Shown here piece after piece: positions 1 to 64,000 of a stretch of 64,000 bases of DNA. The notes beneath the pieces are model-generated. The model was not told the DNA's origin. It saw only the letters and a list, made by a program, of their open reading frames with translations, and did no database searches. Position 1 is the first letter of the stretch. Each line of letters begins with the position of its first letter. The position numbers and the translations under genes were made by a program. Where the stretch lies: positions 4,383,001 to 4,447,000 of the forward strand of contig NZ_CP118225.1 of assembly GCF_028768465.1 (NCBI RefSeq), in the 5' to 3' direction. The DNA comes from Rhodopirellula sp. P2. GTDB lineage: Bacteria; Planctomycetota; Planctomycetia; Pirellulales; Pirellulaceae.

Positions 1-773
1 TTGCCAGGATTGTCTTGCCAACCGGCGAAGAACAGATTCGACGGCGTTCGTTCGGCATGCGAATTGTCGTCTTTTCCTAACACGACCCAGTCTGCGTGTG
101 GAACCAAGGTTGCCGCGTCTCGCAAGTGCTGGTGAACGTCGCCCGTTCCTCCTCGACCAAACATCACCACGATCATCGGCCGCTCGCGATTTGGTTTTGT
201 TTCTTGAATGGAGCTCAACGTTTCATTCGTTTGCCCACGGCAAAACCCGTTCAGGTACACCGTTTTCTCTCGTACGAAATCGGGCGTGATGTCGTCTTCC
301 ATCGACTGTGGAAATGGAGCCAGCAATGAGTGAGCGGCTTCGTAAGCAGTCAAGTGAGCTGGGTCGTCGCGACGTCCATGTTGCCGCATCACGATTTGTG
401 GAATCGACGCCAGCCGCGTGAGCATCGATATTTCTGCGGAGACATCGATCACCATCACGTCCGGTCGAGTCTCATCCAGCCAACGCGTGTACTGGGCGAC
501 TCGTTTGGTGATGGAATCGGTCCACAGGGGTGCGTAGTGCAACGCGGAGACATCCTGTGCGAGCTGCATCCCACGTACTGGAACATGATCGTTGTCACAA
601 TCGATGCCGATGACATCTGTGAGCGTCGGGCCGCTCCAATCGAGGTCATGAATGCGGCTGGTAACGACCGATGCGGGCACCGGAAGCCGTCGGAGGATGG
701 CCTCAGTCCGGTGCTTGTGGCCCATTCCGTGATAGTGAACGTAAAAGCCCACGTGAGGTTGTCGATCGATCAC
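1..773 (-). CDS. MurG/UGT-like glycosyltransferase, partial at window edge
   Basis: The minus-strand frame stays open from about 773 to the window edge, so the C-terminus is missing. The N-terminus reads IDRQPHVGFYVHYHGMGHKH, which resembles the glycine/histidine loop that opens MurG and UGT-type (GT-B fold) enzymes. Later stretches such as RPMIVVMFGRGGTGD and HADWVVLGKDD fit the start of the C-terminal nucleotide-sugar-binding domain. The likely start is a GTG that overlaps the TGA of the upstream glycosyltransferase (GTGA), so the two genes are probably translationally coupled and act in the same glycan pathway. Donor and acceptor cannot be read from the sequence. The family call is by motif only. 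Confidence 0.75.
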   Translation of the reverse strand, partial: MIDRQPHVGFYVHYHGMGHKHRTEAILRRLPVPASVVTSRIHDLDWSGPTLTDVIGIDCDNDHVPVRGMQLAQDVSALHYAPLWTDSITKRVAQYTRWLDETRPDVMVIDVSAEISMLTRLASIPQIVMRQHGRRDDPAHLTAYEAAHSLLAPFPQSMEDDITPDFVREKTVYLNGFCRGQTNETLSSIQETKPNRERPMIVVMFGRGGTGDVHQHLRDAATLVPHADWVVLGKDDNSHAERTPSNLFFAGWQDNPG

Positions 774-1855
774 GCTGCGACCTCGTTTGGAAAGCTCCAG
801 TCGGATTGGTTTTGGTAAAGCGACTCGTATTGCTCCACCATGCGATCGAAGCTGTAGTGTTCTTGTGCGACCCGGCGGCAGATTTCGCCGGGTAGCTTCA
901 TGCAACCAAGAATCGCTTGCGCCAGTTCGCGGACGCTTCCCGGTTTGGCCAATCGGCCGGTGGATTTGCCGATCAGCTCTGGCAATGCACCGCGATTGAA
1001 TGCGGCAACGGGAGTCCCGCACGCCAGCGATTCTGCAACGACCAATCCGAAGGGTTCATCCCAACAGGGTGTGACCAGGGTCACTGCCGAACGACTGATC
1101 AGGGTGCAGAGTTCTTCGTGGGTGCGGTGCCCGTGATAGGCGTCGTCTGGACGGAGCAGTGGCAAGACTTCTGAGTCAAAGTAGTTTTGATCGGAGATCG
1201 GGCCGACAACGTCGAGCGGAATGCCAGCACGATGGGCGGCTCGCAAAGCCAAGTGCGTTCCCTTGTCCGGGAGTATCCGACCAAACCAAATGGCTCGTCG
1301 TTGTCTTTCCGCGTTGCAACGTACCCAGAACGAAGTGTCGACTCCATTGTGGATCACAGTCTGTTTGGGCAACAACGAACGCCAAGCATCCGCGTTTGCA
1401 TTGGAAATGTTGATGAATTGCCCACATGCTTCGCTGTCGCGACGTTGCAGTTCCGCTGCCATGCGAGGCAAGACAGGTGCGTGCAACGTGGTCATCAAAC
1501 GTGTCGGAAGCAGATGCGAGAACTGCAAAGGGATGGGGCTGAGCGAGTGATTGTGAATCACGTCAAAGTCGCTCGTGCTGAGTTGCAGCATCAATGCCGC
1601 GTAGGCTTCGTCTTCAACACTTTCGATCCAGTCATGGCACATCCGTCCAAGGCGTGCGTTGGATTCAGGAATGGTCGCGTTTGGGATGATGCTCTGGAGA
1701 GCCAACTGCGAATCGGAGTCCCCTGAAGCAAACAGCGTGACTTCGTGACCTCGGCTCATCAACGCGTTGGTGTACGCGTGAGTGAATGCTTCCAAGCCTC
1801 CTGCGTAGGGCTTCGCGATGGGAAATTTGAGATGACCTATGATGCCGATTTTCAT
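770..1855 (-). CDS. GT4-family glycosyltransferase
   Basis: This 361-residue protein begins MKIGIIGHLKFPIAKPYAGG, the N-terminal acceptor-side fold of GT-B family 4 enzymes with the Gly-Gly loop. The C-terminal half has GRILPDKGTH and the family signature EPFGLVVAESLACGTPV (E-x7-E type), where the nucleotide-sugar donor binds. The length is normal for GT4. The ATG at 1855 has a GGGGAG about nine bases upstream. It is cytosolic, without signal peptide or membrane span. The downstream glycosyltransferase overlaps it by four bases, which suggests a small glycan or exopolysaccharide operon. The sugar transferred is unknown. Confidence 0.88.
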   Translation of the reverse strand: MKIGIIGHLKFPIAKPYAGGLEAFTHAYTNALMSRGHEVTLFASGDSDSQLALQSIIPNATIPESNARLGRMCHDWIESVEDEAYAALMLQLSTSDFDVIHNHSLSPIPLQFSHLLPTRLMTTLHAPVLPRMAAELQRRDSEACGQFINISNANADAWRSLLPKQTVIHNGVDTSFWVRCNAERQRRAIWFGRILPDKGTHLALRAAHRAGIPLDVVGPISDQNYFDSEVLPLLRPDDAYHGHRTHEELCTLISRSAVTLVTPCWDEPFGLVVAESLACGTPVAAFNRGALPELIGKSTGRLAKPGSVRELAQAILGCMKLPGEICRRVAQEHYSFDRMVEQYESLYQNQSDWSFPNEVAA

Positions 1856-1982
1856 CGCGAATGGCTCCCCAGCCGATGGAGTTGGTAACGGGTGATTGAT
1901 CCTCAGATCATCCGTGATGTTGTTTTCGATTCCGTCGGCTTCGGCTTAAGCAACGACCGTGCCAAAGGTCGTGGGGAGTAGC

Positions 1983-2195
1983 TCAACGTCGTCGAGTTGC
2001 GATCACGGAGACGCGTTCCGCAATCGGGTGGATGACTCCGGAGTCGGTCAGCTTTCGATCAGAGTGGTTGATGAAACCTGCCAGCGCTGAAAACATCTGA
2101 GTCAGCGTTCCACGGCCAGATCGGGTTTGAAGCTGGGCGGCAGGAGCGTGCCCATGGCGGTGGGGTTTCCGTTGTGAAAAGCTGTTGGTGGACAT
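1983..2195 (-). CDS. small hypothetical protein (70 aa)
   Basis: A 70-residue frame starts at an ATG with AGGA eight bases upstream. It lies 127 bases upstream of the glycosyltransferase pair on the same strand. The protein is basic and rich in Ser, His, Arg and Thr, with no signal peptide, membrane span or motif I recognise. Its central part (TQMFSALAGFINHSDRKL) could form an amphipathic helix. A usable ribosome binding site and codirectional placement are the only support, so it could be a chance frame. Confidence 0.35.
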   Translation of the reverse strand: MSTNSFSQRKPHRHGHAPAAQLQTRSGRGTLTQMFSALAGFINHSDRKLTDSGVIHPIAERVSVIATRRR

Positions 2196-2415
2196 TGTTT
2201 TTTCCTATTTGCGTTGTCACGTTGGGAGACGCGAAACGGTGGCACGTGTTTCGCTTGTGTTGTCGCGAATTGGTAGCGTGCTTGCACTGCATTTTTTGAG
2301 CCAGAGGGTGATCGCGTTTCGATCAACCTCGTCGCGTCGTGATCCTCGCACTTTCCATCTTTTCTAATTTGCCTGGCCTGGCGGTTGGCCGTTGTCCTCT
2401 CTCTCGCAGGAATCC

Positions 2416-3864
2416 ATGACTGAATCGCCCCGTCGAATCGAACGCGACGCGTACGGCTATCGAGCGATAATGGCGGTTGCGATTCCGCTGGCGGCCACCG
2501 TTGGTTGTTTCTCGATCACGCTCTTCACCGATCGCACGCTGTTGATGTGGTATGGGCCAACGTCGTCAGCGGCTTCGATGGCAGCGGGCAACTTGTATTG
2601 GGCAATCGCTTGCATTCCCGTCACGGCGATGGGTTTCATCACTCCGCTTGCCGCGATGGCGATGGGCAAGAAGCGTGGTCGGGGAGCGGTCGCGCTGAGG
2701 GTTTGGTCTCTGCTCTGGCAATGCTTGTGGTTCACGTTGGCTTGTGTACCCGCCTTCGCATTGATCGGTTGGATGAGCCCCAATTTGTTCGAAGCGTTTG
2801 GACACGACATCGAACTTGCGAAGCTGGAGGCACGCTATTTTCAAACGTTATTGTTGGTCGCTCCCGCGTCCATGTTGGAAGCCGGTTTGACCGCGTTCTT
2901 TGTAGGACGACGAGTGACTCGACCGATCTTGCAAACCAACATCGCCTCGTCTGTGTTGAACGTCGGTTTGGACTATTGGTTCATCTTTGGCGGGTTGGGT
3001 TTGCCCGCGATGGGTGTCTTTGGCGCGGCTCTCGCAACGACCATTGCGATGTGGTTCAAAGTGGCCGTGTTTGCAGTGATGTTGATGCGTTTGAATTCAT
3101 TTGGTCGTCATTTTCGGGCGGCATGGCGGCCGAGTCGTCATGTCATGACTGAGATCATCGTGCCGGGATCCGCGATCGGATTGCAACAATTGTTTCGCTC
3201 GGGATTGTTCAGTTTTGTGTTGCTGGTGATTGGGGCGGCATCTGTCACTGGTCTGGCAGCGACCTCCGCGGCGCTCACGATGTATCAGTTGTTATCGATC
3301 CCAGCGATTGGGTTGGGCACCGCGGTGACGGTTGTGACCGGGCAAGCATTGGCATCGAAAGGAATCGGTTTGGCGTCGGACACGATCCGGCGAGGGATGG
3401 GCCTGGGGGTGGTGGTGGCGCTGACACTGGCGATCGCCCTCGCCGCGTTCCCGGAAACTCTGCTGCAAATTCTGTTGGGTGGGATCAGTGATGAAGAGCG
3501 AGCCGAAATACAACCGCTGGCGATTCGCTTGATGCGGTTCGCGGCCGTCTATGCTTTGGTTGACGTTGCCAGTCTCTTGCTGGCCGCGTCTGCGAAAGGC
3601 ATTGGCAAGTCCTTTGTGATTTTGGTGGCAACCGCGGTGCCCGGGGTGTTGGTCGTTGCGGGTGGATGGTTGCTCTCGCCAGATGGCTGGCTTCGGGCGG
3701 GATCGATGGGCGGGGAAGATCAAATCGTGATCCATTGGTGGTCCGCGTTGGTGCTTTGGTCGACGGCTCAAGCGTTCGTTTTGGCGGGGAGTTTGTTCTG
3801 GTCGACGAAGACACTCTTGCCCGTCAGAGTCGGCCAAGCCCCCCCATCACAACCCGACGCGTGA
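2416..3864 (+). CDS. MATE-family multidrug/Na+ antiporter
   Basis: The 482-residue protein has about twelve hydrophobic segments arranged as two similar halves. The N-terminal segment with PLAATVGCFSITLFTDRTLL is typical of MATE (MatE) exporters, which swap cations for organic substrates across the inner membrane. The ATG at 2416 follows GCAGGA at a good distance. An in-frame TTG at 2392 would add eight unremarkable residues, so I prefer 2416. It stands alone, transcribed away from the glycosyltransferase pair, with a repeat-filled spacer after it. Substrate unknown. Confidence 0.9.
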   Translation: MTESPRRIERDAYGYRAIMAVAIPLAATVGCFSITLFTDRTLLMWYGPTSSAASMAAGNLYWAIACIPVTAMGFITPLAAMAMGKKRGRGAVALRVWSLLWQCLWFTLACVPAFALIGWMSPNLFEAFGHDIELAKLEARYFQTLLLVAPASMLEAGLTAFFVGRRVTRPILQTNIASSVLNVGLDYWFIFGGLGLPAMGVFGAALATTIAMWFKVAVFAVMLMRLNSFGRHFRAAWRPSRHVMTEIIVPGSAIGLQQLFRSGLFSFVLLVIGAASVTGLAATSAALTMYQLLSIPAIGLGTAVTVVTGQALASKGIGLASDTIRRGMGLGVVVALTLAIALAAFPETLLQILLGGISDEERAEIQPLAIRLMRFAAVYALVDVASLLLAASAKGIGKSFVILVATAVPGVLVVAGGWLLSPDGWLRAGSMGGEDQIVIHWWSALVLWSTAQAFVLAGSLFWSTKTLLPVRVGQAPPSQPDA

Positions 3865-4424
3865 GCGAGGGACGCTCCCAACTCACACGACGGCCCCATC
3901 CGGGGCGAAACCCAGACGCCAGCCACCATTGATTTTTCGAACGTCCCACGCAGCGCCCCCCCGCTACCATCCGACATCCCTACCGGGATGGAAAAAGACA
4001 GAAGCCGGAAGAAAATTTGCATCTGCTATCAGAGCGTCACTAGCAAACATTTGGCAGTCCAGGCGAACGCTCAAACGGCTGACATGGTTTTGCCCGATCA
4101 TTCCTGTCGATGTGTGTAGGGCCGCCCCGTTGGGGCTCGCGTTGGAGCCTTCCTAACGAAACCCCAGGCGATGCCTGGGGCTATGATAGAGTTGCCCCGT
4201 TGGGGCGTAAGGCAGAGACAAACTTAATGCCGCAATGTCCGCGTTAACCCCTAACGTCTCTTAAGTTCGGGTGAACGCCCAAATGGCTGACGGGCAAGAG
4301 TGCCCGTCCTACGTACGTTGACATGTGGTTGACGACTCGATCGGCACTCCCCGAGTCGGTCAAACGCTTGGTTTCTGCGAGATTCAGGTTGCTCTGAGAA
4401 TTGAGCGTTGGTAGACTTCGAAGT
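3865..4424. repeat. intergenic repeat cluster with hairpins
   Basis: This 560-base spacer has no convincing gene. It holds three strong hairpins: GCCCC-gtt-GGGGC at 4125-4137, CCCCAGGC-gat-GCCTGGGG at 4163-4181, and a second GCCCC-gtt-GGGGC at 4195-4207. Around 4064-4111 lies a degenerate, inverted copy of the left half of the 125 bp element found at 27637, 44487 and 63766 (note AAACGGCTGACATGG and GCCCGATCATTCC). A further short relative, GAACGCCCAAATGGCTGAC, is near 4270. The pattern fits decayed mobile or REP-like DNA. Confidence 0.6.
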
Positions 4425-4850
4425 ATGAAAACGCCTCTCTTCATCGCTCTCTTGGTCGTCAATTTATTGACGTGCCCTTTGCGTTGTTTTTCGTGTCAAA
4501 CGGAAGCAACCTGCGAAGAAGGTGTTGCTGCAGCAGCATGCGGTTGTTGCCATCACGGCGAATCCGCGGCACCAGCGTCCACGTCGGATCTTGATTCAAA
4601 ACGTGGCGACTCCTCCCCATGCGGAGATGATTGCAACTGCAAAAGCTGCATTTGCGAAGGTGCTGTTCTGGAGAGCGATTTGGATCTTCCGGATCCTGGT
4701 TTGGTCGTTGTTTGGACGCATGTGGTTGATGCGCAATCGATGTCGCCATCCTTTTCCGATGCGGCTTTGGGTTCGCATCGTGACTTGCCGAGTTGTGCGA
4801 GTCGATCTGGCCGTCAGGTGCGTCTTGCGCACCAATCTTGGCTGATTTGA
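4425..4850 (+). CDS. exported cysteine-rich small protein
   Basis: The 141-residue product opens with MKTPLFIALLVVNLLTCPLR, a signal peptide. The mature part has thirteen cysteines clustered in residues 17-77, with pairs such as CGCC and the run CGDDCNCKSCIC, then a Cys-poor tail. Such clusters suggest metal binding or disulfide-rich folding. The ATG at 4425 gives a well-formed signal sequence; an upstream TTG at 4401 would spoil it. It is the first gene of a plus-strand run that leads to an HMA-like protein and ABC transporter parts, so a metal-sensing or scavenging role is a reasonable inference. No named family recognised. Confidence 0.68.
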   Translation: MKTPLFIALLVVNLLTCPLRCFSCQTEATCEEGVAAAACGCCHHGESAAPASTSDLDSKRGDSSPCGDDCNCKSCICEGAVLESDLDLPDPGLVVVWTHVVDAQSMSPSFSDAALGSHRDLPSCASRSGRQVRLAHQSWLI

Positions 4851-5063
4851 TCCCGGTGATCGTTTTGGATTTGCTTCAACGCGGAGGATGCGTTGCTGCG
4901 CGTCCACGGATTGTTACCTGATTGGATCACTGGTTCGTGATCGCATGGCGTGATGGATTCGTCACGTTTGACCAATCAATTTGAATCGTTGTGCATGCAT
5001 TTCATGTGTCTGCGACGGTGGACCGGATGGCGGTGCGCGCCAAGTGTTTGTTTCCCCTTGTGA

Positions 5064-5447
5064 ATGAAAGATTTGACGATGATGTTCGGTTCGAAACGGA
5101 ATGGATTGGGTTTGGCCGGTTTGGCTTTTCTCGTGTCCGCTTTGATTGGCCCCGCACCTGTGTCGGCTGACACGCCGGCGAACAAGAAGGAGCCCGCCCA
5201 TCAAATGGTGATGACGGTGGGTGAGATGTGTGGAGGTTGTGTGAAACGAATCACCGCTCGGTTTGATTCGGTGGATGCGGTCGCGAAGGTGGTTTGCAGC
5301 ATCGAGAAGAAGTCCGTCGCGTTGGTTCCAAAGGACGGTGTGAAGTTGAGTCCCAAAGGCATTTGGGAAATCATGGAAAGCATTGGCAAAACGCCAAAGA
5401 AGATGATCACCCCTGATGGCACGTTCACCTCAAAACCCAAGCGTTGA
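5064..5447 (+). CDS. exported HMA-like heavy-metal-binding protein
   Basis: This 127-residue protein has a signal peptide (GLAGLAFLVSALIGPAPVSA) and one heavy-metal-associated domain. The metal site is in VGEMCGGCVKRI, an MxCGGC variant of the usual GMxCxxC copper/zinc site, followed by the beta-alpha-beta spacing and the KTPKKM region expected of the fold. It would bind a soft metal ion in the periplasm. It sits between the Cys-rich protein and an ABC permease in the same direction, which supports a metal chaperone role for that transporter. ATG codons at 5064, 5079 and 5082 are all possible starts. Confidence 0.82.
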   Translation: MKDLTMMFGSKRNGLGLAGLAFLVSALIGPAPVSADTPANKKEPAHQMVMTVGEMCGGCVKRITARFDSVDAVAKVVCSIEKKSVALVPKDGVKLSPKGIWEIMESIGKTPKKMITPDGTFTSKPKR

Positions 5448-5502
5448 ACATGCAATCGACTCTGCGTTTCATCGATCAAACGATTAACCGAGGCGATTGC
5501 TG

Positions 5503-6657
5503 ATGCTGTTGCCATGGGAATACGGCGTTCGCAATCTGGCCCGCCGGCCGGTGCGTACCGCGTTGACATTGGTGGCTTTGGCGACCGTGGTGATGCTGGT
5601 GTTTGTGGTCGTTGGATTCATTCGTGGGTTGGAACGGTCGCTCGCAATCAGCGGGGATGACGACGTGGTGTTGGTGTACTCGGTGAACTCGGAGGAGAAC
5701 ATCGAGAACTCGTCGATCGCCGCGCGGACACCGTCGCTGTTGGCGGCCAGCCTGGATGGGACGATGAAACGTTTTGGAGTCAATCACGTTTCACCCGAGC
5801 TGTACCTCGGCACGCGAGTGGCCACGGAATCGGGACCAGGAGGACTGGGATTGGTTCGCGGTGTGACCACGTCGGCACCATTGGTTCGTCGTTCCGTGCA
5901 ATTGGTCGAGGGCACTTGGCCAGCGGATGGTGAAGTGATGGTCGGCCGATTGGTTGCCACCAAACTTGGTCGTGAAGCGAGTGAGCTGACGATTGGCAAG
6001 CAGCTTGAATTTGAGGGACGCCAGTGGACGATTTGCGGCCGATTTGCCGCCGGCGGATCGGCGTATGAATCGGAAATTTGGTGTTCCTTGGGTGACTTTC
6101 AAACGGCAACCAAACGACAGGACTTGAGCTTGGTCGCAATTCGACTGCAGCCTGGTCGAACGGCCGCGGAGGTTCAGTTGTTCTGCAAAGAGCGTTTGGA
6201 TCTGGAACTGAGAGCGATCCGCGAAACGGATTACTACGCATCACTTCAGCAGCACTACAAACCGGTCCGAGTGTTGGCTTGGTTTGTGGTGGTGCTGGTG
6301 TCCGGAGCGGGCGTTTTTGCTGGATTGAACATGATGTATGGATCCGTCGCCGGACGGATAAGAGAAATCGCAACGTTGCAAGCCATCGGATATCGACGGC
6401 GTGCGATCTTGCTAAGTGTGGTTCAGGAGGGCGTCTTGTTGGCGGCCGCTGGATCTTTGTTGTCGGGGGTGGTGGCGTTGCTGCTGCTCAATGGCATGGC
6501 GGTTCGATTCACGATGGGAGCTTTCACCTTGAGAATCGATAGTGTCGCAATCTTGATCGGTTGCGGCGTCGGAATTTTGTTGGGTGTCCTTGGTTCGTTG
6601 CCACCGGCACTGAAAGCGTTGCGAGAAGAAATCGCAACGGGATTGAAAGCAGTCTGA
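5503..6657 (+). CDS. FtsX/MacB-type ABC transporter permease
   Basis: The 384-residue protein has one N-terminal membrane helix ([20 protein letters not shown]), a large extracytoplasmic domain of roughly 220 residues, and three C-terminal helices from about residue 265. The segment [17 protein letters not shown] is the conserved FtsX/MacB coupling region. Such permeases move lipoproteins, peptides or drugs in MacAB/Lol-type systems by mechanotransmission. The ATG at 5503 follows GAGG. It pairs with the ATPase at 8770 and the second permease at 9557 in the same gene run. Confidence 0.9.
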
Positions 6658-6686
6658 CTCACAAACCCTTTGAAAAGAGAAACACA

Positions 6687-7208
6687 ATGAAACGTTTTCA
6701 ACACCTTGTTTTGGCGAGCGTGGTTGCATTGATCGCTGGTTGTGGCGGTGCCGAAGTTGCCGACCAAGATGCGACGCAAGTTTCCGGTGCGGATGCGGCT
6801 TACCTTGCCAGCTCCGAACCTGCCGATGCGATGCCTGTTGGTGAGGCTCGCGAAAAGGCAGCTGACGGAGAGGAATTGACCTTGGTGGGTTTGATCGGTG
6901 GTTCGACCGAGCCGTTCGTGGATGGTTTGGCGGCCTTCACGATTGTAGATCCGAAGGTTCCCTACTGTGCCGACGAAGAAGGCTGCCCGACGCCATGGGA
7001 TTATTGTTGCACGCAAGACCAGGTCAAAGACAACATCGCGACCGTCAAGGTGGTCGATGAGTCGGGGGCTCCGGTTTCGAAGACAGCTCGTGAACTGCTT
7101 GGCGTGAACGAGCTGACGACCGTGGTGGTGCGTGGCATCGCCAAACGCGACGAGCAAGGCAACTTGACCGTTGAGACCAGCGATGTCTTCGTTCGGTCGA
7201 GCAAGTAG
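6687..7208 (+). CDS. cysteine-containing lipoprotein of the efflux operon
   Basis: The 173-residue product begins with a lipoprotein signal ending in LIAGC, so it should be lipid-anchored. The middle has a Cys cluster, YCADEEGCPTPWDYCC, that could bind a metal. The rest (LVGLIGGSTEPF, TVVVRGIAKRDEQGNL, TSDVFVR) looks like a small beta-barrel of OB-fold type. The ATG at 6687 is preceded by AAGAGAAA and sits 29 bases after the permease stop; an upstream in-frame extension would run inside the permease gene. It ends two bases before the membrane-fusion protein, so it is probably a periplasmic part of the transporter. No named family recognised. Confidence 0.78.
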   Translation: MKRFQHLVLASVVALIAGCGGAEVADQDATQVSGADAAYLASSEPADAMPVGEAREKAADGEELTLVGLIGGSTEPFVDGLAAFTIVDPKVPYCADEEGCPTPWDYCCTQDQVKDNIATVKVVDESGAPVSKTARELLGVNELTTVVVRGIAKRDEQGNLTVETSDVFVRSSK

Positions 7209-7210
7209 TC

Positions 7211-8770
7211 ATGGCTGACGCTCCGCTGGACCTCGGCCAACTGGCCATTGATCGCACGCCAACGCAGGGCAATCCTGCGTCGTCGCCACGGCGCCGACGT
7301 TGGATCAGCCGTTTCGTGTTGCCATTTGGAATCTTGGTGGGCTTTGCGGCACTGCTTGCGGTTGCAGCGGGCCGTCACTGGTTGCCAAGGCAACTGGTCA
7401 CTGTCGTGCCGGTGATCGCCAAGCGGGCCGAGGTTGTTCAGGCGGGGCAAACGTTGTTTCAGTCGCCTGGGTGGATCGAACCACGACCGACGGCGATCAG
7501 CGTCGCGGCGTTGGCGCCTGGGGTGATTGAATCGTTGTTGGTGGTGGAGGGTCAACCCGTCAAACGGGGTGAGCCTGTCGCTCGGCTGATTGCCATTGAC
7601 GCGGAACTGAATGTTCAGCAGGCCAAGAACGCTGTTGCGATACGGCACGGGGAGCTGCAGCGTGCGGAGGCGGAACTGAATGCTGCCAGGGTACGTTTCG
7701 AAAACCCGGTGCACTTGGAAGTTCAGCTTGCTGACGCGCAAAGCATGTTGGCCAAGGCGGAAACGGAACTGGCGAAGTTGCCGTTTTTGATTGATGCCGC
7801 CGAGGCAAATGTGGAATATGCGTTGAACAACATGCAGGGAAAACGGTCTGCCCAGGGGGCGATTTCCGGACGGATTGTGGCGCGTGCGGAAAGCGACCAC
7901 GCCGCCGAACGTGCCAATTTCCAGGAGCTTCAGCGTCGTCAGCCCAACCTGAAACGGGAGGTGGATGCCTTGACCAGCAAGGTGCGAGCGTTGGAGAAGC
8001 AACGAATGTTGCTGGTGGAAGAAACGCGGCAGGTGGAAGAGGCCAAGGCCAAGGTCGTCTCCGCCAAGGCACTGTGGGATGAGTCCAAGTTGCAATTGCG
8101 GCAGGCGGAGTTGGCATTGGAACGCAACGTCGTCCGCGCCCCGATGGACGGGCGAATCTTGCGGTTGGTCGCCGCACCGGGGACTCGCGTCGCGGGGGCC
8201 TCGTCCTCGGCGGGGCACGACGCCAGCACGGTCGTGGAAATGTATGACCCGGAACGCTTGCAGGTTCGTGCCGATGTGCGTCTGGAGGATGTCCCGATGA
8301 TTCGGAAAGGCCAGCCGGTCGAGATCGAAACCGCATCGTCGTCCGTGGTCATCCAGGGCCGAGTGTTGCAGGCCACCAGTGCTGCAAATGTTCAGAAAAA
8401 CACCTTGGAAGTGAAGGTCGAACTGATCTCCCCGCCGCTCACTGTGAGTCCGGAAATGCTGGTGACGGCAACGTTTCTTTCACCAGCCACTGAATTGGAC
8501 ACTCAAGCGGCAAAGGACAGACAGCGATTGTTTGTTCCGCAGTCGTTGGTTCAGACGGGAGAGTCGGGAACGTTCGTGTGGTGCGTCACCGAGGATAGAA
8601 CCGCACGGCAAACGCCGGTGGTTGTCGGTGGTGCCGGAAGTGATGGCTTGGTGGAAATCGAAACGGGACTGAATGTGACGGACAAATTGATTGCTCGCGT
8701 TCCATCGGGTTTGGAAGCTGGCGATTCCGTCTTGGTCGAACGCGAAGACACAACGATGGGGATGAACTGA
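7211..8770 (+). CDS. HlyD/MacA-type membrane fusion protein
   Basis: This 519-residue protein has one membrane helix near residues 35-60 ([20 protein letters not shown]), then a biotinyl-lipoyl-like half ([20 protein letters not shown]), a long coiled coil from about residue 130 to 300, the second lipoyl half ([12 protein letters not shown]) and beta-barrel domains. That order is typical of periplasmic adaptor subunits linking an inner-membrane pump to an outer-membrane channel. It is longer than MacA (about 370) because of the coiled coil. Its stop overlaps the next start (TGATG), coupling it to the ATPase. No outer-membrane TolC homologue is in the window. Confidence 0.92.
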
Positions 8771-9471
8771 TGGCATTGGTGGAACTACGTGGCGTATCCA
8801 AGAGCTTCCGCAAGGGCGATGAAACCATCACGCCGCTGGACAAGGTGGATTTGGAGATCGAAGCGGGCGAGTTTGTTTCGCTGATGGGGCCCAGCGGGAC
8901 GGGAAAGAGTACGCTGCTGAATTTGGTCAGTGGGATCGATCGGCCGGATGCCGGCACGATCCATGTGGCTGGGACCGAGGTGACCAGGCTCTCGCGAAGC
9001 AAGTTGGCCGATTGGCGAGCGGCGAATTTGGGTTACATCTTTCAGACCCACAATTTGATTCCAGTGCTGACGGCTTATGAGAACGTCGAGCTGCCCACAT
9101 TGCTGTTGAAGATGACTGGTACCCAGCGTCGGCAACGCGTTGAGCTGGCGCTCGAAGCGGTGGGGCTGAGTGATCGCGCGGATCACTACCCGAGGCAGTT
9201 GTCCGGAGGACAGGAGCAACGCGTTGGGATCGCCCGAGCCATTGTGGCGCACCCGAAAGTCGTTGTGGCGGACGAACCCACCGGCAGTTTGGATACGGAG
9301 ACCAGCGAACAGGTCCAGATCTTGCTGCAGCGTTTGAACAAGGAACTTGACATCACTTTGTTGATGGTCACCCACGACACGGACGCGGCCAGAATTGCAT
9401 CGAGGCAGTTGGTTTTGGATCGTGGCAAGTTTCTCGAGGTTGGATCGGGTGACCCCTCGGCAGTTGTTTGA
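8770..9471 (+). CDS. LolD/MacB-type ABC transporter ATPase
   Basis: The 233-residue ATPase shows Walker [10 protein letters not shown] near residue 40, the Q-loop in [19 protein letters not shown], signature LSGGQEQR, Walker [13 protein letters not shown] and the H-loop [20 protein letters not shown] is characteristic of LolD/MacB/FtsE-type ATPases, matching the two FtsX-type permeases beside it. The second Q of the usual GGQQQRV is E here, a mild variation. It starts one base inside the stop of the membrane fusion gene. It should power efflux or lipoprotein-type transport. Confidence 0.95.
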
Positions 9472-9556
9472 CTTCAGGTGGCATCGTTTTGGAGTGGGGA
9501 ATCACAGGCATCGAAGTCTTTGCCACATTGGGCCGTTCCGAGTTTGGGGGAATATC

Positions 9557-10690
9557 ATGTTTCGTTATGTTTTGAAAACGCTTTGGCGACACCGCACGCG
9601 GACGCTGCTGACCGTCACCGGCGCTGCCGTTGCGATGTTTGTGTTTTGCTTTGTTGGTTCGGTCCAAGAGGGCCTGCATCGGCTGACGACGGGATCGGAC
9701 GCGGATCGCAATCTGATTGTTTTCCAAGAGAACCGGTTTTGTCCGACCAGCAGTCGTTTGCCAGAAGACTACGAACGGGTGATCGCAAAGGTCCCCGGTG
9801 TACGCGACGTGATGCCCATTCAGGTATGGACGAACAATTGCCGGGCCAGTCTTGACATTGTGGTGTTCAATGGGGCGGACCCAAAGCAGATTCAGCAAAC
9901 ACGTCCGTTGAAATTGATCAGTGGCAGTTGGCAGCAGTTTGAGTCGAACCGAGACGCGGCCATCGTGGGCCGGAACGTTGCCCAGCGTCGCGGGCTGAAG
10001 GTCGGGAATCAATTCACGATTGGGGAATTGTCCGTGCGTGTCGCGGGGGTCTTTGAATCCAGCGTGCCGTCGGAAGAGAACTTGATTTACACCAGCCTGC
10101 AGTTTTTGCAGTACACACGAGGGTTGGACGCAGCGGGGTTGGTGACGCAACACGAGGTCATGCTCACCGAGGATGCGGATCCCGACCGCGTGGCGGCAGC
10201 GATTGATCAAAAGCTGCGGGCCGGCGCGGTCGCGACCAAGACCCGCCGAAAGGGAGCGTTTCAGGCCAGCACTTTGTCGGACTTGGTGGATTTGATTGGC
10301 TTCGCGCATTGGCTCGGTTACGCCTGTGTGGCGCTGGTGTTGTCATTGGTTGCGACGACCACGGTGATGAGCGTCCAGGACCGGATCAAAGAGTACGCGG
10401 TGCTGCAAACCGTGGGCGTTCGTCCGCTGCGGGCCATGCGATTGGTGTTGGCGGAAAGCACCATCCTGTGCTTGGTGGGCGGGGTCGCGGGAACCGTGCT
10501 GGCGCTCGCCGCCCTCGGGTTCGGAGGGTTTGCAATTGGTGCAGAGGGAGCCACGATTGCATTTCGCCCATCGCTGGGGTTGGCGGTCACCGGAACCGTG
10601 GTATCGGTCTTGGTTGGGATCCTCGCCGGGTTGGTACCCGCCATTCAGGCTGCCACCGTCCCGATCGTCAACGCCCTGCGGCAGGCGTGA
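9557..10690 (+). CDS. second FtsX/MacB-type ABC permease
   Basis: The 377-residue protein has an N-terminal helix ([20 protein letters not shown]), an extracytoplasmic domain, and three C-terminal helices starting at [19 protein letters not shown]. The conserved coupling segment is [20 protein letters not shown]. The ATG at 9557 gives [18 protein letters not shown], the usual FtsX-type start; the frame is open upstream but overlaps the ATPase end. With the permease at 5503 it could form a heterodimer served by the single ATPase. It appears to be the last gene of the operon. Confidence 0.9.
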
Positions 10691-10905
10691 GATCACACGT
10701 GTTGCACGTTATTCTCTCATGGCGACTGAAAGAGCGATTCTCCGCGTTCCAAAACATGGTTGTTACACGAGGGCCTTCGGCACACCTTCCTTGATTGGTT
10801 ACGAGGGCCGGCCTTGGTACAATTTCGGTAGTTCAGGCATCGCTCGCCTCGTTAAGGTCGGTGTCGTCGTAAACGACCACGATCCGACACGGAAGACCAG
10901 TATCA

Positions 10906-11250
10906 ATGAATTCACTGCGAGCCTTCTTGTTCGTCTCGACCGTTCTGATTTATGTCATGACGGTGCTCGCATCGTTGTCTCAGGGAATCAACTGGCCAGC
11001 AGTGGCGCTCGACGACTTAATGGCATTCAATTGGAGGTCACAGTTTGACACTGACTTTTTGGTTTACCTTTTGCTTGGCGCAACCTGGATCTCCTGGCGA
11101 GAAGGGTTCACCGCCAAGGGCCACGTCTTCGCGTTTCTGAGCGTGTTCCTCGGTGGGATGTTTAGTTTTCCCTATCTACTGTTCGCTACCTACCAGGCGA
11201 ATGGTGAAGCAAAGCGTTTCTTATTGGGGATTCACGCCACACATGCCTGA
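10906..11250 (+). CDS. small membrane protein of unknown function
   Basis: The 114-residue protein has three hydrophobic segments: residues 5-25 (AFLFVSTVLIYVMTVLASLS), about 50-62 (FLVYLLLGATWIS) and about 74-93 (VFAFLSVFLGGMFSFPYLLF). Short loops hold QGINWPAVALDDL and SWREGFTAKG. It resembles small planctomycete or proteobacterial inner-membrane proteins without known function, but I cannot name the family. It is alone after the efflux operon, 215 bases downstream. Confidence 0.68.
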   Translation: MNSLRAFLFVSTVLIYVMTVLASLSQGINWPAVALDDLMAFNWRSQFDTDFLVYLLLGATWISWREGFTAKGHVFAFLSVFLGGMFSFPYLLFATYQANGEAKRFLLGIHATHA

Positions 11251-11800
11251 GATCCGGCTGTCTTCAACTGTGAGCGGCTCGTGAACGGTTGGCTGACGGT
11301 CAACAGACGACAATGCCCAATACCACCTGCCCAATGACACCCGCGCAATGACTCCCGCGCATGCCTAAGCAGTTCGGCAGGAGTCTTTCAGCATTTGGGA
11401 TTTTTTTGGGCTCATCCGACGGAAGCGTGCGCGGTACCCTGACTTCAGGTTTTTGGAGGGATTTCTCCGATGGCCGAAGTTTGAACGGACCATTTCGAGG
11501 CGTTCGAATTGAGTTGCCAAGTTCCAAACTGAAAGTCGGATGTTCAACCAAGCACTTTGTACGAATCAAAAGATGCTGATCCGCCAGCGGTTATGCCCGA
11601 TGTTCTGATCGAAGCCACTTTCGATACTTGGGCGGCGGACGTCATTTGGGCCTTGGCTCTCATTCGGATCGAAGTGGTGACGAATGCCGCAAAGCAGGGG
11701 GGCGACAGCTATTTGCGTGCGTTGAGCTTGCTGGCTGCGTTGACGTGTCGAGTGAATGAGCTAGTTTGGTGCCTTTTTTCAACGCACGCAGTGGAGTTTC
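11251..11800. repeat. gene-poor spacer with tandem 14-mers and a dispersed 12-mer
   Basis: No convincing gene lies here. At 11316-11357 a 14-base unit is repeated three times with changes (CCCAATACCACCTG, CCCAATGACACCCG, CGCAATGACTCCCG), resembling the right end of the 125 bp element. At 11409-11420 is GGCTCATCCGAC followed by GGAAGCGTGCG, a short motif that recurs at 44189 and 44295. A frame from 11595 to 11823 could encode 76 residues but has no motif and runs into the next gene. Confidence 0.45.
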
Positions 11801-12706
11801 GTGACTACCAAATTGAGAAGTGAGGATCGGTCGAATCTTGTTGGATCGATTTGGATGGTTGCCTCCATGGCGGCGTTTTCTGCGGAAGACGCGTTGGTCA
11901 AAGCCGCTGCGGAAGTGCTGCCGGTTGGCCAGATCCTGTCCCTGTTTGGGTTGGGAGGCATGTTGGTCTTCGCTGGGATTGCGAAACGCAATCGAGAACC
12001 GCTGTTCACGGCGGACGCGCGTGCGCCGATCATGCTGGTTCGCATGTTGTTGGAGGTCACTGGCCGACTGTTCTACGTGCTCGCGATCGCGCTGACCCCG
12101 TTGTCGGCAACCACGGTGATACTTCAAGCCACCCCGTTGGTTGTGGTCGCAGGTGCCGCGATCGTATTTCGTGAAAAGGTTGGGCTGCGAAGATGGATGG
12201 CGGTCTTGGTCGGCTTGCTCGGGGTGATCGTTATTGTTGGCCCTGGAACGGACGGGTTCTCGATGCTGTCGATGTTGGCTGTCATTGGGATGCTTGGATT
12301 TGCCGGGCGAGATCTCGCCAGTCGTGCGGCGCCAGCAAGGGTCAGCACGTCGATTCTTGGTTTGTACGGTTTTCTGTCGGTGTTGGTCGCTGGGGTGATG
12401 TCTTCCTTGTGGCGAGGGGAGTGGTTCGTTTGGCCAACCGGCAAGGTCTGGTTCTGTTTGTTGGGAGCGGTGTTGGTGGGCGTGGCCGCGTATGGCAGCT
12501 TGATGAAAGCGATGCGGACCGGTGAGGTCTCGGCCGTCACTCCCTTCCGCTACTCGCGATTGCTGTTCGGCGTCGCCTTCGGAGTGTTGCTGTTTGGCGA
12601 GCAGATGAACCTGCAGATGGTGGTGGGATCGGGACTGATCGTGTTGTCGGGGTTGTTCATCATTTGGCGAAAGCGGGCACCGGCGCCAAAGGGCGAGGTT
12701 TCGTGA
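11801..12706 (+). CDS. DMT-superfamily (EamA) transporter
   Basis: The 301-residue protein has about ten membrane helices in two EamA repeats. The first starts at LVGSIWMVASMAAFSAEDAL, the second around RVSTSILGLYGFLSVLVAGV, and the linking motifs LSATTVILQATPLVVVAGA and EVSAVTPFRYSRLLFGVAFG are typical of drug/metabolite exporters. The start is probably GTG at 11801; an ATG at 11855 would delete part of the first helix. The C-terminus is basic and cytosolic. Substrate unknown; many relatives export amino acids or nucleobases. Confidence 0.88.
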   Translation: MTTKLRSEDRSNLVGSIWMVASMAAFSAEDALVKAAAEVLPVGQILSLFGLGGMLVFAGIAKRNREPLFTADARAPIMLVRMLLEVTGRLFYVLAIALTPLSATTVILQATPLVVVAGAAIVFREKVGLRRWMAVLVGLLGVIVIVGPGTDGFSMLSMLAVIGMLGFAGRDLASRAAPARVSTSILGLYGFLSVLVAGVMSSLWRGEWFVWPTGKVWFCLLGAVLVGVAAYGSLMKAMRTGEVSAVTPFRYSRLLFGVAFGVLLFGEQMNLQMVVGSGLIVLSGLFIIWRKRAPAPKGEVS

Positions 12707-12950
12707 GCGAGTTTTTATCGAGAGCCAGGCTCGAAGATCGTGTTCCGTGTGTGTGCCTACCTTTGATGTTTTGGGGACCTGAACTCGTGTTTGCCCCTCC
12801 GCGTCGTTGGGTGACGAGGGATGGCCTTGGTATGATTGTGTTGCCGAACGCTCCACCGCATGTGGATTGGTTTTTGAACGGCGGTGAGCCGGCCGGAGTG
12901 TTGTTGGCGAGTTTTCTTTGGACGACCAATCGTTGAAATCGAGAATTGCA

Positions 12951-13604
12951 ATGAGATACTGCCTGTTCGTTTTTCTCTTTTCTTTTGTTTGGTCTTCGGC
13001 CGTTCACGCGGAAGAGTTGCCGGAGGTGTTGATCATTGGCGATTCCATTTCAATTGGTTACACACCCTACGTTGCTGCTGAGCTGGAAGGCAAAGCGGTG
13101 GTTCGCCACAACCCTGGGAACGCACAAGATTCGGGGACCGGAGTGCAGAAGCTGGAGAGATGGATTGGTACCGAGCAGTGGGATGTGATCCATTTCAATT
13201 GGGGACTATGGGATCTTTGCTATCGACATCCGCAGTCCAAGGTTCAGGGGAACCGAGACAAGGTCAATGGGACGCTGACGACGCCGGTGGAACAGTACGA
13301 GAAGAACCTGGATGAGATCGTTTCGCGACTCAAGACGACGAATGCGAAGCTGATTTGGGCTCAGACGACCACGGTCCCGGAAGGTGAGGCTGGCCGGAAG
13401 GTCGGGGATGACACCATTTACAACGAGGCCGCGGCACGAGTCATGAACAAACACGGCCTTGCGGTGAATGACCTCAACCAGGTTTCGGATTCCTTCGCCG
13501 CGGATCTGTACGTTGCCCCGGGCAATGTTCATTTCACAGCGGAGGGATCGAAGAAGCTGGCGGCTGCAGTGACCGAGGCGGTCTTGAAGGCGTTGGAGGA
13601 TTAG
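12951..13604 (+). CDS. exported SGNH-family hydrolase
   Basis: The 217-residue product starts with MRYCLFVFLFSFVWSSAVHA, a clear signal peptide, so ATG 12951 is better than the TTG at 12918. Block I is VLIIGDSISIG (catalytic Ser in GDS), the oxyanion Gly/Asn region follows in HFNWGLWDL, and the terminal Asp-x-x-His region is VAPGNVHFTAEGSKKL. This is the GDSL/SGNH esterase fold, acting on acetylated or esterified carbohydrates or lipids outside the cytoplasm. The family is frequent in polysaccharide-degrading planctomycetes. Substrate unknown. Confidence 0.85.
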   Translation: MRYCLFVFLFSFVWSSAVHAEELPEVLIIGDSISIGYTPYVAAELEGKAVVRHNPGNAQDSGTGVQKLERWIGTEQWDVIHFNWGLWDLCYRHPQSKVQGNRDKVNGTLTTPVEQYEKNLDEIVSRLKTTNAKLIWAQTTTVPEGEAGRKVGDDTIYNEAAARVMNKHGLAVNDLNQVSDSFAADLYVAPGNVHFTAEGSKKLAAAVTEAVLKALED

Positions 13605-13742
13605 AGTCTCACACGATCCCCGACACGAAGTGCCGGCAGGTGATGGTCGTTTCAAATCGACGTTGAAGAGTTTGGTTGATCCAACGTCTTGACGGTTGAG
13701 GCGATTGAAATCGATGTCCGCCTGTTCTCACCGTGATCGTTT

Positions 13743-14819
13743 TCAGCGATCGATCAAGGGCAGCGTTTTCTGTTGAGCAGCGCTTTGGATGGCGGTCTCG
13801 ATGATTTGCTGGCCAATTCGGGCGATGGTGGGCGAGAGCGGGCCTTCGACGGGGAGGTCTTGGTTCAATCGCGAGAGCGTGTATTCGATCCCGTTGGTTT
13901 CGCCCGTTGGGAGGTCCTCGACCGGATGCTCGTAGCCTTCCGGATGTGCCTCGGTTTGGACTCGCAGGGTGGTCGCATAGTCGTAGCTGGAGATGGTGCC
14001 ACGTGTTCCTCGAACGACGTAACCGCATTGGGGTTGTGGCTGGTGAACCCATGGATCCGTGAACGTTCCCCAGCGAGTTTCGAATTTGGACATGCCAGCG
14101 GGGTAGCGAGCGATTGTGATGCTGTGCTCGTCGACTTCCAGCCCTTGGGTTCCGGTGGTGACGCAGGTCACATCCAGTGGTTTTTGGCCGCCGTTGAACC
14201 ACGTGCCCATCGTCACGCCGTAGCCGAGGTAGTCTCGCAGTGATCCGCCACCGACGTCCAGTTTGTACCACCAGCTGCGCTGCTTCTCTTCTGCGGTGGG
14301 TTCGAATTCAACTTTGCCTGCCCCGTGGTAAAGAGGCCCCCGGTTCCCACCGTAGTGATGCACTTCGACAACGTCACCGATGGTGCCTTCGTTGATCAAA
14401 CGCCAAGTTGTGTAGTGAGCGCGGTCCCAGCGAGCGGGCCAGTTGATGATCAACTGTTTTCCCGTGGGCCGCATTGCCTGGATCATCCGATCCGCGTCGG
14501 CGAGGGAGGCCGCAAAAGGTTTTTCGACCAACAGGTGAACACCCAGTGGAGCGAGGCGTTCGACCCATTCCGCGTGCTCGCCGGTGGGCGGGCACAAAAT
14601 CACCAGGTCGGGTTGGGTGGATCGAACACATTCGATTTCGTTGGTGAAGACATTCTCGGCAGGAATGCTCAGCGCATCGATCGTTGGCTGCATCGACTGG
14701 CGATCGTGATCACAAACGCTCACCAGTTCGGTGTCGGTGTGCTCGGTGACTTGCCGCAGCAGGTCGCCCATGTGCATGTGAGAAAAATTGATCCCAGCGA
14801 TTCGCCAAGGTTTCATCAT
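13743..14819 (-). CDS. Gfo/Idh/MocA-family oxidoreductase (cytosolic)
   Basis: About 358 residues from the ATG pair at 14819/14816. The N-terminal Rossmann part is atypical: WRIAGINFSHMHMGDLLRQV replaces the usual GxGxxG with GINFSHMHMG. The NAD(P)-binding region continues with DLVILCPPTGEHAEWVERL and the catalytic-region motif LVEKPFA (EKP). The C-terminal substrate domain contains YKLDVGGGSLRDYLGYGVTM. It has no signal peptide, unlike the relatives at 37151 and 45106. An upstream TTG at 14879 would add residues lacking homology signs. Substrate not predictable, probably a sugar or cyclitol. Confidence 0.82.
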   Translation of the reverse strand: MMKPWRIAGINFSHMHMGDLLRQVTEHTDTELVSVCDHDRQSMQPTIDALSIPAENVFTNEIECVRSTQPDLVILCPPTGEHAEWVERLAPLGVHLLVEKPFAASLADADRMIQAMRPTGKQLIINWPARWDRAHYTTWRLINEGTIGDVVEVHHYGGNRGPLYHGAGKVEFEPTAEEKQRSWWYKLDVGGGSLRDYLGYGVTMGTWFNGGQKPLDVTCVTTGTQGLEVDEHSITIARYPAGMSKFETRWGTFTDPWVHQPQPQCGYVVRGTRGTISSYDYATTLRVQTEAHPEGYEHPVEDLPTGETNGIEYTLSRLNQDLPVEGPLSPTIARIGQQIIETAIQSAAQQKTLPLIDR

Positions 14820-14948
14820 CGGTCGCTCGTGTCCTGCGTTGCTACGGAAAGCCAACTGGATGCGTTGGCTGATGCTCAACGAGTTTAGCGAACGCAGGGC
14901 GATTCGACATGCCGGGCAGGCGTCAGCGCGAGGAGGGGGGAGTTGGAA

Positions 14949-15938
14949 TCATGCTTCTCCACTGGGTGCCGATCCAGTCGGTCGGTCACTTCGTCCACGT
15001 GCTCCTGCGACGAACTTTTCCATGGCACTGGGCAGCGGCGTGTCGAAGTTGACTGGTTCACCGGAGACGGGATGAAAGAAGCCCAGCGAACTGGCGTGCA
15101 ACGCCATGCGTTTGCGGTGCCAGCGAGCGTGGGTGGCTTCTTTGGGTTTGTAGCGTGGTTCTCCCAGCACCGGATGCCCGGCGTTTGCGAATTGCACGCG
15201 AACTTGGTTGCGTTTGCTGGTTTCGAGTTGGGCTTCGATCAGCGTGGTGTCTTCGCCGTGGCTGGACTCTCGTTCGACCAACCGACGAACCACCTTGTAG
15301 TGCGTGATGGCTTCGTCGGTGTCTTTGCCCGGACGGGTTTCGTAACGATCCAGGTTGCTGCCGGTGGCCAAGTGCGATTCAAAGGTGCCTTCATCCTCGA
15401 CGACATTCCCTGCCACGATCGCATGGAACACGCGAGTGGGGCGACGGTCCTTGAATTGTTCGATCAGCAAATCCGCGATGGGTTCGTGTTTGGCGAAGAC
15501 CAGGAGACCTGACGTTTCCCGGTCCAGTCGATGGACGACGAAGGCCTCTTTCTTAGCTTTGGAGTAGCTCAGGTAAATCGACACACGGTCGACCAAGCTG
15601 TTGGGCTCGCCACGATCGGTTGGGACGGTCAGCGTGCCGGCGGATTTGTTGACAACGATGATGTGCTCGTCCTCAAAGACAATCTCGAACGTGCGGTCAT
15701 CCCACTGACGCTTTTTCTCACGATAGCGTTGGTGTTTGTCGTATCGGACTGCCACCAGGTCACCTGGTTTGACCGTGGTCCCAACACTTTTGCAAGGAGA
15801 ACCATTGATCATCACGCAGCCCTGATCGATCATCCCGCGAGCTTGGCTGCGAGAGGTTCCAGAGAGTTCTCGGACGATGATATCGACACGTCCTTCGTTG
15901 GTTTCATCAACGGTGGTCGAAACGCTAGTCAGCGGCAT
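14949..15938 (-). CDS. RluA-family pseudouridine synthase with S4 domain
   Basis: The 329-residue protein has an N-terminal S4 RNA-binding domain (SRSQARGMIDQGCVMINGSP, residues about 30-80) and the catalytic domain with FVVHRLDRETSGLLVFAKHE, where the Asp of HRLD is the nucleophile. The end motif HARWHRKRMALHASSLGFFHP and GEPVNF match RluA/RluD enzymes. It isomerises uridines in rRNA or tRNA. Which site is modified cannot be said; domain order fits the RluD/RluC group. Confidence 0.9.
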   Translation of the reverse strand: MPLTSVSTTVDETNEGRVDIIVRELSGTSRSQARGMIDQGCVMINGSPCKSVGTTVKPGDLVAVRYDKHQRYREKKRQWDDRTFEIVFEDEHIIVVNKSAGTLTVPTDRGEPNSLVDRVSIYLSYSKAKKEAFVVHRLDRETSGLLVFAKHEPIADLLIEQFKDRRPTRVFHAIVAGNVVEDEGTFESHLATGSNLDRYETRPGKDTDEAITHYKVVRRLVERESSHGEDTTLIEAQLETSKRNQVRVQFANAGHPVLGEPRYKPKEATHARWHRKRMALHASSLGFFHPVSGEPVNFDTPLPSAMEKFVAGARGRSDRPTGSAPSGEA

Positions 15939-16025
15939 GAATGGATTTCAAAGGAAAGCGGCATCGGGATGAGGTCTGCAAAACGTCCTTGCGAACGTTG
16001 GCAGAATCCTCGTTCACGCCACAGT

Positions 16026-17339
16026 CTATTTCAGATCCGCGAAAAATTGGATGGCCTGTTTGGGTAAGATTGCTTCGCTTTCGATTCGAATGTCGTTCCC
16101 GCTGACCTCGCCGGGGATGTTTTCGATCGTGAAAACCCTTGTTTCGCCCGGTAGAAGTCCCCGGAGCGTCTGTTGGGAACGCTTGCCTGGCAGGGCAAAA
16201 AAGGCGTCCCGATAGAGTGGTGCGACGCCTGTGTTGGCGACTTTCAGCGCGACCGTCGTGCGCAAATCGGTCTTCCAGAGGATTGCATGGGTGACTTGGA
16301 AGCGGTAACCCATCGCCATTCCAGCCTCGCGAATGCGATCCATTGGCTGGTACTTGGGCTGATCATTGCCGATCATGAAGGAGACATGAAAGTCGCGGCT
16401 GGATGCTTCGACGGAGACCCCGTTGGGGCCCGATTCGGACAACGCTAACTTTTGATCTTTGCGATTGTAGTAGCTGAATTCGCCTCCGCCGGGGGCCCGG
16501 TGCCAACGGTCTTTGCCCATCGAAGCCCAGTTCTTGGCGTTCCACTTGGAGTGGGATTTGGAAAGGAATGAGTCGTCAAACAGGCCGAAGTCGAGGGCCA
16601 GCAGCGAGTCGTCAGCGGCGATGGGAGTGAACTCGTCGTCGGCCGCATCAATGCTGATCATCCATGGCAGGGAGTCAAACTGCTGGTCGAGACGCTGCAG
16701 GAATTTGGATTGGTACTCGGCGGAAGGGAACGTTTTGCCAAGTTCCATCGGGCCATCGTAGATGTGATATTCCGACCACAGTCCAAATCCGGTTTGGACA
16801 AACGCGATCCGCGGATCGGAGTCGTAACGCTTGGCGAATTCGGTGTAGAAGTCGAGCGTGAATTGCTGCAGCGCGGGGTTGGACCAGTCGCAGAAATGAG
16901 TTTGCTTGCCTTCGCTCTTGTCGACCGTCTCGTGGTAGTCCGCTGCGTCGCGAATGAATGCCGGAACCGTGGTGGTTTTGCCTGGGTAAACAAACCGGAA
17001 ACGCAGGATGGCTTGGTGGGACCGAGAGGCGATGTCGTCGAGAATCTGGTCGACCTTGGAAAAGTCCCACTGTCCGGGGCCGGTCGCGACTTCGTCGTAG
17101 CCGCAGTAGCGAAACTCCAGCGAGATCGCGTCGGTGGCAACTTTCTCGTGATCATGCCACAGCACAATGCCGGTCATCGGCTGAACACCATCGATGCTCG
17201 ATTGTAGCGGCAGGTTGGACCGCGACACGGATGGCGAGTTTCCATCCTGGGCGGACGTGGAGACCGCGAAGATCAGTGGCAGGCAGAGCAGACTCAAGCC
17301 CACGGCGATCGGACGAAGCGGCTGGAAAGGGTGGAGCAT
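16026..17339 (-). CDS. exported DUF4832-like (glycosidase-fold) protein
   Basis: From ATG 17339 the 437-residue protein opens with a signal peptide (VGLSLLCLPLIFAVSTSAQ). It contains aromatic and acidic segments typical of a TIM-barrel hydrolase-like protein: GIVLWHDHEK, LRFRFVYPGK, ARIAFVQTGFGLWSEYHIYDGP-like text around residues 195-215, and a C-terminal beta-sandwich (TTVALKVANTGVAPLYRDA, LLPGETRVFTIENIPGE) of the kind in DUF4832 proteins. It is probably secreted and acts on or binds glycans. Catalytic residues are not assigned. It is followed upstream by the DUF2007 gene on the same strand, 26 bases apart. Confidence 0.68.
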   Translation of the reverse strand: MLHPFQPLRPIAVGLSLLCLPLIFAVSTSAQDGNSPSVSRSNLPLQSSIDGVQPMTGIVLWHDHEKVATDAISLEFRYCGYDEVATGPGQWDFSKVDQILDDIASRSHQAILRFRFVYPGKTTTVPAFIRDAADYHETVDKSEGKQTHFCDWSNPALQQFTLDFYTEFAKRYDSDPRIAFVQTGFGLWSEYHIYDGPMELGKTFPSAEYQSKFLQRLDQQFDSLPWMISIDAADDEFTPIAADDSLLALDFGLFDDSFLSKSHSKWNAKNWASMGKDRWHRAPGGGEFSYYNRKDQKLALSESGPNGVSVEASSRDFHVSFMIGNDQPKYQPMDRIREAGMAMGYRFQVTHAILWKTDLRTTVALKVANTGVAPLYRDAFFALPGKRSQQTLRGLLPGETRVFTIENIPGEVSGNDIRIESEAILPKQAIQFFADLK

Positions 17340-17365
17340 AAGGCTTTCGGTGGCAGAGGGCAGGT

Positions 17366-17668
17366 TCACTCCGAGTCGAGGGGCTCGGACTTGATTTGAG
17401 CAATGATTTCGCGAGCCTTGGCGGCATCACGCTCGAATGTTTTGACTTGCACCCATCCCGGGGCTTCGGCGGCGAATCCAGCGGTGAAGCCACCAACGGC
17501 AACGGCTCGGATACCCACGTCCGAAAGGATATTGACCAGAACTGCAGCAGCAGGTTCAGTCGGACGTTCGGCCACGACAACCAGCGTTGCATCGTCGTCC
17601 GCGGAAGGTGATGTTCCGCTGGGGGAAGGAGGCCCTTCCGGTGGGATCGATTGAGTCATTGGTTTCAT
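17366..17668 (-). CDS. DUF2007-type small protein
   Basis: The 100-residue protein has a Pro/Ser-rich N-terminal 30 residues and then a compact beta-alpha-beta-beta fold: ATLVVVAERPTEPAAAVLVN, SDVGIRAVAVGG, GWVQVKTFERDAAKAREII. That is the pattern of DUF2007, a putative signal-transducing domain that often occurs as a small stand-alone protein. It is cytosolic. Starts at 17668 or 17659 (MTQS) are both possible. It lies immediately upstream of the DUF4832-like gene and may be co-transcribed. Function unknown. Confidence 0.72.
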   Translation of the reverse strand: MKPMTQSIPPEGPPSPSGTSPSADDDATLVVVAERPTEPAAAVLVNILSDVGIRAVAVGGFTAGFAAEAPGWVQVKTFERDAAKAREIIAQIKSEPLDSE

Positions 17669-17937
17669 TCAGAGAGGAAAGATGAATCTTTGGCGAAGAC
17701 AACGTTGAGGGTCGGTGCCAAGCGAACGTTGAGGATACTCGATCTGGTTGGGCAAGGTCGTGTCGATCGGCGTTGCATCTTGAGCCATTGGCTCGGGCCT
17801 GCGGTGGCCGTCGGGACGCAACATCTTCCGGGATTGGCAAGTTCGAAGACCGGCAGGGAGCGGCACTCGTGCTGCGTCGCTTTTGACGACAGGATGGCCA
17901 GTGGTCGGCGCTGGCAGATGCAGGATACAATCCAAGG

Positions 17938-18921
17938 ATGAGCAATGAATCAACCATCATTCTGGCTGGTACCGACAACGACATCCCGTCGCCTCCGCCC
18001 CTGGGGCTGAAGCGATACACCGGACTTCGTGAGATGGCGCGTGGCGCCACGGCGGTTTTGCAGGCCGGGGTCGATTCGGTCATTGGCCGGACGGTGGCAA
18101 TCAAGAAGCTGTTGCCGGAGATTCGGACGGATCGCTACGAGCGTCGGCGGTTGCTGCGTGAGGCTCGTGTCACGGCTCAATTGCAGCACCCCAACACGGT
18201 TCCGGTTTACGAGATTGGGGATGATGATATTGAAGGCGTTTACTTCACGATGAAGCGGATCTCGGGAGAGAATCTGTTTGAATCGTTGAAACGAATCGCT
18301 CGCAAGGATGAACACGCCGTTGCTGCATTCCCGCTGCAACGCCGTTTGGAAATTGTCGCGGATGCTTGTCAGGCACTGGCCTACGCTCACGCTCGTGGGG
18401 TGATTCACCGCGACGTCAAACCTGAAAACATTTGGGTGGGCAACTTTGGCGAAGTCATCTTGCTGGATTGGGGCGTGGCCAAGGTGTGGGGGCACTCCGA
18501 TGACGCTCAGGTACTGCATCGTCAACAAATGCAGCCCGATCACGAGACCAAGACCGAAACCCAGCTTCAGACCTTGACCGGTGGCGGCCAACGCCCCGGC
18601 ACGCCGCTGTACATGTCGCCCGAGCAAGTCAACGGGAACCGTGGCATCGATGAACGAACGGATATCTTCAGCGCTGGTGTGGTGTTGTATGAGTCGTTGG
18701 CGATTCGAGAGCCCTTCCGTGGTCGAACGATTGACGAAACGTTCGACAACATCAAGCATGCGGATGTCCCGCCACCGAGCGAAAAGTCGCCACAGTACGG
18801 GATTCCAAAAGAAGTCGACGCGGTGGTCATGAAGGCAATCGCGAAACGCCCCGCCGATCGTTACCAATCCATGCGTGAATTGATCGCGGACATCCGAGCG
18901 TTGACCGTCGCGGTGCCGTGA
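17938..18921 (+). CDS. Ser/Thr protein kinase (Hanks type)
   Basis: The 327-residue protein is little more than a kinase domain, with no membrane span. Visible elements: catalytic-site lysine in TVAIKKLLPE, alpha-C glutamate in LLREARVTAQL, the HRD loop as VIHRDVKPENIW, the metal motif as LLDWGVAKVWG (DWG instead of DFG, common in planctomycetes), and the activation end GTPLYMSPEQVNG. A short insert with HRQQMQPDHETKTETQ lies between DWG and the APE-like SPE. All catalytic residues appear intact, so it should be active. Its TGA overlaps the GTG of the next gene (GTGA), coupling it to a GyrB-like TOPRIM protein. Confidence 0.92.
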   Translation: MSNESTIILAGTDNDIPSPPPLGLKRYTGLREMARGATAVLQAGVDSVIGRTVAIKKLLPEIRTDRYERRRLLREARVTAQLQHPNTVPVYEIGDDDIEGVYFTMKRISGENLFESLKRIARKDEHAVAAFPLQRRLEIVADACQALAYAHARGVIHRDVKPENIWVGNFGEVILLDWGVAKVWGHSDDAQVLHRQQMQPDHETKTETQLQTLTGGGQRPGTPLYMSPEQVNGNRGIDERTDIFSAGVVLYESLAIREPFRGRTIDETFDNIKHADVPPPSEKSPQYGIPKEVDAVVMKAIAKRPADRYQSMRELIADIRALTVAVP

Positions 18922-19649
18922 GCGGACCGTACTTTGCCCCCTACGGCAAAGCCCCGGTGCACTATCCAATCGACGATCCTGTGCGGACGGGAGTCACACC
19001 GGACCAAACGGAGTTGCTGATTGTCGAAGGTGACAGCGCGGCGAGATCGGTCAACCAAGTTCGTGATCCAACCCGGCAATCGATCTTGGCGTTGCAAGGC
19101 AAGCCCATGAACGTTGCCAAAGCCACGCCGACGGTCGCACTCCGCAACGAGGTTTTGACGCGTTTCGCGTCGACCGTGTTGGACCGACAAATTTCAGCGG
19201 GCGAAGATTGGATCGGGGCATTGCGATCGGCTGAGACTTGCCGCTACGCGAGGTTGGTGGTGCTGATGGATCCCGATGCCGATGGCATTCATTGCGGCGT
19301 CTTGGTGCTGGGGTTCTTGCTTCGGTACGCCCCCAAGATGTTCGACGAACAGCGAGTCAGTGTGGTTCGTCCGCCGATGTTCTTGTTTCGGATCCGCGGA
19401 AGCGATTCGGGAGACGCGGCCGGGCAGGATCGAACCTTGGTGGCTTCCAACCCGGACCACGCTCAGCGGATGGAGGCCAAGTTGGCGGCAGCGGGTGTGT
19501 TCGACTACGAGCGATTTCGGCACCGAGGATTGGGCAGCATTCCACCGGAAGTCTTGCGAGCCTGTTGCGTGGATCCTGGTACCCGCGCGGCGGATCAGAT
19601 GAGCCGAGAGGAAGCCGCTGCTGCGGTGCGCTTATTCAGCGGAGGATGA
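18918..19649 (+). CDS. stand-alone GyrB/ParE-type TOPRIM protein
   Basis: This 243-residue protein matches the C-terminal half of GyrB only. TELLIVEGDSAARSVNQVRD carries the EGDSA glutamate, LALQGKPMNVAKA matches the GK-x-x-N block, and LVVLMDPDADGIH carries the DxDxDG metal triad. VRPPMFLFRI and, near the end, RHRGLGSIPPEVLRACCVDP match the GyrB PP-L-Y and KGLGEM regions. The GHKL ATPase and transducer domains are absent: only 35 residues precede the motif block. The GTG start overlaps the kinase stop. It cannot be a complete gyrase subunit; it may bind DNA, cleave with a partner, or be a kinase substrate. Confidence 0.85.
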   Translation: MSGPYFAPYGKAPVHYPIDDPVRTGVTPDQTELLIVEGDSAARSVNQVRDPTRQSILALQGKPMNVAKATPTVALRNEVLTRFASTVLDRQISAGEDWIGALRSAETCRYARLVVLMDPDADGIHCGVLVLGFLLRYAPKMFDEQRVSVVRPPMFLFRIRGSDSGDAAGQDRTLVASNPDHAQRMEAKLAAAGVFDYERFRHRGLGSIPPEVLRACCVDPGTRAADQMSREEAAAAVRLFSGG

Positions 19650-20675
19650 GGCGGCGGTGGGGGCTTCCACTGAGTCGCTGGCAGGAGATTTGTTTTCAGG
19701 GAAGGCTTGTTCGCGAAGGGCTTTCAGTTTTCGACCGGATTGGTCCAGCACTCGTGTGGGCAAACGGTCATTGTGGAACATGTCGGGCAGTTCGATCCAA
19801 TCGCTGTGTTGGAGTGTCAGTGAATCGTAGAGGGCCCGTCCGTTTTTGCGTGGCACAATGCGGTCCGGTGAGCCATGAATTTGGACCAACACCCCGTCGT
19901 AGTTTTGCAGGGCCTGGACGCTGTCATATTGGTTCTTCATCAGCCAGCGTACTGGCAGGAAAAAGAAACGATCCGCACCGACGCTGGCAGCGCTGTCAAA
20001 GGTTCGGTCCAGCAACAACGCGTCGATCGACTCGCCTCGGTCGTGCAGGGCAGCGACCAATCCACAGGCGATGCCGCCGCCAAGTGATCGGCCGTAGACG
20101 ATGATTTCCGACACGGGGGTGCCGGTGGTGTCGGAGAGGGCATCGATGGCGCTCACCGCGTCTTCGATCGTGCTCGTTTCGCTGGGTGTGAACCCGTCGC
20201 CTTGGAAGCCTCGGTACTCGGCGGTCAGAACCGTCGCGTTCCAGCTGTCGGAAAGCCGGCGAGTCCAGTCATCCATCTCGTCCGCGTGAATGCCATTGCC
20301 GTGTAGGAAGAGGATCACATCGTCCGCTGAGTCGCGAATCAGCAATCGGCCCTCCAGGTCCGCTCCATCGACTGCCGGGTAGGTCATCGTTTCCACGACG
20401 CCGGGTGTTGGGCGATCGGGGGTGAAGCGATTCGGGTCCATCAGAATGCCGGTGTCGAAGTAGGCACCTGGGAACAGCAAACGCGTTTCCATGACCACCA
20501 ATCCCAGGCAAACCATGACGTAGATGACCGCCAGCAAAGCAGAGGTTCGCAGAATGCGGCGTCTGACCGTTGGCTTGGCTTTGGTGCTGGCATCGGCACT
20601 GGCGGAGCTCCTCTGATCAAGATCGCGATTCGCGGGGTTGGATTGATCGGAATCTGCGGCTGGTTCGTTCGGCAT
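19632..20675 (-). CDS. membrane-anchored alpha/beta hydrolase
   Basis: The 347-residue protein has a Ser/Asp-rich cytosolic N-terminus, one membrane helix near residues 45-65 (TSALLAVIYVMVCLGLVVME), then an alpha/beta hydrolase domain. VILFLHGNGIHADEMDDW holds the oxyanion HGN, VYGRSLGGGIACGL the nucleophile elbow (GRSLGG, Ser), and the late VQIHGSPDRIVPRKNG and FHNDRL the Asp and His regions. It resembles the BEM46/YfhR-type group. The last 18 bases overlap convergently with the TOPRIM gene. Substrate unknown. Confidence 0.87.
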   Translation of the reverse strand: MPNEPAADSDQSNPANRDLDQRSSASADASTKAKPTVRRRILRTSALLAVIYVMVCLGLVVMETRLLFPGAYFDTGILMDPNRFTPDRPTPGVVETMTYPAVDGADLEGRLLIRDSADDVILFLHGNGIHADEMDDWTRRLSDSWNATVLTAEYRGFQGDGFTPSETSTIEDAVSAIDALSDTTGTPVSEIIVYGRSLGGGIACGLVAALHDRGESIDALLLDRTFDSAASVGADRFFFLPVRWLMKNQYDSVQALQNYDGVLVQIHGSPDRIVPRKNGRALYDSLTLQHSDWIELPDMFHNDRLPTRVLDQSGRKLKALREQAFPENKSPASDSVEAPTAASSSAE

Positions 20676-20765
20676 CGTGGGGTCAGCAGCGTGACAGGGA
20701 AGGCATTCAAACGGAACGACAGGATCCGCATGCTATGTTTGATTGGACTCTCGTGCAGCCATGTG

Positions 20766-20832
20766 GGATAGGCTTCCAACCTGTCGTTTAGCAGGTCGGA
20801 CTGACGCGAAAGACAGGCTGGAAGCCTATTCC
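20766..20832. repeat. imperfect 20-nt inverted repeat
   Basis: Arms GGATAGGCTTCCAACCTGTC (20766-20785) and GACAGGCTGGAAGCCTATTC (from 20812) are near-complementary, with about 26 bases between them, including GCAGGTCGGACTGACG. No T-run follows on either strand. It looks like one of the dispersed palindromic repeats of this genome rather than a terminator, although it lies between divergently transcribed genes. Confidence 0.6.
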
Positions 20833-20909
20833 AGTTTTGAATTGTCGCTGGTCGGACACGCGTGTGTCCAGGACGTCACCCCAAGTCGCTTGTCATTCAG
20901 AATCTCGTC

Positions 20910-21377
20910 ATGTGGATTCGTCGATCGTTTTCGAAAATCGAAACCAACGAGAACGCGATTTCTCGCATTCGTTGTGGCCGGATCGTGATGCGCGACAGAA
21001 AACTGGAGCGAATCGAGCAGCACTGGATGCGACGTCCGGTCTCGGTGGCTCAGGTTTGGTGGCAAGCCAAATGGGCTGCGTTGCCGGGAGACGTTTGTTG
21101 TCTCGACTACCACATTCCGCGAGGGATGAACGCGTTCATCACGCTGGACTACGTTCGCAGTGGTGATGCGACGGGGTTTGCAACGGCGATCGGAGCGTTT
21201 CAGGTGCTCGACGAAATCGCCCGGCTTCGAAAGTCCTACGCCATCGTGGCGCACGTGAGCAATGCCCGGATCACCGACCGGCATCTCAAACGAGCGGGTT
21301 GGGAAAGACACCTGCTGGATTGGCCTGGCCGACATTTCATTCGGCGAATGCAGCCGAACGTGCCCGTTGCAGCTTGA
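20910..21377 (+). CDS. conserved-looking hypothetical protein
   Basis: From ATG 20910 the protein has 155 residues. It is soluble, basic and Trp-rich, with no signal peptide. Recognisable patterns include RPVSVAQVWWQAKWAALPGD, an IPRGMNAFITLDYV strand-like region and a helix AIGAFQVLDEIARLRKSYAI. I cannot assign a family. Codon use and composition resemble the neighbouring genes, and the frame is intact. The preceding spacer holds a palindromic repeat. Confidence 0.55.
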   Translation: MWIRRSFSKIETNENAISRIRCGRIVMRDRKLERIEQHWMRRPVSVAQVWWQAKWAALPGDVCCLDYHIPRGMNAFITLDYVRSGDATGFATAIGAFQVLDEIARLRKSYAIVAHVSNARITDRHLKRAGWERHLLDWPGRHFIRRMQPNVPVAA

Positions 21378-21475
21378 GTGGGCCAATCCCGTAGCGAAAA
21401 TCGGGAGGACTTTCGCTGCGAAGGAATCAAAGCGAAATTCACAGAGAATCTCGCGGTTTGAGACAACCGAGTGCC

Positions 21476-21757
21476 CTAGAGCACGCCACCGTGAGTCCGG
21501 ATGGGGGTCATGTGTGAAGGCGAATCCAGGAACCAGAAACGTTCCCATTCGTCGACCAACGAACGCAAGTCTTCCGAGGTGTACAGCAACTGTTGAACGC
21601 GTCGTTCAGGGCGGCTGGAGTAGATTGGGACAAAGCAGCCAACGGAAGTTGCCAGGCCGGCCATTAAAACGCATCCCAGAACCAAGCGGCTCATGACGGA
21701 TCGTTGGCCATGACGGGCTGCGGAATTCGTTTTCGCGGTCGTTTGCGAGCTTTTCAT
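21476..21757 (-). CDS. small lipoprotein
   Basis: The 93-residue product starts at ATG 21757, eight bases after a strong GGAGGAA site; this decides the start over one at 21799. The basic N-terminus is followed by LVLGCVLMAGLATSVGC, a lipoprotein signal with the lipidated Cys. The rest reads SRPERRVQQLLYTSEDLRSL and SHMTPIRTHGGVL, which I have no name for but which resembles small lipoproteins of this phylum. It lies downstream of the HU-like gene on the same strand, 32 bases away. Confidence 0.78.
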   Translation of the reverse strand: MKSSQTTAKTNSAARHGQRSVMSRLVLGCVLMAGLATSVGCFVPIYSSRPERRVQQLLYTSEDLRSLVDEWERFWFLDSPSHMTPIRTHGGVL

Positions 21758-21789
21758 CGTCAGTTCCTCCGTGAACTTGTCGGTGCGTT

Positions 21790-22215
21790 CTATTGCCAAC
21801 TGCCCGACGGGCTGTTGGGGGGGCTGTTTGGCGGACGGTTCGAGTTCGGGTCGTCGGTTTCGTTCGGACGCTCGGCAGAACCGGAGGCTGGCACGTGATC
21901 CACAGGCATGACCCAGGTGTCAGGCAGGTTGTCGCTGGACAGCTGCCGGACGCGTTGTTCCATCACCTTGCCGGGTTTGAACGTGACGACGTACTTTTCG
22001 GGCACGTCGACTTGTTGTCCCGTCTTTGGATTGCGTGCTTTTCGTGCCGCTCGCGGTTTGACTTCGAAAACGCCGAAGTTCCTCAGTTCAATGCGGCCTT
22101 CCCGCACCAAGGTTTCGACGATCGAGTCAAACGTCCGTTGCACGACCTCTTTGGTTTCCTGCTGAGTCAGACCGAGTTCTTCGGAAATGACGCGCACGAT
22201 TTCTTTTTTTGTCAC
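21790..22215 (-). CDS. HU/IHF-family DNA-binding protein with Pro/Ser/Asn tail
   Basis: Residues 1-90 are a standard HU/IHF fold: [20 protein letters not shown], the beta-arm start [19 protein letters not shown] and the arm tip [14 protein letters not shown] proteins are about 90 residues; this one has 50 more, ending [17 protein letters not shown], a low-complexity tail that is probably disordered. It should bend or coat DNA as a dimer. The tail may tune DNA binding or interact with a partner. The lipoprotein gene follows closely. Confidence 0.92.
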
Positions 22216-22357
22216 CCCGTCTGGCTCCGCAAACCATTGTGATTGATGGACTTACAAAGGCAGCTTAGGTTTCAAGTCGGGACCGGTCAAGCCGCCGAAG
22301 CAGGCAAGAGTTGGTCCCTGATGAACCGTATCGACCGGCATAACCGCTACACTCCAG

Positions 22358-22807
22358 TCAAACTGACTTTTCTTTCCGGCGAATCTCGATTTCGTCGAAA
22401 TTGTACAGTTTGCCTTTTCCCGCCCCCGGACAGACCTGGCAGGTTTCCTCCCAATCGGAGGGGCCGGCGAGCGTGCTGTCCCAGAAGGGCCATGTCCGGC
22501 ACTGAATGGGGCGAGCTTTGTAAACCATACACCGCCGCGACTTTGGGTCCAGGAAAATGCAGTCGCCATCGGGGTATTCAATCAAGCTGAATTGGTTGCC
22601 AACGCGTCGCAGGAACTTCAGCTCAAACGCGTCGCGGTCGAGCTTCATTTCTTTGGCCAGGCCTTCGATTTCGTTTTCGTCGACGAAGACATAGCCGGGT
22701 TCACCGCTGCAGCACTCGCCGCACTGAGTGCATTCGAAACGCAATCCGTCGGCGTACCAGGGAGCGGAATTGGTCTGAGGACGAGGATCAGCAGGACGTT
22801 TGGCCAC
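22358..22807 (-). CDS. YkgJ/CxxCxxCC cysteine-cluster protein
   Basis: The domain from RFECTQCGECCSGEPGYVFV to CRTWPFW carries the CxxCxxCC cluster, then C in DGDCIFLDPKSRRCMVYKARPIQC and a final CQVC. This is the YkgJ-type cysteine cluster family, which probably coordinates zinc or an Fe-S cluster. The start is uncertain. A GTG at 22807 gives about 149 residues beginning with VAKRPADPRPQ; the frame is open upstream to 23071 but that part is low in family signs and overlaps the divergent transporter gene. Function unknown. Confidence 0.8.
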   Translation of the reverse strand: MAKRPADPRPQTNSAPWYADGLRFECTQCGECCSGEPGYVFVDENEIEGLAKEMKLDRDAFELKFLRRVGNQFSLIEYPDGDCIFLDPKSRRCMVYKARPIQCRTWPFWDSTLAGPSDWEETCQVCPGAGKGKLYNFDEIEIRRKEKSV

Positions 22808-23088
22808 GGCGATTGAGTGCGGGAGAGGTGGTTGGAAAGCAAAGACGAAGCTTAACCGGAGAAGGGCCTGTTCGTCGAGTTCGTGTGAGGGTGTCCGATG
22901 GCGAGCGAACGGGCACACGCTAAACTCTCGCGTGTTGTTTTCAGTGCCTCTGCGGTGCTTGGTCCGCGCAGCGAATCTCGATCGTTGTCGATTGTGCGTT
23001 GCTTGGCAGAGGGATTCGTTTGAATTCCGGTCCGGCTCAACCCAACCCATCACGCTTGGCATGGACATCATTCACTTGGCGGTTCGTT

Positions 23089-24672
23089 TTGTCTGACGCA
23101 TTGACTCTGGATCGTTTGTGCGTGTCGGCCGGCAAACGCACGCTGCTGCAAGACGCTCATCTGGCATTTCCGGATGGCAAGATCACCGTTCTGGTCGGTG
23201 GCAGCGGTGCTGGGAAAAGCGTGCTGCTGAGAGTCCTGGCGGGCATTTTGCCTCGACACGGCGACGCGATTCAGTGGAGCGGCGACATTCACTGGCGAGG
23301 CGAGTCGGTTGATTCGCAGTCGATGCCGCGAACGGGGATTGTTTTTCAGCAGTTCGCCTTGTTCGATGAACTTTCCCCCACCGCGAATGTGCAATTCGCG
23401 ATTGACCACCGTGCGGATCTCAGCGAATCGCCTCAGCACAACGCGTCGGATTGGCTGGAATTCCTTGGTGTCCCTGCATCGACACCTGTGGCGGCCCTCA
23501 GTGGTGGTCAGAAACAGCGTTTGGCGATCGCTCGGACGTTGGCATCCGCGCCTGAGATCATTCTTTACGACGAACCGACGTCCGGACTGGATGCCGCGAC
23601 TGGAAAACGCGTCGCGGATTTGATCCGAGAAACGCAGTCGCGGTTTGGTCGAACCAGCATCGTTGTGACGCACGACTACGAAACGTTGCTGCCGATCGCA
23701 GACGAAGTGTTGTTGTTCGATTCTGCAGGGAAAACCATCCGCCGGATTGAGCCGAAGGACTGGAACCATGTGGCCGAGCAAATGGAGTCGGTGGCGCTGG
23801 CACCGTCACAGCTCAATGACGTTGGTGTGGAGCCTGCCACGAGTCCAGTCGAGATGGTTCGACGTGGAGCGGAACGATTCTTGGATTCGACGGGACGCAG
23901 CTTGGTCGCCGCCGCGAGGCTGCCTTGGGATGCGCGGCCGGTGGTCCCCAGCCTGAAGTGGGCGGGGCGTTTTCTCGCTCACTATTTGCGATTGGTTGGC
24001 GGTCCGTCGGCGTGGGTGTACTTGATCATCGCCGGTTTGATCGCGGGATTCACCACCACTTATTTCACGCTGCGTTTTTTGCCGTTTCGGTTGTACACCC
24101 AGCCGTTGTTGATCGATGAATTGCTCTCGTCGATTGGGTTTGCGCTGTATCGGATTTTGGTGCCGGTGTTGGCGACCGTGTTGATCGCGGCCAGGTGTGG
24201 TGCTGCGGTGGCCGCTGACGTGGGAGTCAAGCAATACGGCGGGCAGGTGGATGCGTTTCGGACGTTGGGGATTCGAGCCCCGGCGTATTTGTTGATTCCA
24301 ATCTTGGCAGCCTTCCTGATTGCGACACCGATTTTGGAGTGGATCGCGTTCACTGCCTCGCACTGGATCAGCCGCATCACGTTCAACTTTTCGCATCCCG
24401 AAATTGGCGTTCATTTCTGGCAACAGCACTTCTTTCGTGCCATCACGCCCGATACGACCGGAGGATCCCTGATCACCTGGTGGAAAGGTTGGGATTGGGT
24501 GCTGGCAAAGAACTTGCTCTGTGGTTTCGGCACCGCGGCGATTGGTTACCATCAAGGGATTACCCCCAAACATTCAGCCGGTGATGTCAGTCATTGCATC
24601 ACCGCAACGGTTTTGTGGACAACACTGTACGTGTTGGTCGTGCACTTCATCGTTGCGTTGCTGGAATTTTGA
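23089..24672 (+). CDS. fused MlaF-MlaE type ABC transporter (ATPase plus permease in one chain)
   Basis: About 527 residues. Residues 1-225 are an ABC ATPase: Walker A GGSGAGKS near 37-44, Q-loop FQQFALFDELSPTANVQF, signature LSGGQKQR, Walker B IILYDEPTSGLD, H-loop VVTHD. From about residue 290 comes an MlaE/DUF140-type permease with five or six helices; GAAVAADVGVKQYGGQVDAF and FRTLGIRAPAYLLIP match the conserved MlaE segment. Usually MlaF and MlaE are separate. The family moves phospholipid or sterol between membranes with an MlaD (MCE) partner, which is not seen here. The start is unclear; a TTG at 23089 is my best guess, with an open frame up to 22999. Confidence 0.85.
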   Translation: MSDALTLDRLCVSAGKRTLLQDAHLAFPDGKITVLVGGSGAGKSVLLRVLAGILPRHGDAIQWSGDIHWRGESVDSQSMPRTGIVFQQFALFDELSPTANVQFAIDHRADLSESPQHNASDWLEFLGVPASTPVAALSGGQKQRLAIARTLASAPEIILYDEPTSGLDAATGKRVADLIRETQSRFGRTSIVVTHDYETLLPIADEVLLFDSAGKTIRRIEPKDWNHVAEQMESVALAPSQLNDVGVEPATSPVEMVRRGAERFLDSTGRSLVAAARLPWDARPVVPSLKWAGRFLAHYLRLVGGPSAWVYLIIAGLIAGFTTTYFTLRFLPFRLYTQPLLIDELLSSIGFALYRILVPVLATVLIAARCGAAVAADVGVKQYGGQVDAFRTLGIRAPAYLLIPILAAFLIATPILEWIAFTASHWISRITFNFSHPEIGVHFWQQHFFRAITPDTTGGSLITWWKGWDWVLAKNLLCGFGTAAIGYHQGITPKHSAGDVSHCITATVLWTTLYVLVVHFIVALLEF

Positions 24673-24691
24673 TTTTCCCGCAGGAGACACC

Positions 24692-24862
24692 ATGGACAAG
24701 AAGGCGAAGAAACGTTTGGACGTCATCAATAAGAAACTTCAGACCTTGCGTCCTCGACTGGCTGGTTCAAAAGAACAGGCCGACGACTTGGATGAACTGA
24801 AGGAACTGGAAGACGAAGTCAAAGCGCTCGAGGAAGAAGCCGCCAAGCTGCGGGCGTCATAG
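24692..24862 (+). CDS. small coiled-coil protein (56 aa)
   Basis: A 56-residue charged protein, MDKKAKKRLDVINKKLQTLR and then LDELKELEDEVKALEEEAAK, almost all heptad-like helix. It has a very good ribosome binding site (CAGGAGA, eight bases before ATG) and sits 19 bases after the transporter, so it is likely co-transcribed. The N-terminal half is Lys/Arg-rich and the C-terminal half is Glu-rich. No family name recognised; it could be an assembly or stabilising partner. Confidence 0.72.
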   Translation: MDKKAKKRLDVINKKLQTLRPRLAGSKEQADDLDELKELEDEVKALEEEAAKLRAS

Positions 24863-24893
24863 GGATGCGAACGCCACAAGTGGTGGAAGACCG

Positions 24894-26162
24894 ATGATGA
24901 ACCATGTGTGGCGACCCTATTGCCAGATGAAGACCGCGCCGCCGCCGATGAAGATCGTGGCGACGGAAGGTTGTCATTTGATTGGCGCCAGCGGCCAGCG
25001 GTGGATCGATGGCATGGCGTCGTGGTGGTCGGCCTGTCACGGGTACAATCACCCTCATGTTCGCGAGGCGGTGACGGAACAGTTGACTCGCATGCCGCAT
25101 GTGATGTTCGGTGGGATCACGCATGACCCCGCCGAGCGATTGGCGTCGCGGTTGACCGTGTTGGCTCCGGGGGATTTGAATCATGTGTTCTTTTCCGACA
25201 GCGGATCGGTCGCCGTCGAAGTCGCGATGAAGATGGCGATTGGGCATTGGCGTCGCCACCATCGTCCCCGTCGCACTCGGTTCTTGGCGTTCCACAATGC
25301 GTACCATGGTGACACCACCGGTGCGATGTCATTGTGTGATCCGCAGCGAAGCATGCACGCTCGCTACAGCGACGCGATCACCAAGCAATTCCATGTGCCG
25401 CTTCCGCGAGATGAATCGGCGGACGAGGAGTTGAATCGTGTGCTCGCGGAACAGAGCGATTCCATTGCGGGCGTGTTCGTCGAACCGTTGGTGCAGGGAG
25501 CCGGCGGGATGCGATTTCACGATGTGGAGACGCTGCTTCGAATTCGCGATGCCTGTCAGCGTCACGATGTGCTGTTGATCGCCGACGAGATCGCGACCGG
25601 GTTCCAACGAACCGGCAAAATGTTCGCGGTGGACCACACCGCGGAGGACGAGCATCCGGTGGTGCCGGACATTCTGTGCTTAGGCAAAGCGCTGACAGCC
25701 GGCACGATGTCGATGGCTGTCACGATCGCCCGAACCCATGTGTTTGATTCGTTCTACGATGACGATCCTGGTGCGGCATTGATGCACGGGCCGACCTTCA
25801 TGGCCAATCCGCTGGCCTGCTCTGCCGCGAATGCTTCGTTGGATCTGTTTGAGACGACTTCGTATGACATCGATCGCTTGGAATCAGTCCTTCGAGATCG
25901 ATTGTCTGTGTTGCGAGAGATCGACCATGTGGCCGACGTTCGATGTTTGGGCGCGGTCGGCGTGGTCCAGTTTCGCGACCCACCGAAGATGCAGCGTGTG
26001 CAAGAGGAGTTGGTTCAGCGTGGCGTTTGGTTGCGTCCATTTGGCGACTGTTTGTACACGACACCGCCGCTGTGCATCGACGAGGATTCATTGCACCAAA
26101 TTTGTGATGCCATGATTGACGCGACACACGCGACGTTGCCTTCGGGCAGTCAATTGCGATAA
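24894..26162 (+). CDS. bioA: adenosylmethionine-8-amino-7-oxononanoate aminotransferase
   Basis: The 422-residue PLP enzyme of biotin synthesis converts KAPA to DAPA using S-adenosylmethionine as amino donor. Motifs shared with E. coli BioA include GMASWWSACHGYNHPHV, HVMFGGITHDPA, FFSDSGSVAVEVAMKMA, NAYHGDTTGAMS, LLIADEIATGFQRTGKMFA and the lysine block ILCLGKALTAGT that forms the PLP Schiff base. MHGPTFMANPLACSAANASL is a BioA hallmark. Length is normal. ATG codons at 24894 and 24897 are both possible, with GGAAG upstream. No other bio gene is in the window. Confidence 0.96.
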   Translation: MMNHVWRPYCQMKTAPPPMKIVATEGCHLIGASGQRWIDGMASWWSACHGYNHPHVREAVTEQLTRMPHVMFGGITHDPAERLASRLTVLAPGDLNHVFFSDSGSVAVEVAMKMAIGHWRRHHRPRRTRFLAFHNAYHGDTTGAMSLCDPQRSMHARYSDAITKQFHVPLPRDESADEELNRVLAEQSDSIAGVFVEPLVQGAGGMRFHDVETLLRIRDACQRHDVLLIADEIATGFQRTGKMFAVDHTAEDEHPVVPDILCLGKALTAGTMSMAVTIARTHVFDSFYDDDPGAALMHGPTFMANPLACSAANASLDLFETTSYDIDRLESVLRDRLSVLREIDHVADVRCLGAVGVVQFRDPPKMQRVQEELVQRGVWLRPFGDCLYTTPPLCIDEDSLHQICDAMIDATHATLPSGSQLR

Positions 26163-27040
26163 CGCTCGTGGCATTGATTGCACGCTTGTTTCAGCCGTGT
26201 CATTGAGTGACGCAGTTCGTGCCAGTCCTTGGCTTCCACTTGGGATTCCATGGCCTGAACCAGTTCGACGGAATCGAGCATCCAGTCACGCATCTCTTCA
26301 TTGCAAACCCGGTGGGATTCTCGCAGTGCCTCTTGAAGCAGTCGGACATCGCTGACATTCCAAGCGTTGTCCTTCATCGCGCTGAGCAGGACTTCGTATT
26401 GCAGTGAGGTCTCAACCATGTGGGAGGCCAGCGTGCTGATTTCGGCGATCTCGACCAGTTCAGGGAGTTCGGCGGAATCGGGTGGAGGGCGAAAGCCATC
26501 CACGTCACGCCAGAGTCCCGCGTACTGAGATCCCGTGCCAGCCCGTTTCAAGAGGTCAATGGCTTGGTCGCGATTCAGCCAACCGGCGGATTGCCCGATC
26601 ACAGCGGCCATTGCGGGGCCACGGTGTTTGCCATGATGGCAATGAACATAGATGGGTTCCTGGACCTGTTGTGTCAGTGCAGCAGCGGACTTGCAGGCGT
26701 CTGGGGCCACCCCGTCGTACCCGATGGGGATATGGATGTATCGCATTCCATGCCGGCGGGCCAATTCAACCTCGGGACGCTGGCCATCCACGCTGACAAT
26801 CACCTTGACGCCCAATCGAGCCAGTTCGGCGAAGGCGGCTTCGCCGACCGGCGCAGCACCGGACATCAGGTTCGGATGAACGTCGATCCGGTTTTCGAGC
26901 ACGGAGTGTTCTGGTGCGACGGTCCGTTCATTCGCCGTGGCGGGCTGGTCCGCGAATGTGTGAGGCGCCCCAGCTAGCGGAGCGATGAGAAGGCAAAACC
27001 ATCCAGGGACCCGAGTGATCCAATTTTTTGACTGATTCAT
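26150..27040 (-). CDS. exported tyrosine/dual-specificity-type phosphatase fused to cytochrome c'-like tail
   Basis: From ATG 27040 the protein has 296 residues with a signal peptide (WFCLLIAPLAGAPHTFADQ). Residues about 45-160 look like a DSP/PTP-type fold; the P-loop is YVHCHHGKHRGP, where Cys-x5-Arg is preserved. Conventional general-acid placement is not verified. After a linker (residues about 195-290) a helical domain ends with LKQACNQCHERYRN, the C-terminal haem c motif CxxCH typical of cytochrome c'. A phosphatase fused to a haem domain in one exported chain is unusual. Whether both parts are active is unknown. Confidence 0.75.
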   Translation of the reverse strand: MNQSKNWITRVPGWFCLLIAPLAGAPHTFADQPATANERTVAPEHSVLENRIDVHPNLMSGAAPVGEAAFAELARLGVKVIVSVDGQRPEVELARRHGMRYIHIPIGYDGVAPDACKSAAALTQQVQEPIYVHCHHGKHRGPAMAAVIGQSAGWLNRDQAIDLLKRAGTGSQYAGLWRDVDGFRPPPDSAELPELVEIAEISTLASHMVETSLQYEVLLSAMKDNAWNVSDVRLLQEALRESHRVCNEEMRDWMLDSVELVQAMESQVEAKDWHELRHSMTRLKQACNQCHERYRN

Positions 27041-27176
27041 GCCCCAAAGATAACTCATTTTGAAGCGCTGGGAAAAATCGGTCGGGAGGAATGCAGCCAG
27101 GGACGCTGAGAGAAAATTGCTCTCAAGCGTTCCTGGATACGGTGGTCGGCAAACGAGAGTCGCCGCTTCGAAAGAC

Positions 27177-27599
27177 TTACGACTTTTTAAGTTCGATGGT
27201 CACGCTATTTTCGCCTTCGTTGACGATTGCTTGAATATCCGTGCTGGCTTCATTCCAGTATTTCTCTGGAACTGATTCATCAATTTTGACGGCCTCTGGC
27301 GACCCCTCTTCCATCGGAACCGTTCGCGGCGCGAGGTACACGCTGTAAGTTCCGGTTGGAACTGGTTCCTTCAAAGCGAATTGGCCGCCGTCTTGAATGT
27401 CCGTTCCCGCCGCTTGTCCGGTCGTTGCATCCAAGAACATGACCGCAGCGTCGTCGTAAGGTTTGCCGTTGAGAGTGACGATTCCCTCGACCGTCCCTTC
27501 CGGAGGCGAATCGCTGCACCCGATCGAAATTGTTGTGAGGAATGCCAGGCCGGTGCAGAGCATGGTGGTTGGAAGGTTCATTGAGTTTGATCGTTTCAT
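27177..27599 (-). CDS. DUF1559-associated lipoprotein (transthyretin-like)
   Basis: The 140-residue product has a lipoprotein signal (TGLAFLTTISIGC). The mature part starts EGTVEGIVTLNGKPYDDAAV and continues GQFALKEPVPTGTYSVYLAP, a carboxypeptidase regulatory/transthyretin-like beta-sandwich. Such small lipoproteins are often next to DUF1559 genes in planctomycetes, as here, though 295 bases and a repeat copy lie between them. The role is unknown; it may decorate the surface with the DUF1559 protein. Confidence 0.82.
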   Translation of the reverse strand: MKRSNSMNLPTTMLCTGLAFLTTISIGCSDSPPEGTVEGIVTLNGKPYDDAAVMFLDATTGQAAGTDIQDGGQFALKEPVPTGTYSVYLAPRTVPMEEGSPEAVKIDESVPEKYWNEASTDIQAIVNEGENSVTIELKKS

Positions 27600-27636
27600 A
27601 GGAAGTGTTGACTACTCTTGGTGGATTGGTTGTGCC

Positions 27637-27761
27637 AAGCAGGTCGGCTGGAATGATCGGGCACAACCATGTGAGCCGTTTGGGCGTTCGCCTGGCCTGC
27701 GCGTGAAAACCGTGGCTAACGCCAACGGCTCACATACCCGATGACACCTGCGTACCTGCTT
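27637..27761. repeat. 125 bp palindromic element, copy 1
   Basis: The unit starts with AAGCAGGTCGGCTGGAATGA and ends with CGTACCTGCTT; AAGCAGGT and ACCTGCTT are inverted. Inside, TGTGAGCCGTT-TG-GGCGTT-C-GCC (from 27670) pairs with GGCTAACGCCAACGGCTCACA (to about 27734), making a large hairpin. Near-identical copies are at 44487-44609 and 63766-63890. It carries no gene and is probably a non-autonomous mobile or REP-like element. It lies between the small lipoprotein and the DUF1559 gene. Confidence 0.85.
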
Positions 27762-27894
27762 AGCGAAATTCGCGAAGTCGAACTGATTGCCTGGTTTGGG
27801 ACCGAAGGGCTCACGCCGCGCCACGGCGATTGGAACTGCCAAGGTGGCCCGTCCAATGTGTCCCGAAATCGACTGCATGCGGCTGACTGCCGAC

Positions 27895-28887
27895 TCACTG
27901 CGGAAGCGTGGTGATTTCACCGTCGTAGCGGCAGCACAGTTGCTTCAGCAGCATGAAGTCAATTGAATCCGTGATGAACTGAACGCTGGCGTCGCCCATG
28001 ACCACGTTGATGCCACCGGTGTGCATGGAATTGATCACGGTGTTGTTGCGGTACATTCGATCAGTGGCCCCAGTTTGCACGATCTGGGAGTTCGGAGCGA
28101 ATCGGACGCAGGTGGTCCCGGTTTGCCAGAGGTCCCAGCTGCTGGATCCATTCACGGGACGCGGGTGCCGTGAACCCATCCATCCACCGTAATAGTTGGA
28201 GGTTCGGTTGACTCCATCGACCCAGCCTGACTGTTCCGCGATCATGATCGCATTGGTGGTTCCATCGACGACATCTCGCATCTTGATTTTTCCGTTGGGG
28301 AACAGCATCCCGTTGTTGGAGGACCAGCCGTGACCAAGGTCTGCGGTCCCTTTGTTGGGATCACCACCAGGAACTGGTCGAGCGGCGCCTTGGATTCCAA
28401 CATATTGGACGTTCATAGCTCCTTCGGAGTTGTTGGAGACCGGAGCGTTCTCAAACATCTCGATCGCAGAGGACGGGCAAGCGTAGGTTGGGACGGCGAG
28501 ATACTTGAGAACTTCATTGCCCTTCAACGCGTCGGCACCCGCCGCACCCCCGGCCATGAAGTGGGACGAGTAGCTGAATTCGAGCTTCTCGTGAATGTTC
28601 CCTTGTTCAATGAAAGGCAACAGCAATGCTCGCCAATTGGATCCGCTGGCGGGCCAGGCTTCTCGAAGGTTGTAGGAACCCAGAGGGAAAGTGGACATGG
28701 TGTCGTGATAGTTGTGCATCGCAAGACCGAGTTGCTTCATGTTGTTGGAACAACTCATCCGTCGGGCTGCTTCTCGGGCTGATTGGACCGCTGGCAGCAA
28801 CAGCCCGACCAAGACTCCAATGATGGCAATGACAACCAGCAACTCGACCAAAGTGAATCCAGAGCGTTTCAATTTCTTCTGACTCAT
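27895..28887 (-). CDS. DUF1559 pilin-like protein
   Basis: From ATG 28887 the protein has 330 residues. The N-terminus is a type IV pilin/pseudopilin methylation signal: KKLKRSGFTLVELLVVIAII, with Phe at +1 and Glu at +5. It is followed by LPAVQSAREAARRMSCSNNM and NYHDTMSTFPLGSYN, diagnostic of DUF1559, the largest family in many planctomycetes. The end GINVVMGDASVQFITDSI matches the conserved tail. Such proteins are thought to be exported through a type II/IV pilus-like system to the cell surface. An upstream open frame to 29025 adds no family features. Confidence 0.93.
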   Translation of the reverse strand: MSQKKLKRSGFTLVELLVVIAIIGVLVGLLLPAVQSAREAARRMSCSNNMKQLGLAMHNYHDTMSTFPLGSYNLREAWPASGSNWRALLLPFIEQGNIHEKLEFSYSSHFMAGGAAGADALKGNEVLKYLAVPTYACPSSAIEMFENAPVSNNSEGAMNVQYVGIQGAARPVPGGDPNKGTADLGHGWSSNNGMLFPNGKIKMRDVVDGTTNAIMIAEQSGWVDGVNRTSNYYGGWMGSRHPRPVNGSSSWDLWQTGTTCVRFAPNSQIVQTGATDRMYRNNTVINSMHTGGINVVMGDASVQFITDSIDFMLLKQLCCRYDGEITTLPQ

Positions 28888-29490
28888 CGACAGGTCCCTA
28901 GGTGAGAGTTTCGAAAACGCGAGTGGGATCGAGGGATCGAAACATGGGGTGAAGAAGGGAAGAATGCTTCCCAAAAGTACGCGTCGTCGCATGAGTTCTG
29001 GTACCGGTTGGGGCGCCTCCGTCACTCACACGATGAAACGCTGATGGCAAAGGAAATGCCAACGCATGGGGGGCTGCGACGTTTTGGTTTTGGGGGGCGT
29101 TTTTCGGGGGCGACTCTTCCCGTCGTGGTGTGCAAGGTGGATGTGGCGGTCATTGGGGAGGTGCGGCGAAATCACCTGAATGCTTCCGAACGCAGCAGTC
29201 GTTGCCCATCAGATGCGCAGGTCCGCAAAGTGGGTGCGTGTTATTTGAGCGGCACCCGAAACGGGCGGATGCATGTGCACAGCGTGTGTCAGGCATTGGT
29301 TTGCGAGCGGGGGCAGACCGGTGGAATGGGCTGGCGAAGCAGGGAGCCAGCCGTTCATTCGCTAGAATCGTTACAGCCTGAACGCTTTGGCTGGTTGGGA
29401 GCAGTGAACTGAGGAATTTTTTGAGATTCCTTTGACGGCTTCGAAAAGTTTGGGTTTGCTGATGCTTGGCCGTGAAGCCAACTCTGGCTC
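28888..29490. other. 603-base spacer without a supported gene
   Basis: Frames exist in this stretch, for example a 134-residue one at 29008-29412, but they show no motif, signal peptide or ribosome binding site and have odd composition. I see no clear terminator, repeat or RNA fold. The stretch separates divergently transcribed genes (DUF1559 protein and M48-like protease), so both promoters should lie here. Confidence 0.5.
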
Positions 29491-30774
29491 GTGCTCAACG
29501 AACAAGGAATCAATTTGTCGTTTTACGTCTTTCTGCTGGTTTTGGTATCGCTTTGCTGTGGGTCGGCTCCCGGTTGGTCAGAGCCTTCGTTTCGGTCGGT
29601 GATTGCCAGTGTGGCGCTGGTCGCCGGATGGACGATCCTGTGTCACACCGCGGCCCGAATGATGGTGTTGCAGGTTCGTCGCGGGCACATGCGTCTGCGT
29701 GACGCGGCTCGGATGTTGGAAATTCAGCTGGACATCTTTCGGTGGCTCGGTTTGCCAGTTGTGTTGGTTTGCCTGGGGGCTTTTTCGCTAGCGGCTTGGA
29801 CGCGAGAGCAACCGGTACTGGAATCCAGCATGATGCTGCAGTCGATTGTGTTGCTGGCACCTGGAATCACGATTTTGCTGGCGACATGGTCCGCCGAACA
29901 TGTCTTTGGAGCCCGGTTGGGACTCACGGATTCAACGCTTCGAAATTACTTCGTGTCGCTTTGGTCGGGGCTTCGCGGCGGTCCTGTGTGGTTGATCATC
30001 CCGACGATGATGTTTCTGTTGCTGGGCGATTTGGTGGAATGGAGCCAGCCGATCGCGACTGGGAACGCGCTCGTCATTGGGATCGTCGTGGGCATTGCGG
30101 TGATTGCGTTCCTGTTGCCGTGGGTGGTTGCCCGAGTGATTCGGCAAGAACCGTTGTCCGACGAAGATCGCGAAACAATCAGCCTGTGGTTGGAACGTGT
30201 CAGTGTGCGAACCGGCGGATGGGGTGGCATGCGGATTGTGCGTTGGAACACGAACGGCCGCGTCTTCAACGCAATGGTCGCGGGGTTGTTTCGTCCAGGC
30301 CGTTTGCTGCTGTTGTCCGATCGTGTGCTCGACGAGTTGCCTCGCGGGCAAGTGTTGATGGTGGTGATGCACGAAGTCGCTCATGTGCGTCGTTGGCATG
30401 TGCCCATCCGAATGGCCGCGGTCGCACCGGCTTGGTTCGTTTCGATCTGGGTGGGATCCTTGTTCACCAACGAAGCTTGGGGAGCAACGGTTGGCGGTCT
30501 GGCTGGATTGTTGCTGACGGTGGGGACGCTGAGTGCGGTGGCGTATCTGACAGAATGGGATGCCGACGCGGTCGCTTGCAAGTTGGCAGTCAAAGCGGGT
30601 GGCCAGGCGGAAGGCATGCCGGCTACCGAAGCGGAAGCGGCGGGAATGATGGCCGCCGCGTTGGGGCGAGTCACAGCCGGCCATCCCGCGGCCCGCCGAG
30701 CGAGTTGGTTGCATCCAAGTTTGGCCATGCGTGTCAAGCGATTGGCCAAACCACCACGCATTCACCTGATTTGA
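29491..30774 (+). CDS. M48-like integral membrane metalloprotease
   Basis: The 427-residue protein has several membrane helices in its first 220 residues, then a cytosolic-type protease core. The zinc motif is MVVMHEVAHVRRWH (HExxH with HEVAH). The upstream VFNAMVAGLFRPGRLLLLSD and downstream TEWDADAVACKLA, where E or D is the third ligand, match the M48 (HtpX/BlaR-related) family. The GTG at 29491 is the likely start. It is probably a membrane quality-control or processing protease. Substrate unknown. Confidence 0.85.
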   Translation: MLNEQGINLSFYVFLLVLVSLCCGSAPGWSEPSFRSVIASVALVAGWTILCHTAARMMVLQVRRGHMRLRDAARMLEIQLDIFRWLGLPVVLVCLGAFSLAAWTREQPVLESSMMLQSIVLLAPGITILLATWSAEHVFGARLGLTDSTLRNYFVSLWSGLRGGPVWLIIPTMMFLLLGDLVEWSQPIATGNALVIGIVVGIAVIAFLLPWVVARVIRQEPLSDEDRETISLWLERVSVRTGGWGGMRIVRWNTNGRVFNAMVAGLFRPGRLLLLSDRVLDELPRGQVLMVVMHEVAHVRRWHVPIRMAAVAPAWFVSIWVGSLFTNEAWGATVGGLAGLLLTVGTLSAVAYLTEWDADAVACKLAVKAGGQAEGMPATEAEAAGMMAAALGRVTAGHPAARRASWLHPSLAMRVKRLAKPPRIHLI

Positions 30775-30879
30775 CCCAAGCGACGCAGCGACAATCAAAA
30801 GATGGGGAAGGACGATGGGAGGGGTTTGAGTTAGAATCGGCGTCCCCTCACACGTCCCCACCAATGAAGAGCTGTTTGC

Positions 30880-32934
30880 ATGCGTTCCCGCTATCTTCTG
30901 TGTTTGCTTGTTGGACTGATGGTTTTGTCCAATGGGTTCGCACCCGCCCCAGTCACGGCGGACACCCCACCTAGCCAACCGAACATCTTGTTCGTTCTCT
31001 ACGACGACCTTGGTTGGGGCGATCTGGGGTGTTATTACCAGAACGAATCCAAGCACGACCGGACGCATCAAACGCCCCACTGGGATGCGATGGCCGCCGA
31101 AGGCTTGCAGATGCGAAATCACTACTGCCCGGCTCCCGTGTGTGCTCCCAGTCGTGCGTCGTTGCTGACGGGGGTTCACCAAGGGCATGCCGCGGTTCGC
31201 GACAATCAGTTCGACAAGGCATTGCCGGATGTGCCGACGGTGGCGTCGGTTTTGAAAGACGCGGGCTACACGACTGCCTTGATCGGCAAGTACGGATTGC
31301 AGGGGGACGGCAACAACGCCCAGAGTTGGCCCGCGTATCCGACCAAACGTGGCTTTGATGAATTCTTTGGCTACGTTCGGCATCGCGACGGTCACAATCA
31401 CTATCCTGCTGACAAGTGGCCGCTTGCCAACAGTGAGGCGCACGCCAACCCGGTGGAACTCTGGCACAACGACGATGAAATTTCGTCTCAGCTGAAGGGC
31501 TGTTACACCGCCGATTTGTTCACCGCGAAAACAAAGCAGTTCTTGGTCGATCATCAATCCCAATCGGCGGACGAACCCTTTTTCGTGTTCTTGTCCTACG
31601 ACACGCCTCACGCCTCGATCCAGTACCCGGCGTCGCCCTATCCAGAAGGCCAGGGAGTCAACGGCGGCGTGCAGTGGCTCGGCGAGACCGATCGCATGAT
31701 CAACACGGTCGGGACGATCGACACTTACAAGCACCCGGATTACGCCAATCAAGGTTGGACGGATGCCGAGGTTCGATTTGCGACCAGCGTTCGTCGTCTC
31801 GATGATTTGATGGGCGACCTGCTGCAAACCCTTCGCGACCTGAAGATGGATGAGAACACGCTGGTGGTTCTTTCCAGTGACAACGGACCGCACAGTGAAT
31901 CGTACCTCCGCGACGTGAACTACAAACCAACCTCGTTTCAATCATACGGTCCCTTCGATGGGATGAAGCGTGATTGCTACGAAGGCGGGATCCGAGTTCC
32001 GACCATCGCGTGGTGGCCCGGAAAGATCTCACCAGGAGTGGATCGTAACCCGAGCCAGTTCCATGATTGGTTGACCACGTTCGCTGATTTGGCGGGAGCC
32101 ACGATTCCAGCACGAGCGGACGGTGTTTCGTTGGCACCGACGTTGTTGAAGAACGGCGAACAGGCTGCCCCGACGACTTACGTCGAGTATTTCAACGGAG
32201 GCAAAACGCCCGACTACAACGACTTCGAGCCCGCCCGACGCGGCGCTCGTCGAGGGCAAATGCAAGCGATCTTCTTGGAGGGGTACAAAGGCGTCCGGCA
32301 CAACATTCAGTCGCACTCGGATCCCTTCCAAATCTACGATGTGGCCAACGACCCCGGCGAAGCGAACAACTTGGCAGGAACCTCCGCAGAAATGGATGCG
32401 TTGCAACAACGAATGCATGACCGTGTTTTGCAGGTCCGCTCGATCAATGCGTCCGCTCCGCGTCCCTACGATCAGGCCCCGATCCCGGCGGATGATTCCT
32501 TGGATGCCGATGCTCCGATGGCCGTCAGTTATAGCCCCACTGAAACGGCGGTGGTCTCGCGTTTGAATGCCTCTGATTCGACCGTGGTCGACATCCAGAA
32601 ACTGGACGTCGACGAAGCGTTGCGAACCGCTGGCAAGGGAAACGTTCGCGTGCAATCGGTTTTGAATGTTGCCAAAACCGGACGCTATGAACTGCGATTG
32701 ACCGCGACCGGCGACGCGGTGCTGCGGTTGCATGATGCCGCTTTGATTGACACCACGGGCCAATCGAAAACCGAAGCGTCCGTCGAGGTCATTCTCGAAG
32801 CGGGGACGCACCCGGTTGACATGATCGTCCGTTTGGCGGGCAATGATTCGGTTCCGGCATTGGAACTGAATGAGCTGCCAGACGCTCCCCAGAAGTCACG
32901 CCAACCAGCAAAGAAGAAGAGGAACTCCAAATGA
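30880..32934 (+). CDS. exported sulfatase with C-terminal accessory domain
   Basis: The 684-residue protein has a signal peptide (LLCLLVGLMVLSNGFAPAPV) and a type I sulfatase core. Metal ligands start in ILFVLYDDLGWGDLGCY; the formylglycine site is VCAPSRASLLTG, with Cys near residue 88 to be oxidised by a maturase. Later motifs include LVVLSSDNGPH and EGGIRVPTIAWWPGK. The last 230 residues form an extra beta-rich part (GRYELRLTATGDAVLRLHDA). It hydrolyses sulfate esters, probably of marine polysaccharides. Its ATGA end overlaps the next start, coupling it to a reductase. No sulfatase-maturing enzyme is seen. Confidence 0.92.
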   Translation: MRSRYLLCLLVGLMVLSNGFAPAPVTADTPPSQPNILFVLYDDLGWGDLGCYYQNESKHDRTHQTPHWDAMAAEGLQMRNHYCPAPVCAPSRASLLTGVHQGHAAVRDNQFDKALPDVPTVASVLKDAGYTTALIGKYGLQGDGNNAQSWPAYPTKRGFDEFFGYVRHRDGHNHYPADKWPLANSEAHANPVELWHNDDEISSQLKGCYTADLFTAKTKQFLVDHQSQSADEPFFVFLSYDTPHASIQYPASPYPEGQGVNGGVQWLGETDRMINTVGTIDTYKHPDYANQGWTDAEVRFATSVRRLDDLMGDLLQTLRDLKMDENTLVVLSSDNGPHSESYLRDVNYKPTSFQSYGPFDGMKRDCYEGGIRVPTIAWWPGKISPGVDRNPSQFHDWLTTFADLAGATIPARADGVSLAPTLLKNGEQAAPTTYVEYFNGGKTPDYNDFEPARRGARRGQMQAIFLEGYKGVRHNIQSHSDPFQIYDVANDPGEANNLAGTSAEMDALQQRMHDRVLQVRSINASAPRPYDQAPIPADDSLDADAPMAVSYSPTETAVVSRLNASDSTVVDIQKLDVDEALRTAGKGNVRVQSVLNVAKTGRYELRLTATGDAVLRLHDAALIDTTGQSKTEASVEVILEAGTHPVDMIVRLAGNDSVPALELNELPDAPQKSRQPAKKKRNSK

Positions 32935-33893
32935 ATGCTCCCGCCGAACCGCTTCGCTATGCAATTCTTGGAAGTGGTGCGGTCGGCGGGCTGTATGGAG
33001 CCATGTTGGCGAAATCCGGATGCGACGTTCATTTTCTGTTGCATTCGGATTTTGACCACGTTCGCAAAAATGGATTGCGAATTGACAGCGTGCAGGGAGA
33101 CTTTGTCTTGGAATCGCCGCAGATTTACCAGTCGGTGGAATCGATGCCGAAGTGCGATGTGGTGATCGTGGCACTCAAGTCCACTCGCAACGCGTTGCTG
33201 GATGAGTGGTTGCCGCAGGTCACGGCCGAGGATGGCGTCGTGCTGACGTTGCAAAATGGATTGAACGTCGAGGCCGATGTTCGCAGGACCATCCCTGCGG
33301 GGCACGTGCTGGGCGGATGCTGTTTTCTGTGCAGCAACAAGGTGGGTCCGGGGCACATCCATCACCTGGACTACGGCCGAATCGCATTTGGTGCCTACCA
33401 AGAACCGGGCGAGGATCATTCCTGGGCGGAGACCGCCGGGCACCGGATCGAAGCAGACATGAAGTCAGCGGGCATCGATGCCAATTGGAGCGATGATCTG
33501 GCCAAGACTCGTTGGCGAAAGCTGATGTGGAACATCCCGTTCAATGGATTGTCAGTGGTCTTGGATGCGTCAACGGACCGGATCATTGGATCGCAGCCGG
33601 GCCGCGAATTGGCCATGCAGTTGATCTCGGAAGTTCACGCCGGTGCGGCAGCCTGTGGTGTTGAGATCGACGCGAAAGCGATCCGGGCGACGATGGAGCA
33701 CACCGAGACCATGGTTCCCTACGACAGCAGCATGCGATTGGATTTCCTCGCCAAACGCCCGATGGAAGTGGAAGCGATCTTTGGAAATCCACTGCGGGCG
33801 ATCGGCGATCAAGCCAGCCAGATCGCCCCTTCGATTTCGATGCTGTATCAGCAACTCGCTTTTTTCAACGAAGCGATCTGCCAAGACGCGTGA
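32931..33893 (+). CDS. 2-dehydropantoate 2-reductase-like (PanE family)
   Basis: The 320-residue protein opens with RYAILGSGAVGGLYGAMLAK, the GxGxxG NADPH site of ApbA/PanE. It continues VVIVALKSTRNALL, then LTLQNGLNVEADV, and the catalytic/substrate region KLMWNIPFNGLSVVLDAST with the conserved Asn. The C-terminal helix bundle ends in the usual place, near NPLRAIGDQA. Reaction expected: ketopantoate to pantoate in CoA synthesis, but close homologues act on other 2-keto acids. Coupling to a sulfatase is unusual for a housekeeping panE and may hint at another substrate. Confidence 0.87.
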   Translation: MNAPAEPLRYAILGSGAVGGLYGAMLAKSGCDVHFLLHSDFDHVRKNGLRIDSVQGDFVLESPQIYQSVESMPKCDVVIVALKSTRNALLDEWLPQVTAEDGVVLTLQNGLNVEADVRRTIPAGHVLGGCCFLCSNKVGPGHIHHLDYGRIAFGAYQEPGEDHSWAETAGHRIEADMKSAGIDANWSDDLAKTRWRKLMWNIPFNGLSVVLDASTDRIIGSQPGRELAMQLISEVHAGAAACGVEIDAKAIRATMEHTETMVPYDSSMRLDFLAKRPMEVEAIFGNPLRAIGDQASQIAPSISMLYQQLAFFNEAICQDA

Positions 33894-33977
33894 GCGTTCC
33901 GCACGAGCCCCGGTTCTGTGCGGTAACCGGGGCAAACGCCAAACGGCTCTCATCCCCGAAGACTCTTGCCCACCTGT
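33894..33977. repeat. palindromic repeat between convergent genes
   Basis: GCCCCGGTT (33907-33915) and AACCGGGGC (33925-33933) form a nine-base-pair stem. The following AAACGCCAAACGGCTCTCAT resembles the right arm of the 125 bp element family. No T-run follows. It lies between the reductase gene and tex, which run towards each other, and could act as a roadblock, but I do not call it a terminator. Confidence 0.5.
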
Positions 33978-36113
33978 TTAACCGAGAGCCTTCTTGGAGA
34001 CGGCAATGCGTTTTCGGTCGAGGTCGATCTCAAGCACTTTGACTTTGACCACGTCGCCGACGGAAACCACCTCGGATGGGTCGCTGACAAATTGGTTGGA
34101 TAGTTGAGAAACGTGAATCAAACCGTCTTGATGGACGCCCAGGTCAATGAAGGCACCAAAGTGGGTGACGTTGGTGATCACGCCTTCCAGGACCATTCCC
34201 TGACGCAGGTCCTCCATGGACTGAACCGAGTCATCGAACTGGGCAACTTTGAATTCGCTGCGTGGGTCGCGTCCCGGTTTGCCCAGTTCCGCGATGATGT
34301 CGCGAATGGTGGGGATTCCAAACCGGTCATCCACAAAGGATTCCGGTTGCAGTTTTTGGCTCAGTGTCGCGTTGCCGACCAAGGTTTTGACGTCGGCTTT
34401 GAGTTCCTTCGCCATGCGGCTGACCAGCGAGTAGCTTTCGGGGTGCACGGCGGAGTTGTCGAGTGGTTCATCGCCACCGCGGATGCGTAGAAAACCGGCG
34501 GCTTGCTCAAACGCCTTCTTGCCGAGTTTCGGAACCTTGGTCAATTCTTTCCGGCTTCCGAAACGACCGTTGGTGTCTCGATACTGAACGATGTTCTCGG
34601 CCAGTTTCGGACCGATCCCTGCGACACGTGAAAGCAACGGCACACTGGCCATGTTCAAGTCCACTCCGACATGGTTGACGCAACTTTCGACGGTCCGGTC
34701 GAGGCACTTGCGGAGGAGAGGCTGGTTGACGTCGTGCTGGTACTGACCCACACCGATTGATTTCGGGTCGGTCTTGACCAATTCCGCGAGTGGATCTTGC
34801 AGACGCCGTGCGATGCTGATGGCACCCCGAACGGTGACGTCCAAATCGGGGAACTCTTTTCCTGCCAATTCGCTGGCCGAATAGATCGACGCGCCTGATT
34901 CGCTAACCATCACTTTGGTGACGTCCAGTTGATTGTCGCGAATCAGTTCGCCGACGAAGGCATCGGTTTCGCGCGACGCGGTGCCGTTGCCGATGGCGAT
35001 CAATTCAACATGGTGTTTTTGGATGAGCGACAACAACTGTTTCGATGCACCAGCGGTGTCGGATTTGGGCGGCGTGGGGTAGATCGTCGTGTTGGCCAAG
35101 AATTTGCCGGTGCCATCGACCACAGCGACTTTGCAGCCTGTGCGAAATCCAGGGTCGATTCCGATCGTCACCCGTGGACCGCCGGGTGGTGACATCAACA
35201 GTTCGTGCAAGTTCTTGCCAAACACACCGATGGCGTCCTCATCGGCCTTTTCTTTCAGCATTTGAAGCACGGTGGATTGCGTGGCAGGTTGTAGCAAACG
35301 TTGAAAGCAATCTTCGGCGGCGGATTCCAGTTCTTTTGCGAACTCAAAGGAGCGGTTGCGAATGAAGGTCGATTGAATGTGCGAGATCGCTCGGTCTTCT
35401 TCCATTTGCAATCCGACTCGCAAGACCCCTTCTGCTTCGCCACGCAGCATGGCGAGCAGTCGGTGACCGGGAATCCGCGCGGCCGGCTCGGCACGATCCA
35501 GGTAGGCCTCGTATTTATCGGCCTGGTCCTTCTTGCCGCGTTTGACGGCGGAGGTGATCTTCCCGAACTTGGTTCCCTTTTCGACCATCCACTCGCGAAC
35601 CGGCGCGTCCTCACTCCATTGTTCCGCAATGATGTCCAGCGCGCCTGCCAGGGCTGCATCGCCATCCGTGACTTCCAGGTCGGGGTTGACGAAGCCCGCG
35701 AGGGTTTGCTGCTTGGATTGAGGCAGCTTGGTTTGTTTTAGCAGCAGATCCGCCAGCGGCTGCAGTCCTTTTTCACGCGCGATGGTGGCTCGTGTGCGGC
35801 GTTTGGGTTTGTAGGGCAGGTACAGAGCTTCCAGTGTTCGCAAATCGTTGCAGGCTTCGATTTGCTTTCGCAGGTCCGCGGTCAGGGCGCCTTGTTCTTC
35901 GATCGTTTTCAAGACCGTGGTTTTCCGAGCCTGCAACGCGTTGTGCTTTTCGAGCGCGTCCTCGATCGCACGCAGCGCGATTTCGTCCAGTCCCCCGGTG
36001 GCTTCTTTGCGGTACCGAGCGATGAAGGGAATCGTGTTGCCGGCTTCGAGCAGTTCGATGACCGCGGCGACTTGTTTCTCAGGAAGATTCAGTTCTCGAG
36101 CGATGATTTGCAT
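33978..36113 (-). CDS. tex: Tex-family RNA-binding transcription accessory protein
   Basis: The 711-residue protein has the Tex layout: N-terminal helix-turn-helix part (IIARELNLPEKQVAAVIELL, GNTIPFIARYRKEATGGLDE), the YqgF/RuvX-like domain (GPRVTIGIDPGFRTGCKVAV), HhH motifs (LLSRVAGIGPKLAENIVQYR, FGSRKELTKVPKLGKKAFEQ) and a C-terminal S1 domain (VLEGVITNVTHFGAFIDLGV). Tex proteins interact with transcription and RNA turnover. It is somewhat shorter than E. coli YhgF (about 770) because it lacks the long C-terminal extension. ATG 36113 is the first usable start. Confidence 0.95.
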   Translation of the reverse strand: MQIIARELNLPEKQVAAVIELLEAGNTIPFIARYRKEATGGLDEIALRAIEDALEKHNALQARKTTVLKTIEEQGALTADLRKQIEACNDLRTLEALYLPYKPKRRTRATIAREKGLQPLADLLLKQTKLPQSKQQTLAGFVNPDLEVTDGDAALAGALDIIAEQWSEDAPVREWMVEKGTKFGKITSAVKRGKKDQADKYEAYLDRAEPAARIPGHRLLAMLRGEAEGVLRVGLQMEEDRAISHIQSTFIRNRSFEFAKELESAAEDCFQRLLQPATQSTVLQMLKEKADEDAIGVFGKNLHELLMSPPGGPRVTIGIDPGFRTGCKVAVVDGTGKFLANTTIYPTPPKSDTAGASKQLLSLIQKHHVELIAIGNGTASRETDAFVGELIRDNQLDVTKVMVSESGASIYSASELAGKEFPDLDVTVRGAISIARRLQDPLAELVKTDPKSIGVGQYQHDVNQPLLRKCLDRTVESCVNHVGVDLNMASVPLLSRVAGIGPKLAENIVQYRDTNGRFGSRKELTKVPKLGKKAFEQAAGFLRIRGGDEPLDNSAVHPESYSLVSRMAKELKADVKTLVGNATLSQKLQPESFVDDRFGIPTIRDIIAELGKPGRDPRSEFKVAQFDDSVQSMEDLRQGMVLEGVITNVTHFGAFIDLGVHQDGLIHVSQLSNQFVSDPSEVVSVGDVVKVKVLEIDLDRKRIAVSKKALG

Positions 36114-36229
36114 GGGACGGATGGTCTGAGCTGCGACAGGAAACGAAGGGCAGGGACTGATTCAGGAATTGGTCTCCGGAGGTCAGGCCCCGGAGAAAGG
36201 ATCGCGAACGACCCGATCGGCATTGATAG

Positions 36230-36769
36230 TCAAGCGTGCCGGCGTTGTGCCATCTCAAAATGGTGTTTCACGGCGCGGCCGCTGATGGTGGTCTTTTCCA
36301 GCAGCTCTTTTGTGATTGCTCGGATGGCGTCCACGTTGGCCTCGTCGTGGAGAATGTGTTCCGTTTTCGCGAGCATGCGTTTGAGCAAGGTTTCGTGTTG
36401 TCGCTCGGTGGCGGCTCGGGTGCACAAGCGAGCCGAAACGTCCCGTAGATCCTGGGAGGCCCCAGCTTGGCAGTAGACACCGGTGAAGCGAGCCTCGGAC
36501 ACCATTCCCGCCAGCAACACCAACACGTCGTCCTCGAGCTGGTCCTTGCTGCCTTTGGAGCGGCCTTTTTTGATCTCGCACGTGCCCAGCCGCGACCCAC
36601 CGAACTGCAATTTACCGGGAGCGATCGTGACTTTCTGAACGCTGCGTCCAACCGCGAGCGCCATCACAGCGTGCCCGGCCTCATGAAAGGCGGTCGCGAT
36701 GAGTTCCTTGGTGGCCGCCGGGATGGGGCTGGGGGCCGCCGATTCAGAGTTGGTTTCGCGAGAATTCAT
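36230..36769 (-). CDS. stand-alone M41 (FtsH-type) peptidase domain
   Basis: The 179-residue protein corresponds only to the FtsH peptidase domain. AFHEAGHAVMALAV carries the zinc motif HEAGH; CQAGASQDLRDVSARLCTRA matches the GASNDL block whose Asp is the third zinc ligand. LLAGMVSEARFTG matches GGRAAEEL-like text, and the end KELLEKTTISGRAV matches the FtsH C-terminal helices. There is no AAA+ domain and no membrane helix. It therefore lacks the unfolding motor and must act on small or unfolded substrates, with a partner ATPase, or in another role. ATG 36769 preferred to GTG 36772. Confidence 0.85.
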   Translation of the reverse strand: MNSRETNSESAAPSPIPAATKELIATAFHEAGHAVMALAVGRSVQKVTIAPGKLQFGGSRLGTCEIKKGRSKGSKDQLEDDVLVLLAGMVSEARFTGVYCQAGASQDLRDVSARLCTRAATERQHETLLKRMLAKTEHILHDEANVDAIRAITKELLEKTTISGRAVKHHFEMAQRRHA

Positions 36770-37150
36770 CACGGCAGTCTAGGTCAGAATAACAATCCCG
36801 GCGATCGCGGGCGGACGAGTGGCGGGACTTCGGACCAGGGCAACCCAGATCCTTCATTTTTAGTTTGTCGGTTACTGAATCGACAATTGTCATCTGTCAA
36901 AACATCAATCCGAAGCGCGAGCGAGGCAGTGAACAGGAAATCCCTGCTCTCGCGTCGGGGGCGTATCATACCAACTTCGTTTTCTTGGTGATCACTGGGA
37001 ACAACGGCCACGTGTTGGTACAGGTTGACAGCTGCTGCCCACCAGCACAGCAAGTTCTTGTTAAAATGTTTGGTCAGGGAACCCGGTATTTGTCGTTTGG
37101 TTTTTGTCTGTTCGGTCGCTCCCATCCTTTTCCCCACTCCGAAATTTGCC
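36770..37150. other. 381-base spacer without a supported gene
   Basis: The spacer separates the divergent M41-type gene and the Tat-exported dehydrogenase. It holds the short arms GCGAGCGAGGCAGTG and CTGCTCTCGCG (36918-36956), which can pair partly. There is no strong gene candidate. An in-frame extension of the downstream gene to 37025 is open but lacks a plausible start signal compared with ATG 37151. Confidence 0.4.
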
Positions 37151-38509
37151 ATGGAACGTCGCTCCTTTCTAGCTGCCAGCGCTGCCGCTGCCACCGTTGC
37201 TGCCACCCACGCCAAGTCGGCTTCGGCCGATGAAAGCCGTCGTCCTCGACGCGTCGCCTTGATCGGGTGCGGTTGGTATGGCAAGTGCGATTTGCTGCAG
37301 TTGCTCAACATCGAACCGGTCGAAGTGGTTTCGCTTTGCGACGTCGACCAAAAGCTACTCGATGAGTGTGCGGACCTGATCGCCACCCGGCAGAAGTCGG
37401 GCAAGCGACCGGAGACTTTCACAAACTACGAGGTTCTGCTGGCCAAGAAGAATGCCGACATCGTGTTGGTCGCCACTCCCGATCACTGGCACGCTTTGGC
37501 GATGATCGCCGCGGTCGAATCCGGAGCAGACGTCTACGTGCAGAAGCCAACCGGCGTCGACACGTTGGAAAGCAAAGCGATGTTGGATGCGGCTCGGCGA
37601 ACGGGGCGGGTCGTGCAAGTCGGCACGCAACGTCGGAGCACACCGCACTTGATCGACGCCAAGAAGAACGTCGTCGACGCTGGTTTGCTGGGCAACGTCG
37701 CATTCGCCGAAGTGTGTTGTTACTACCACATGCGAGCGAACAAAAATCCACCGGCGATCGATCCACCGGCCCATTTTGATTATGAAGCCTGGACGGGGCC
37801 CGCGCCGATGCGTCCCTACACGGAACTGACTCACCCGAGAAAGTGGCGAGCGTTCATGGAATACGGGAACGGCATTGTCGGGGACATGTGTGTGCACATG
37901 CTGGACTTGGTGCGCTGGCAACTGGATTTGGGATGGCCCAAACGGATCAGCAGCGTCGGTGGGATCATGGTCCAAAAGGATTCAATCGCCAACATCACCG
38001 ACACCCAAACCGCGACGTTTGACTTTGATGAGTTGGATGTGGTTTGGACCCATCGAAGTTGGGGCAGTGCTCCTGACCCAGAGTATCCCTGGGCCGCCAA
38101 AATCTATGGTGACAAGGGCACGTTGAAGTTGAGCGTGAACAAGTTCGAATTCGAACCACGCGGCGGTGGCAAGAAGATTTCCGGTGAAGCCGTGATTGAA
38201 ACGGATCAGTACCCGACCGATGTCACGGACAAAGAAAAGTGGTCATTGGAATTGCACGTCGCCTCCGCCATTCGTGGTCACATGCGAGACTTCCTCGATG
38301 CCATCGACAACCGCACGAAACCGGTGGCAGACATCGAGCAAGGTCATATCAGCAGCGCGTCGTGCTTCATGGCAAACGTGGCCATGGAACTTGGTCGAAC
38401 ACTTGAGTTCGATCCCGAAACTCACTCGATTGTCGGTGATGATGAAGCGACTCAAAAACTGAAGAGAAGCTATCGGTCTCCTTACCAGCACCCGGCTGAT
38501 CGAGCGTAA
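37151..38509 (+). CDS. Tat-exported Gfo/Idh/MocA-family oxidoreductase
   Basis: The 452-residue product starts MERRSFLAASAAAATVAATH, a twin-arginine signal (RRSFL). Residues about 35-60 have VALIGCGWYGKCDLL (GxGxxG). DIVLVATPDHWHALAMIAAV and VYVQKPTGV (the QKP variant of EKP) follow, and then the C-terminal beta-sheet domain with EVCCYYHMRANKNPPA and HMLDLVRWQLDLGWPKRISSVGG. Exported members of this family are common in planctomycetes and bind NAD(P) cofactors before Tat export. Substrate not predictable, probably sugars. Confidence 0.9.
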   Translation: MERRSFLAASAAAATVAATHAKSASADESRRPRRVALIGCGWYGKCDLLQLLNIEPVEVVSLCDVDQKLLDECADLIATRQKSGKRPETFTNYEVLLAKKNADIVLVATPDHWHALAMIAAVESGADVYVQKPTGVDTLESKAMLDAARRTGRVVQVGTQRRSTPHLIDAKKNVVDAGLLGNVAFAEVCCYYHMRANKNPPAIDPPAHFDYEAWTGPAPMRPYTELTHPRKWRAFMEYGNGIVGDMCVHMLDLVRWQLDLGWPKRISSVGGIMVQKDSIANITDTQTATFDFDELDVVWTHRSWGSAPDPEYPWAAKIYGDKGTLKLSVNKFEFEPRGGGKKISGEAVIETDQYPTDVTDKEKWSLELHVASAIRGHMRDFLDAIDNRTKPVADIEQGHISSASCFMANVAMELGRTLEFDPETHSIVGDDEATQKLKRSYRSPYQHPADRA

Positions 38510-38976
38510 TCTTCCAGGGACAGGACACTGGCTGGCACCTTCTGGCATTCTGGTAGGCACCGTCCGGCAGCGAGGGAATCGGGGGAAATTGCTGTTCGGG
38601 CGGTTCATCAATCCGGGGCCTGACGACCCCGGCAATGGATGTGTCGACCCTTCGGGCCTGCCGCCGCTCGGCGGCTTGTTGAGCGAAGGTGGTGACGACC
38701 GAGACCTCGGGTTAAAAACCCGAGGCTGACAACTGTCACCGCTCCGCGGTTGTTGTCGCCACCCAAAATCGCACAACCAGTCGCGGAGCGACGGCAGCCG
38801 AAAGCCTTGGGTTTCAACCCAAGGTCACCTGCCGACAGCCAAGTCCCCAAGTCGCGGAGCGACGACAGTTGTTTGCCGCTCCGTCCGATCGAGCCAGGAA
38901 ATGGCTTGGCACCTTGCGGACATGACTGACAACAGACGCAAGAGCTGCGAGATCGCTGCTCATGGCTGCTTCGGAA
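38510..38976. repeat. intergenic hairpin-repeat block
   Basis: This 467-base spacer has no supported gene. It contains CCTCGGGTT (38705) pairing with AACCCGAGG (to 38725) across three bases, and CCTTGGGTT (38805) pairing with AACCCAAGG (to 38824). Flanking both are GTCGCGGAGCGACGGCAG and GTCGCGGAGCGACGACAGTT, and the reverse form AACTGTCACCGCTCCGCGGT at 38731. The arrangement is a small nested array of palindromic modules of the type scattered through such genomes. Confidence 0.65.
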
Positions 38977-39345
38977 TCAGGCCGGTGCTATGTCCGACCA
39001 AACGGCGAATTCGTTGCCCGAGGGTTCGGTGAAGTGAAACCGGCGACCGCCGGGGAACGCAAAAATCTCTTGAACGATCTGGCCGCCACAGGCTTGCACC
39101 TTGGTCTGCGTGGCCTCCAGGTCATCGCTGTAGAACACGACCAACGCGGATCCATTGGCGGTCGTGGATGACTTGTCCGATTGATAGAACCCGCCGTCCA
39201 ATCCCGCTGCTTTGTCGAACGCAGTGTATTGCGGCCCGTAGTCGGTGAACTTCCAAGCAAAGCAGGATTGAAAAAAAGCTTTGGTCGCGGCCAGATCCTG
39301 GGCGGGGAGCTCCAGGTAGTTGATCAATTCGTGTTGGTTGGACAT
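38977..39345 (-). CDS. VOC-superfamily (glyoxalase-like) protein
   Basis: The 122-residue protein opens with ELINYLELPAQDLAATKAFF, the first beta-alpha-beta module of VOC enzymes, and continues YGPQYTAFDKAAGLDGGFY. The second module is ALVVFYSDDLEATQTKVQA and the end GGRRFHFTEPSGNEFAVWSD carries the usual metal-binding Glu region and PSGN loop. Metal-dependent isomerase, dioxygenase or antibiotic-binding roles are known for the family; no specific one can be inferred. Cytosolic. Confidence 0.88.
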   Translation of the reverse strand: MSNQHELINYLELPAQDLAATKAFFQSCFAWKFTDYGPQYTAFDKAAGLDGGFYQSDKSSTTANGSALVVFYSDDLEATQTKVQACGGQIVQEIFAFPGGRRFHFTEPSGNEFAVWSDIAPA

Positions 39346-39420
39346 TCAGAATCCTAAGTCGTGGGATTGGGATGGCCCCGCGACTTTACCAGGTTGATTC
39401 GTCGGCCGCCCATGGCGGAT

Positions 39421-42396
39421 TCATTCGACTTGCATCAAATACGAAATCAGGTCGGCCAAAGCTTGCGGAGTCAGTTGTTCTTCCAAGCCTTCGGGCATGA
39501 TCGACATGCCAGTGCTTTGAAGCAGCTCAATGTCAACGCGGAGCAATTCGTCTTTGGCGGATTCAGCTCGCTGCAGCGTGATCGACGTCGCGGATTCATC
39601 CGTGATCATGCCGGTCAGAGTGCGTCCATTCACATCCAAGGCGACGTAGTTCAGGTACTGCGGATTCACCTCGCGGTTGGGATCCAGGACATTGGTGAGG
39701 ATGAAGTCGGCTCCGCGAGCCTTCACAGTCGCCAAGTTCGGGCCGATCTCGTGGCCGTGATTTTCCAGCCGATGACAATTGGAACATTGCGTTGTGAAGA
39801 GTTTTCGGCCTCGAACGACATCGCCCTCTTTTTGCAACGCGATTTGATAGGCATTCACGACTTCTTCACGATTCTTGGAGCCGCTGGATTCCAGCAGTTG
39901 ATTCCCAAGGTCGCGAATGGTTGAGTCGTTGGATTTGGCAGCGACCTGCAAGCGAGAGCGGGACACTTCGCTGATCGGAATGTCGCCAGCGACGATTGCA
40001 CTGAGCAAGGCTTTCAAGCGATCGGGGCGTGAGAACAGGATCTCGCTGGCCGTTTCGCGAAGGCTCGGGCTGAGACCGCTCCATTGTCCAAGCAGCGTGG
40101 TCGTGATCTCACTGGAATCGAATCGTCCCCATGTCATCATCGCGGCGCGTTGGACTTCGATTGGTTGTCGACTGTCGATCAATGGTGGCAGGACGTTCGA
40201 GATGCGTTGTGGACCCGCATAACGAAGGTTGGCGATGGCAGACGCACGAACGTTGACGGAAGCGGAGTCATCGGTTGCGACCTGTTCCAACGTCGCCAGC
40301 ATCTGCTGCATCTTGTCATCGATGCTGGTCAGTTCGCCCGCAGATGCGAGGCGGTGCAGAACGCTTCCTGACCGAGAGCGTGATTGCAGTAATTGGCCCA
40401 GGATTGGAAGAGCGAAGCTGCCTTCTGATGGCGAGAGATCCGAGACAGCGGCGAGCGCAAGTCGAATCTCCGTCTCGTCGTCTTGTTGGCCGACTTGAGA
40501 TGCCAGTCGGGTCAGGAAACCATCCAGACGAGTGTCAAAGGGCGGCGTGAGCAAGGCGGCGAAGAGCCTGCCTGCCCCTGTGCCGAGCGAACTCTGAACT
40601 GCTGTTTGCATCCAACGATCAGTGGGGGGGTGCCGGATGATCGCTGCCAAAATTTCGGTTTTGTCGAGTCCTGGAACTGAGCCGGCGGTGAAGGCCAGTT
40701 GATAGCGAACCTCAATGGATGGATCGTCTGCGAGCGTGGTCAGCTTTGTCCGTAAGTCTTCGCTGGCGTCGACGTTTTCAGCCAATCGTATCGCGAACCG
40801 CCGCAACGCGGGTTCAGGGGCGTCGAGACACAAAAGAATGGTTTCTGAGTTCAGTTGTCCTAGTCCATCCAAAACCGCCAGTGCGTGCAAACGCCCGAGC
40901 GGAGACACCGATTCGCTGGCCAATTGACGAAGTGATTGAGTGGCCTGGGATTGTCGTTCGATCAACAGTCGGGCCGCCGTTTCGCGTTGCCAAGCGTTGG
41001 GGTGAGCGAGGGTTTGAACCAACTCCGCGTCGGTTGACGCGTTCAAATTTGGCGTCGGTCGGTGTTGATAGTTTTCAGGAATCAGACGGTACAGACGGCC
41101 TCGGTCACGTCCGGAGGTCAGGTCCAAGTGCTGCTTGATTTCAGCAGGCAGACTCTTGGGGTGTTCAATGACCTCGCGGCAGACATCGATGATGTGCAGC
41201 GATCCGTCGGGGGCGTTGGCGAACTGGGCGGGCCGAAACCAAATGTCGGTGGAGGTGACCAGTTCACTGTTGGTGTCGACTCGTTTTCCGACCCATTTCA
41301 GTCCATCGGGTTGGAGTCGTTTGCGGTGAATCAGGTTGCTGCCAACGTCCCCGATGATCGCCATCCCTTGGAACGATTCCGGCCAAGCATCGCCGCGCAC
41401 GATGGTCACGCCGGTAGCGCCGGTGAAGTATCCGGCCGCTCGGCCGCCACCTTCAATGGGACCGCGAGCTTTGCCGCTGACTCGCAATCGGGTGCGGACA
41501 ATCCTCCAGGGTTCGACGGGACTGGTTCGAAACACTTCGGCTTGTGGCCCATCTTCGGCGATGGAAATTCGCGCCGGTGCAGGTTGAAGCAACGGGTTGC
41601 GACCGAGGTAGCGGTCTTCGTACATGACTTGCTGAAGATGATCGCTGTTGGAGGAAACGAACTTGCGCCCCCAATCGTCGAACCCCATGCCGTGTTGGGC
41701 GGCGCCGCTGGTCAATTCGAATTCGCCAGTGCGAGGGTCCAACGCGATGTCGCGGCCGCGGACATTGATGGCGTCCGATTCTGGTTGTTGTGGTCGCCGG
41801 ATCATACCGCCAGTGCTGCTGCAAGCGATGTGAATGCGGTTGTCGAGGCCCCATCGAAACGAGTTCATGAGTCCTTGGACATTGGAGGTGCCAAATCCAG
41901 TCAGGATGGTTTCACGTTGATCTGCTTTGCCATCCCCGTCGGTATCACGAAGGTAGTACAGGTTGGGAGCGTCGCCGACGAACAGCCCACCATTCCAAGG
42001 GAACAGACCGGTGGGCCAGAGCAGACCGTCGGCGAAAATGGTGCTGCGGTCGTAGACTCCATCATGGTCCGTATCAACCAAGTGAGAGATTCGCGAGATA
42101 CCCTCGTCGCGATCTTCGCTGTAGCCGCGCATTTCGCAGACGAACAAGGACCCATCCGCGGCCCATTCCATGGCCACGGGGCTGGTCACCAACGGTTCGC
42201 TGGCGATCAACTGAATTTGAAAGCCACCGGCGACTTGAAAGTCCGCAAGTGTTTCCGAAGGCGGGGTGGCTGGGACGCGAGGAAGCTCCGCGGCATAGTC
42301 CTCCTCGGCGACACCGATTCGAAATCCCAGCGTCAGCAGGAGGGATAGGCCGACGACGATGCTGCTTGTTGGCGAGTTGCGTGTGATCGACTTCAT
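39421..42396 (-). CDS. PVC-type haem-binding protein (dehydrogenase propeller, HEAT repeats, cytochrome c)
   Basis: The 991-residue exported protein has a signal peptide (SSIVVGLSLLLTLGFRIGVA). Residues about 50-430 form a sorbosone dehydrogenase-like beta-propeller (VAMEWAADGSLFVCEMRGY, DTDHDGVYDRSTIFADGLLW, DTDGDGKADQRETILTGFGT). A helical region of HEAT-like repeats (about 440-860) follows, and a C-terminal cytochrome c with CSNCHRLENHGHEIGP; a distal Met candidate lies in MSIMPEG. This layout is characteristic of Planctomycetes-Verrucomicrobia-Chlamydiae, where it is thought to oxidise sugars. Its start overlaps the ceramidase-like gene stop (ATGA). Confidence 0.93.
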   Translation of the reverse strand: MKSITRNSPTSSIVVGLSLLLTLGFRIGVAEEDYAAELPRVPATPPSETLADFQVAGGFQIQLIASEPLVTSPVAMEWAADGSLFVCEMRGYSEDRDEGISRISHLVDTDHDGVYDRSTIFADGLLWPTGLFPWNGGLFVGDAPNLYYLRDTDGDGKADQRETILTGFGTSNVQGLMNSFRWGLDNRIHIACSSTGGMIRRPQQPESDAINVRGRDIALDPRTGEFELTSGAAQHGMGFDDWGRKFVSSNSDHLQQVMYEDRYLGRNPLLQPAPARISIAEDGPQAEVFRTSPVEPWRIVRTRLRVSGKARGPIEGGGRAAGYFTGATGVTIVRGDAWPESFQGMAIIGDVGSNLIHRKRLQPDGLKWVGKRVDTNSELVTSTDIWFRPAQFANAPDGSLHIIDVCREVIEHPKSLPAEIKQHLDLTSGRDRGRLYRLIPENYQHRPTPNLNASTDAELVQTLAHPNAWQRETAARLLIERQSQATQSLRQLASESVSPLGRLHALAVLDGLGQLNSETILLCLDAPEPALRRFAIRLAENVDASEDLRTKLTTLADDPSIEVRYQLAFTAGSVPGLDKTEILAAIIRHPPTDRWMQTAVQSSLGTGAGRLFAALLTPPFDTRLDGFLTRLASQVGQQDDETEIRLALAAVSDLSPSEGSFALPILGQLLQSRSRSGSVLHRLASAGELTSIDDKMQQMLATLEQVATDDSASVNVRASAIANLRYAGPQRISNVLPPLIDSRQPIEVQRAAMMTWGRFDSSEITTTLLGQWSGLSPSLRETASEILFSRPDRLKALLSAIVAGDIPISEVSRSRLQVAAKSNDSTIRDLGNQLLESSGSKNREEVVNAYQIALQKEGDVVRGRKLFTTQCSNCHRLENHGHEIGPNLATVKARGADFILTNVLDPNREVNPQYLNYVALDVNGRTLTGMITDESATSITLQRAESAKDELLRVDIELLQSTGMSIMPEGLEEQLTPQALADLISYLMQVE

Positions 42397-43883
42397 CGTG
42401 AGGGAACCTCGGCTGTCTCTTCTGCTGCGGACTCAACGGGCTGGTCGGATTCCAGCTGCTGTTCTTCTGGGACTTCAAGAAGGGTCCGCACGCCTTGCAT
42501 CAAAACGGATTCCACTTCGGGGGCCACCTTGGACGCTCGTGCGCTGGTTTCGTAACCGCCTTGTGAATAGGCCTCTGCGGTTCCGATGTAGCCTGGGCCG
42601 TAGTCGCCGTAGGCTGCCATGGCAACCTTGAGATCAGGACGCATGGCTTTGGCTGCCAATTGATATTCGACGAACAGTTCACCGGGCATGTGCAGCAGCC
42701 GAACGTCTCCGACCGAGAGGCAACTCAAATCGATTTTGTGTCCGTTCTGGCATCGCAGCAACCAAGCCAGGTCATCGGGACTGCCCCAGTAGTCGGTTGA
42801 ATTCCAGGACCGCAGTTTTTCGCGAAGCGCATCGGCGTCGAGGTGGGGCGCGGGCGGCAGAGCAACGGGCGCGAACGACCATCCGACATCGTTTGCCGAA
42901 AGGGCAAACTTTTCGGTGGACTGGGCAGCCGCTTCCATGGCGTCGGCCAAACGTTGAGCGAGGATCAGTCGGTTGGCGGGAGAGCCGTCGTTGTATTTGC
43001 CCGCGCCAATGTTCCCGCCGGCCCCATTGAAGTGGACGTGCATCACGTCGGGCCGGTCTTGGCCGCGAATGAATCGAGCCAACCCGGGAAAGTCGGGGCT
43101 GGGAACGCCGGTTCGGTAGTAGCTCTGTGGATGACAGGCGTAGTGCGTGATCACCGCGATGGCTTGGTCGCCATTGAAGAACGTCAGGGATGTCAGTTCG
43201 GGATCGATCGTGCCATCGGGTTCGGCTCGCAGTTTCGGATCACGACAGGCGGTGTAGCGGGTCGCGAAGACCTGGCCCGTTTCATCTTGAAGTCGACGGT
43301 TGGAAGCAATCTTTTTGACCTCTGCGGTTCCCCAACCTGCGTGAGTGACTTCTTTGGCACTGGCGATGCCCTCGGTGACCGCGTCGGTCAAACGGTTCAA
43401 AACTTCTCGGGCGAGCGAACTGTCGTAGGGTCCCAGGTCCGATTTGCCGGTGTCGTTGACGAGTTGTTCCGCGGAAAAATCACAGCGAGGTGCGTCGTGT
43501 TGATGCAAGGTGTGCACGGCGACTCGTTCGGGCGTCGTCCCGGCGGCTTTGGCCAGCCGGCTTCGGAATTGATCGTGCCCTTCGTTTCCAATTCCGATCC
43601 AATCAACGGCACACAGCACGATCGGGGCATCCGCGCCGAGAATCACGATGCCGCGAGCCCGGAGCGTCATTTCTTCAACTCGTTTGACACGGTCGTACGC
43701 CATCATGGATCCGACCGGCGGCGTCGCGTCGACGTCAAATGTTGCCAATCGAATGTGATGAGGCTGGGGCTCCGACTCCGCCGTTTCTGTTTGGGCCAGG
43801 AGACTGTTGGGGATAACGATCGAGCCGACCAAGCACACAGTCAACAAGAAGGGAGCAAGTGGCTGGAACAGAAAACGAGACAT
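42393..43883 (-). CDS. neutral ceramidase-like exported protein
   Basis: From ATG 43883 the protein has 496 residues with a signal peptide (LAPFLLTVCLVGSIVIPNSL). The segment FDVDATPPVGSMMAYDRVKR and VLCAVDWIGIGNEGHDQFR resembles the N-terminal domain of neutral/alkaline non-lysosomal ceramidases; VAVHTLHQHDAPRCDFSA has the metal-binding HxH pattern and VITHYACHPQSYY further histidines. Many planctomycete proteins share only this N-terminal domain and have no proven ceramidase activity. It is coupled by ATGA to the PVC cytochrome gene, so the pair probably works outside the cytoplasm. Confidence 0.8.
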   Translation of the reverse strand: MSRFLFQPLAPFLLTVCLVGSIVIPNSLLAQTETAESEPQPHHIRLATFDVDATPPVGSMMAYDRVKRVEEMTLRARGIVILGADAPIVLCAVDWIGIGNEGHDQFRSRLAKAAGTTPERVAVHTLHQHDAPRCDFSAEQLVNDTGKSDLGPYDSSLAREVLNRLTDAVTEGIASAKEVTHAGWGTAEVKKIASNRRLQDETGQVFATRYTACRDPKLRAEPDGTIDPELTSLTFFNGDQAIAVITHYACHPQSYYRTGVPSPDFPGLARFIRGQDRPDVMHVHFNGAGGNIGAGKYNDGSPANRLILAQRLADAMEAAAQSTEKFALSANDVGWSFAPVALPPAPHLDADALREKLRSWNSTDYWGSPDDLAWLLRCQNGHKIDLSCLSVGDVRLLHMPGELFVEYQLAAKAMRPDLKVAMAAYGDYGPGYIGTAEAYSQGGYETSARASKVAPEVESVLMQGVRTLLEVPEEQQLESDQPVESAAEETAEVPSR

Positions 43884-44362
43884 CATGGTGGGGCTCCGGG
43901 CGAGTTACCAAGCACACGAAAAAAGACCAATGATGCTGGCGGTATGGTGGGCATCGCAGGAGATCTCATTCCAAGATCCTCGATGCAATGACGTTGCCAT
44001 ACCGTGCCAACGTGGTTGTGTCCATTCGAGATGGATGGCGATCAGGGGGGAGTTGTTGGTGGGAGTATCCGCTCGAGTGCGTCTTGCTGAGTTGATCAAG
44101 CGGACTGGCAATATGGTAGCAGATTGAAACCATGGTGATGGGTTGAGGAGGGCGATGGATGGCAGAGTCTCCCAACGTGACCTTTTGAGGCTCATCCGAC
44201 TAAAGCGTACTTTGCTTGATGGAGCGAGTAGAGAAGTAGTTCGAAGTATTCGCGATCACGAATGCCGTAGGATTGTCGTTGGACCGTTTTAATTGGCTCA
44301 TCCGACGGAAGGGTGCGCCCGAGGTTTTCAAGGCATGAGTTGGCGACGAAGTTGCCTCGATA
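43884..44362. repeat. spacer with two copies of a dispersed 12-mer
   Basis: No gene is supported here. GGCTCATCCGAC occurs at 44189-44200 (followed by TAAAGCGTAC) and at 44295-44306 (followed by GGAAGGGTGCG), and once more near 11409. The copies may be remains of longer repeats or gene ends. The stretch leads into the sulfatase relic. Confidence 0.4.
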
Positions 44363-44486
44363 CCACCTGAGCGGCCAAACATCCTGTTGATCCTTTGTGA
44401 TGATTTGGGGTACGCGGATGTGGGTTTCAACGCGGCGCACTTTGGCGTGCAGACCGATGTTGTGACTCCCCATCTGGACCAATTAT

Positions 44487-44609
44487 GCAGGTCGGCTGGA
44501 ATGATCGGGCACAACCATGTGAGCCGTTTGGGCGTTCGCCTGGCCTGCGCGTGAAAACCGTGGCTAACGCCAACGGCTCACATACCCGATGACACCTGCG
44601 TACCTGCTT
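44487..44609. repeat. 125 bp palindromic element, copy 2, inside sulfatase relic
   Basis: This copy runs from GCAGGTCGGCTGGAATGA to CGTACCTGCTT and differs from copy 1 mainly at the first two bases. It is bordered on both sides by TTA (44483-44485 and 44608-44610), which fits a short target duplication. It interrupts the sulfatase relic after codon Leu (TTA). No coding capacity. Confidence 0.85.
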
Positions 44610-44616
44610 AGCAACG

Positions 44617-44713
44617 CGTGAACAACAAGTGACGATGTTAGCGGTGTGGCGCAAGCCGCCCGGTGAGGAACCGGAGGGCTCGCGCCCTTCCGCTACGTCA
44701 CTTGTTGTTCACG
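44617..44713. repeat. 97 bp palindrome with perfect 18-nt inverted ends
   Basis: CGTGAACAACAAGTGACG (44617-44634) and CGTCACTTGTTGTTCACG (44696-44713) are exact inverted repeats. The interior is itself palindromic: TAGCGGTGTGGCGCAAGCC, then GCCCGGT-gagg-AACCGGA, then GGGCTCGCGCCCTTCCGCTA. TTAGCAACG lies directly to its left and TTAGCGAACG six bases to its right, resembling a target-site duplication of about nine bases. The element has no gene and fits a MITE-like or REP-like unit. Confidence 0.8.
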
Positions 44714-45040
44714 TGGTCCTTAGCGAACGAGGGGGTGATGTTCACTCAGGCGTATGTGTCGCATCCATGTTGTGGTCCGACCCGGATGGCATTGCTGTCG
44801 GGACGGATGCCACATTGTTTTGGTGGGCAGAAGAGCTGGATCGAGAATGGAATGCCGAAGTTCGAGCAGACGTTCCAATTGCGTTGATGACTCGGGAGAC
44901 GTGCAAGCCAACGATTCAGCGAGGCTGGTGAGCCTGGTTCACTTCACCAGTGGCTGCTGCATGCCTTGTTGGCTGATGCATGCAATGGTGCCCGATCGAG
45001 GTGATGGCACAAAAAGGGACGGCCCGATTGCCGCCCCGAA

Positions 45041-45063
45041 GAACAGTTGAATGACAACTGTTC
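45041..45063. repeat. nine-bp hairpin downstream of dehydrogenase gene
   Basis: GAACAGTTG (45041-45049), loop AATGA, CAACTGTTC (45055-45063). It lies 43 bases past the stop of the minus-strand dehydrogenase. No T-run follows on that strand, so termination is uncertain. Confidence 0.4.
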
Positions 45064-45105
45064 TGCTTTGATGTTGGAACTCAAATCAACGTTCGGAGAA
45101 CGCGA

Positions 45106-46440
45106 TCAGATGAGTTTGGTTTTGCCTGGGATGGCGAAGCTTGGCTCGGGACGACTGCCGTCCCACTGCAGGTCTTTGGGGAACAGATCCAGTTCCGATT
45201 CGTTGGCCACAAAGTCCCAAGTGACTTTCTTGCCGGTGTAGGCTGCCATCCGGCCCATGACAGCGGTCAGGGAACTTTTCGCGGTTTCGAGCAATTCGAC
45301 AATGGGTTCACCGGACCGAATGGAGTCGATCAAGTCCTTGTGTTCTTGACGGTAGGCGTCCGCGATGCTGCCTTCCAGTTTCAAGGTTTCTTTGCCGCTG
45401 CGATCCAGGAAGGTCGACCCGCTGCTTCCGGCACCGATGACGGCGAAGCCCTTGGTTCCGCGAACGGTGCTGCCGTTCTCGGCGGTGGTGCCAGGGATTT
45501 GGCGACACATGAACGAGACGGGGCGATCGTCTGTGTACAGATAGTCGATGCACATGCTGTCCCACATTTCGCTGTCGTCGGGACGAGTGAAGCGACCGCC
45601 CGAACCGTAGGCACTGACGGGCGGGCCTTGCATGACCCAGTTCATCAGGTCGATGTTGTGGACGGCTTGCTCGGCGATTTGGTCGCCGGACAACCAGATG
45701 AAGTGCATCCAGTTGTTGAGTTGGTACTGGGTGTCGCTGACGTCTTTGCCGCGGTTTTTGTACCAGATGCCGTTGCTGCAATAGCGGGAGGTCATGCCGA
45801 TCACGTCGCCGATTTCACCGTCATGGATTCGTTTGACCGCTTCCATGTAGTTGCTTTGGCGACGGTACTGGGTGCCGGTGACGATTGCCGTGCCATTCTT
45901 CTTGGCTTCTTCGTGAGCAGCCACACAGATTCGGTAGCCCGCGGGATCGACGCAGGATGGTTTTTCAGCGAAGACGTGTTTGCCAGCTTTGACTGCTTCG
46001 GCGATATGAAAAGGACGGAAGGCAGGCGAGGTCGTCAAGAAAACGACTTCCACATCGGGGTCGGCCAAGACCTTCTTGTAGGCGTCCAGCCCGGAATAGA
46101 TGCGGTCGTCGGCGACGTTGATCTTGTCAGCGTGTCGACGTTTCATTCCTGTGCGGAGACGTTCCGCGTTGCCTTGGTCCAAGTCGGCGATCGCGACCAA
46201 TTCGATGTTGTCATTGATCGTGAGCGAATCGTTGACCGCTCCGGTGCCACGTCCGCCAGCACCAACGATTCCGATTTTGATTTTGCGATTGGGGTCGGTG
46301 GACGCGGCTTGAGTGTGAACCATTTGATTGGCGCCAACGGTTGCCGCCAGGGCAGCGGTGGCGGTCGCACCGCGACGCAGGACATCGCGGCGACTGGTGG
46401 TCTGACGATCAGAAGTGGTGCGGTTCAGCTTGTCGTTCAT
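45106..46440 (-). CDS. Tat-exported Gfo/Idh/MocA-family oxidoreductase
   Basis: The 444-residue protein has a long twin-arginine signal, SRRDVLRRGATATAALAATV. The NAD(P) site is KIGIVGAGGRGTGAVNDSL, followed by VEVVFLTTSPAFRPFHIAEA, VFAEKPSCVDP with the conserved EKP, and VTGTQYRRQSNYMEAVKRIH. The C-terminal half with NNWMHFIWLSGDQIAEQAVH and MNWVMQGPPVSAYGSGG is typical of exported planctomycete members. It is the last gene on this strand of the amino-sugar island, 267 bases after the next dehydrogenase. Substrate unknown. Confidence 0.9.
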   Translation of the reverse strand: MNDKLNRTTSDRQTTSRRDVLRRGATATAALAATVGANQMVHTQAASTDPNRKIKIGIVGAGGRGTGAVNDSLTINDNIELVAIADLDQGNAERLRTGMKRRHADKINVADDRIYSGLDAYKKVLADPDVEVVFLTTSPAFRPFHIAEAVKAGKHVFAEKPSCVDPAGYRICVAAHEEAKKNGTAIVTGTQYRRQSNYMEAVKRIHDGEIGDVIGMTSRYCSNGIWYKNRGKDVSDTQYQLNNWMHFIWLSGDQIAEQAVHNIDLMNWVMQGPPVSAYGSGGRFTRPDDSEMWDSMCIDYLYTDDRPVSFMCRQIPGTTAENGSTVRGTKGFAVIGAGSSGSTFLDRSGKETLKLEGSIADAYRQEHKDLIDSIRSGEPIVELLETAKSSLTAVMGRMAAYTGKKVTWDFVANESELDLFPKDLQWDGSRPEPSFAIPGKTKLI

Positions 46441-46707
46441 ATCAGGCTCACTTGGAAATTGTCAAAGGAACAATCGCGGCATCACGATTGGGAAGGACAG
46501 AAACAGGCAGGTGGGATTGCGTCAGAGCAAGTGTCTGGCGGGCGGGAACAATGCGAGGGACTCAGGTGGAAGGGAAAATGGACGAGGCCACTGATCTTCT
46601 GGGGAGCAAATCAAGCGGTTCTCGTGACCTCGTCCATCCCATTCGCTTCGCCCGAAAAACGGGCTTCACGAAGTTTAGTTTGAAACGGTCGGCAGTTCTT
46701 AAAAACG

Positions 46708-47832
46708 TCAGTTACTGACCGTTTCTTGGCTTTGCAGTTCGATTGTCTTGCCGGTTCGGAAGGACTCATCCGCCGCCGCGACAATTTTCATCGAGTTGAC
46801 CGCATCCTGGAGGTGGGCCGTTAAGTCGTTGTCTTGTTGAATTGCATCCAAGAAGAACTGCTGTTCGCGATGGCAGAGTCCATCGTGGTCGGGTTCATCT
46901 TCCAGATGGATCCATTCGTCGTCGCGGGCGAAGTTGCCCTCGGCGTTGAGTTTGCCGTGGTGCAAGCGGATCGATTCAGTTTTGGTGTGAGCGTCCACGT
47001 TGTCGCTCTGTCCCGTTGACGAGGCGGATTCCGCAACGATGGAAACGGATCCCTTTGGACCCACCACGTCTTTCACAAAGAATGCTGTTTCGCTCATCAT
47101 CGGGCCCCAACCGGCTTCGTACCAACCGACCGAACCGTCTTCAAAAGTGACTTGCAATTGGCCGTAGTTGACCATTCCTTCGGGAAGTTCGTCGGTCAAA
47201 CGGGCACCAATTCCGGAAACACGGATCGGCCGCGAACCGGTCATTTGGCACATCACATCGACGTAGTGCACGCCGCAGTCCACGATCGGCGAAACCGTGG
47301 ACATCAACCGCTTGTGAGTTTCCCAGGTCGCACCCGAGGAAGACTGGTTGAGGTTCATCCGCATCACCAAGGGCTTGCCCAAGGTGTGAGCGATTTCGAT
47401 GAAGCGGTTCCAGCTTGGATGATGTCGCAGGATGTATCCGACCACCACTTTGCGGTTGGTTGCCAAGGCAGACGCCACAATGGATTCGGCGGCTTCGACT
47501 GAGTCCGCAAGCGGTTTCTCAACAAAGACGTGGCAACCGGCTTCCAAGGCAGTCGTCACGAAGCGAGCGTGCGTGTCGGGCCAAGTGGATACACAAACCG
47601 CATCTGGCTGGGTCGCCTGCAAGGCTTCGTCGAAGTCTTGGTAGGTGGGGTAGTCGCTGCCAAGTTCTTCGTTCAGTTTGGCGCCGGATTCTTTGGAACG
47701 GGTGCAAATCCCGACGATCTCGAATCCGTCGATGGCTTGGTAGGCCAACGCATGGGATCGTCCCATGTTGCCGGCGCCCACGCACAGAATCCGGACGCGT
47801 GGTGAGGAGGAGGTTTGTTCGGACGCACTCAT
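46708..47832 (-). CDS. Gfo/Idh/MocA-family oxidoreductase in nagB operon
   Basis: From ATG 47832 the protein has 374 residues and no signal peptide. RILCVGAGNMGRSHALAYQA is the GxGxxG site; AVCVSTWPDTHARFVTTALE and VFVEKPLADSVEAAE (EKP) follow; the substrate domain includes YILRHHPSWNRFIEIAH and STVSPIVDCGVHYVDVMCQM. Its ATG overlaps the nagB stop (ATGA), so it is translationally coupled and probably processes a sugar linked to amino-sugar breakdown. Related cytosolic enzymes oxidise or reduce sugars, including sialic-acid derivatives in some bacteria; that link here is inference. Confidence 0.9.
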   Translation of the reverse strand: MSASEQTSSSPRVRILCVGAGNMGRSHALAYQAIDGFEIVGICTRSKESGAKLNEELGSDYPTYQDFDEALQATQPDAVCVSTWPDTHARFVTTALEAGCHVFVEKPLADSVEAAESIVASALATNRKVVVGYILRHHPSWNRFIEIAHTLGKPLVMRMNLNQSSSGATWETHKRLMSTVSPIVDCGVHYVDVMCQMTGSRPIRVSGIGARLTDELPEGMVNYGQLQVTFEDGSVGWYEAGWGPMMSETAFFVKDVVGPKGSVSIVAESASSTGQSDNVDAHTKTESIRLHHGKLNAEGNFARDDEWIHLEDEPDHDGLCHREQQFFLDAIQQDNDLTAHLQDAVNSMKIVAAADESFRTGKTIELQSQETVSN

Positions 47833-48662
47833 TGCGTGGGTTCTCCAAATGTGGATGGTGACAAGCATTTCGCAGCGGCGTCGTCAAGCAAATATTGGAC
47901 GTCGCGGTGCGACTGCAAGAAGGAGGCTGGGATCGAGGATGTCATTGGTCCCTCGATGGCACGCTGGACAATGTCGGCTTTGTGTTCGCCGAATGCGAGC
48001 AATCGAATGCGATGAGATTGCAGTATCGAGTCGACCCCCATGGTGATCGCGAGCAGTGGCACGTGGTCCATCCCACCAAAATCTTTGACCGCATCCAATC
48101 GCGTGAGGTCGTCGAGTTTGACCAACCGTGTGCGTGTGTCTTGGGTTGCGCCCGGTTCGTTGAAACCGATGTGCCCGGTGCGTCCAATCCCTAGCAGTTG
48201 AAGATCAATGCCGCCGGTCGCTGCGATCAATTCATCGTAGTCGCGGCAATACCCCGGAACGGTTTCCAACTCAATGGTGCCGTTGGGAATGTGAACGTTG
48301 GAGCGAACAATGTCGACATGATCAAACAGCTGTTCGTTCATGAACCGAACGTAGCTTTGGGGGGCATCGGGGGTGATCGGAAAGTATTCGTCCAGGTTGA
48401 ACGTGATCACGTTGTGGAAGGACAGGCCCTCTTCGCGGTGCATTCGCACCAATTCTCGATAGACACGAATCGGAGTTGATCCGGTCGCCAAGCCCAAAAT
48501 GCAGTTTCGATTTTCCGCAGCACGCTGGCGGATCAACGCTCCGATCTCTCTGGCAATGCGTTTGCTGGCGACGCTGGCGTCCGCCAACTTCAGAACAGAC
48601 AGTCCCGGTGTTGAGTTCGTCGAACGATTGAGTGGCGACGGGCTTTCCAAGGTACTGCTCAT
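47829..48662 (-). CDS. nagB: glucosamine-6-phosphate deaminase homologue
   Basis: The 277-residue protein matches NagB: CILGLATGSTPIRVYRELVR (phosphate loop), NVITFNLDEYFPI (DEY acid pair) and LLGIGRTGHIGFNEPGA. In E. coli the last motif reads NDGHIAFNEP with catalytic Asp141; here the Asp position is Thr (RTGHIGFNEP), while His and Glu remain. A similar RTGH form is, as far as I recall, known in NagB domains fused to PIG-L domains, and a PIG-L gene precedes this one with an ATGA overlap. Expected reaction: GlcN6P to fructose-6-phosphate and ammonia. The substitution leaves mechanism or activity open. Confidence 0.88.
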   Translation of the reverse strand: MSSTLESPSPLNRSTNSTPGLSVLKLADASVASKRIAREIGALIRQRAAENRNCILGLATGSTPIRVYRELVRMHREEGLSFHNVITFNLDEYFPITPDAPQSYVRFMNEQLFDHVDIVRSNVHIPNGTIELETVPGYCRDYDELIAATGGIDLQLLGIGRTGHIGFNEPGATQDTRTRLVKLDDLTRLDAVKDFGGMDHVPLLAITMGVDSILQSHRIRLLAFGEHKADIVQRAIEGPMTSSIPASFLQSHRDVQYLLDDAAAKCLSPSTFGEPTQ

Positions 48663-49471
48663 GAGTGGGACGCATGCATTGCGGTGTCGGGCGAACGGGA
48701 GGAATGTTGGTTCGGGAAAAGTGCTGCCAGCACGTCGTCACCGGGATGGCCATGGCCACGATGCTGCACAAAGGCTTCTGCCGCATGCGTTCCGATGTCG
48801 GTTCCTCGAGCTTGGCTGTGGGCTTGCATGGCGGTCAGGTATTCGCTGATGCCGTTGTGCGATCGCAGCCACTCCGATTGGCTTTCGTGACAAGCCAACA
48901 TGCGTGTCTTCGTTTCGAGTTGGTCGCTGATGTCGACGTACGTGGTGGGCGTGATTGCGTCGCCCATCCGGTCTTGTCCGTCATGTCCATCGGTGTAGTA
49001 CAGATAGGGAACTCGCGAACCTTCTTGTACTGGTTCCGCAGATGCATTGGGAGCGGCGTACACGAAACTGGCGGCTCGACCGAGTTGACCAGAGACCTCG
49101 TGATCGGCGTGGTAGTCCGACATCGGCATCGTGATCACGAGCGTCGGGGCGATGCGCCGAAACAGGTCAATCGACTTTTGCAACGATTCGCGGTCGTAGA
49201 CGACGCGTCCGTCAGGTTCACTGAGTGTGTGGAAGGTGGCGCCGATCAAGTTCGCTGCGTTGGTGCCTTCTTGAATGCGAGTTCGTGCGGTCTCCTCCGG
49301 GCCCATGTTCATCGACCCGCAATCGCCAGCGGTCACGGAAACGATGTGGACGTCCCAACCCGATTGTTGCAATCGAATCAAAGTGCCACCGCAGCTGATC
49401 TCTGCATCGTCCGGATGTGCCATGAACGCGAGGGCCACTTTTCTGTCGGGAATGGAGGGGCTGGTTGGCAT
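48659..49471 (-). CDS. PIG-L/LmbE-family N-acetylglucosamine deacetylase
   Basis: The core opens KVALAFMAHPDDAEISCGGT, with the AHPDDAE zinc motif. ITMPMSDYHADHEVSGQLGR carries the HxxH-type ligands, and the later YLYYTDGHDGQD and ETKTRMLACHESQSEW fit LmbE-type enzymes. The family hydrolyses N-acetyl groups of GlcNAc-containing substrates. Coupling to nagB by ATGA, and no nagA in the window, make it a good candidate for the deacetylation step. The frame is open to 49558; starts at 49558, 49516 and 49471 are possible and none has a strong ribosome binding site. Confidence 0.87.
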   Translation of the reverse strand: MPTSPSIPDRKVALAFMAHPDDAEISCGGTLIRLQQSGWDVHIVSVTAGDCGSMNMGPEETARTRIQEGTNAANLIGATFHTLSEPDGRVVYDRESLQKSIDLFRRIAPTLVITMPMSDYHADHEVSGQLGRAASFVYAAPNASAEPVQEGSRVPYLYYTDGHDGQDRMGDAITPTTYVDISDQLETKTRMLACHESQSEWLRSHNGISEYLTAMQAHSQARGTDIGTHAAEAFVQHRGHGHPGDDVLAALFPNQHSSRSPDTAMHASHS

Positions 49472-49784
49472 TTCGGCGTGACTCACGTTTGGGGGATGCG
49501 ATTCGTCGTGGCCCATTCTGCAGACTTGCGAAAGTCGTTTCTCCACGACAGTTGCCATTTTGTGGTACTCTGTTTGCGCATCGAAGGGGTGGGTTGTGGA
49601 AGTATGCGCGTATTTCCATGAAGTGATACTTTTTGTGCGCAGTGAGGAGGGGCTCCGCGTGTGAGCTCATCGCGGCACGATGCCCCGGAACCGAATTGCA
49701 TCACCACCATTGCAACCGTTGCTGCGTCCCTTTCGTTTCACTTCAAACTCGTCTGTCCGTCATCGCTTTTCTATTTTCAGCCAC

Positions 49785-50654
49785 ATGAAAGCTTCCTACG
49801 AAAAGTTGGTCCCCGACGGTGGGCAATCGTTTCGATGTTTCAACCGCGCGTCGTTGCAGTCACCTGTGAAGTGGCATCGCCATCCCGAAGTGGAGTTGAC
49901 CTACATACCGTCCGGAGTGGGGTCCCGAATGGTTGGCGACCACATTGGCAGTTACACCGATCATGACCTGGTGTTGCTGGGGTCCGAGTTGCCGCACACG
50001 TGGTCCTCCGACGAATACCGAGGGCAGGTTTACGACTTGCACTCCGCGATGGTGTTGCAGTTTCATCCCGACTTCTTGGGCCCCCACTTCTTTCGGCTCA
50101 ATGAGATGGTGGAGATTCACCAGTTGCTGCAACGGGCCAGTCGTGGGTTGTGGTTTCCGGCCAGCGTCGCGGAGTCGGTTGGCAACCGGATGGCGGATTT
50201 GGAGACTCAGCGGGGAGCAGGTCGGTTGGTGACCCTGCTGTCGATTCTGGATGAACTCGCGGGGTGTTCTGATTGCGAGCCGCTCGCGTCCCATTTGTAT
50301 CGGGCCAGTCACAACGAAGAGGTGGAGACCCGCATTCAGGTCATCTGCGACCACATCACGCATCACCTCACCAATCCCGAATTGACGCACAGGGAATTGG
50401 CGGAGCTCGCAGACATGAACGCGTCTGCTTTCAGCCGGTTTTTCAAGCAGTCCACCGGTCGAACGGTTTCGGCCTACATCAACGAGCTTCGAATCGGGTT
50501 TGCCTGTCGCTTGTTGACCGACACCGAGGATTCCATTTTGTCGATCAGCCAACAATCCGGGTATCAGAACCTGTCGAATTTCAATCGGCGTTTTCAACAG
50601 CACCGAAAGATGACACCACGTGACTATCGCAATCGTGTTCGGATCGCGGTTTGA
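49785..50654 (+). CDS. AraC-family transcriptional regulator
   Basis: From ATG 49785 the protein has 289 residues. The N-terminus is a cupin-like sensor domain: LQSPVKWHRHPEVELTYIPS and GSYTDHDLVLLGSELPHTWS. The C-terminal 100 residues hold two helix-turn-helix motifs: ELTHRELAELADMNASAFSR with FFKQSTGRTVSAYINELRI, then ILSISQQSGYQNLSNFNRRF and the end MTPRDYRNR. It is transcribed divergently from the PIG-L-nagB operon, sharing about 225 bases of promoter DNA, so it likely controls that operon in response to an amino sugar or derivative. Confidence 0.92.
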   Translation: MKASYEKLVPDGGQSFRCFNRASLQSPVKWHRHPEVELTYIPSGVGSRMVGDHIGSYTDHDLVLLGSELPHTWSSDEYRGQVYDLHSAMVLQFHPDFLGPHFFRLNEMVEIHQLLQRASRGLWFPASVAESVGNRMADLETQRGAGRLVTLLSILDELAGCSDCEPLASHLYRASHNEEVETRIQVICDHITHHLTNPELTHRELAELADMNASAFSRFFKQSTGRTVSAYINELRIGFACRLLTDTEDSILSISQQSGYQNLSNFNRRFQQHRKMTPRDYRNRVRIAV

Positions 50655-50664
50655 GTGCTCGATC

Positions 50665-52368
50665 TCAGTTGGCAGATTCTTCTTTTGAAATTGCTCGTGT
50701 CAGTTTGACCTTCATCTTCAACGCCTTGCGCCGCCACTTCGCCGCCTCGTCTTGGTCACCGGCTTTGAGGAAGGCGTCCGACACAACCATGAACGCCTCG
50801 GAGAGGATTTTAGGATCTTGCGGATCCTTGGCTTCCTGAATTCGACGCACAAACTCATCCATCTTCTCGCGGACTTCTGGCAACGCACAAATTCTCTCGC
50901 CATCTCGCGTGGAACAGCCGAACACAACTCCCGCCAGCTTGTCATAGTCGCCGAGCAAGTCCGTGCCCTTGGGAACCAACCGCATCACGATTGAGTTTTC
51001 AGAGTCGTCGGAGACTTCCATGTCGACGTTTCGCCGTCCGAGCACGATGGGGATCTCGTGGTGATCGTCATCGACGTAAAGTCCCCAGGTGCCAGCAGGC
51101 AACTTGATCCTTGCGATGCCATCTTCGTCGGTGTGGTCGACAAATGTCGATGGATAACGGGGCCGGTCACGTTGATTGTGGAAGTAGGCGAGCAAGTCGG
51201 GGTTTCCAAAGAAGTCCGCACTCCGCGTCAGGGGGTTGCCGTAAACTTGGGATCCCCAATTGGTCCACATCACGTTCGGATAGGCAGTCACTTTCACGTC
51301 GCCAAGCGGTTTGTCGTCCAGGCTTTTCACCTGGACGCGGCATGCATGCAATGACTCCATCTCTAGAGTGATCGGTTTGTCCAACGGTGGGTCAAAGACG
51401 ACTGGGTGCCCGAGACGACTGTTCTGCTTTTGGGCTGCTTGCGGGGAACGGACTCGGTGATTTTCGGTTAGCCCGATGATTTGAATGGATTGATCTTTCG
51501 GCCAGCCTTCAATCAGAAAGGTCCCGTCTGCATTGATAGGAACCCAAGTGGACCAAGTCACGCGTTCCCGCGTTGACTTTGGTGGAACGGTCATCGCCAG
51601 AACACGGCCATCGACGACTGGACGCGGAACATTGTCGGCGAGTCTTCCGGAGACGGATGTGGCGGGATGAAGCGGAACATCCAGTGGTGTGTTTGCGCCA
51701 GGCTTGAGTTCGACTTCGAAGATTTCACTGAAGTGTGTGGGGGCACCATCGACCAGACGCACCAACAGAAAGTCGCTTTCACCAGGGAACAGTTGATTGA
51801 CGCGGACGTGGTCGCCTTGGATCTCCCTGTGGTAACTATTTTCCCAAGAACCGATGTCGGAACGAAGAACTTGGATTTCGTCCATCGTGAAGTCGTCGTC
51901 CATCACGACGACCGGTCGGAAAAGGATGCTTGCTGCCGGCTGCATTTCGATTTCAAACACGTCGTCGGACGGGACGTCCATGTGGATCGCATCTGCCAAA
52001 CAGAATGACTCATGTCGAACATGCACGGAGACTTGCAAGGTTCGTGATTTTTCGGCGGCATCACGATAGAACGGGTACGAAATGTTTGCGATTCCGCGTT
52101 TGTCTGTGCGGGCAGCTTCCGGCTTCATCTCGGAAGGGTCGTTTCCATCGCGGAGCCAATGACCGTGGCCTTGCGAGTAACGAAGTGCCCAGGGAGTCAC
52201 CACCGCACCGTTGATCGGGGCGCCATCGGGATCGGTCACCTCGACAGTAATCGTGTGGGTCGTTTGCTCGCCCACGATGGTGAACAGATCGTTCTCGTCC
52301 GCCGAAAGCGAACCGCGCCCGGGTACCGCGAACAACAAAACAACGACGGTTAGCAGCGAAAGTCTCAT
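50665..52368 (-). CDS. exported carboxypeptidase-regulatory-like beta-sandwich protein
   Basis: The ATG at 52368 gives 567 residues with a signal peptide (LSLLTVVVLLFAVPGRGSLS). It consists of repeated beta-sandwich modules: HTITVEVTDPDGAPINGAVV, then SVSGRLADNVPRPVVDGRVL and CRVQVKSLDDKPLGDVKVTA, each typical of CarboxypepD_reg/transthyretin-like repeats. The C-terminal 70 residues are helical (PEVREKMDEFVRRIQEAKDP, VVSDAFLKAGDQDEAAKWRR). It is probably a secreted or periplasmic binding or scaffold protein. It lies downstream of the sialidase operon on the same strand, 100 bases after the epimerase gene. Confidence 0.75.
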   Translation of the reverse strand: MRLSLLTVVVLLFAVPGRGSLSADENDLFTIVGEQTTHTITVEVTDPDGAPINGAVVTPWALRYSQGHGHWLRDGNDPSEMKPEAARTDKRGIANISYPFYRDAAEKSRTLQVSVHVRHESFCLADAIHMDVPSDDVFEIEMQPAASILFRPVVVMDDDFTMDEIQVLRSDIGSWENSYHREIQGDHVRVNQLFPGESDFLLVRLVDGAPTHFSEIFEVELKPGANTPLDVPLHPATSVSGRLADNVPRPVVDGRVLAMTVPPKSTRERVTWSTWVPINADGTFLIEGWPKDQSIQIIGLTENHRVRSPQAAQKQNSRLGHPVVFDPPLDKPITLEMESLHACRVQVKSLDDKPLGDVKVTAYPNVMWTNWGSQVYGNPLTRSADFFGNPDLLAYFHNQRDRPRYPSTFVDHTDEDGIARIKLPAGTWGLYVDDDHHEIPIVLGRRNVDMEVSDDSENSIVMRLVPKGTDLLGDYDKLAGVVFGCSTRDGERICALPEVREKMDEFVRRIQEAKDPQDPKILSEAFMVVSDAFLKAGDQDEAAKWRRKALKMKVKLTRAISKEESAN

Positions 52369-52468
52369 CACAAGTGCCTTTGAGGTTAGCGATTTCAGGC
52401 GGCAATTCAAATGAGTTGCCTGCTCGAATTGTAGGCGAGCGACTGACTCGATGGGGGAGTTGCCGCGA

Positions 52469-53644
52469 TCAGGCGAGATCTTTCTCCAGCCACTTCCAAG
52501 CCATGTACTGCATCCTCGGTAGGTGAAACGGTCCTTTCCAAAGATTGCCTTTGAGTTCACTGCTGATGCTGCCGTCGCGGTGCAGGTACCCGAACCATTC
52601 GCCGTGCCGGGCGTCGGGGAAACGAGCATACGCCCACTGGTGAGCTTGCTGGTGCCAATCGGCGTACTTGTCGTCGCCGGTCAGCAAATGAGCGAGCAGG
52701 GTTGCCAGAATGGTTTCGTTTTGAGGCCACCAGAACTTCATGTCGTGCCAGTATTCTTGGACGGGCAAACCATGCACATCGACAAAGTAGAGGATGCCTC
52801 CATGTTCCCGATCCCAGCCACGATGCCACATCCAATCCAGCATTTGGCAGCCCGTTTGGATCAAAGAAGCGTCCTCGCGGAGATGCCCCTCCCAGAGGAT
52901 GAACCAGGCGCCCTCGATCGCGTGTCCTGGATTGAGCGTGCGACCTTCAAAGTGATCGAGCAGCTCGCCGTTGACGCCGACGGTTTCCATCACGCATGCG
53001 ATGTCCGGCTTCAGGTGGAAGTCGCGAATCGTGGCGATGCTGCGGTCGATCCAGTCGTCGGCATCTTCCAGACCAATCGACTGACGCAGTTCTTGAGCGG
53101 TGACGATGGTCATCATCGGGAATCCCATGCTTCGCGCCGGACGAGTCCCGGTGAACTTCGAGGCGGCCACTTCGCTGTTCAAGTTGTGGTCGATGAATCG
53201 CCGGAACGTTTGGATCGCACGTTCGCGGTAGTGAGACTGGCCGGTGGCCAGGAAAAGTTCGCCATAGGCAATCGCGGCAAAGCACTCGGAGAACGCATAA
53301 CGTCGTTTTCGGATCGGGCGGCCATCCTGCGTGACATGGAACCACATTCGACCATCTGACGGGTCGAAGCAATTTTGTTCCAAGAAAGCCGCTCCCTGAA
53401 TTGCGAGCTGAAGCCATTCCTCGCGAGGTTCCACATTGTTGTAGAGTTCAGCGAGCAACCAGGTGCAGCGGCCTTGCTGCCAAACACCTTTGTCGGTGTC
53501 GATCACCGTTCCGTCGCGATGGAGCGAGGTCAAGAATCCACCGTGTTCGTGATCGACACCGTGCCGCATCCAGAATGGGACCGTGTCATTCAGCAGTCCA
53601 TCTCGATACACATCGATCAATTCTTGACGTCGCGTGGGATTCAC
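52469..53644 (-). CDS. AGE-family N-acylglucosamine 2-epimerase
   Basis: The 391-residue protein is an alpha6/alpha6 barrel of the AGE/RenBP family: LNDTVPFWMRHGVDHEHGGF, VWQQGRCTWLLAELYNNVEP, RYAFSECFAAIAYGELFLAT, and the His/Glu-bearing GHAIEGAWFILWEGHLR and YWHDMKFWWPQNETILATLL. These include the catalytic histidine candidates. Expected reaction: N-acetylmannosamine to N-acetylglucosamine. Its start lies three bases after the stop of the kelch-SSS gene, so it belongs to the same operon. It replaces the phosphorylated route of NanK/NanE, neither of which is in the window. Confidence 0.9.
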   Translation of the reverse strand: MNPTRRQELIDVYRDGLLNDTVPFWMRHGVDHEHGGFLTSLHRDGTVIDTDKGVWQQGRCTWLLAELYNNVEPREEWLQLAIQGAAFLEQNCFDPSDGRMWFHVTQDGRPIRKRRYAFSECFAAIAYGELFLATGQSHYRERAIQTFRRFIDHNLNSEVAASKFTGTRPARSMGFPMMTIVTAQELRQSIGLEDADDWIDRSIATIRDFHLKPDIACVMETVGVNGELLDHFEGRTLNPGHAIEGAWFILWEGHLREDASLIQTGCQMLDWMWHRGWDREHGGILYFVDVHGLPVQEYWHDMKFWWPQNETILATLLAHLLTGDDKYADWHQQAHQWAYARFPDARHGEWFGYLHRDGSISSELKGNLWKGPFHLPRMQYMAWKWLEKDLA

Positions 53645-53647
53645 TGA

Positions 53648-56359
53648 TCAAGACTCCGGTTGGGCAGTGTTTGGTTTGGATTCGGTCTCCACCAGTGTGT
53701 GGATCGTCAAACCTGCAAGTGATTCTCTTGGCGGTGAGGTCAGCAGACTGGCCAAGTAGCCTGATCCAAAGCAGCTCAAGATGCCACAGGTTGTGTAGAG
53801 GTAGCCGTTGACGTCAGTGAATCGCCACAAAGCGAACATGGTCGCGGCGCCGATGGCGGCGCCGACCATCGCGCCGGTCGAGTTCGCGCGCGTGGTCAGC
53901 CCGCCCAGCACAAACAGTCCGCCCAAGACTCCCATGAACAGGCCGATCACCACAATGAAGGTGTCGAAGAGTGACTTGATGCTCGGATCGACAAAGACCA
54001 ATCCGAACAGAGTTCCCAGCGTGCCGATGAGAAACGTCAGGGTCCGCGCGGCGAATAGGTAGCCGCGTTCGTTGCGGCATAAACTCAATGGTCGAAAGAA
54101 GTCGGTGACCAGCGCGGTCGCTGTCGAGTTCATGCTGGTGGAGACCGTGGACTGGGCCGCTGCAAACACACCGGCGACGATCAGGCCAGCCACTCCGATG
54201 GGCATCTCACGGGCGATGAAGAGCGGGAAGACCTGGTCGGTTGTGATCGCCGGTGAAAGTCGCTCGGGATGCGAATGGTAAAAACCGTGCAGCGCCGTTC
54301 CGATTCCAAAGAACAGCAACGTTGCTGGGATGCTGAGCACGGCATTGGTCCAGATGGAACGAGCCGCCAGCGATTGAGAGGCGGTGGTCATGTAGCGCTG
54401 AACAACGGCTTGATCGGCAGTGTACGAGGACAGGTTTTGACCGATGGCACCGAACACGATCACCCACAACGCGATTTGGGCGTGAGTCGGACTGAGGTGG
54501 AAGTTTGCCAGTCGCAGTTTGTCGGCATCAACGGCATGCGACCAACTTCCCGCGAATCCACCGTCGGTGGCGGACAGCATCAACAGGATGGCCAGGAAGG
54601 CTCCGCCAAGCAGCACGACGGTTTGAATCGTGTCGGTCCAGATGACCGCTTCGATTCCGCCCAGCGTGCAATAGGCGATGCTGAGCCCGCCCATCAACAA
54701 CACCGATTGCTGTGGCGTCAGCGGAGTCGCGACCGACAACGCCAATCCAGTCAGCGACATCACCACCGCCATCCGAAAGACATGGAACAGTGAGAAACTG
54801 AGGCTGCCAAACCAGCGCACCGAACGATTGAACCGCTTCTCGAGGTATTCGTAGGCACTGGTCGCATCGATGCGGCGAAAGAACGGCATCGCGACGTACA
54901 CCGCCACGATCGCCACCAGCGGGATTGTGAAGTTGCCGATCGAATACGTCCAGTCTTGCGCAAACGCTTTGGACGGAATGCCGGTGAAGGTCACCGAACT
55001 GAGCATGGTGGCGAAAATGCTGCAGCCAGCTGCCCACCAAGGGATCTGACTTCCCCCGCGAAAGTAGTCGTCGGTGGTTCGGTTGCGACGAGCGAAGAAG
55101 ACCCCGATGCCAACCATCGACAGGAGGTACCCAAACAGAACGACATAGTTCAAGGTTCCAAAGCTGCGGCCCGGGGCAAGGATGGACACGCGGTAGACCG
55201 CCGGGGAACGAACGCGGGGACGGACTTCTCCGGTTGCGACCACGATCGCATCGTTCCAGTGCACCGCCGTGGTGGTCACATGATTCGCGGGACTGCTGCC
55301 GGTTTCAGTCCAGGTGTCCGTGATTGTGTGGTAGGCAAACGTATTCTTCAGAAAACCGGGGTGATTGTCCTTCAACACATCCGCTTGCCCAAACAAGCTG
55401 CCATCATCGCCGCCCAGGACAACCACGTGGCTTTGTCCGACGTGCGTTGCAGTTCCCGCCATCATGGATTGCGGGATGTCTGTTTTCTGTTGCCAGGTTT
55501 GGTCGCTGGGACGATACACCCACGTGTCAGTGAGGAATTCGACACCGCTTGGCGCCTGCCGGCGCCCACTGATGACGTACAGACAGTTCTCGTAGCCATC
55601 GTGCTGAGCGGCGGTCAAGTGAAGGGCGCGGGATGGGCCCGGGAAATCCGCAAGGCGACTCCACCTCAGCAAACTCGGATCATCGGATTGGCTCAGGTCC
55701 AGTGTCCAAACCGCCGAAGTGGCGGTGGAAAGGTCACTGCCGCGTTGCCCGCCAACAACGTAAACCGTTTGCCCAATACGCTGTGCCGAGGCATGAACGC
55801 AAGGCTCCGGGAGCGGAGGCAATGGCTGGTGCTGAATCGTTTGGTCGGTCGCCTCCCATTGAAGCAAAAACACGTCGCGAAACGTTTCTTCTGCGTCATT
55901 GCCGCCGATGCACAGCAATCCATGGTGTGGGGACACGTCGATGGGAATGGAGACGGACGCACCGTAGGCCGTTGCCCGTGGGAGACGCCCGGCATCGATC
56001 CATTGGGAACTGGAATTGGTCGCGTTGTCGGGCTCTGTGAGGACATAGATCGAGTCGTGCCATACCTTGTTGGATTCCCAAATGGGACGCGGGAAGTTTG
56101 CCCCGCCGGCAACGATCAACGCGTCCCCATCGACACCGACGAAGGGGCCCGCCACGCCAAGTGGATCTGGGATCGAGGGAAGTTCGTCCCACTGCAACCA
56201 GTCGCTCGCCTCGGCTTGCGCGAATGCCGACTGGCTTGCCAGCACGACGTTGGCCAGCGTGATGGCTGCCAACGCAAGCAGAACGCTGATCCCCAAACGA
56301 CGTTCACGGCGTGGGGCAGCAAGACGCGTTCGGAATCGCTTGGAAAGGCAAGGGCTCAT
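53648..56359 (-). CDS. kelch (NanM-like) domain fused to SSS-family symporter
   Basis: The 903-residue protein starts at ATG 56359 (overlaps the aldolase stop, ATGA). A signal/anchor ([20 protein letters not shown]) precedes a kelch beta-propeller, residues about 50-390, with [38 protein letters not shown] and [20 protein letters not shown]. From about residue 398 a Na+/solute symporter of about thirteen helices follows, with [20 protein letters not shown] and [20 protein letters not shown]. NanM is a periplasmic sialic-acid mutarotase; fused to a transporter whose N-terminus faces out, it would pass the alpha/beta-converted sugar directly to import. Confidence 0.88.
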
Positions 56360-57321
56360 GCGCTGCCCAACTCCGCCGGGACACGAAACCAATCGAAGAA
56401 TCCAATCGCCTGCAGTTCATTTCGCAGGGATTGAGTTTGCGTCGGCGAGAGGGATTCGAGTGGAAGCCGGCATGAACCGACCTCCAACCCTTGCATCGCC
56501 AAAATTGCTTTCATGGCGGGATGAAAGGGATAGCGTCCAATGGTGCTGATCATCTCGATGGATTGAGATTGCCATTTGCGAGCCGCGTCGAGTTGACCAC
56601 TCGTCAAAGCAAGTGTCATCTGTCGGTAGAGCTTGGCGGCGATGTTGTAGGTGCTGCCGATCGCGGCGCGAGCACCGGTGGCGGTGGCGCCCAGCAGCAT
56701 TTCATCACAGCCCCAAACGACATCAAATTGTCGGTTGGCCAGTTCCAGGCAACGTTGGAATTCAAACAGCTTGGTGTCGGTGTACTTCAATCCCACCAAG
56801 GTCGGGATCGCATCGTCCGCCTGGGTCAGGAATTCCGGCATGTCGATGCTGGATCCCGTTAGCATCGGGATGTGATAGTAATAGAAAGGTGTCTCCGGCG
56901 CAGCGGACGCCAATTCTTTCATGCACTGGACCAGTGCCTGTGTGTTGGAGACTTTGAAGTAGGAGGGGCAGGTCGCGGAGATCGCATTGGCACCAACTTC
57001 TTGGGCATGCGCAGCGAGTGCCTGGGCTTCTCGCAGACTGTTGTGCCCGACCTGAATGATCACGGGCAATCGCCCGCCGCTGGCTTCGACAAAAGCGGCC
57101 GCCACCGAATGTCGTTCGGATGTGGTCAGCGACATGCCCTCGCCGGTGCTGCCGCAAACGTAGAGCCCCGAGATTCCGTCGTGGAGCAGCTTTTCAACCA
57201 TCTCCGGGACAACATCAAGACGCAGGTCGCCGGTGGCGGTCATCGGGGTGTAGGTTGCTGCGATCAAGCCAGAGAGTTTTCGGCCTGACATCCGCTGCAC
57301 CAAGAGTGATTCGTCGACCAT
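56356..57321 (-). CDS. nanA: N-acetylneuraminate lyase-type aldolase
   Basis: The 321-residue TIM-barrel aldolase resembles E. coli Nan[40 protein letters not shown] (Tyr region), the Schiff-base lysine in [12 protein letters not shown] and the block [19 protein letters not shown] followed by IGSTYNIA. It should split N-acetylneuraminate into ManNAc and pyruvate. The start follows GGAGGCC; the sialidase stop and this ATG share one base (TGATG), and its own stop overlaps the symporter start. The sialidase, transporter and epimerase around it strongly support the NanA reading over a dihydrodipicolinate synthase. Confidence 0.92.
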
Positions 57322-58550
57322 CAGTTGGCCTCCTTGCCGTTGGGTGTTGGTTGGTTGTTTGAAGTGGAAGGTTCGATTGAATCGAGTGGGATCGCGGTGA
57401 AGCTGATGGTTTTGTAGCCGTCGCGCTCGAACAGCACACCGATGCGATCATCTTGCAAGCGAGTCAGGCACGAATAAGCGAACCCGCGTGGATAGACGTT
57501 GACCTGATTCGGCCACGTCTGACCTTCGTCGTAGCTGATCCGAAGCACACCGTTTTCGCGTTTGGTTTGACTGGCCGGGTTGGAGAACAGAAGGCGGCTC
57601 TTGCCTTCCGATGGCCAGGAATAACGCAGGATCGCGGCTTGGCAGGTGGGGTCAACCAATTGCTCATCGATCTCAAGTGGGGACCAGGTTTGCCCGGCGT
57701 CATCGCTGATGGCAATCTTTCGGTGTTTGGTCGAACCGACCCCCTGGGTTCGGGCGTTCAGCATGACGCGGCCGCCCGCCAGTTCGACCATTTGAACTTC
57801 GTTGCCGTGTCCCTTGCCGTCGCCTGGTGCGACGTCGCCCATTTCCCAGGTGCGGCCATCGTCATCGCTGAAGGCGGCGTAGACTCGCCATTGGTCGTAG
57901 GGGCCTTGGTTGAATGGCATGATGATCCGCCCTTTTCGCGGGCCATGCTGCAAGACGATGCCGATGCCGGGCCCCGCAGCGACGCTGGTGACGCCCTGCT
58001 CTCGCTTGACTTGCTGGGAGACGTCGCGTGGTTCAGACCAGTTCAGTCCATCGTCATCGCTGGTTTGAACGAACGTGAAAAAGGAATCCGGCCCGTAACC
58101 ATCGGAAGCGTTGCGTTCACCCAGTTTGCTTCGCTGGTACATCAAGAGAACTTGCCCCGATTCCAGCACGACTGCTTGCGGGTTGTTCAGTGACAGTTTG
58201 CCTTGGTCGTTGAGGACGATCACCTCACTCCAAGTCGCTCCATGATCGGTGGAGCGTTTCATGATCAGATCGTTTTCAGAGTGGTCTCCGCCCTGGCGGC
58301 CCTCCGCGAAGGCCAACAGGGTGCCTTGTTTGGTCGTGACGATGGAGGGAATTCGGATGGCGGGGTAACCATCTTTTGCGGGCACGAACACATCGACAAT
58401 GGCATGTTTGCCGGAGGTCGTCGTGTCAGCGGCGACCAAGTTGGATGGCGGTGAGAGGAGGCTGTGGCAGGTGATCGTCGCGACCAACAAAGCAGCGGCC
58501 ACACGACAAGCAAAGCGACGATGCAAACGGGAGGAAAACAGGCGGGGCAC
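57321..58550 (-). CDS. exported sialidase (exo-alpha-neuraminidase)
   Basis: The 409-residue protein has a signal peptide (AAALLVATITCHSLLSPPSN) and the GH33/BNR fold. The RIP motif is in YPAIRIPSIVTTKQGTLL (first arginine of the triad). Asp boxes are STDHGATWSE, SDDDGRTWEM, SDDAGQTWSP and SYDEGQTWPN. The motif GNEVQMVELAGGRVMLNART supplies the nucleophile-side acid and the second arginine; GFAYSCLTRLQDDRIGVLFE is the terminal tyrosine region. It cleaves terminal sialic acid from glycans outside the cytoplasm, feeding the lyase and transporter coded downstream in the same operon. Confidence 0.92.
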   Translation of the reverse strand: MPRLFSSRLHRRFACRVAAALLVATITCHSLLSPPSNLVAADTTTSGKHAIVDVFVPAKDGYPAIRIPSIVTTKQGTLLAFAEGRQGGDHSENDLIMKRSTDHGATWSEVIVLNDQGKLSLNNPQAVVLESGQVLLMYQRSKLGERNASDGYGPDSFFTFVQTSDDDGLNWSEPRDVSQQVKREQGVTSVAAGPGIGIVLQHGPRKGRIIMPFNQGPYDQWRVYAAFSDDDGRTWEMGDVAPGDGKGHGNEVQMVELAGGRVMLNARTQGVGSTKHRKIAISDDAGQTWSPLEIDEQLVDPTCQAAILRYSWPSEGKSRLLFSNPASQTKRENGVLRISYDEGQTWPNQVNVYPRGFAYSCLTRLQDDRIGVLFERDGYKTISFTAIPLDSIEPSTSNNQPTPNGKEAN

Positions 58551-58812
58551 AACGGACTCCGTTGAGGATGGTTTGGCGGGAGGGAGAGGGGAGGTGGGAT
58601 TGGAGTGGCGTTATAGCATGTGACGCAGGACCAAGGTGGCGTTGGCCAGTTCAAGCCATCTTGGCAACGCCATTTTTCGTAGCCATCGTCCAGGGCGACA
58701 ACCCGCTGGATTGGCATGAATTGCTGGCACGGAACGCGTCACTTCAACCGGGGTGTCGATTTTGACCGCTTGTCAGCGTGACACCGCCAAGTGATCGGGT
58801 CATACTGTTGCC

Positions 58813-60990
58813 ATGAACCAGAATCATTGCCGTGCTCGTCGTCTCGCCGCCTGGTCCGTTTGCACAATCGGATTGTTGGGGGCTGCGTTCTTCTGTTGGA
58901 ACGAATCCGCCTGGAGCAATCAACCGGTTGCGCAACCCACGTCGACGCCCAACTCATCGACTCGAGGCGGGGATGCTTTGCCGTTGGTGGAGCCAGGAAA
59001 CGCCTTGCTGCGTCGGCCCGTGGCGGTGGTGAACACGAACGCCGACCAGGTGGTCGTTGCCAATCGACGCAGCGGAACGCTGAGCATGGTTGACACGGAA
59101 ACGCTTCAGGTGCTGGGGGAGTATCGACTGGGTGGGCGCCCGACGGATTTGATCGCGGTGGGGGAACGGTTGCTGATCACGGAACAAGATGGACGGCTGA
59201 CTGCGGTCCAGATGAAAGATGGCAGGCCAGCGATTCAGTGGAGCGTGGCGATGCCGAATGAACCGGCAACGGTTCGGGCTTCGGATCAAGGCGAATGGTG
59301 TGCGGTTTGTTCGACGTGGGCAAGAAAGGTCACGTTTGTGAACCTGCAGGGTCCCGCAGATCAACCACCCGAAATCATGGCCACCGTCTCGCTGCCGTTT
59401 GCACCGCGGGCGCAGTTGTTGCTTCCCGATCAAAACCGATTGCTGGTCGCGGACGCGTTTGGACCGCGTGTGGCTGTCATTCGCTTGGATGATTTTCAGG
59501 TTGAATCGATCCGTGAAATTCCCGGCAACAACATTCGTGGGTTTGTACGCAGCACGAACCGTGAGATGGTGTATGTGACACATGAGTTGATCAATGAAAT
59601 CGCGCCGCCGCGAAGCAGTGAGATCATTTGGGGATCGATGGTGTCCGACGCGATGCGTGAGATTTCGGTCGCCACGATCGTGGATCCCAACGCGAATTTG
59701 ATGAAGGCCGGACGCTTCATTGCGGTTGGCAACAACACGCGGGGAGCCGGAGACCCCAATGCGTTGATGATGCGAGAGGATGGTCGGTTGGTCGTGACCA
59801 TTGGTGGATTGGGGCAGGTGGGCGTGGTCGAGCCCGGCGGGATTGGGGTGACTCGAATTGTTGCCGGACGCCGGCCGGTTGCGATCGCAAAGATATCGGA
59901 CGATCGATTTCTCGTTGCCAATGAACACTCGGATTCATTGACCCGATTGGATTTCCACTTCGAGGGACCGAAAGTGGAACCCGAGGAGAGACTGCCTTCG
60001 CGAGACAGGGTTGTTTCCAGCAAGGCGGAGATTTCCAGTGATGTGGAAACCCCAGTTGACGCTGGAGGTTACTCTGAAACGGAACAAGTCGAGTACGAAG
60101 GCGAGTACGAGTACGAGTACGAGTACGAAGCAGAATACGAAGACGAGGAAACAGAGGACGAACTGGCTGACTCGTCGGCTTATAGAAGCAAATCCTATCG
60201 ATCGTCCGATGACCCAGCCGTGGAACCGGTCAGCTCGGACGTTCCGACGAGAAGCTACCAGATTGGTCCCGACGTCCCGGCCGGCGAGCAACAGTTGTTC
60301 GTGACCGCGACCTCACTGAGTCTGGGGGAATCTGCTCCGCTTCAAGCGAGCGATCGTGGCGAGTTGCTGTTCTTTGACGCCAGTTTGTCTCGTGGAGGTT
60401 GGTACAGTTGCCATAGTTGTCACACCGACGGGCACACCAGCGGATCGCTGGCCGACACGCTGAGCGATGGTGGGGAAGGCGCCCCCAAACGCATTCTTTC
60501 TCTGCGGGGAGTCGGCGAAACGGGCCCCTGGGCTTGGGTGGGAGACAAGTCAGAGATTGAAGGCCAAGTTCGGCAAACGCTGGAATTGACGATGCAAGGA
60601 AGGAAGATGAACGATGGTGACGTGGCGGACCTCGTCGCATTCCTGGAGTCGATTCCACCCGCTCCAACTTTTCGCGATCCGGTGACTGATCTGGATCGCG
60701 ACCTGGTGGCGAAAGGACGACACCTATTTGAGACGTTGGATTGTGTGTCCTGCCATTCCGGTTCGATTTTGACCTCGGATGCCACTTACGACGTGGGGTT
60801 GAAGGATGAACGCGGGATCACCGAATTCAACCCACCGTCCTTGCGAGGTGTTGGCCATCTGCACTCGCTTTTCCATGATTTGCGAGCCTCTGAGTTAAGC
60901 GAGGTGGTCGGCAACTTCAAGCATCAACTGCCGCATGAACTATCGCTCGAACAACGGGCACAATTGATTCGCTATCTCGAAAGTCTGTAG
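58813..60990 (+). CDS. beta-propeller plus di-haem cytochrome protein with EY-repeat linker
   Basis: The 725-residue exported protein has a signal (SVCTIGLLGAAFFCWNESAW). Residues about 50-410 form a YVTN-type beta-propeller (VAVVNTNADQVVVANRRSGT, VADAFGPRVAVIRLDDF). Residues about 420-450 are an acidic linker with consecutive Glu-Tyr pairs (EGEYEYEYEYEAEYEDEE). The rest is MauG/cytochrome c peroxidase-like with two haem motifs: CHSCH near residue 533 and CVSCH near 644. It is probably a periplasmic electron-transfer or oxidase protein. The tandem GAGTAC codons in the linker may vary in length between strains. Confidence 0.87.
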   Translation: MNQNHCRARRLAAWSVCTIGLLGAAFFCWNESAWSNQPVAQPTSTPNSSTRGGDALPLVEPGNALLRRPVAVVNTNADQVVVANRRSGTLSMVDTETLQVLGEYRLGGRPTDLIAVGERLLITEQDGRLTAVQMKDGRPAIQWSVAMPNEPATVRASDQGEWCAVCSTWARKVTFVNLQGPADQPPEIMATVSLPFAPRAQLLLPDQNRLLVADAFGPRVAVIRLDDFQVESIREIPGNNIRGFVRSTNREMVYVTHELINEIAPPRSSEIIWGSMVSDAMREISVATIVDPNANLMKAGRFIAVGNNTRGAGDPNALMMREDGRLVVTIGGLGQVGVVEPGGIGVTRIVAGRRPVAIAKISDDRFLVANEHSDSLTRLDFHFEGPKVEPEERLPSRDRVVSSKAEISSDVETPVDAGGYSETEQVEYEGEYEYEYEYEAEYEDEETEDELADSSAYRSKSYRSSDDPAVEPVSSDVPTRSYQIGPDVPAGEQQLFVTATSLSLGESAPLQASDRGELLFFDASLSRGGWYSCHSCHTDGHTSGSLADTLSDGGEGAPKRILSLRGVGETGPWAWVGDKSEIEGQVRQTLELTMQGRKMNDGDVADLVAFLESIPPAPTFRDPVTDLDRDLVAKGRHLFETLDCVSCHSGSILTSDATYDVGLKDERGITEFNPPSLRGVGHLHSLFHDLRASELSEVVGNFKHQLPHELSLEQRAQLIRYLESL

Positions 60991-61379
60991 ACTCGAACGA
61001 GCGATTTCTTAGGGCAGCCGATCACCCGCTTTGGCGACTTGTGGTCGCTGAAGTCGCATCCTTGCGTTGCGGTGGACTGAAGAATGCTCGTTTTGCGGTT
61101 TCATTAGATCAAAATTCACGTAGAACGTGAGTGTGAGATTCGGCGATGCAAGTGGCACGCGTTACACCGGAAATGGATCTCTGTCAGGGGCCATGCTGAC
61201 AAATCAATTTGCAAGGCGATGGACTGGATGCATGTTCGATAAGGCAGCTGGCGAAATGCTTTCAGGTTCCTAGGGGACCTGAAGATTGGTTCATTTTGCG
61301 GATGACCTGGGTGTGATCCGGTTGGATAAATCGAGAACAGGTGCATTCGGGAGTCGATTGCGGTTTGGGGCCGTGTTAG
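60991..61379. other. spacer without a supported gene
   Basis: A minus-strand frame at 61116-61535 was considered and rejected. No ribosome binding site, motif or repeat was seen in this part. It should carry the promoter for the structured leader that begins near 61380. Confidence 0.45.
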
Positions 61380-61746
61380 ACTGAGCCTCCATTTGCGGAG
61401 AACCGCAAGTGGTGACAAGGTCCTGCATTGCGACCTGATTCTGTCATTGGTACGCGTTTGTGCCTGGGATCCGTTTTGCAGGCACGTCGGTATTTCCAAA
61501 CGATAGCGGAAGGACGCAAGCGTCCGGGAATGCACCCGGCTAAATGTGTCGCTGGCGAAATGGAATGGCGGTCGAACGGTTCACGAGGCGGTGTTTGCAC
61601 TGAGGTGAACATGTGACTGATAGTTGCACCTCATTCGACCCATCAATGAATTCCGAAGGCGGAATCATTCCTGTGGGCGAAGGACGGTGGATGACTGGTT
61701 ACTTTGAACGCCTTCGATTGAGATGAATCGAAGGCAGGGATTTTTT
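61380..61746 (+). ncRNA. candidate structured leader or small RNA with terminal hairpin
   Basis: A run of possible stems lies here: CCATTTGCGG/CCGCAAGTGG (61389-61412), AGGTC/GACCT inside TGACA/TGTCA (61413-61446), TGCCTG/CAGGCA (61461-61484), GGACG/CGTCC (61512-61525), TGAGGTG/CACCTCA (61601-61633) and ATTCCG/CGGAAT (61650-61665), then the terminator at 61710-61746. No open frame fits. It may be an sRNA or an attenuator-type leader of the downstream regulator. No known RNA family was recognised, and parts could belong to dispersed repeats. Confidence 0.4.
61710..61746 (+). terminator. intrinsic terminator just before the regulator gene
   Basis: GCCTTCGATT (61710-61719), loop GAGATG, AATCGAAGGC (61726-61735), then AGGGA and TTTTTT (61741-61746). 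The ten-base-pair perfect stem and U-tract are the classical intrinsic terminator form. It ends only 12 bases before the ATG at 61759. Confidence 0.75.
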
Positions 61747-61758
61747 GTGGTTGATTGA

Positions 61759-63177
61759 ATGGCCTCGAACTACAGGGACACTGAACGACGCGAGTCGGAA
61801 CAGCGGATCGACGTAGCGCACCAACCGATTGTTTCGCTGGGAAATGCGTTGGACGAATTCGAGATCGGATTTGTTTGCCTTGACGTCAAAACGACTCGCT
61901 TGCGCGGCGTCAATGCGGCGTTCGCCAAAATGCTTGGGCGTGACGTGGCGACACTGCACGACGTGGCCCTCGGTGAATTGGTTGAAAACTCGGACCAGTC
62001 TGCTTTCGAGTCCGTTGTGCAATCGCTTGCCATGCACTCTTCGAAACGCATCTCGGCTGAGTTGCCGATTGCCCGGTCCGATGGCAGCCAGGTTTGGTTG
62101 CGGTTCACATTCGTCGGCAGCCACGGGGAACACGCCGCATTGGGGAGCGTCAACGGGACCGTGATCGATGTTTCGCCAGAGAAAGAATTGGAAGCAGCGT
62201 TGCTGTTGGCCAACGATCGGTTTGACTCGGCTCAAGCAACTTCAAGGGTCGGGAGTTGGGAGTGGGCTGTCGGAGAAACGACAGCGTGGTGGTCAAAGCA
62301 ACTCTATGAGCTTCACAACATTGACCCGTCCACGGGGCCGATCTCGTTTGACGAGTTTATCGTGACGGTGGATCCAAATGATCATGAGCTCATCATCACG
62401 GTCAATCAGGAACCGTTCCCGGAGGGAGATGTTCGCCGGTTTAGTTTTGCGAGCAATCCAGCACACGGACCGCAGCGACACTTCAATGCCACGGTCTGGA
62501 TGACGAAAGTGAATGGGAAGTTGGTTCGCCGGGGGACAACTCAGGATGTCACCCGTCAGGTGGAGTTGCTGTCCGCATTGGAAAAAAGCGAAGACCAGTA
62601 TCGCGAGATGGTCGTGAGCAACACCGAAGGCAACGCGGTGATGAATTTGGACGGAAAGGTCTTGCAGGTGGACGAGACCTTCGCTTCCATGCTTGGCACG
62701 CAACCTGAGAGCCTGAATGGTTTGAATCTCTGCGAGCTAGCGGAATCCGAAAGTGCAGCACTGATCGACCAGCGAATGTTGCATCGAACTCATTCAGCAA
62801 CTCATGAAGTGCGACTCAGGCACGCGGATGGGCACTTGGTTTGGCTGTTGTTGACATGCTCGCCCTTGCTGAATGATTCGGAGCAATTCGTCGGCATTCA
62901 GACCAGAGCACTCGACATCAATCACCGAAAGCATGTGGAACTGCTGACGAAGCGTGCGGCGGAGGCGAAAGCCCGATTGCGGCGACTGACCAGCCGAGAG
63001 CGTGAAGTTCTGCAGCAGATCGTCGAAGGCCGTATGAACAAGGTGATCGCAAATCGCTTGGACATCAGCGAGAAGACGGTCGAGCGCCACCGGTCCAACT
63101 TGATGAAGAAGCTCAATGCTCACAGTGTGGCCGAGCTGGTCAAGATTTCATTGACCGCCGAGATCATGTCGGCCTGA
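61759..63177 (+). CDS. PAS-domain LuxR-type transcriptional regulator
   Basis: The 472-residue protein has three PAS-like regions: residues about 25-140 (LDEFEIGFVCLDVKTTRLRG, LPIARSDGSQVWLRFTFVG), about 150-270 (SRVGSWEWAVGETTAWWSKQ, VRRGTTQDVTRQVELL) and about 280-400 (GNAVMNLDGKVLQVDETFAS, VGIQTRALDINHRK). A short coiled coil precedes the LuxR helix-turn-helix (LRRLTSREREVLQQIVEGRM and ISEKTVERHRSNLMKKLNAH). There is no receiver or membrane span, so it is a soluble sensor-regulator that binds a ligand or cofactor in PAS. ATG 61759 follows the terminator by 12 bases and has no strong ribosome binding site. Confidence 0.9.
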   Translation: MASNYRDTERRESEQRIDVAHQPIVSLGNALDEFEIGFVCLDVKTTRLRGVNAAFAKMLGRDVATLHDVALGELVENSDQSAFESVVQSLAMHSSKRISAELPIARSDGSQVWLRFTFVGSHGEHAALGSVNGTVIDVSPEKELEAALLLANDRFDSAQATSRVGSWEWAVGETTAWWSKQLYELHNIDPSTGPISFDEFIVTVDPNDHELIITVNQEPFPEGDVRRFSFASNPAHGPQRHFNATVWMTKVNGKLVRRGTTQDVTRQVELLSALEKSEDQYREMVVSNTEGNAVMNLDGKVLQVDETFASMLGTQPESLNGLNLCELAESESAALIDQRMLHRTHSATHEVRLRHADGHLVWLLLTCSPLLNDSEQFVGIQTRALDINHRKHVELLTKRAAEAKARLRRLTSREREVLQQIVEGRMNKVIANRLDISEKTVERHRSNLMKKLNAHSVAELVKISLTAEIMSA

Positions 63178-64000
63178 GCATGTTGTGGCATGCCGAAAGG
63201 TTGGGTCACGCAGGACGAGTGCGGTGACTCGCAAGTCTCAATCCGTCGCAAGAAGGGGGACGGTTGCTGGTGATAAGCTGGTGGCCAGGAATGATTGGGT
63301 TGAATCCCGCGAGCCGTTTGGGCGTGAGCCCCGGTTGTGCCTGGGAACCGTCGCGAACGCCAGGCGGCTCACATATAGAAAGCAGGCAAGCTCGGCCAGC
63401 ATCCAAGGTGACCCACCTTTGCCCCAAGGTAAGTCGAGAGGATGCTGACCGAGCTTTGCTCTTTGCCCCATAACAGTATCGCTCCAAAGTGGGCTCCAGG
63501 AGGTTCGCTTCTTGTGAATTGAGGGGCATCCCCAAGGGGGTGTTCAAAATGAGTGTTTGAAGCCACGGAACGTTCGTTTAATGGCGTTAAACGATCATGG
63601 AAACTTGGTTTGTGAGCGATATGAGTCAGCGTACCACCCCCGAACGGCTGGGTAGAGTAGGTCTGTAGACTGCAGTGGTACGCAATTTGATGTTGCTGTT
63701 CGATGACTCTTGCGATGAGTTGTCGCCATGGATCAGCCATTCAATTCTCGGCCAGTCGACTGCTTAAGCAGGTCGGCTGGAATGATCGGGCACAACCATG
63801 TGAGCCGTTTGGGCGTTTGCCTGGCCTGCGCGTGGAAACCGTGGCTAACGCCAACGGCTCACATACCCAATGACACCAGTGTACCTGCTTATGATTCACG
63901 CCCATCACACCGGGGGCAACAATGCGATGTGGCGCAAGTGTCGTTTCTGAGTCGCTACTGCTGCATGACAATGCCGAAGCTGAGGAAGTCAGCCGACATT
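63178..64000. repeat. gene-free right end with several palindromic repeats
   Basis: No gene is supported. It contains a 125 bp family relative around 63303-63375 (GAGCCGTTTGGGCGTGAGCC and GAACGCCAGGCGGCTCAC), a 17-nt inverted repeat AAGCTCGGCCAGCATCC (63390-63406) with GGATGCTGACCGAGCTT (63440-63456), and the third full copy of the 125 bp element at 63766-63890. The stretch 63457-63765 shows no features I can name. Confidence 0.6.
63766..63890. repeat. 125 bp palindromic element, copy 3
   Basis: AAGCAGGTCGGCTGGAATGA opens and GTACCTGCTT closes the copy. It carries a few changes against copy 1, such as GCGTTTGCC for GCGTTCGCC, GTGGAAACC for GTGAAAACC, and CCAATGACACCAGTG for CCGATGACACCTGCG. 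The hairpin arms TGTGAGCCGTTTGGGCG and CGCCAACGGCTCACA are intact. Confidence 0.85.

Follow-up and report, generated by a model that had tools for sequence, protein, structure and literature searches.

Our analysis reveals a conserved family of stand-alone TOPRIM proteins that corresponds to one half of a GyrB or ParE subunit and that is separate from gyrB rather than a decayed form of it. The member that we studied lies in a window of 64,000 nucleotides (G000:C1:4383001-4447000 of a 7,291,416-base contig) from Rhodopirellula sp. P2, where its gene is joined to that of a PknB-like Ser/Thr kinase. We tentatively read the protein as a natural, ATPase-free type IIA subunit that acts on GyrA or ParC, with the kinase as a lineage-specific add-on, and consider the chances of this reading to be slightly less than even.

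Within the window, the kinase was recognized as an open reading frame (17938-18921, forward strand, ATG start, 327 aa) with a Pkinase domain (Pfam, 2.5e-34; 119.3 bits against a cut-off of 31.7). By eye, its translation contains VAIKK, HRDVKPEN, DWG, and MSPEQ, so that the Lys, HRD, and D-x-G elements are present. The coordinates of the reading frames bear out the overlap of the kinase stop with the next start that the first-pass annotation had noticed: the TOPRIM gene starts within the stop of the kinase gene, and the two share the four bases GTGA (18918-18921, forward strand). The TOPRIM gene (18918-19649, forward strand, GTG start) encodes a free-standing 243-aa protein consisting of a GyrB/ParE-type TOPRIM and a tail, and its neighbors are the kinase gene and an alpha/beta hydrolase gene. 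Upstream of the kinase is a small divergent ORF (17366-17668, reverse strand, 100 aa) without a Pfam match; a similar ORF occurs in five of six relatives from the window's genus that were compared. Elsewhere in the genome, G000:C1:4156477-4157472 encodes another kinase, with 63% identity to the first, and the 14 kb around it contain no TOPRIM match.

Domain searches, alignment extents, and motif positions agree that the protein is a GyrB-type TOPRIM that has neither ATPase nor transducer, as had been proposed from the sequence alone. Toprim was the sole Pfam domain above its cut-off (5.9e-11, 42.8 bits), a DNA_gyraseB_C match at residues 201-241 was subthreshold (15.3 bits against 29.8), and neither HATPase nor DNA_gyraseB (PF00204) matched within the 243 residues. 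Scores against NCBIfam GyrB models were far under the cut-off, and alignment to the two best of them was confined to positions 411-615 of 639-641, in the C-terminal half. Measured against the definition of a GyrB or ParE subunit, the protein has the E plus DxD metal site with the GyrB fold, and it does not combine a GHKL ATPase and a transducer in one chain. Its motifs, all on the forward strand, were matched to M. tuberculosis GyrB by alignment, with the numbering given in PMC2923608. EGDSA (residues 37-41; 19026-19040) provides E37, the equivalent of E459; QGKPMN (residues 60-65; 19095-19112) has Q60 at the position of R482; and DPDADGIH (residues 118-125; 19269-19292) contains D118 and D120, which correspond to D532 and D534 of the Mg site. 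The counterpart of KGLGEM is RGLGS (residues 203-207; 19524-19538), part of RGLGSIPPE (203-211). The initial description of GLGSIPPE as a KGLGEM-like block thus holds for position, but the lysine is replaced by arginine.

The ends of the protein are distinctive. An N-terminal extension (residues 1-27; 18918-18998, forward strand) carries a YGKxPVHYP-like stretch that is also found in relatives from the genus, and in the predicted structure residues 1-7 have a pLDDT below 50. At the other end, the last ~20-25 residues of GyrB are missing; the predicted fold stops where M. tuberculosis GyrB has residue 654. Type IIA topoisomerases made up all 50 Foldseek rows and all 50 VIA-align rows listed, and the absence of OLD folds from these rows does not amount to their exclusion. 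One of the Foldseek rows is a gyrase-YacG structure (4tma).

The putative active site is conserved throughout the family. Among 258 different stand-alone rows, K62, P63, and N65 are invariant, as are D118, P119, D120, D122, G123, and H125 (258/258 each), and E37 is found in 257, the remaining row having a gap. Q60 is present in 257 of 258, at a position where 35 full-length GyrB/ParE rows have R (28) or K (7). Compared with full-length proteins, the newly fixed residues are Q60, P63, and R203, along with P119. More broadly, 52 columns are at least 90% conserved in the full-length rows; in the stand-alone rows, 18 of them are still at this level, the leading residue is unchanged but less frequent in 21, and a different residue leads in 13 (G42, G43, A45, E79, A119P, I126C, and others). 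Two cysteines also stand out, C126 in 216 rows and C217 in 247, with both together in 205. At position 126, I is universal in the 35 full-length rows, and GyrB and ParE of the window genome carry T at position 217. Judged from the sequences, the near-invariant cysteines are possibly a metal, redox, or structural pair, and they and the newly fixed residues may reflect a new surface or a different chemistry, like that of Toprim effectors that cut alone (PMC12405507, PMC10568477).

Relatives of the TOPRIM protein are widespread. A search with the single protein returned 661 matches at E<=1e-3; pieces of GyrB or ParE may be among them, since lengths of 0.55-1.75 of the query were admitted. The best 120 of the 661 include records from Planctomycetota, Steroidobacteraceae, Burkholderiaceae, Rubrivivax, and Alphaproteobacteria. 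With a profile, 3554 of 8000 scored candidates matched, a number that possibly includes pieces of full-length genes. The bacterial family to which the window belongs was searched with up to 12 candidates scored per genome; matches at E<=1e-54, with frame lengths of 201-386 aa, came from 71 of 241 genomes and 11 of 68 genera. Across the phylum (392 genomes, at most seven candidates scored in each), the best full-length gene among the matches listed reached 4e-53, and no further clear stand-alone members were among those matches. Frames of 301-403 aa were matched in G377, G396, G216, and G342, and the G396 match (tree row L083) was placed among full-length rows. A DNA pattern for QGKPxN, run over 294 genomes, was too unspecific to be of use.

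Phylogeny and selection point to a family in its own right. Our tree contained 74 rows, of which 39 were stand-alone (28 of the 71 loci and 11 of 200 proteins) and 35 were GyrB/ParE (from 58 cut segments). The two groups fell on opposite sides of one branch, with a total length of 1.57 across the midpoint root and an SH-aLRT value of 100 that should be read with care because the tree search was quick. For the TOPRIM gene, dN/dS was 0.055-0.137 in eight within-subgroup pairs with dS of at most 1.55 (the window with L122, L123, L124, and L198; L198-L123, L198-L124, L123-L124, and L035-L036), and 0.080 and 0.096 in two pairs with larger dS. Five between-subgroup pairs in the window's genus gave 0.235-0.347 at a dS of 1.5-2.0, which is near saturation. 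The kinase gave 0.016-0.068 in the same eight pairs; the TOPRIM gene thus evolves faster. No model specific to the stand-alone family came up in Pfam or NCBIfam, and in the open-access literature, with subscription papers mostly outside our coverage, we found no description of stand-alone or orphan TOPRIM proteins, ATPase-less GyrB-like proteins, or planctomycete gyrase paralogs. The family is apparently unstudied. The same literature yielded no described system made of this kinase and TOPRIM pair, in line with the first-pass annotation.

Each of the genomes that we surveyed has a conventional partner that such a protein might use. The window genome contains full-length gyrB and parE-like genes away from the locus (PF00204 matched twice, in frames of 902 and 650 aa) and two GyrA-like genes (PF00521), all in long frames; no GyrA-like gene adjoins the TOPRIM gene. 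At least one GyrA-like gene scored above the cut-off in 17 of 17 TOPRIM genomes tested and a second did so in 14, while one more genome, a fragmented assembly, had a partial second PF00521 match below the cut-off. Two genomes of genus g11 (G010 and G074) encode the TOPRIM protein together with one GyrA-like and one GyrB-like gene, and no topoisomerase IV was found in them. PF00204 matched 32 times in the 17 genomes (two matches in 15 genomes, one in two), and every frame was at least 639 aa long. Based on these PF00521 and PF00204 counts, no A subunit or transducer piece appears to be reserved for the TOPRIM protein in the 17 genomes. Neither a split gyrase nor an orphan A subunit was found in the two surveys. 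A GHKL-domain gene elsewhere in the locus of relatives had been put forward as the sign of gyrB decay; because transducer (PF00204) genes were confined to frames of at least 639 aa in the 17 genomes, decay and a split gyrB are both disfavored.

The link with the kinase is firm within one genus. The pair is not limited to a single strain, an outcome that would have counted against the initial proposal of a system: it was found in every one of the 13 genomes from the window's genus, with a 4-base overlap in 12 and, by the start used, a 12-base gap in one. Kinase orthologs are 94-99% identical to the window kinase in five of these genomes and 74-75% in the other seven. When seven of the loci were compared over ~5 kb, the genes beyond the pair and the small divergent ORF (itself present in six of seven) came in three arrangements, which indicates that the pair has outlived rearrangement.

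Beyond the genus, a general kinase-TOPRIM system, as first suggested, finds no support. The kinase ortholog was found in 0 of 58 TOPRIM genomes outside the genus (stretches of 3-18 kb, several ending at contig ends), and some other kinase was near the TOPRIM gene in five. In three of these, all from genus g14, a kinase with 31-32% identity to that of the window (intact copies of 823 and 853 aa) lies upstream of the TOPRIM gene, in one case (L038) after a 202-aa ORF; we read this as coincidence. In the other two, a different kinase lies 1.3-1.8 kb downstream. Similarly, a kinase with at least 55% identity over nearly the whole length occurred in 33 of 100 family genomes (up to 22 kinase candidates scored per genome), 12 with and 21 without the TOPRIM gene, and a close kinase ortholog was missing in 5 of 17 TOPRIM genomes. 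Among 19 kinase loci from other genomes, an asparagine-synthase-like ORF was near nine and a glutamine-synthetase-like ORF near at least eight, with one of each verified by Pfam. At another locus (L097, G037:C6:460000-473000), a full-length parE ends 45 bp before the kinase ortholog, on the same strand; in two lineages, therefore, this kinase has a gene with a B-subunit domain of type IIA for a neighbor. The two genus mates of G037 lack the parE neighbor.

Genomic context provides no support for a topoisomerase role, since neighbors vary by genus. In genus g37, a carbon-nitrogen hydrolase gene precedes the TOPRIM gene in the same orientation (L042; Pfam), and an upstream ORF similar to it recurs in several genomes of the genus. 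In two other genera (L043 and L047), an M41-like peptidase ORF adjoins the TOPRIM gene; one is 162 aa and just under the Pfam cut-off, the other 175 aa and above it. The family matched 173 plasmid records, two of which were examined, and the contexts outside planctomycetes therefore come from one plasmid. On this plasmid, pTs417 of Candidatus Thiodictyon syntrophicum, a family member (L055:11992-12672) begins 30 bp after an RNB ribonuclease gene, which is itself preceded by an ATP-dependent helicase gene, two genes upstream of TOPRIM, in a region with PRTRC plasmid genes. No ABC ATPase, UvrD-like helicase, or reverse transcriptase was found beside the window gene or among 20 annotated neighbors at 10 other loci. 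Nor is a phage or defense origin supported. A scan of viral contigs with the family alignment confirmed no relative; phage records gave 1870 matches, but the 25 listed are unannotated, which leaves stand-alone and full-length genes indistinguishable; PHROGs matches were topoisomerase II families; and PADLOC had no match for the TOPRIM protein. Many PD-T4-6 defense-kinase models did match the window kinase (best 1.5e-66), as would be expected of most PknB-like kinases.

Several other explanations must be weighed against a GyrA-dependent role. The main rival, which we regard as unlikely but deserving of serious attention, is that the TOPRIM protein is a metal-dependent nuclease or nickase independent of GyrA, like the Toprim of OLD, Gabija, and Retron-Eco2. 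The conservation of K62 and of the three acidic residues, which persist in 257-258 of 258 rows, is consistent with this, as are the failure of the PF00521 and PF00204 searches to reveal a dedicated partner in 17 genomes, the near-invariant C126 and C217 that the full-length proteins compared lack, and the proximity of the Thiodictyon plasmid member to RNB ribonuclease and helicase genes. According to PMC12405507 and PMC10568477, Toprim domains of other types can cleave RNA or DNA when isolated, and OLD, Gabija GajA, and Retron-Eco2 resemble our protein in that TOPRIM is used outside topoisomerases, as a nuclease. Yet these effectors are tied to an ATPase, a helicase, or a reverse transcriptase, whereas none stands beside the window gene, and the listed structural matches, with the caveat on OLD folds noted above, and the silence of PADLOC also speak against a nuclease. 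In addition, a GyrB-type TOPRIM is not known to have the second-metal residues and the lysine given for Eco2 and OLD.

The dedicated two-protein system, in which phosphorylation would act as the switch, seems doubtful to us. Its appeal lies in the constancy of the pair across the genus despite the three outer arrangements and in the kinase beside parE in G037; against it are the 58 genomes without the ortholog in the stretch surveyed, the kinase genomes without TOPRIM and TOPRIM genomes without the kinase, the G037 genus mates, and the faster evolution of the TOPRIM gene. It is improbable that the protein is a catalytically idle decoy that sits on GyrA/ParC or the DNA cleavage site and damps gyrase or topoisomerase IV. 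The loss of the motor parts and the C-terminal end would suit a decoy, and small gyrase inhibitors are known, as the 4tma match recalls, but a pure decoy would not need an intact metal site, whereas E37, D118, D120, and D122 persist in 257-258 of 258 rows. Finally, the gene could be the remnant of a broken gyrB or parE, given that only the C-terminal half is present. The separate branch, the low dN/dS in eight close pairs, the metal site kept across the family, and the presence of full-length gyrB and parE-like genes at other places in the genome make this highly improbable.

Engineered fragments offer the closest parallel to the reading that we prefer, an ATPase-free subunit acting on GyrA or ParC. 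M. tuberculosis TopBK (residues 448-654), with GyrA or its core, makes DNA breaks in the presence of moxifloxacin, along with some nicking (PMC2923608), and E. coli GyrA and GyrB47 can relax DNA without ATP (PMC7897471); both fragments thus work with GyrA without an ATPase. TopBK, GyrB47, and ParE30 share with the TOPRIM protein the fold, nearly the same extent, the E-DxD site, GK..N, and DG.H. Unlike these constructs, the TOPRIM protein occurs naturally and its gene has a branch to itself; it has Q60, P63, P119, C217, and R203 and is without the C-terminal end. As it comes close to being TopBK in natural form, the simplest reading is a subunit that acts in trans and needs no ATP. In phage T4, the remaining part of the B subunit is encoded by a separate gene. 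The T4 topoisomerase (gp39, gp60, gp52) is similar in that B-subunit functions are divided between polypeptides (PMC2988022), but no short transducer-bearing gene (PF00204) occurs in the 17 TOPRIM genomes. The kinase resembles PknB-like bacterial Ser/Thr kinases in its domain, which is above the Pfam cut-off, but it is short, has little outside that domain, and is TOPRIM-coupled in one lineage only.

Under the ATPase-free subunit reading, the TOPRIM protein would dock on the breakage-reunion dimer of GyrA or ParC in place of the GyrB/ParE TOPRIM and would supply the Mg ions for tyrosine-mediated DNA cleavage. The outcome could be an ATP-independent cleavage, nicking, or relaxation complex; alternatively, competition with the motor subunit could lower the amount of the full ATP-driven enzyme. 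In the window's lineage, the gene appears to have become translationally coupled to a kinase that stands apart elsewhere, and this kinase may control the amount or activity of the TOPRIM protein. Some features argue against docking. Of the 52 columns conserved in full-length proteins, 34 fall below 90% in stand-alone rows; the protein lacks the final ~20-25 residues of GyrB; and between-subgroup dN/dS is 0.24-0.35, at nearly saturated dS. Q60 replaces R/K in the quinolone pocket, near the cleavage site (as placed by PMC2923608), and C217 replaces the T of the window genome's GyrB and ParE, so that the family may no longer use the GyrA interface.

In living cells, type IIA topoisomerases are taken to depend on their ATPase gate. 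That many genera conserve a gene for the TOPRIM half alone suggests a separate cellular use of the part that cleaves DNA, like the use that biochemists have made of fragments. It is conceivable, although we doubt it, that some bacteria swap GyrB or ParE on GyrA/ParC for such a subunit and thereby relax or nick the chromosome without ATP and in a regulated manner, timed by a cotranslated kinase in Rhodopirellula-like bacteria. The translationally coupled kinase gene of one lineage may mark a point at which planctomycetes control DNA topology.
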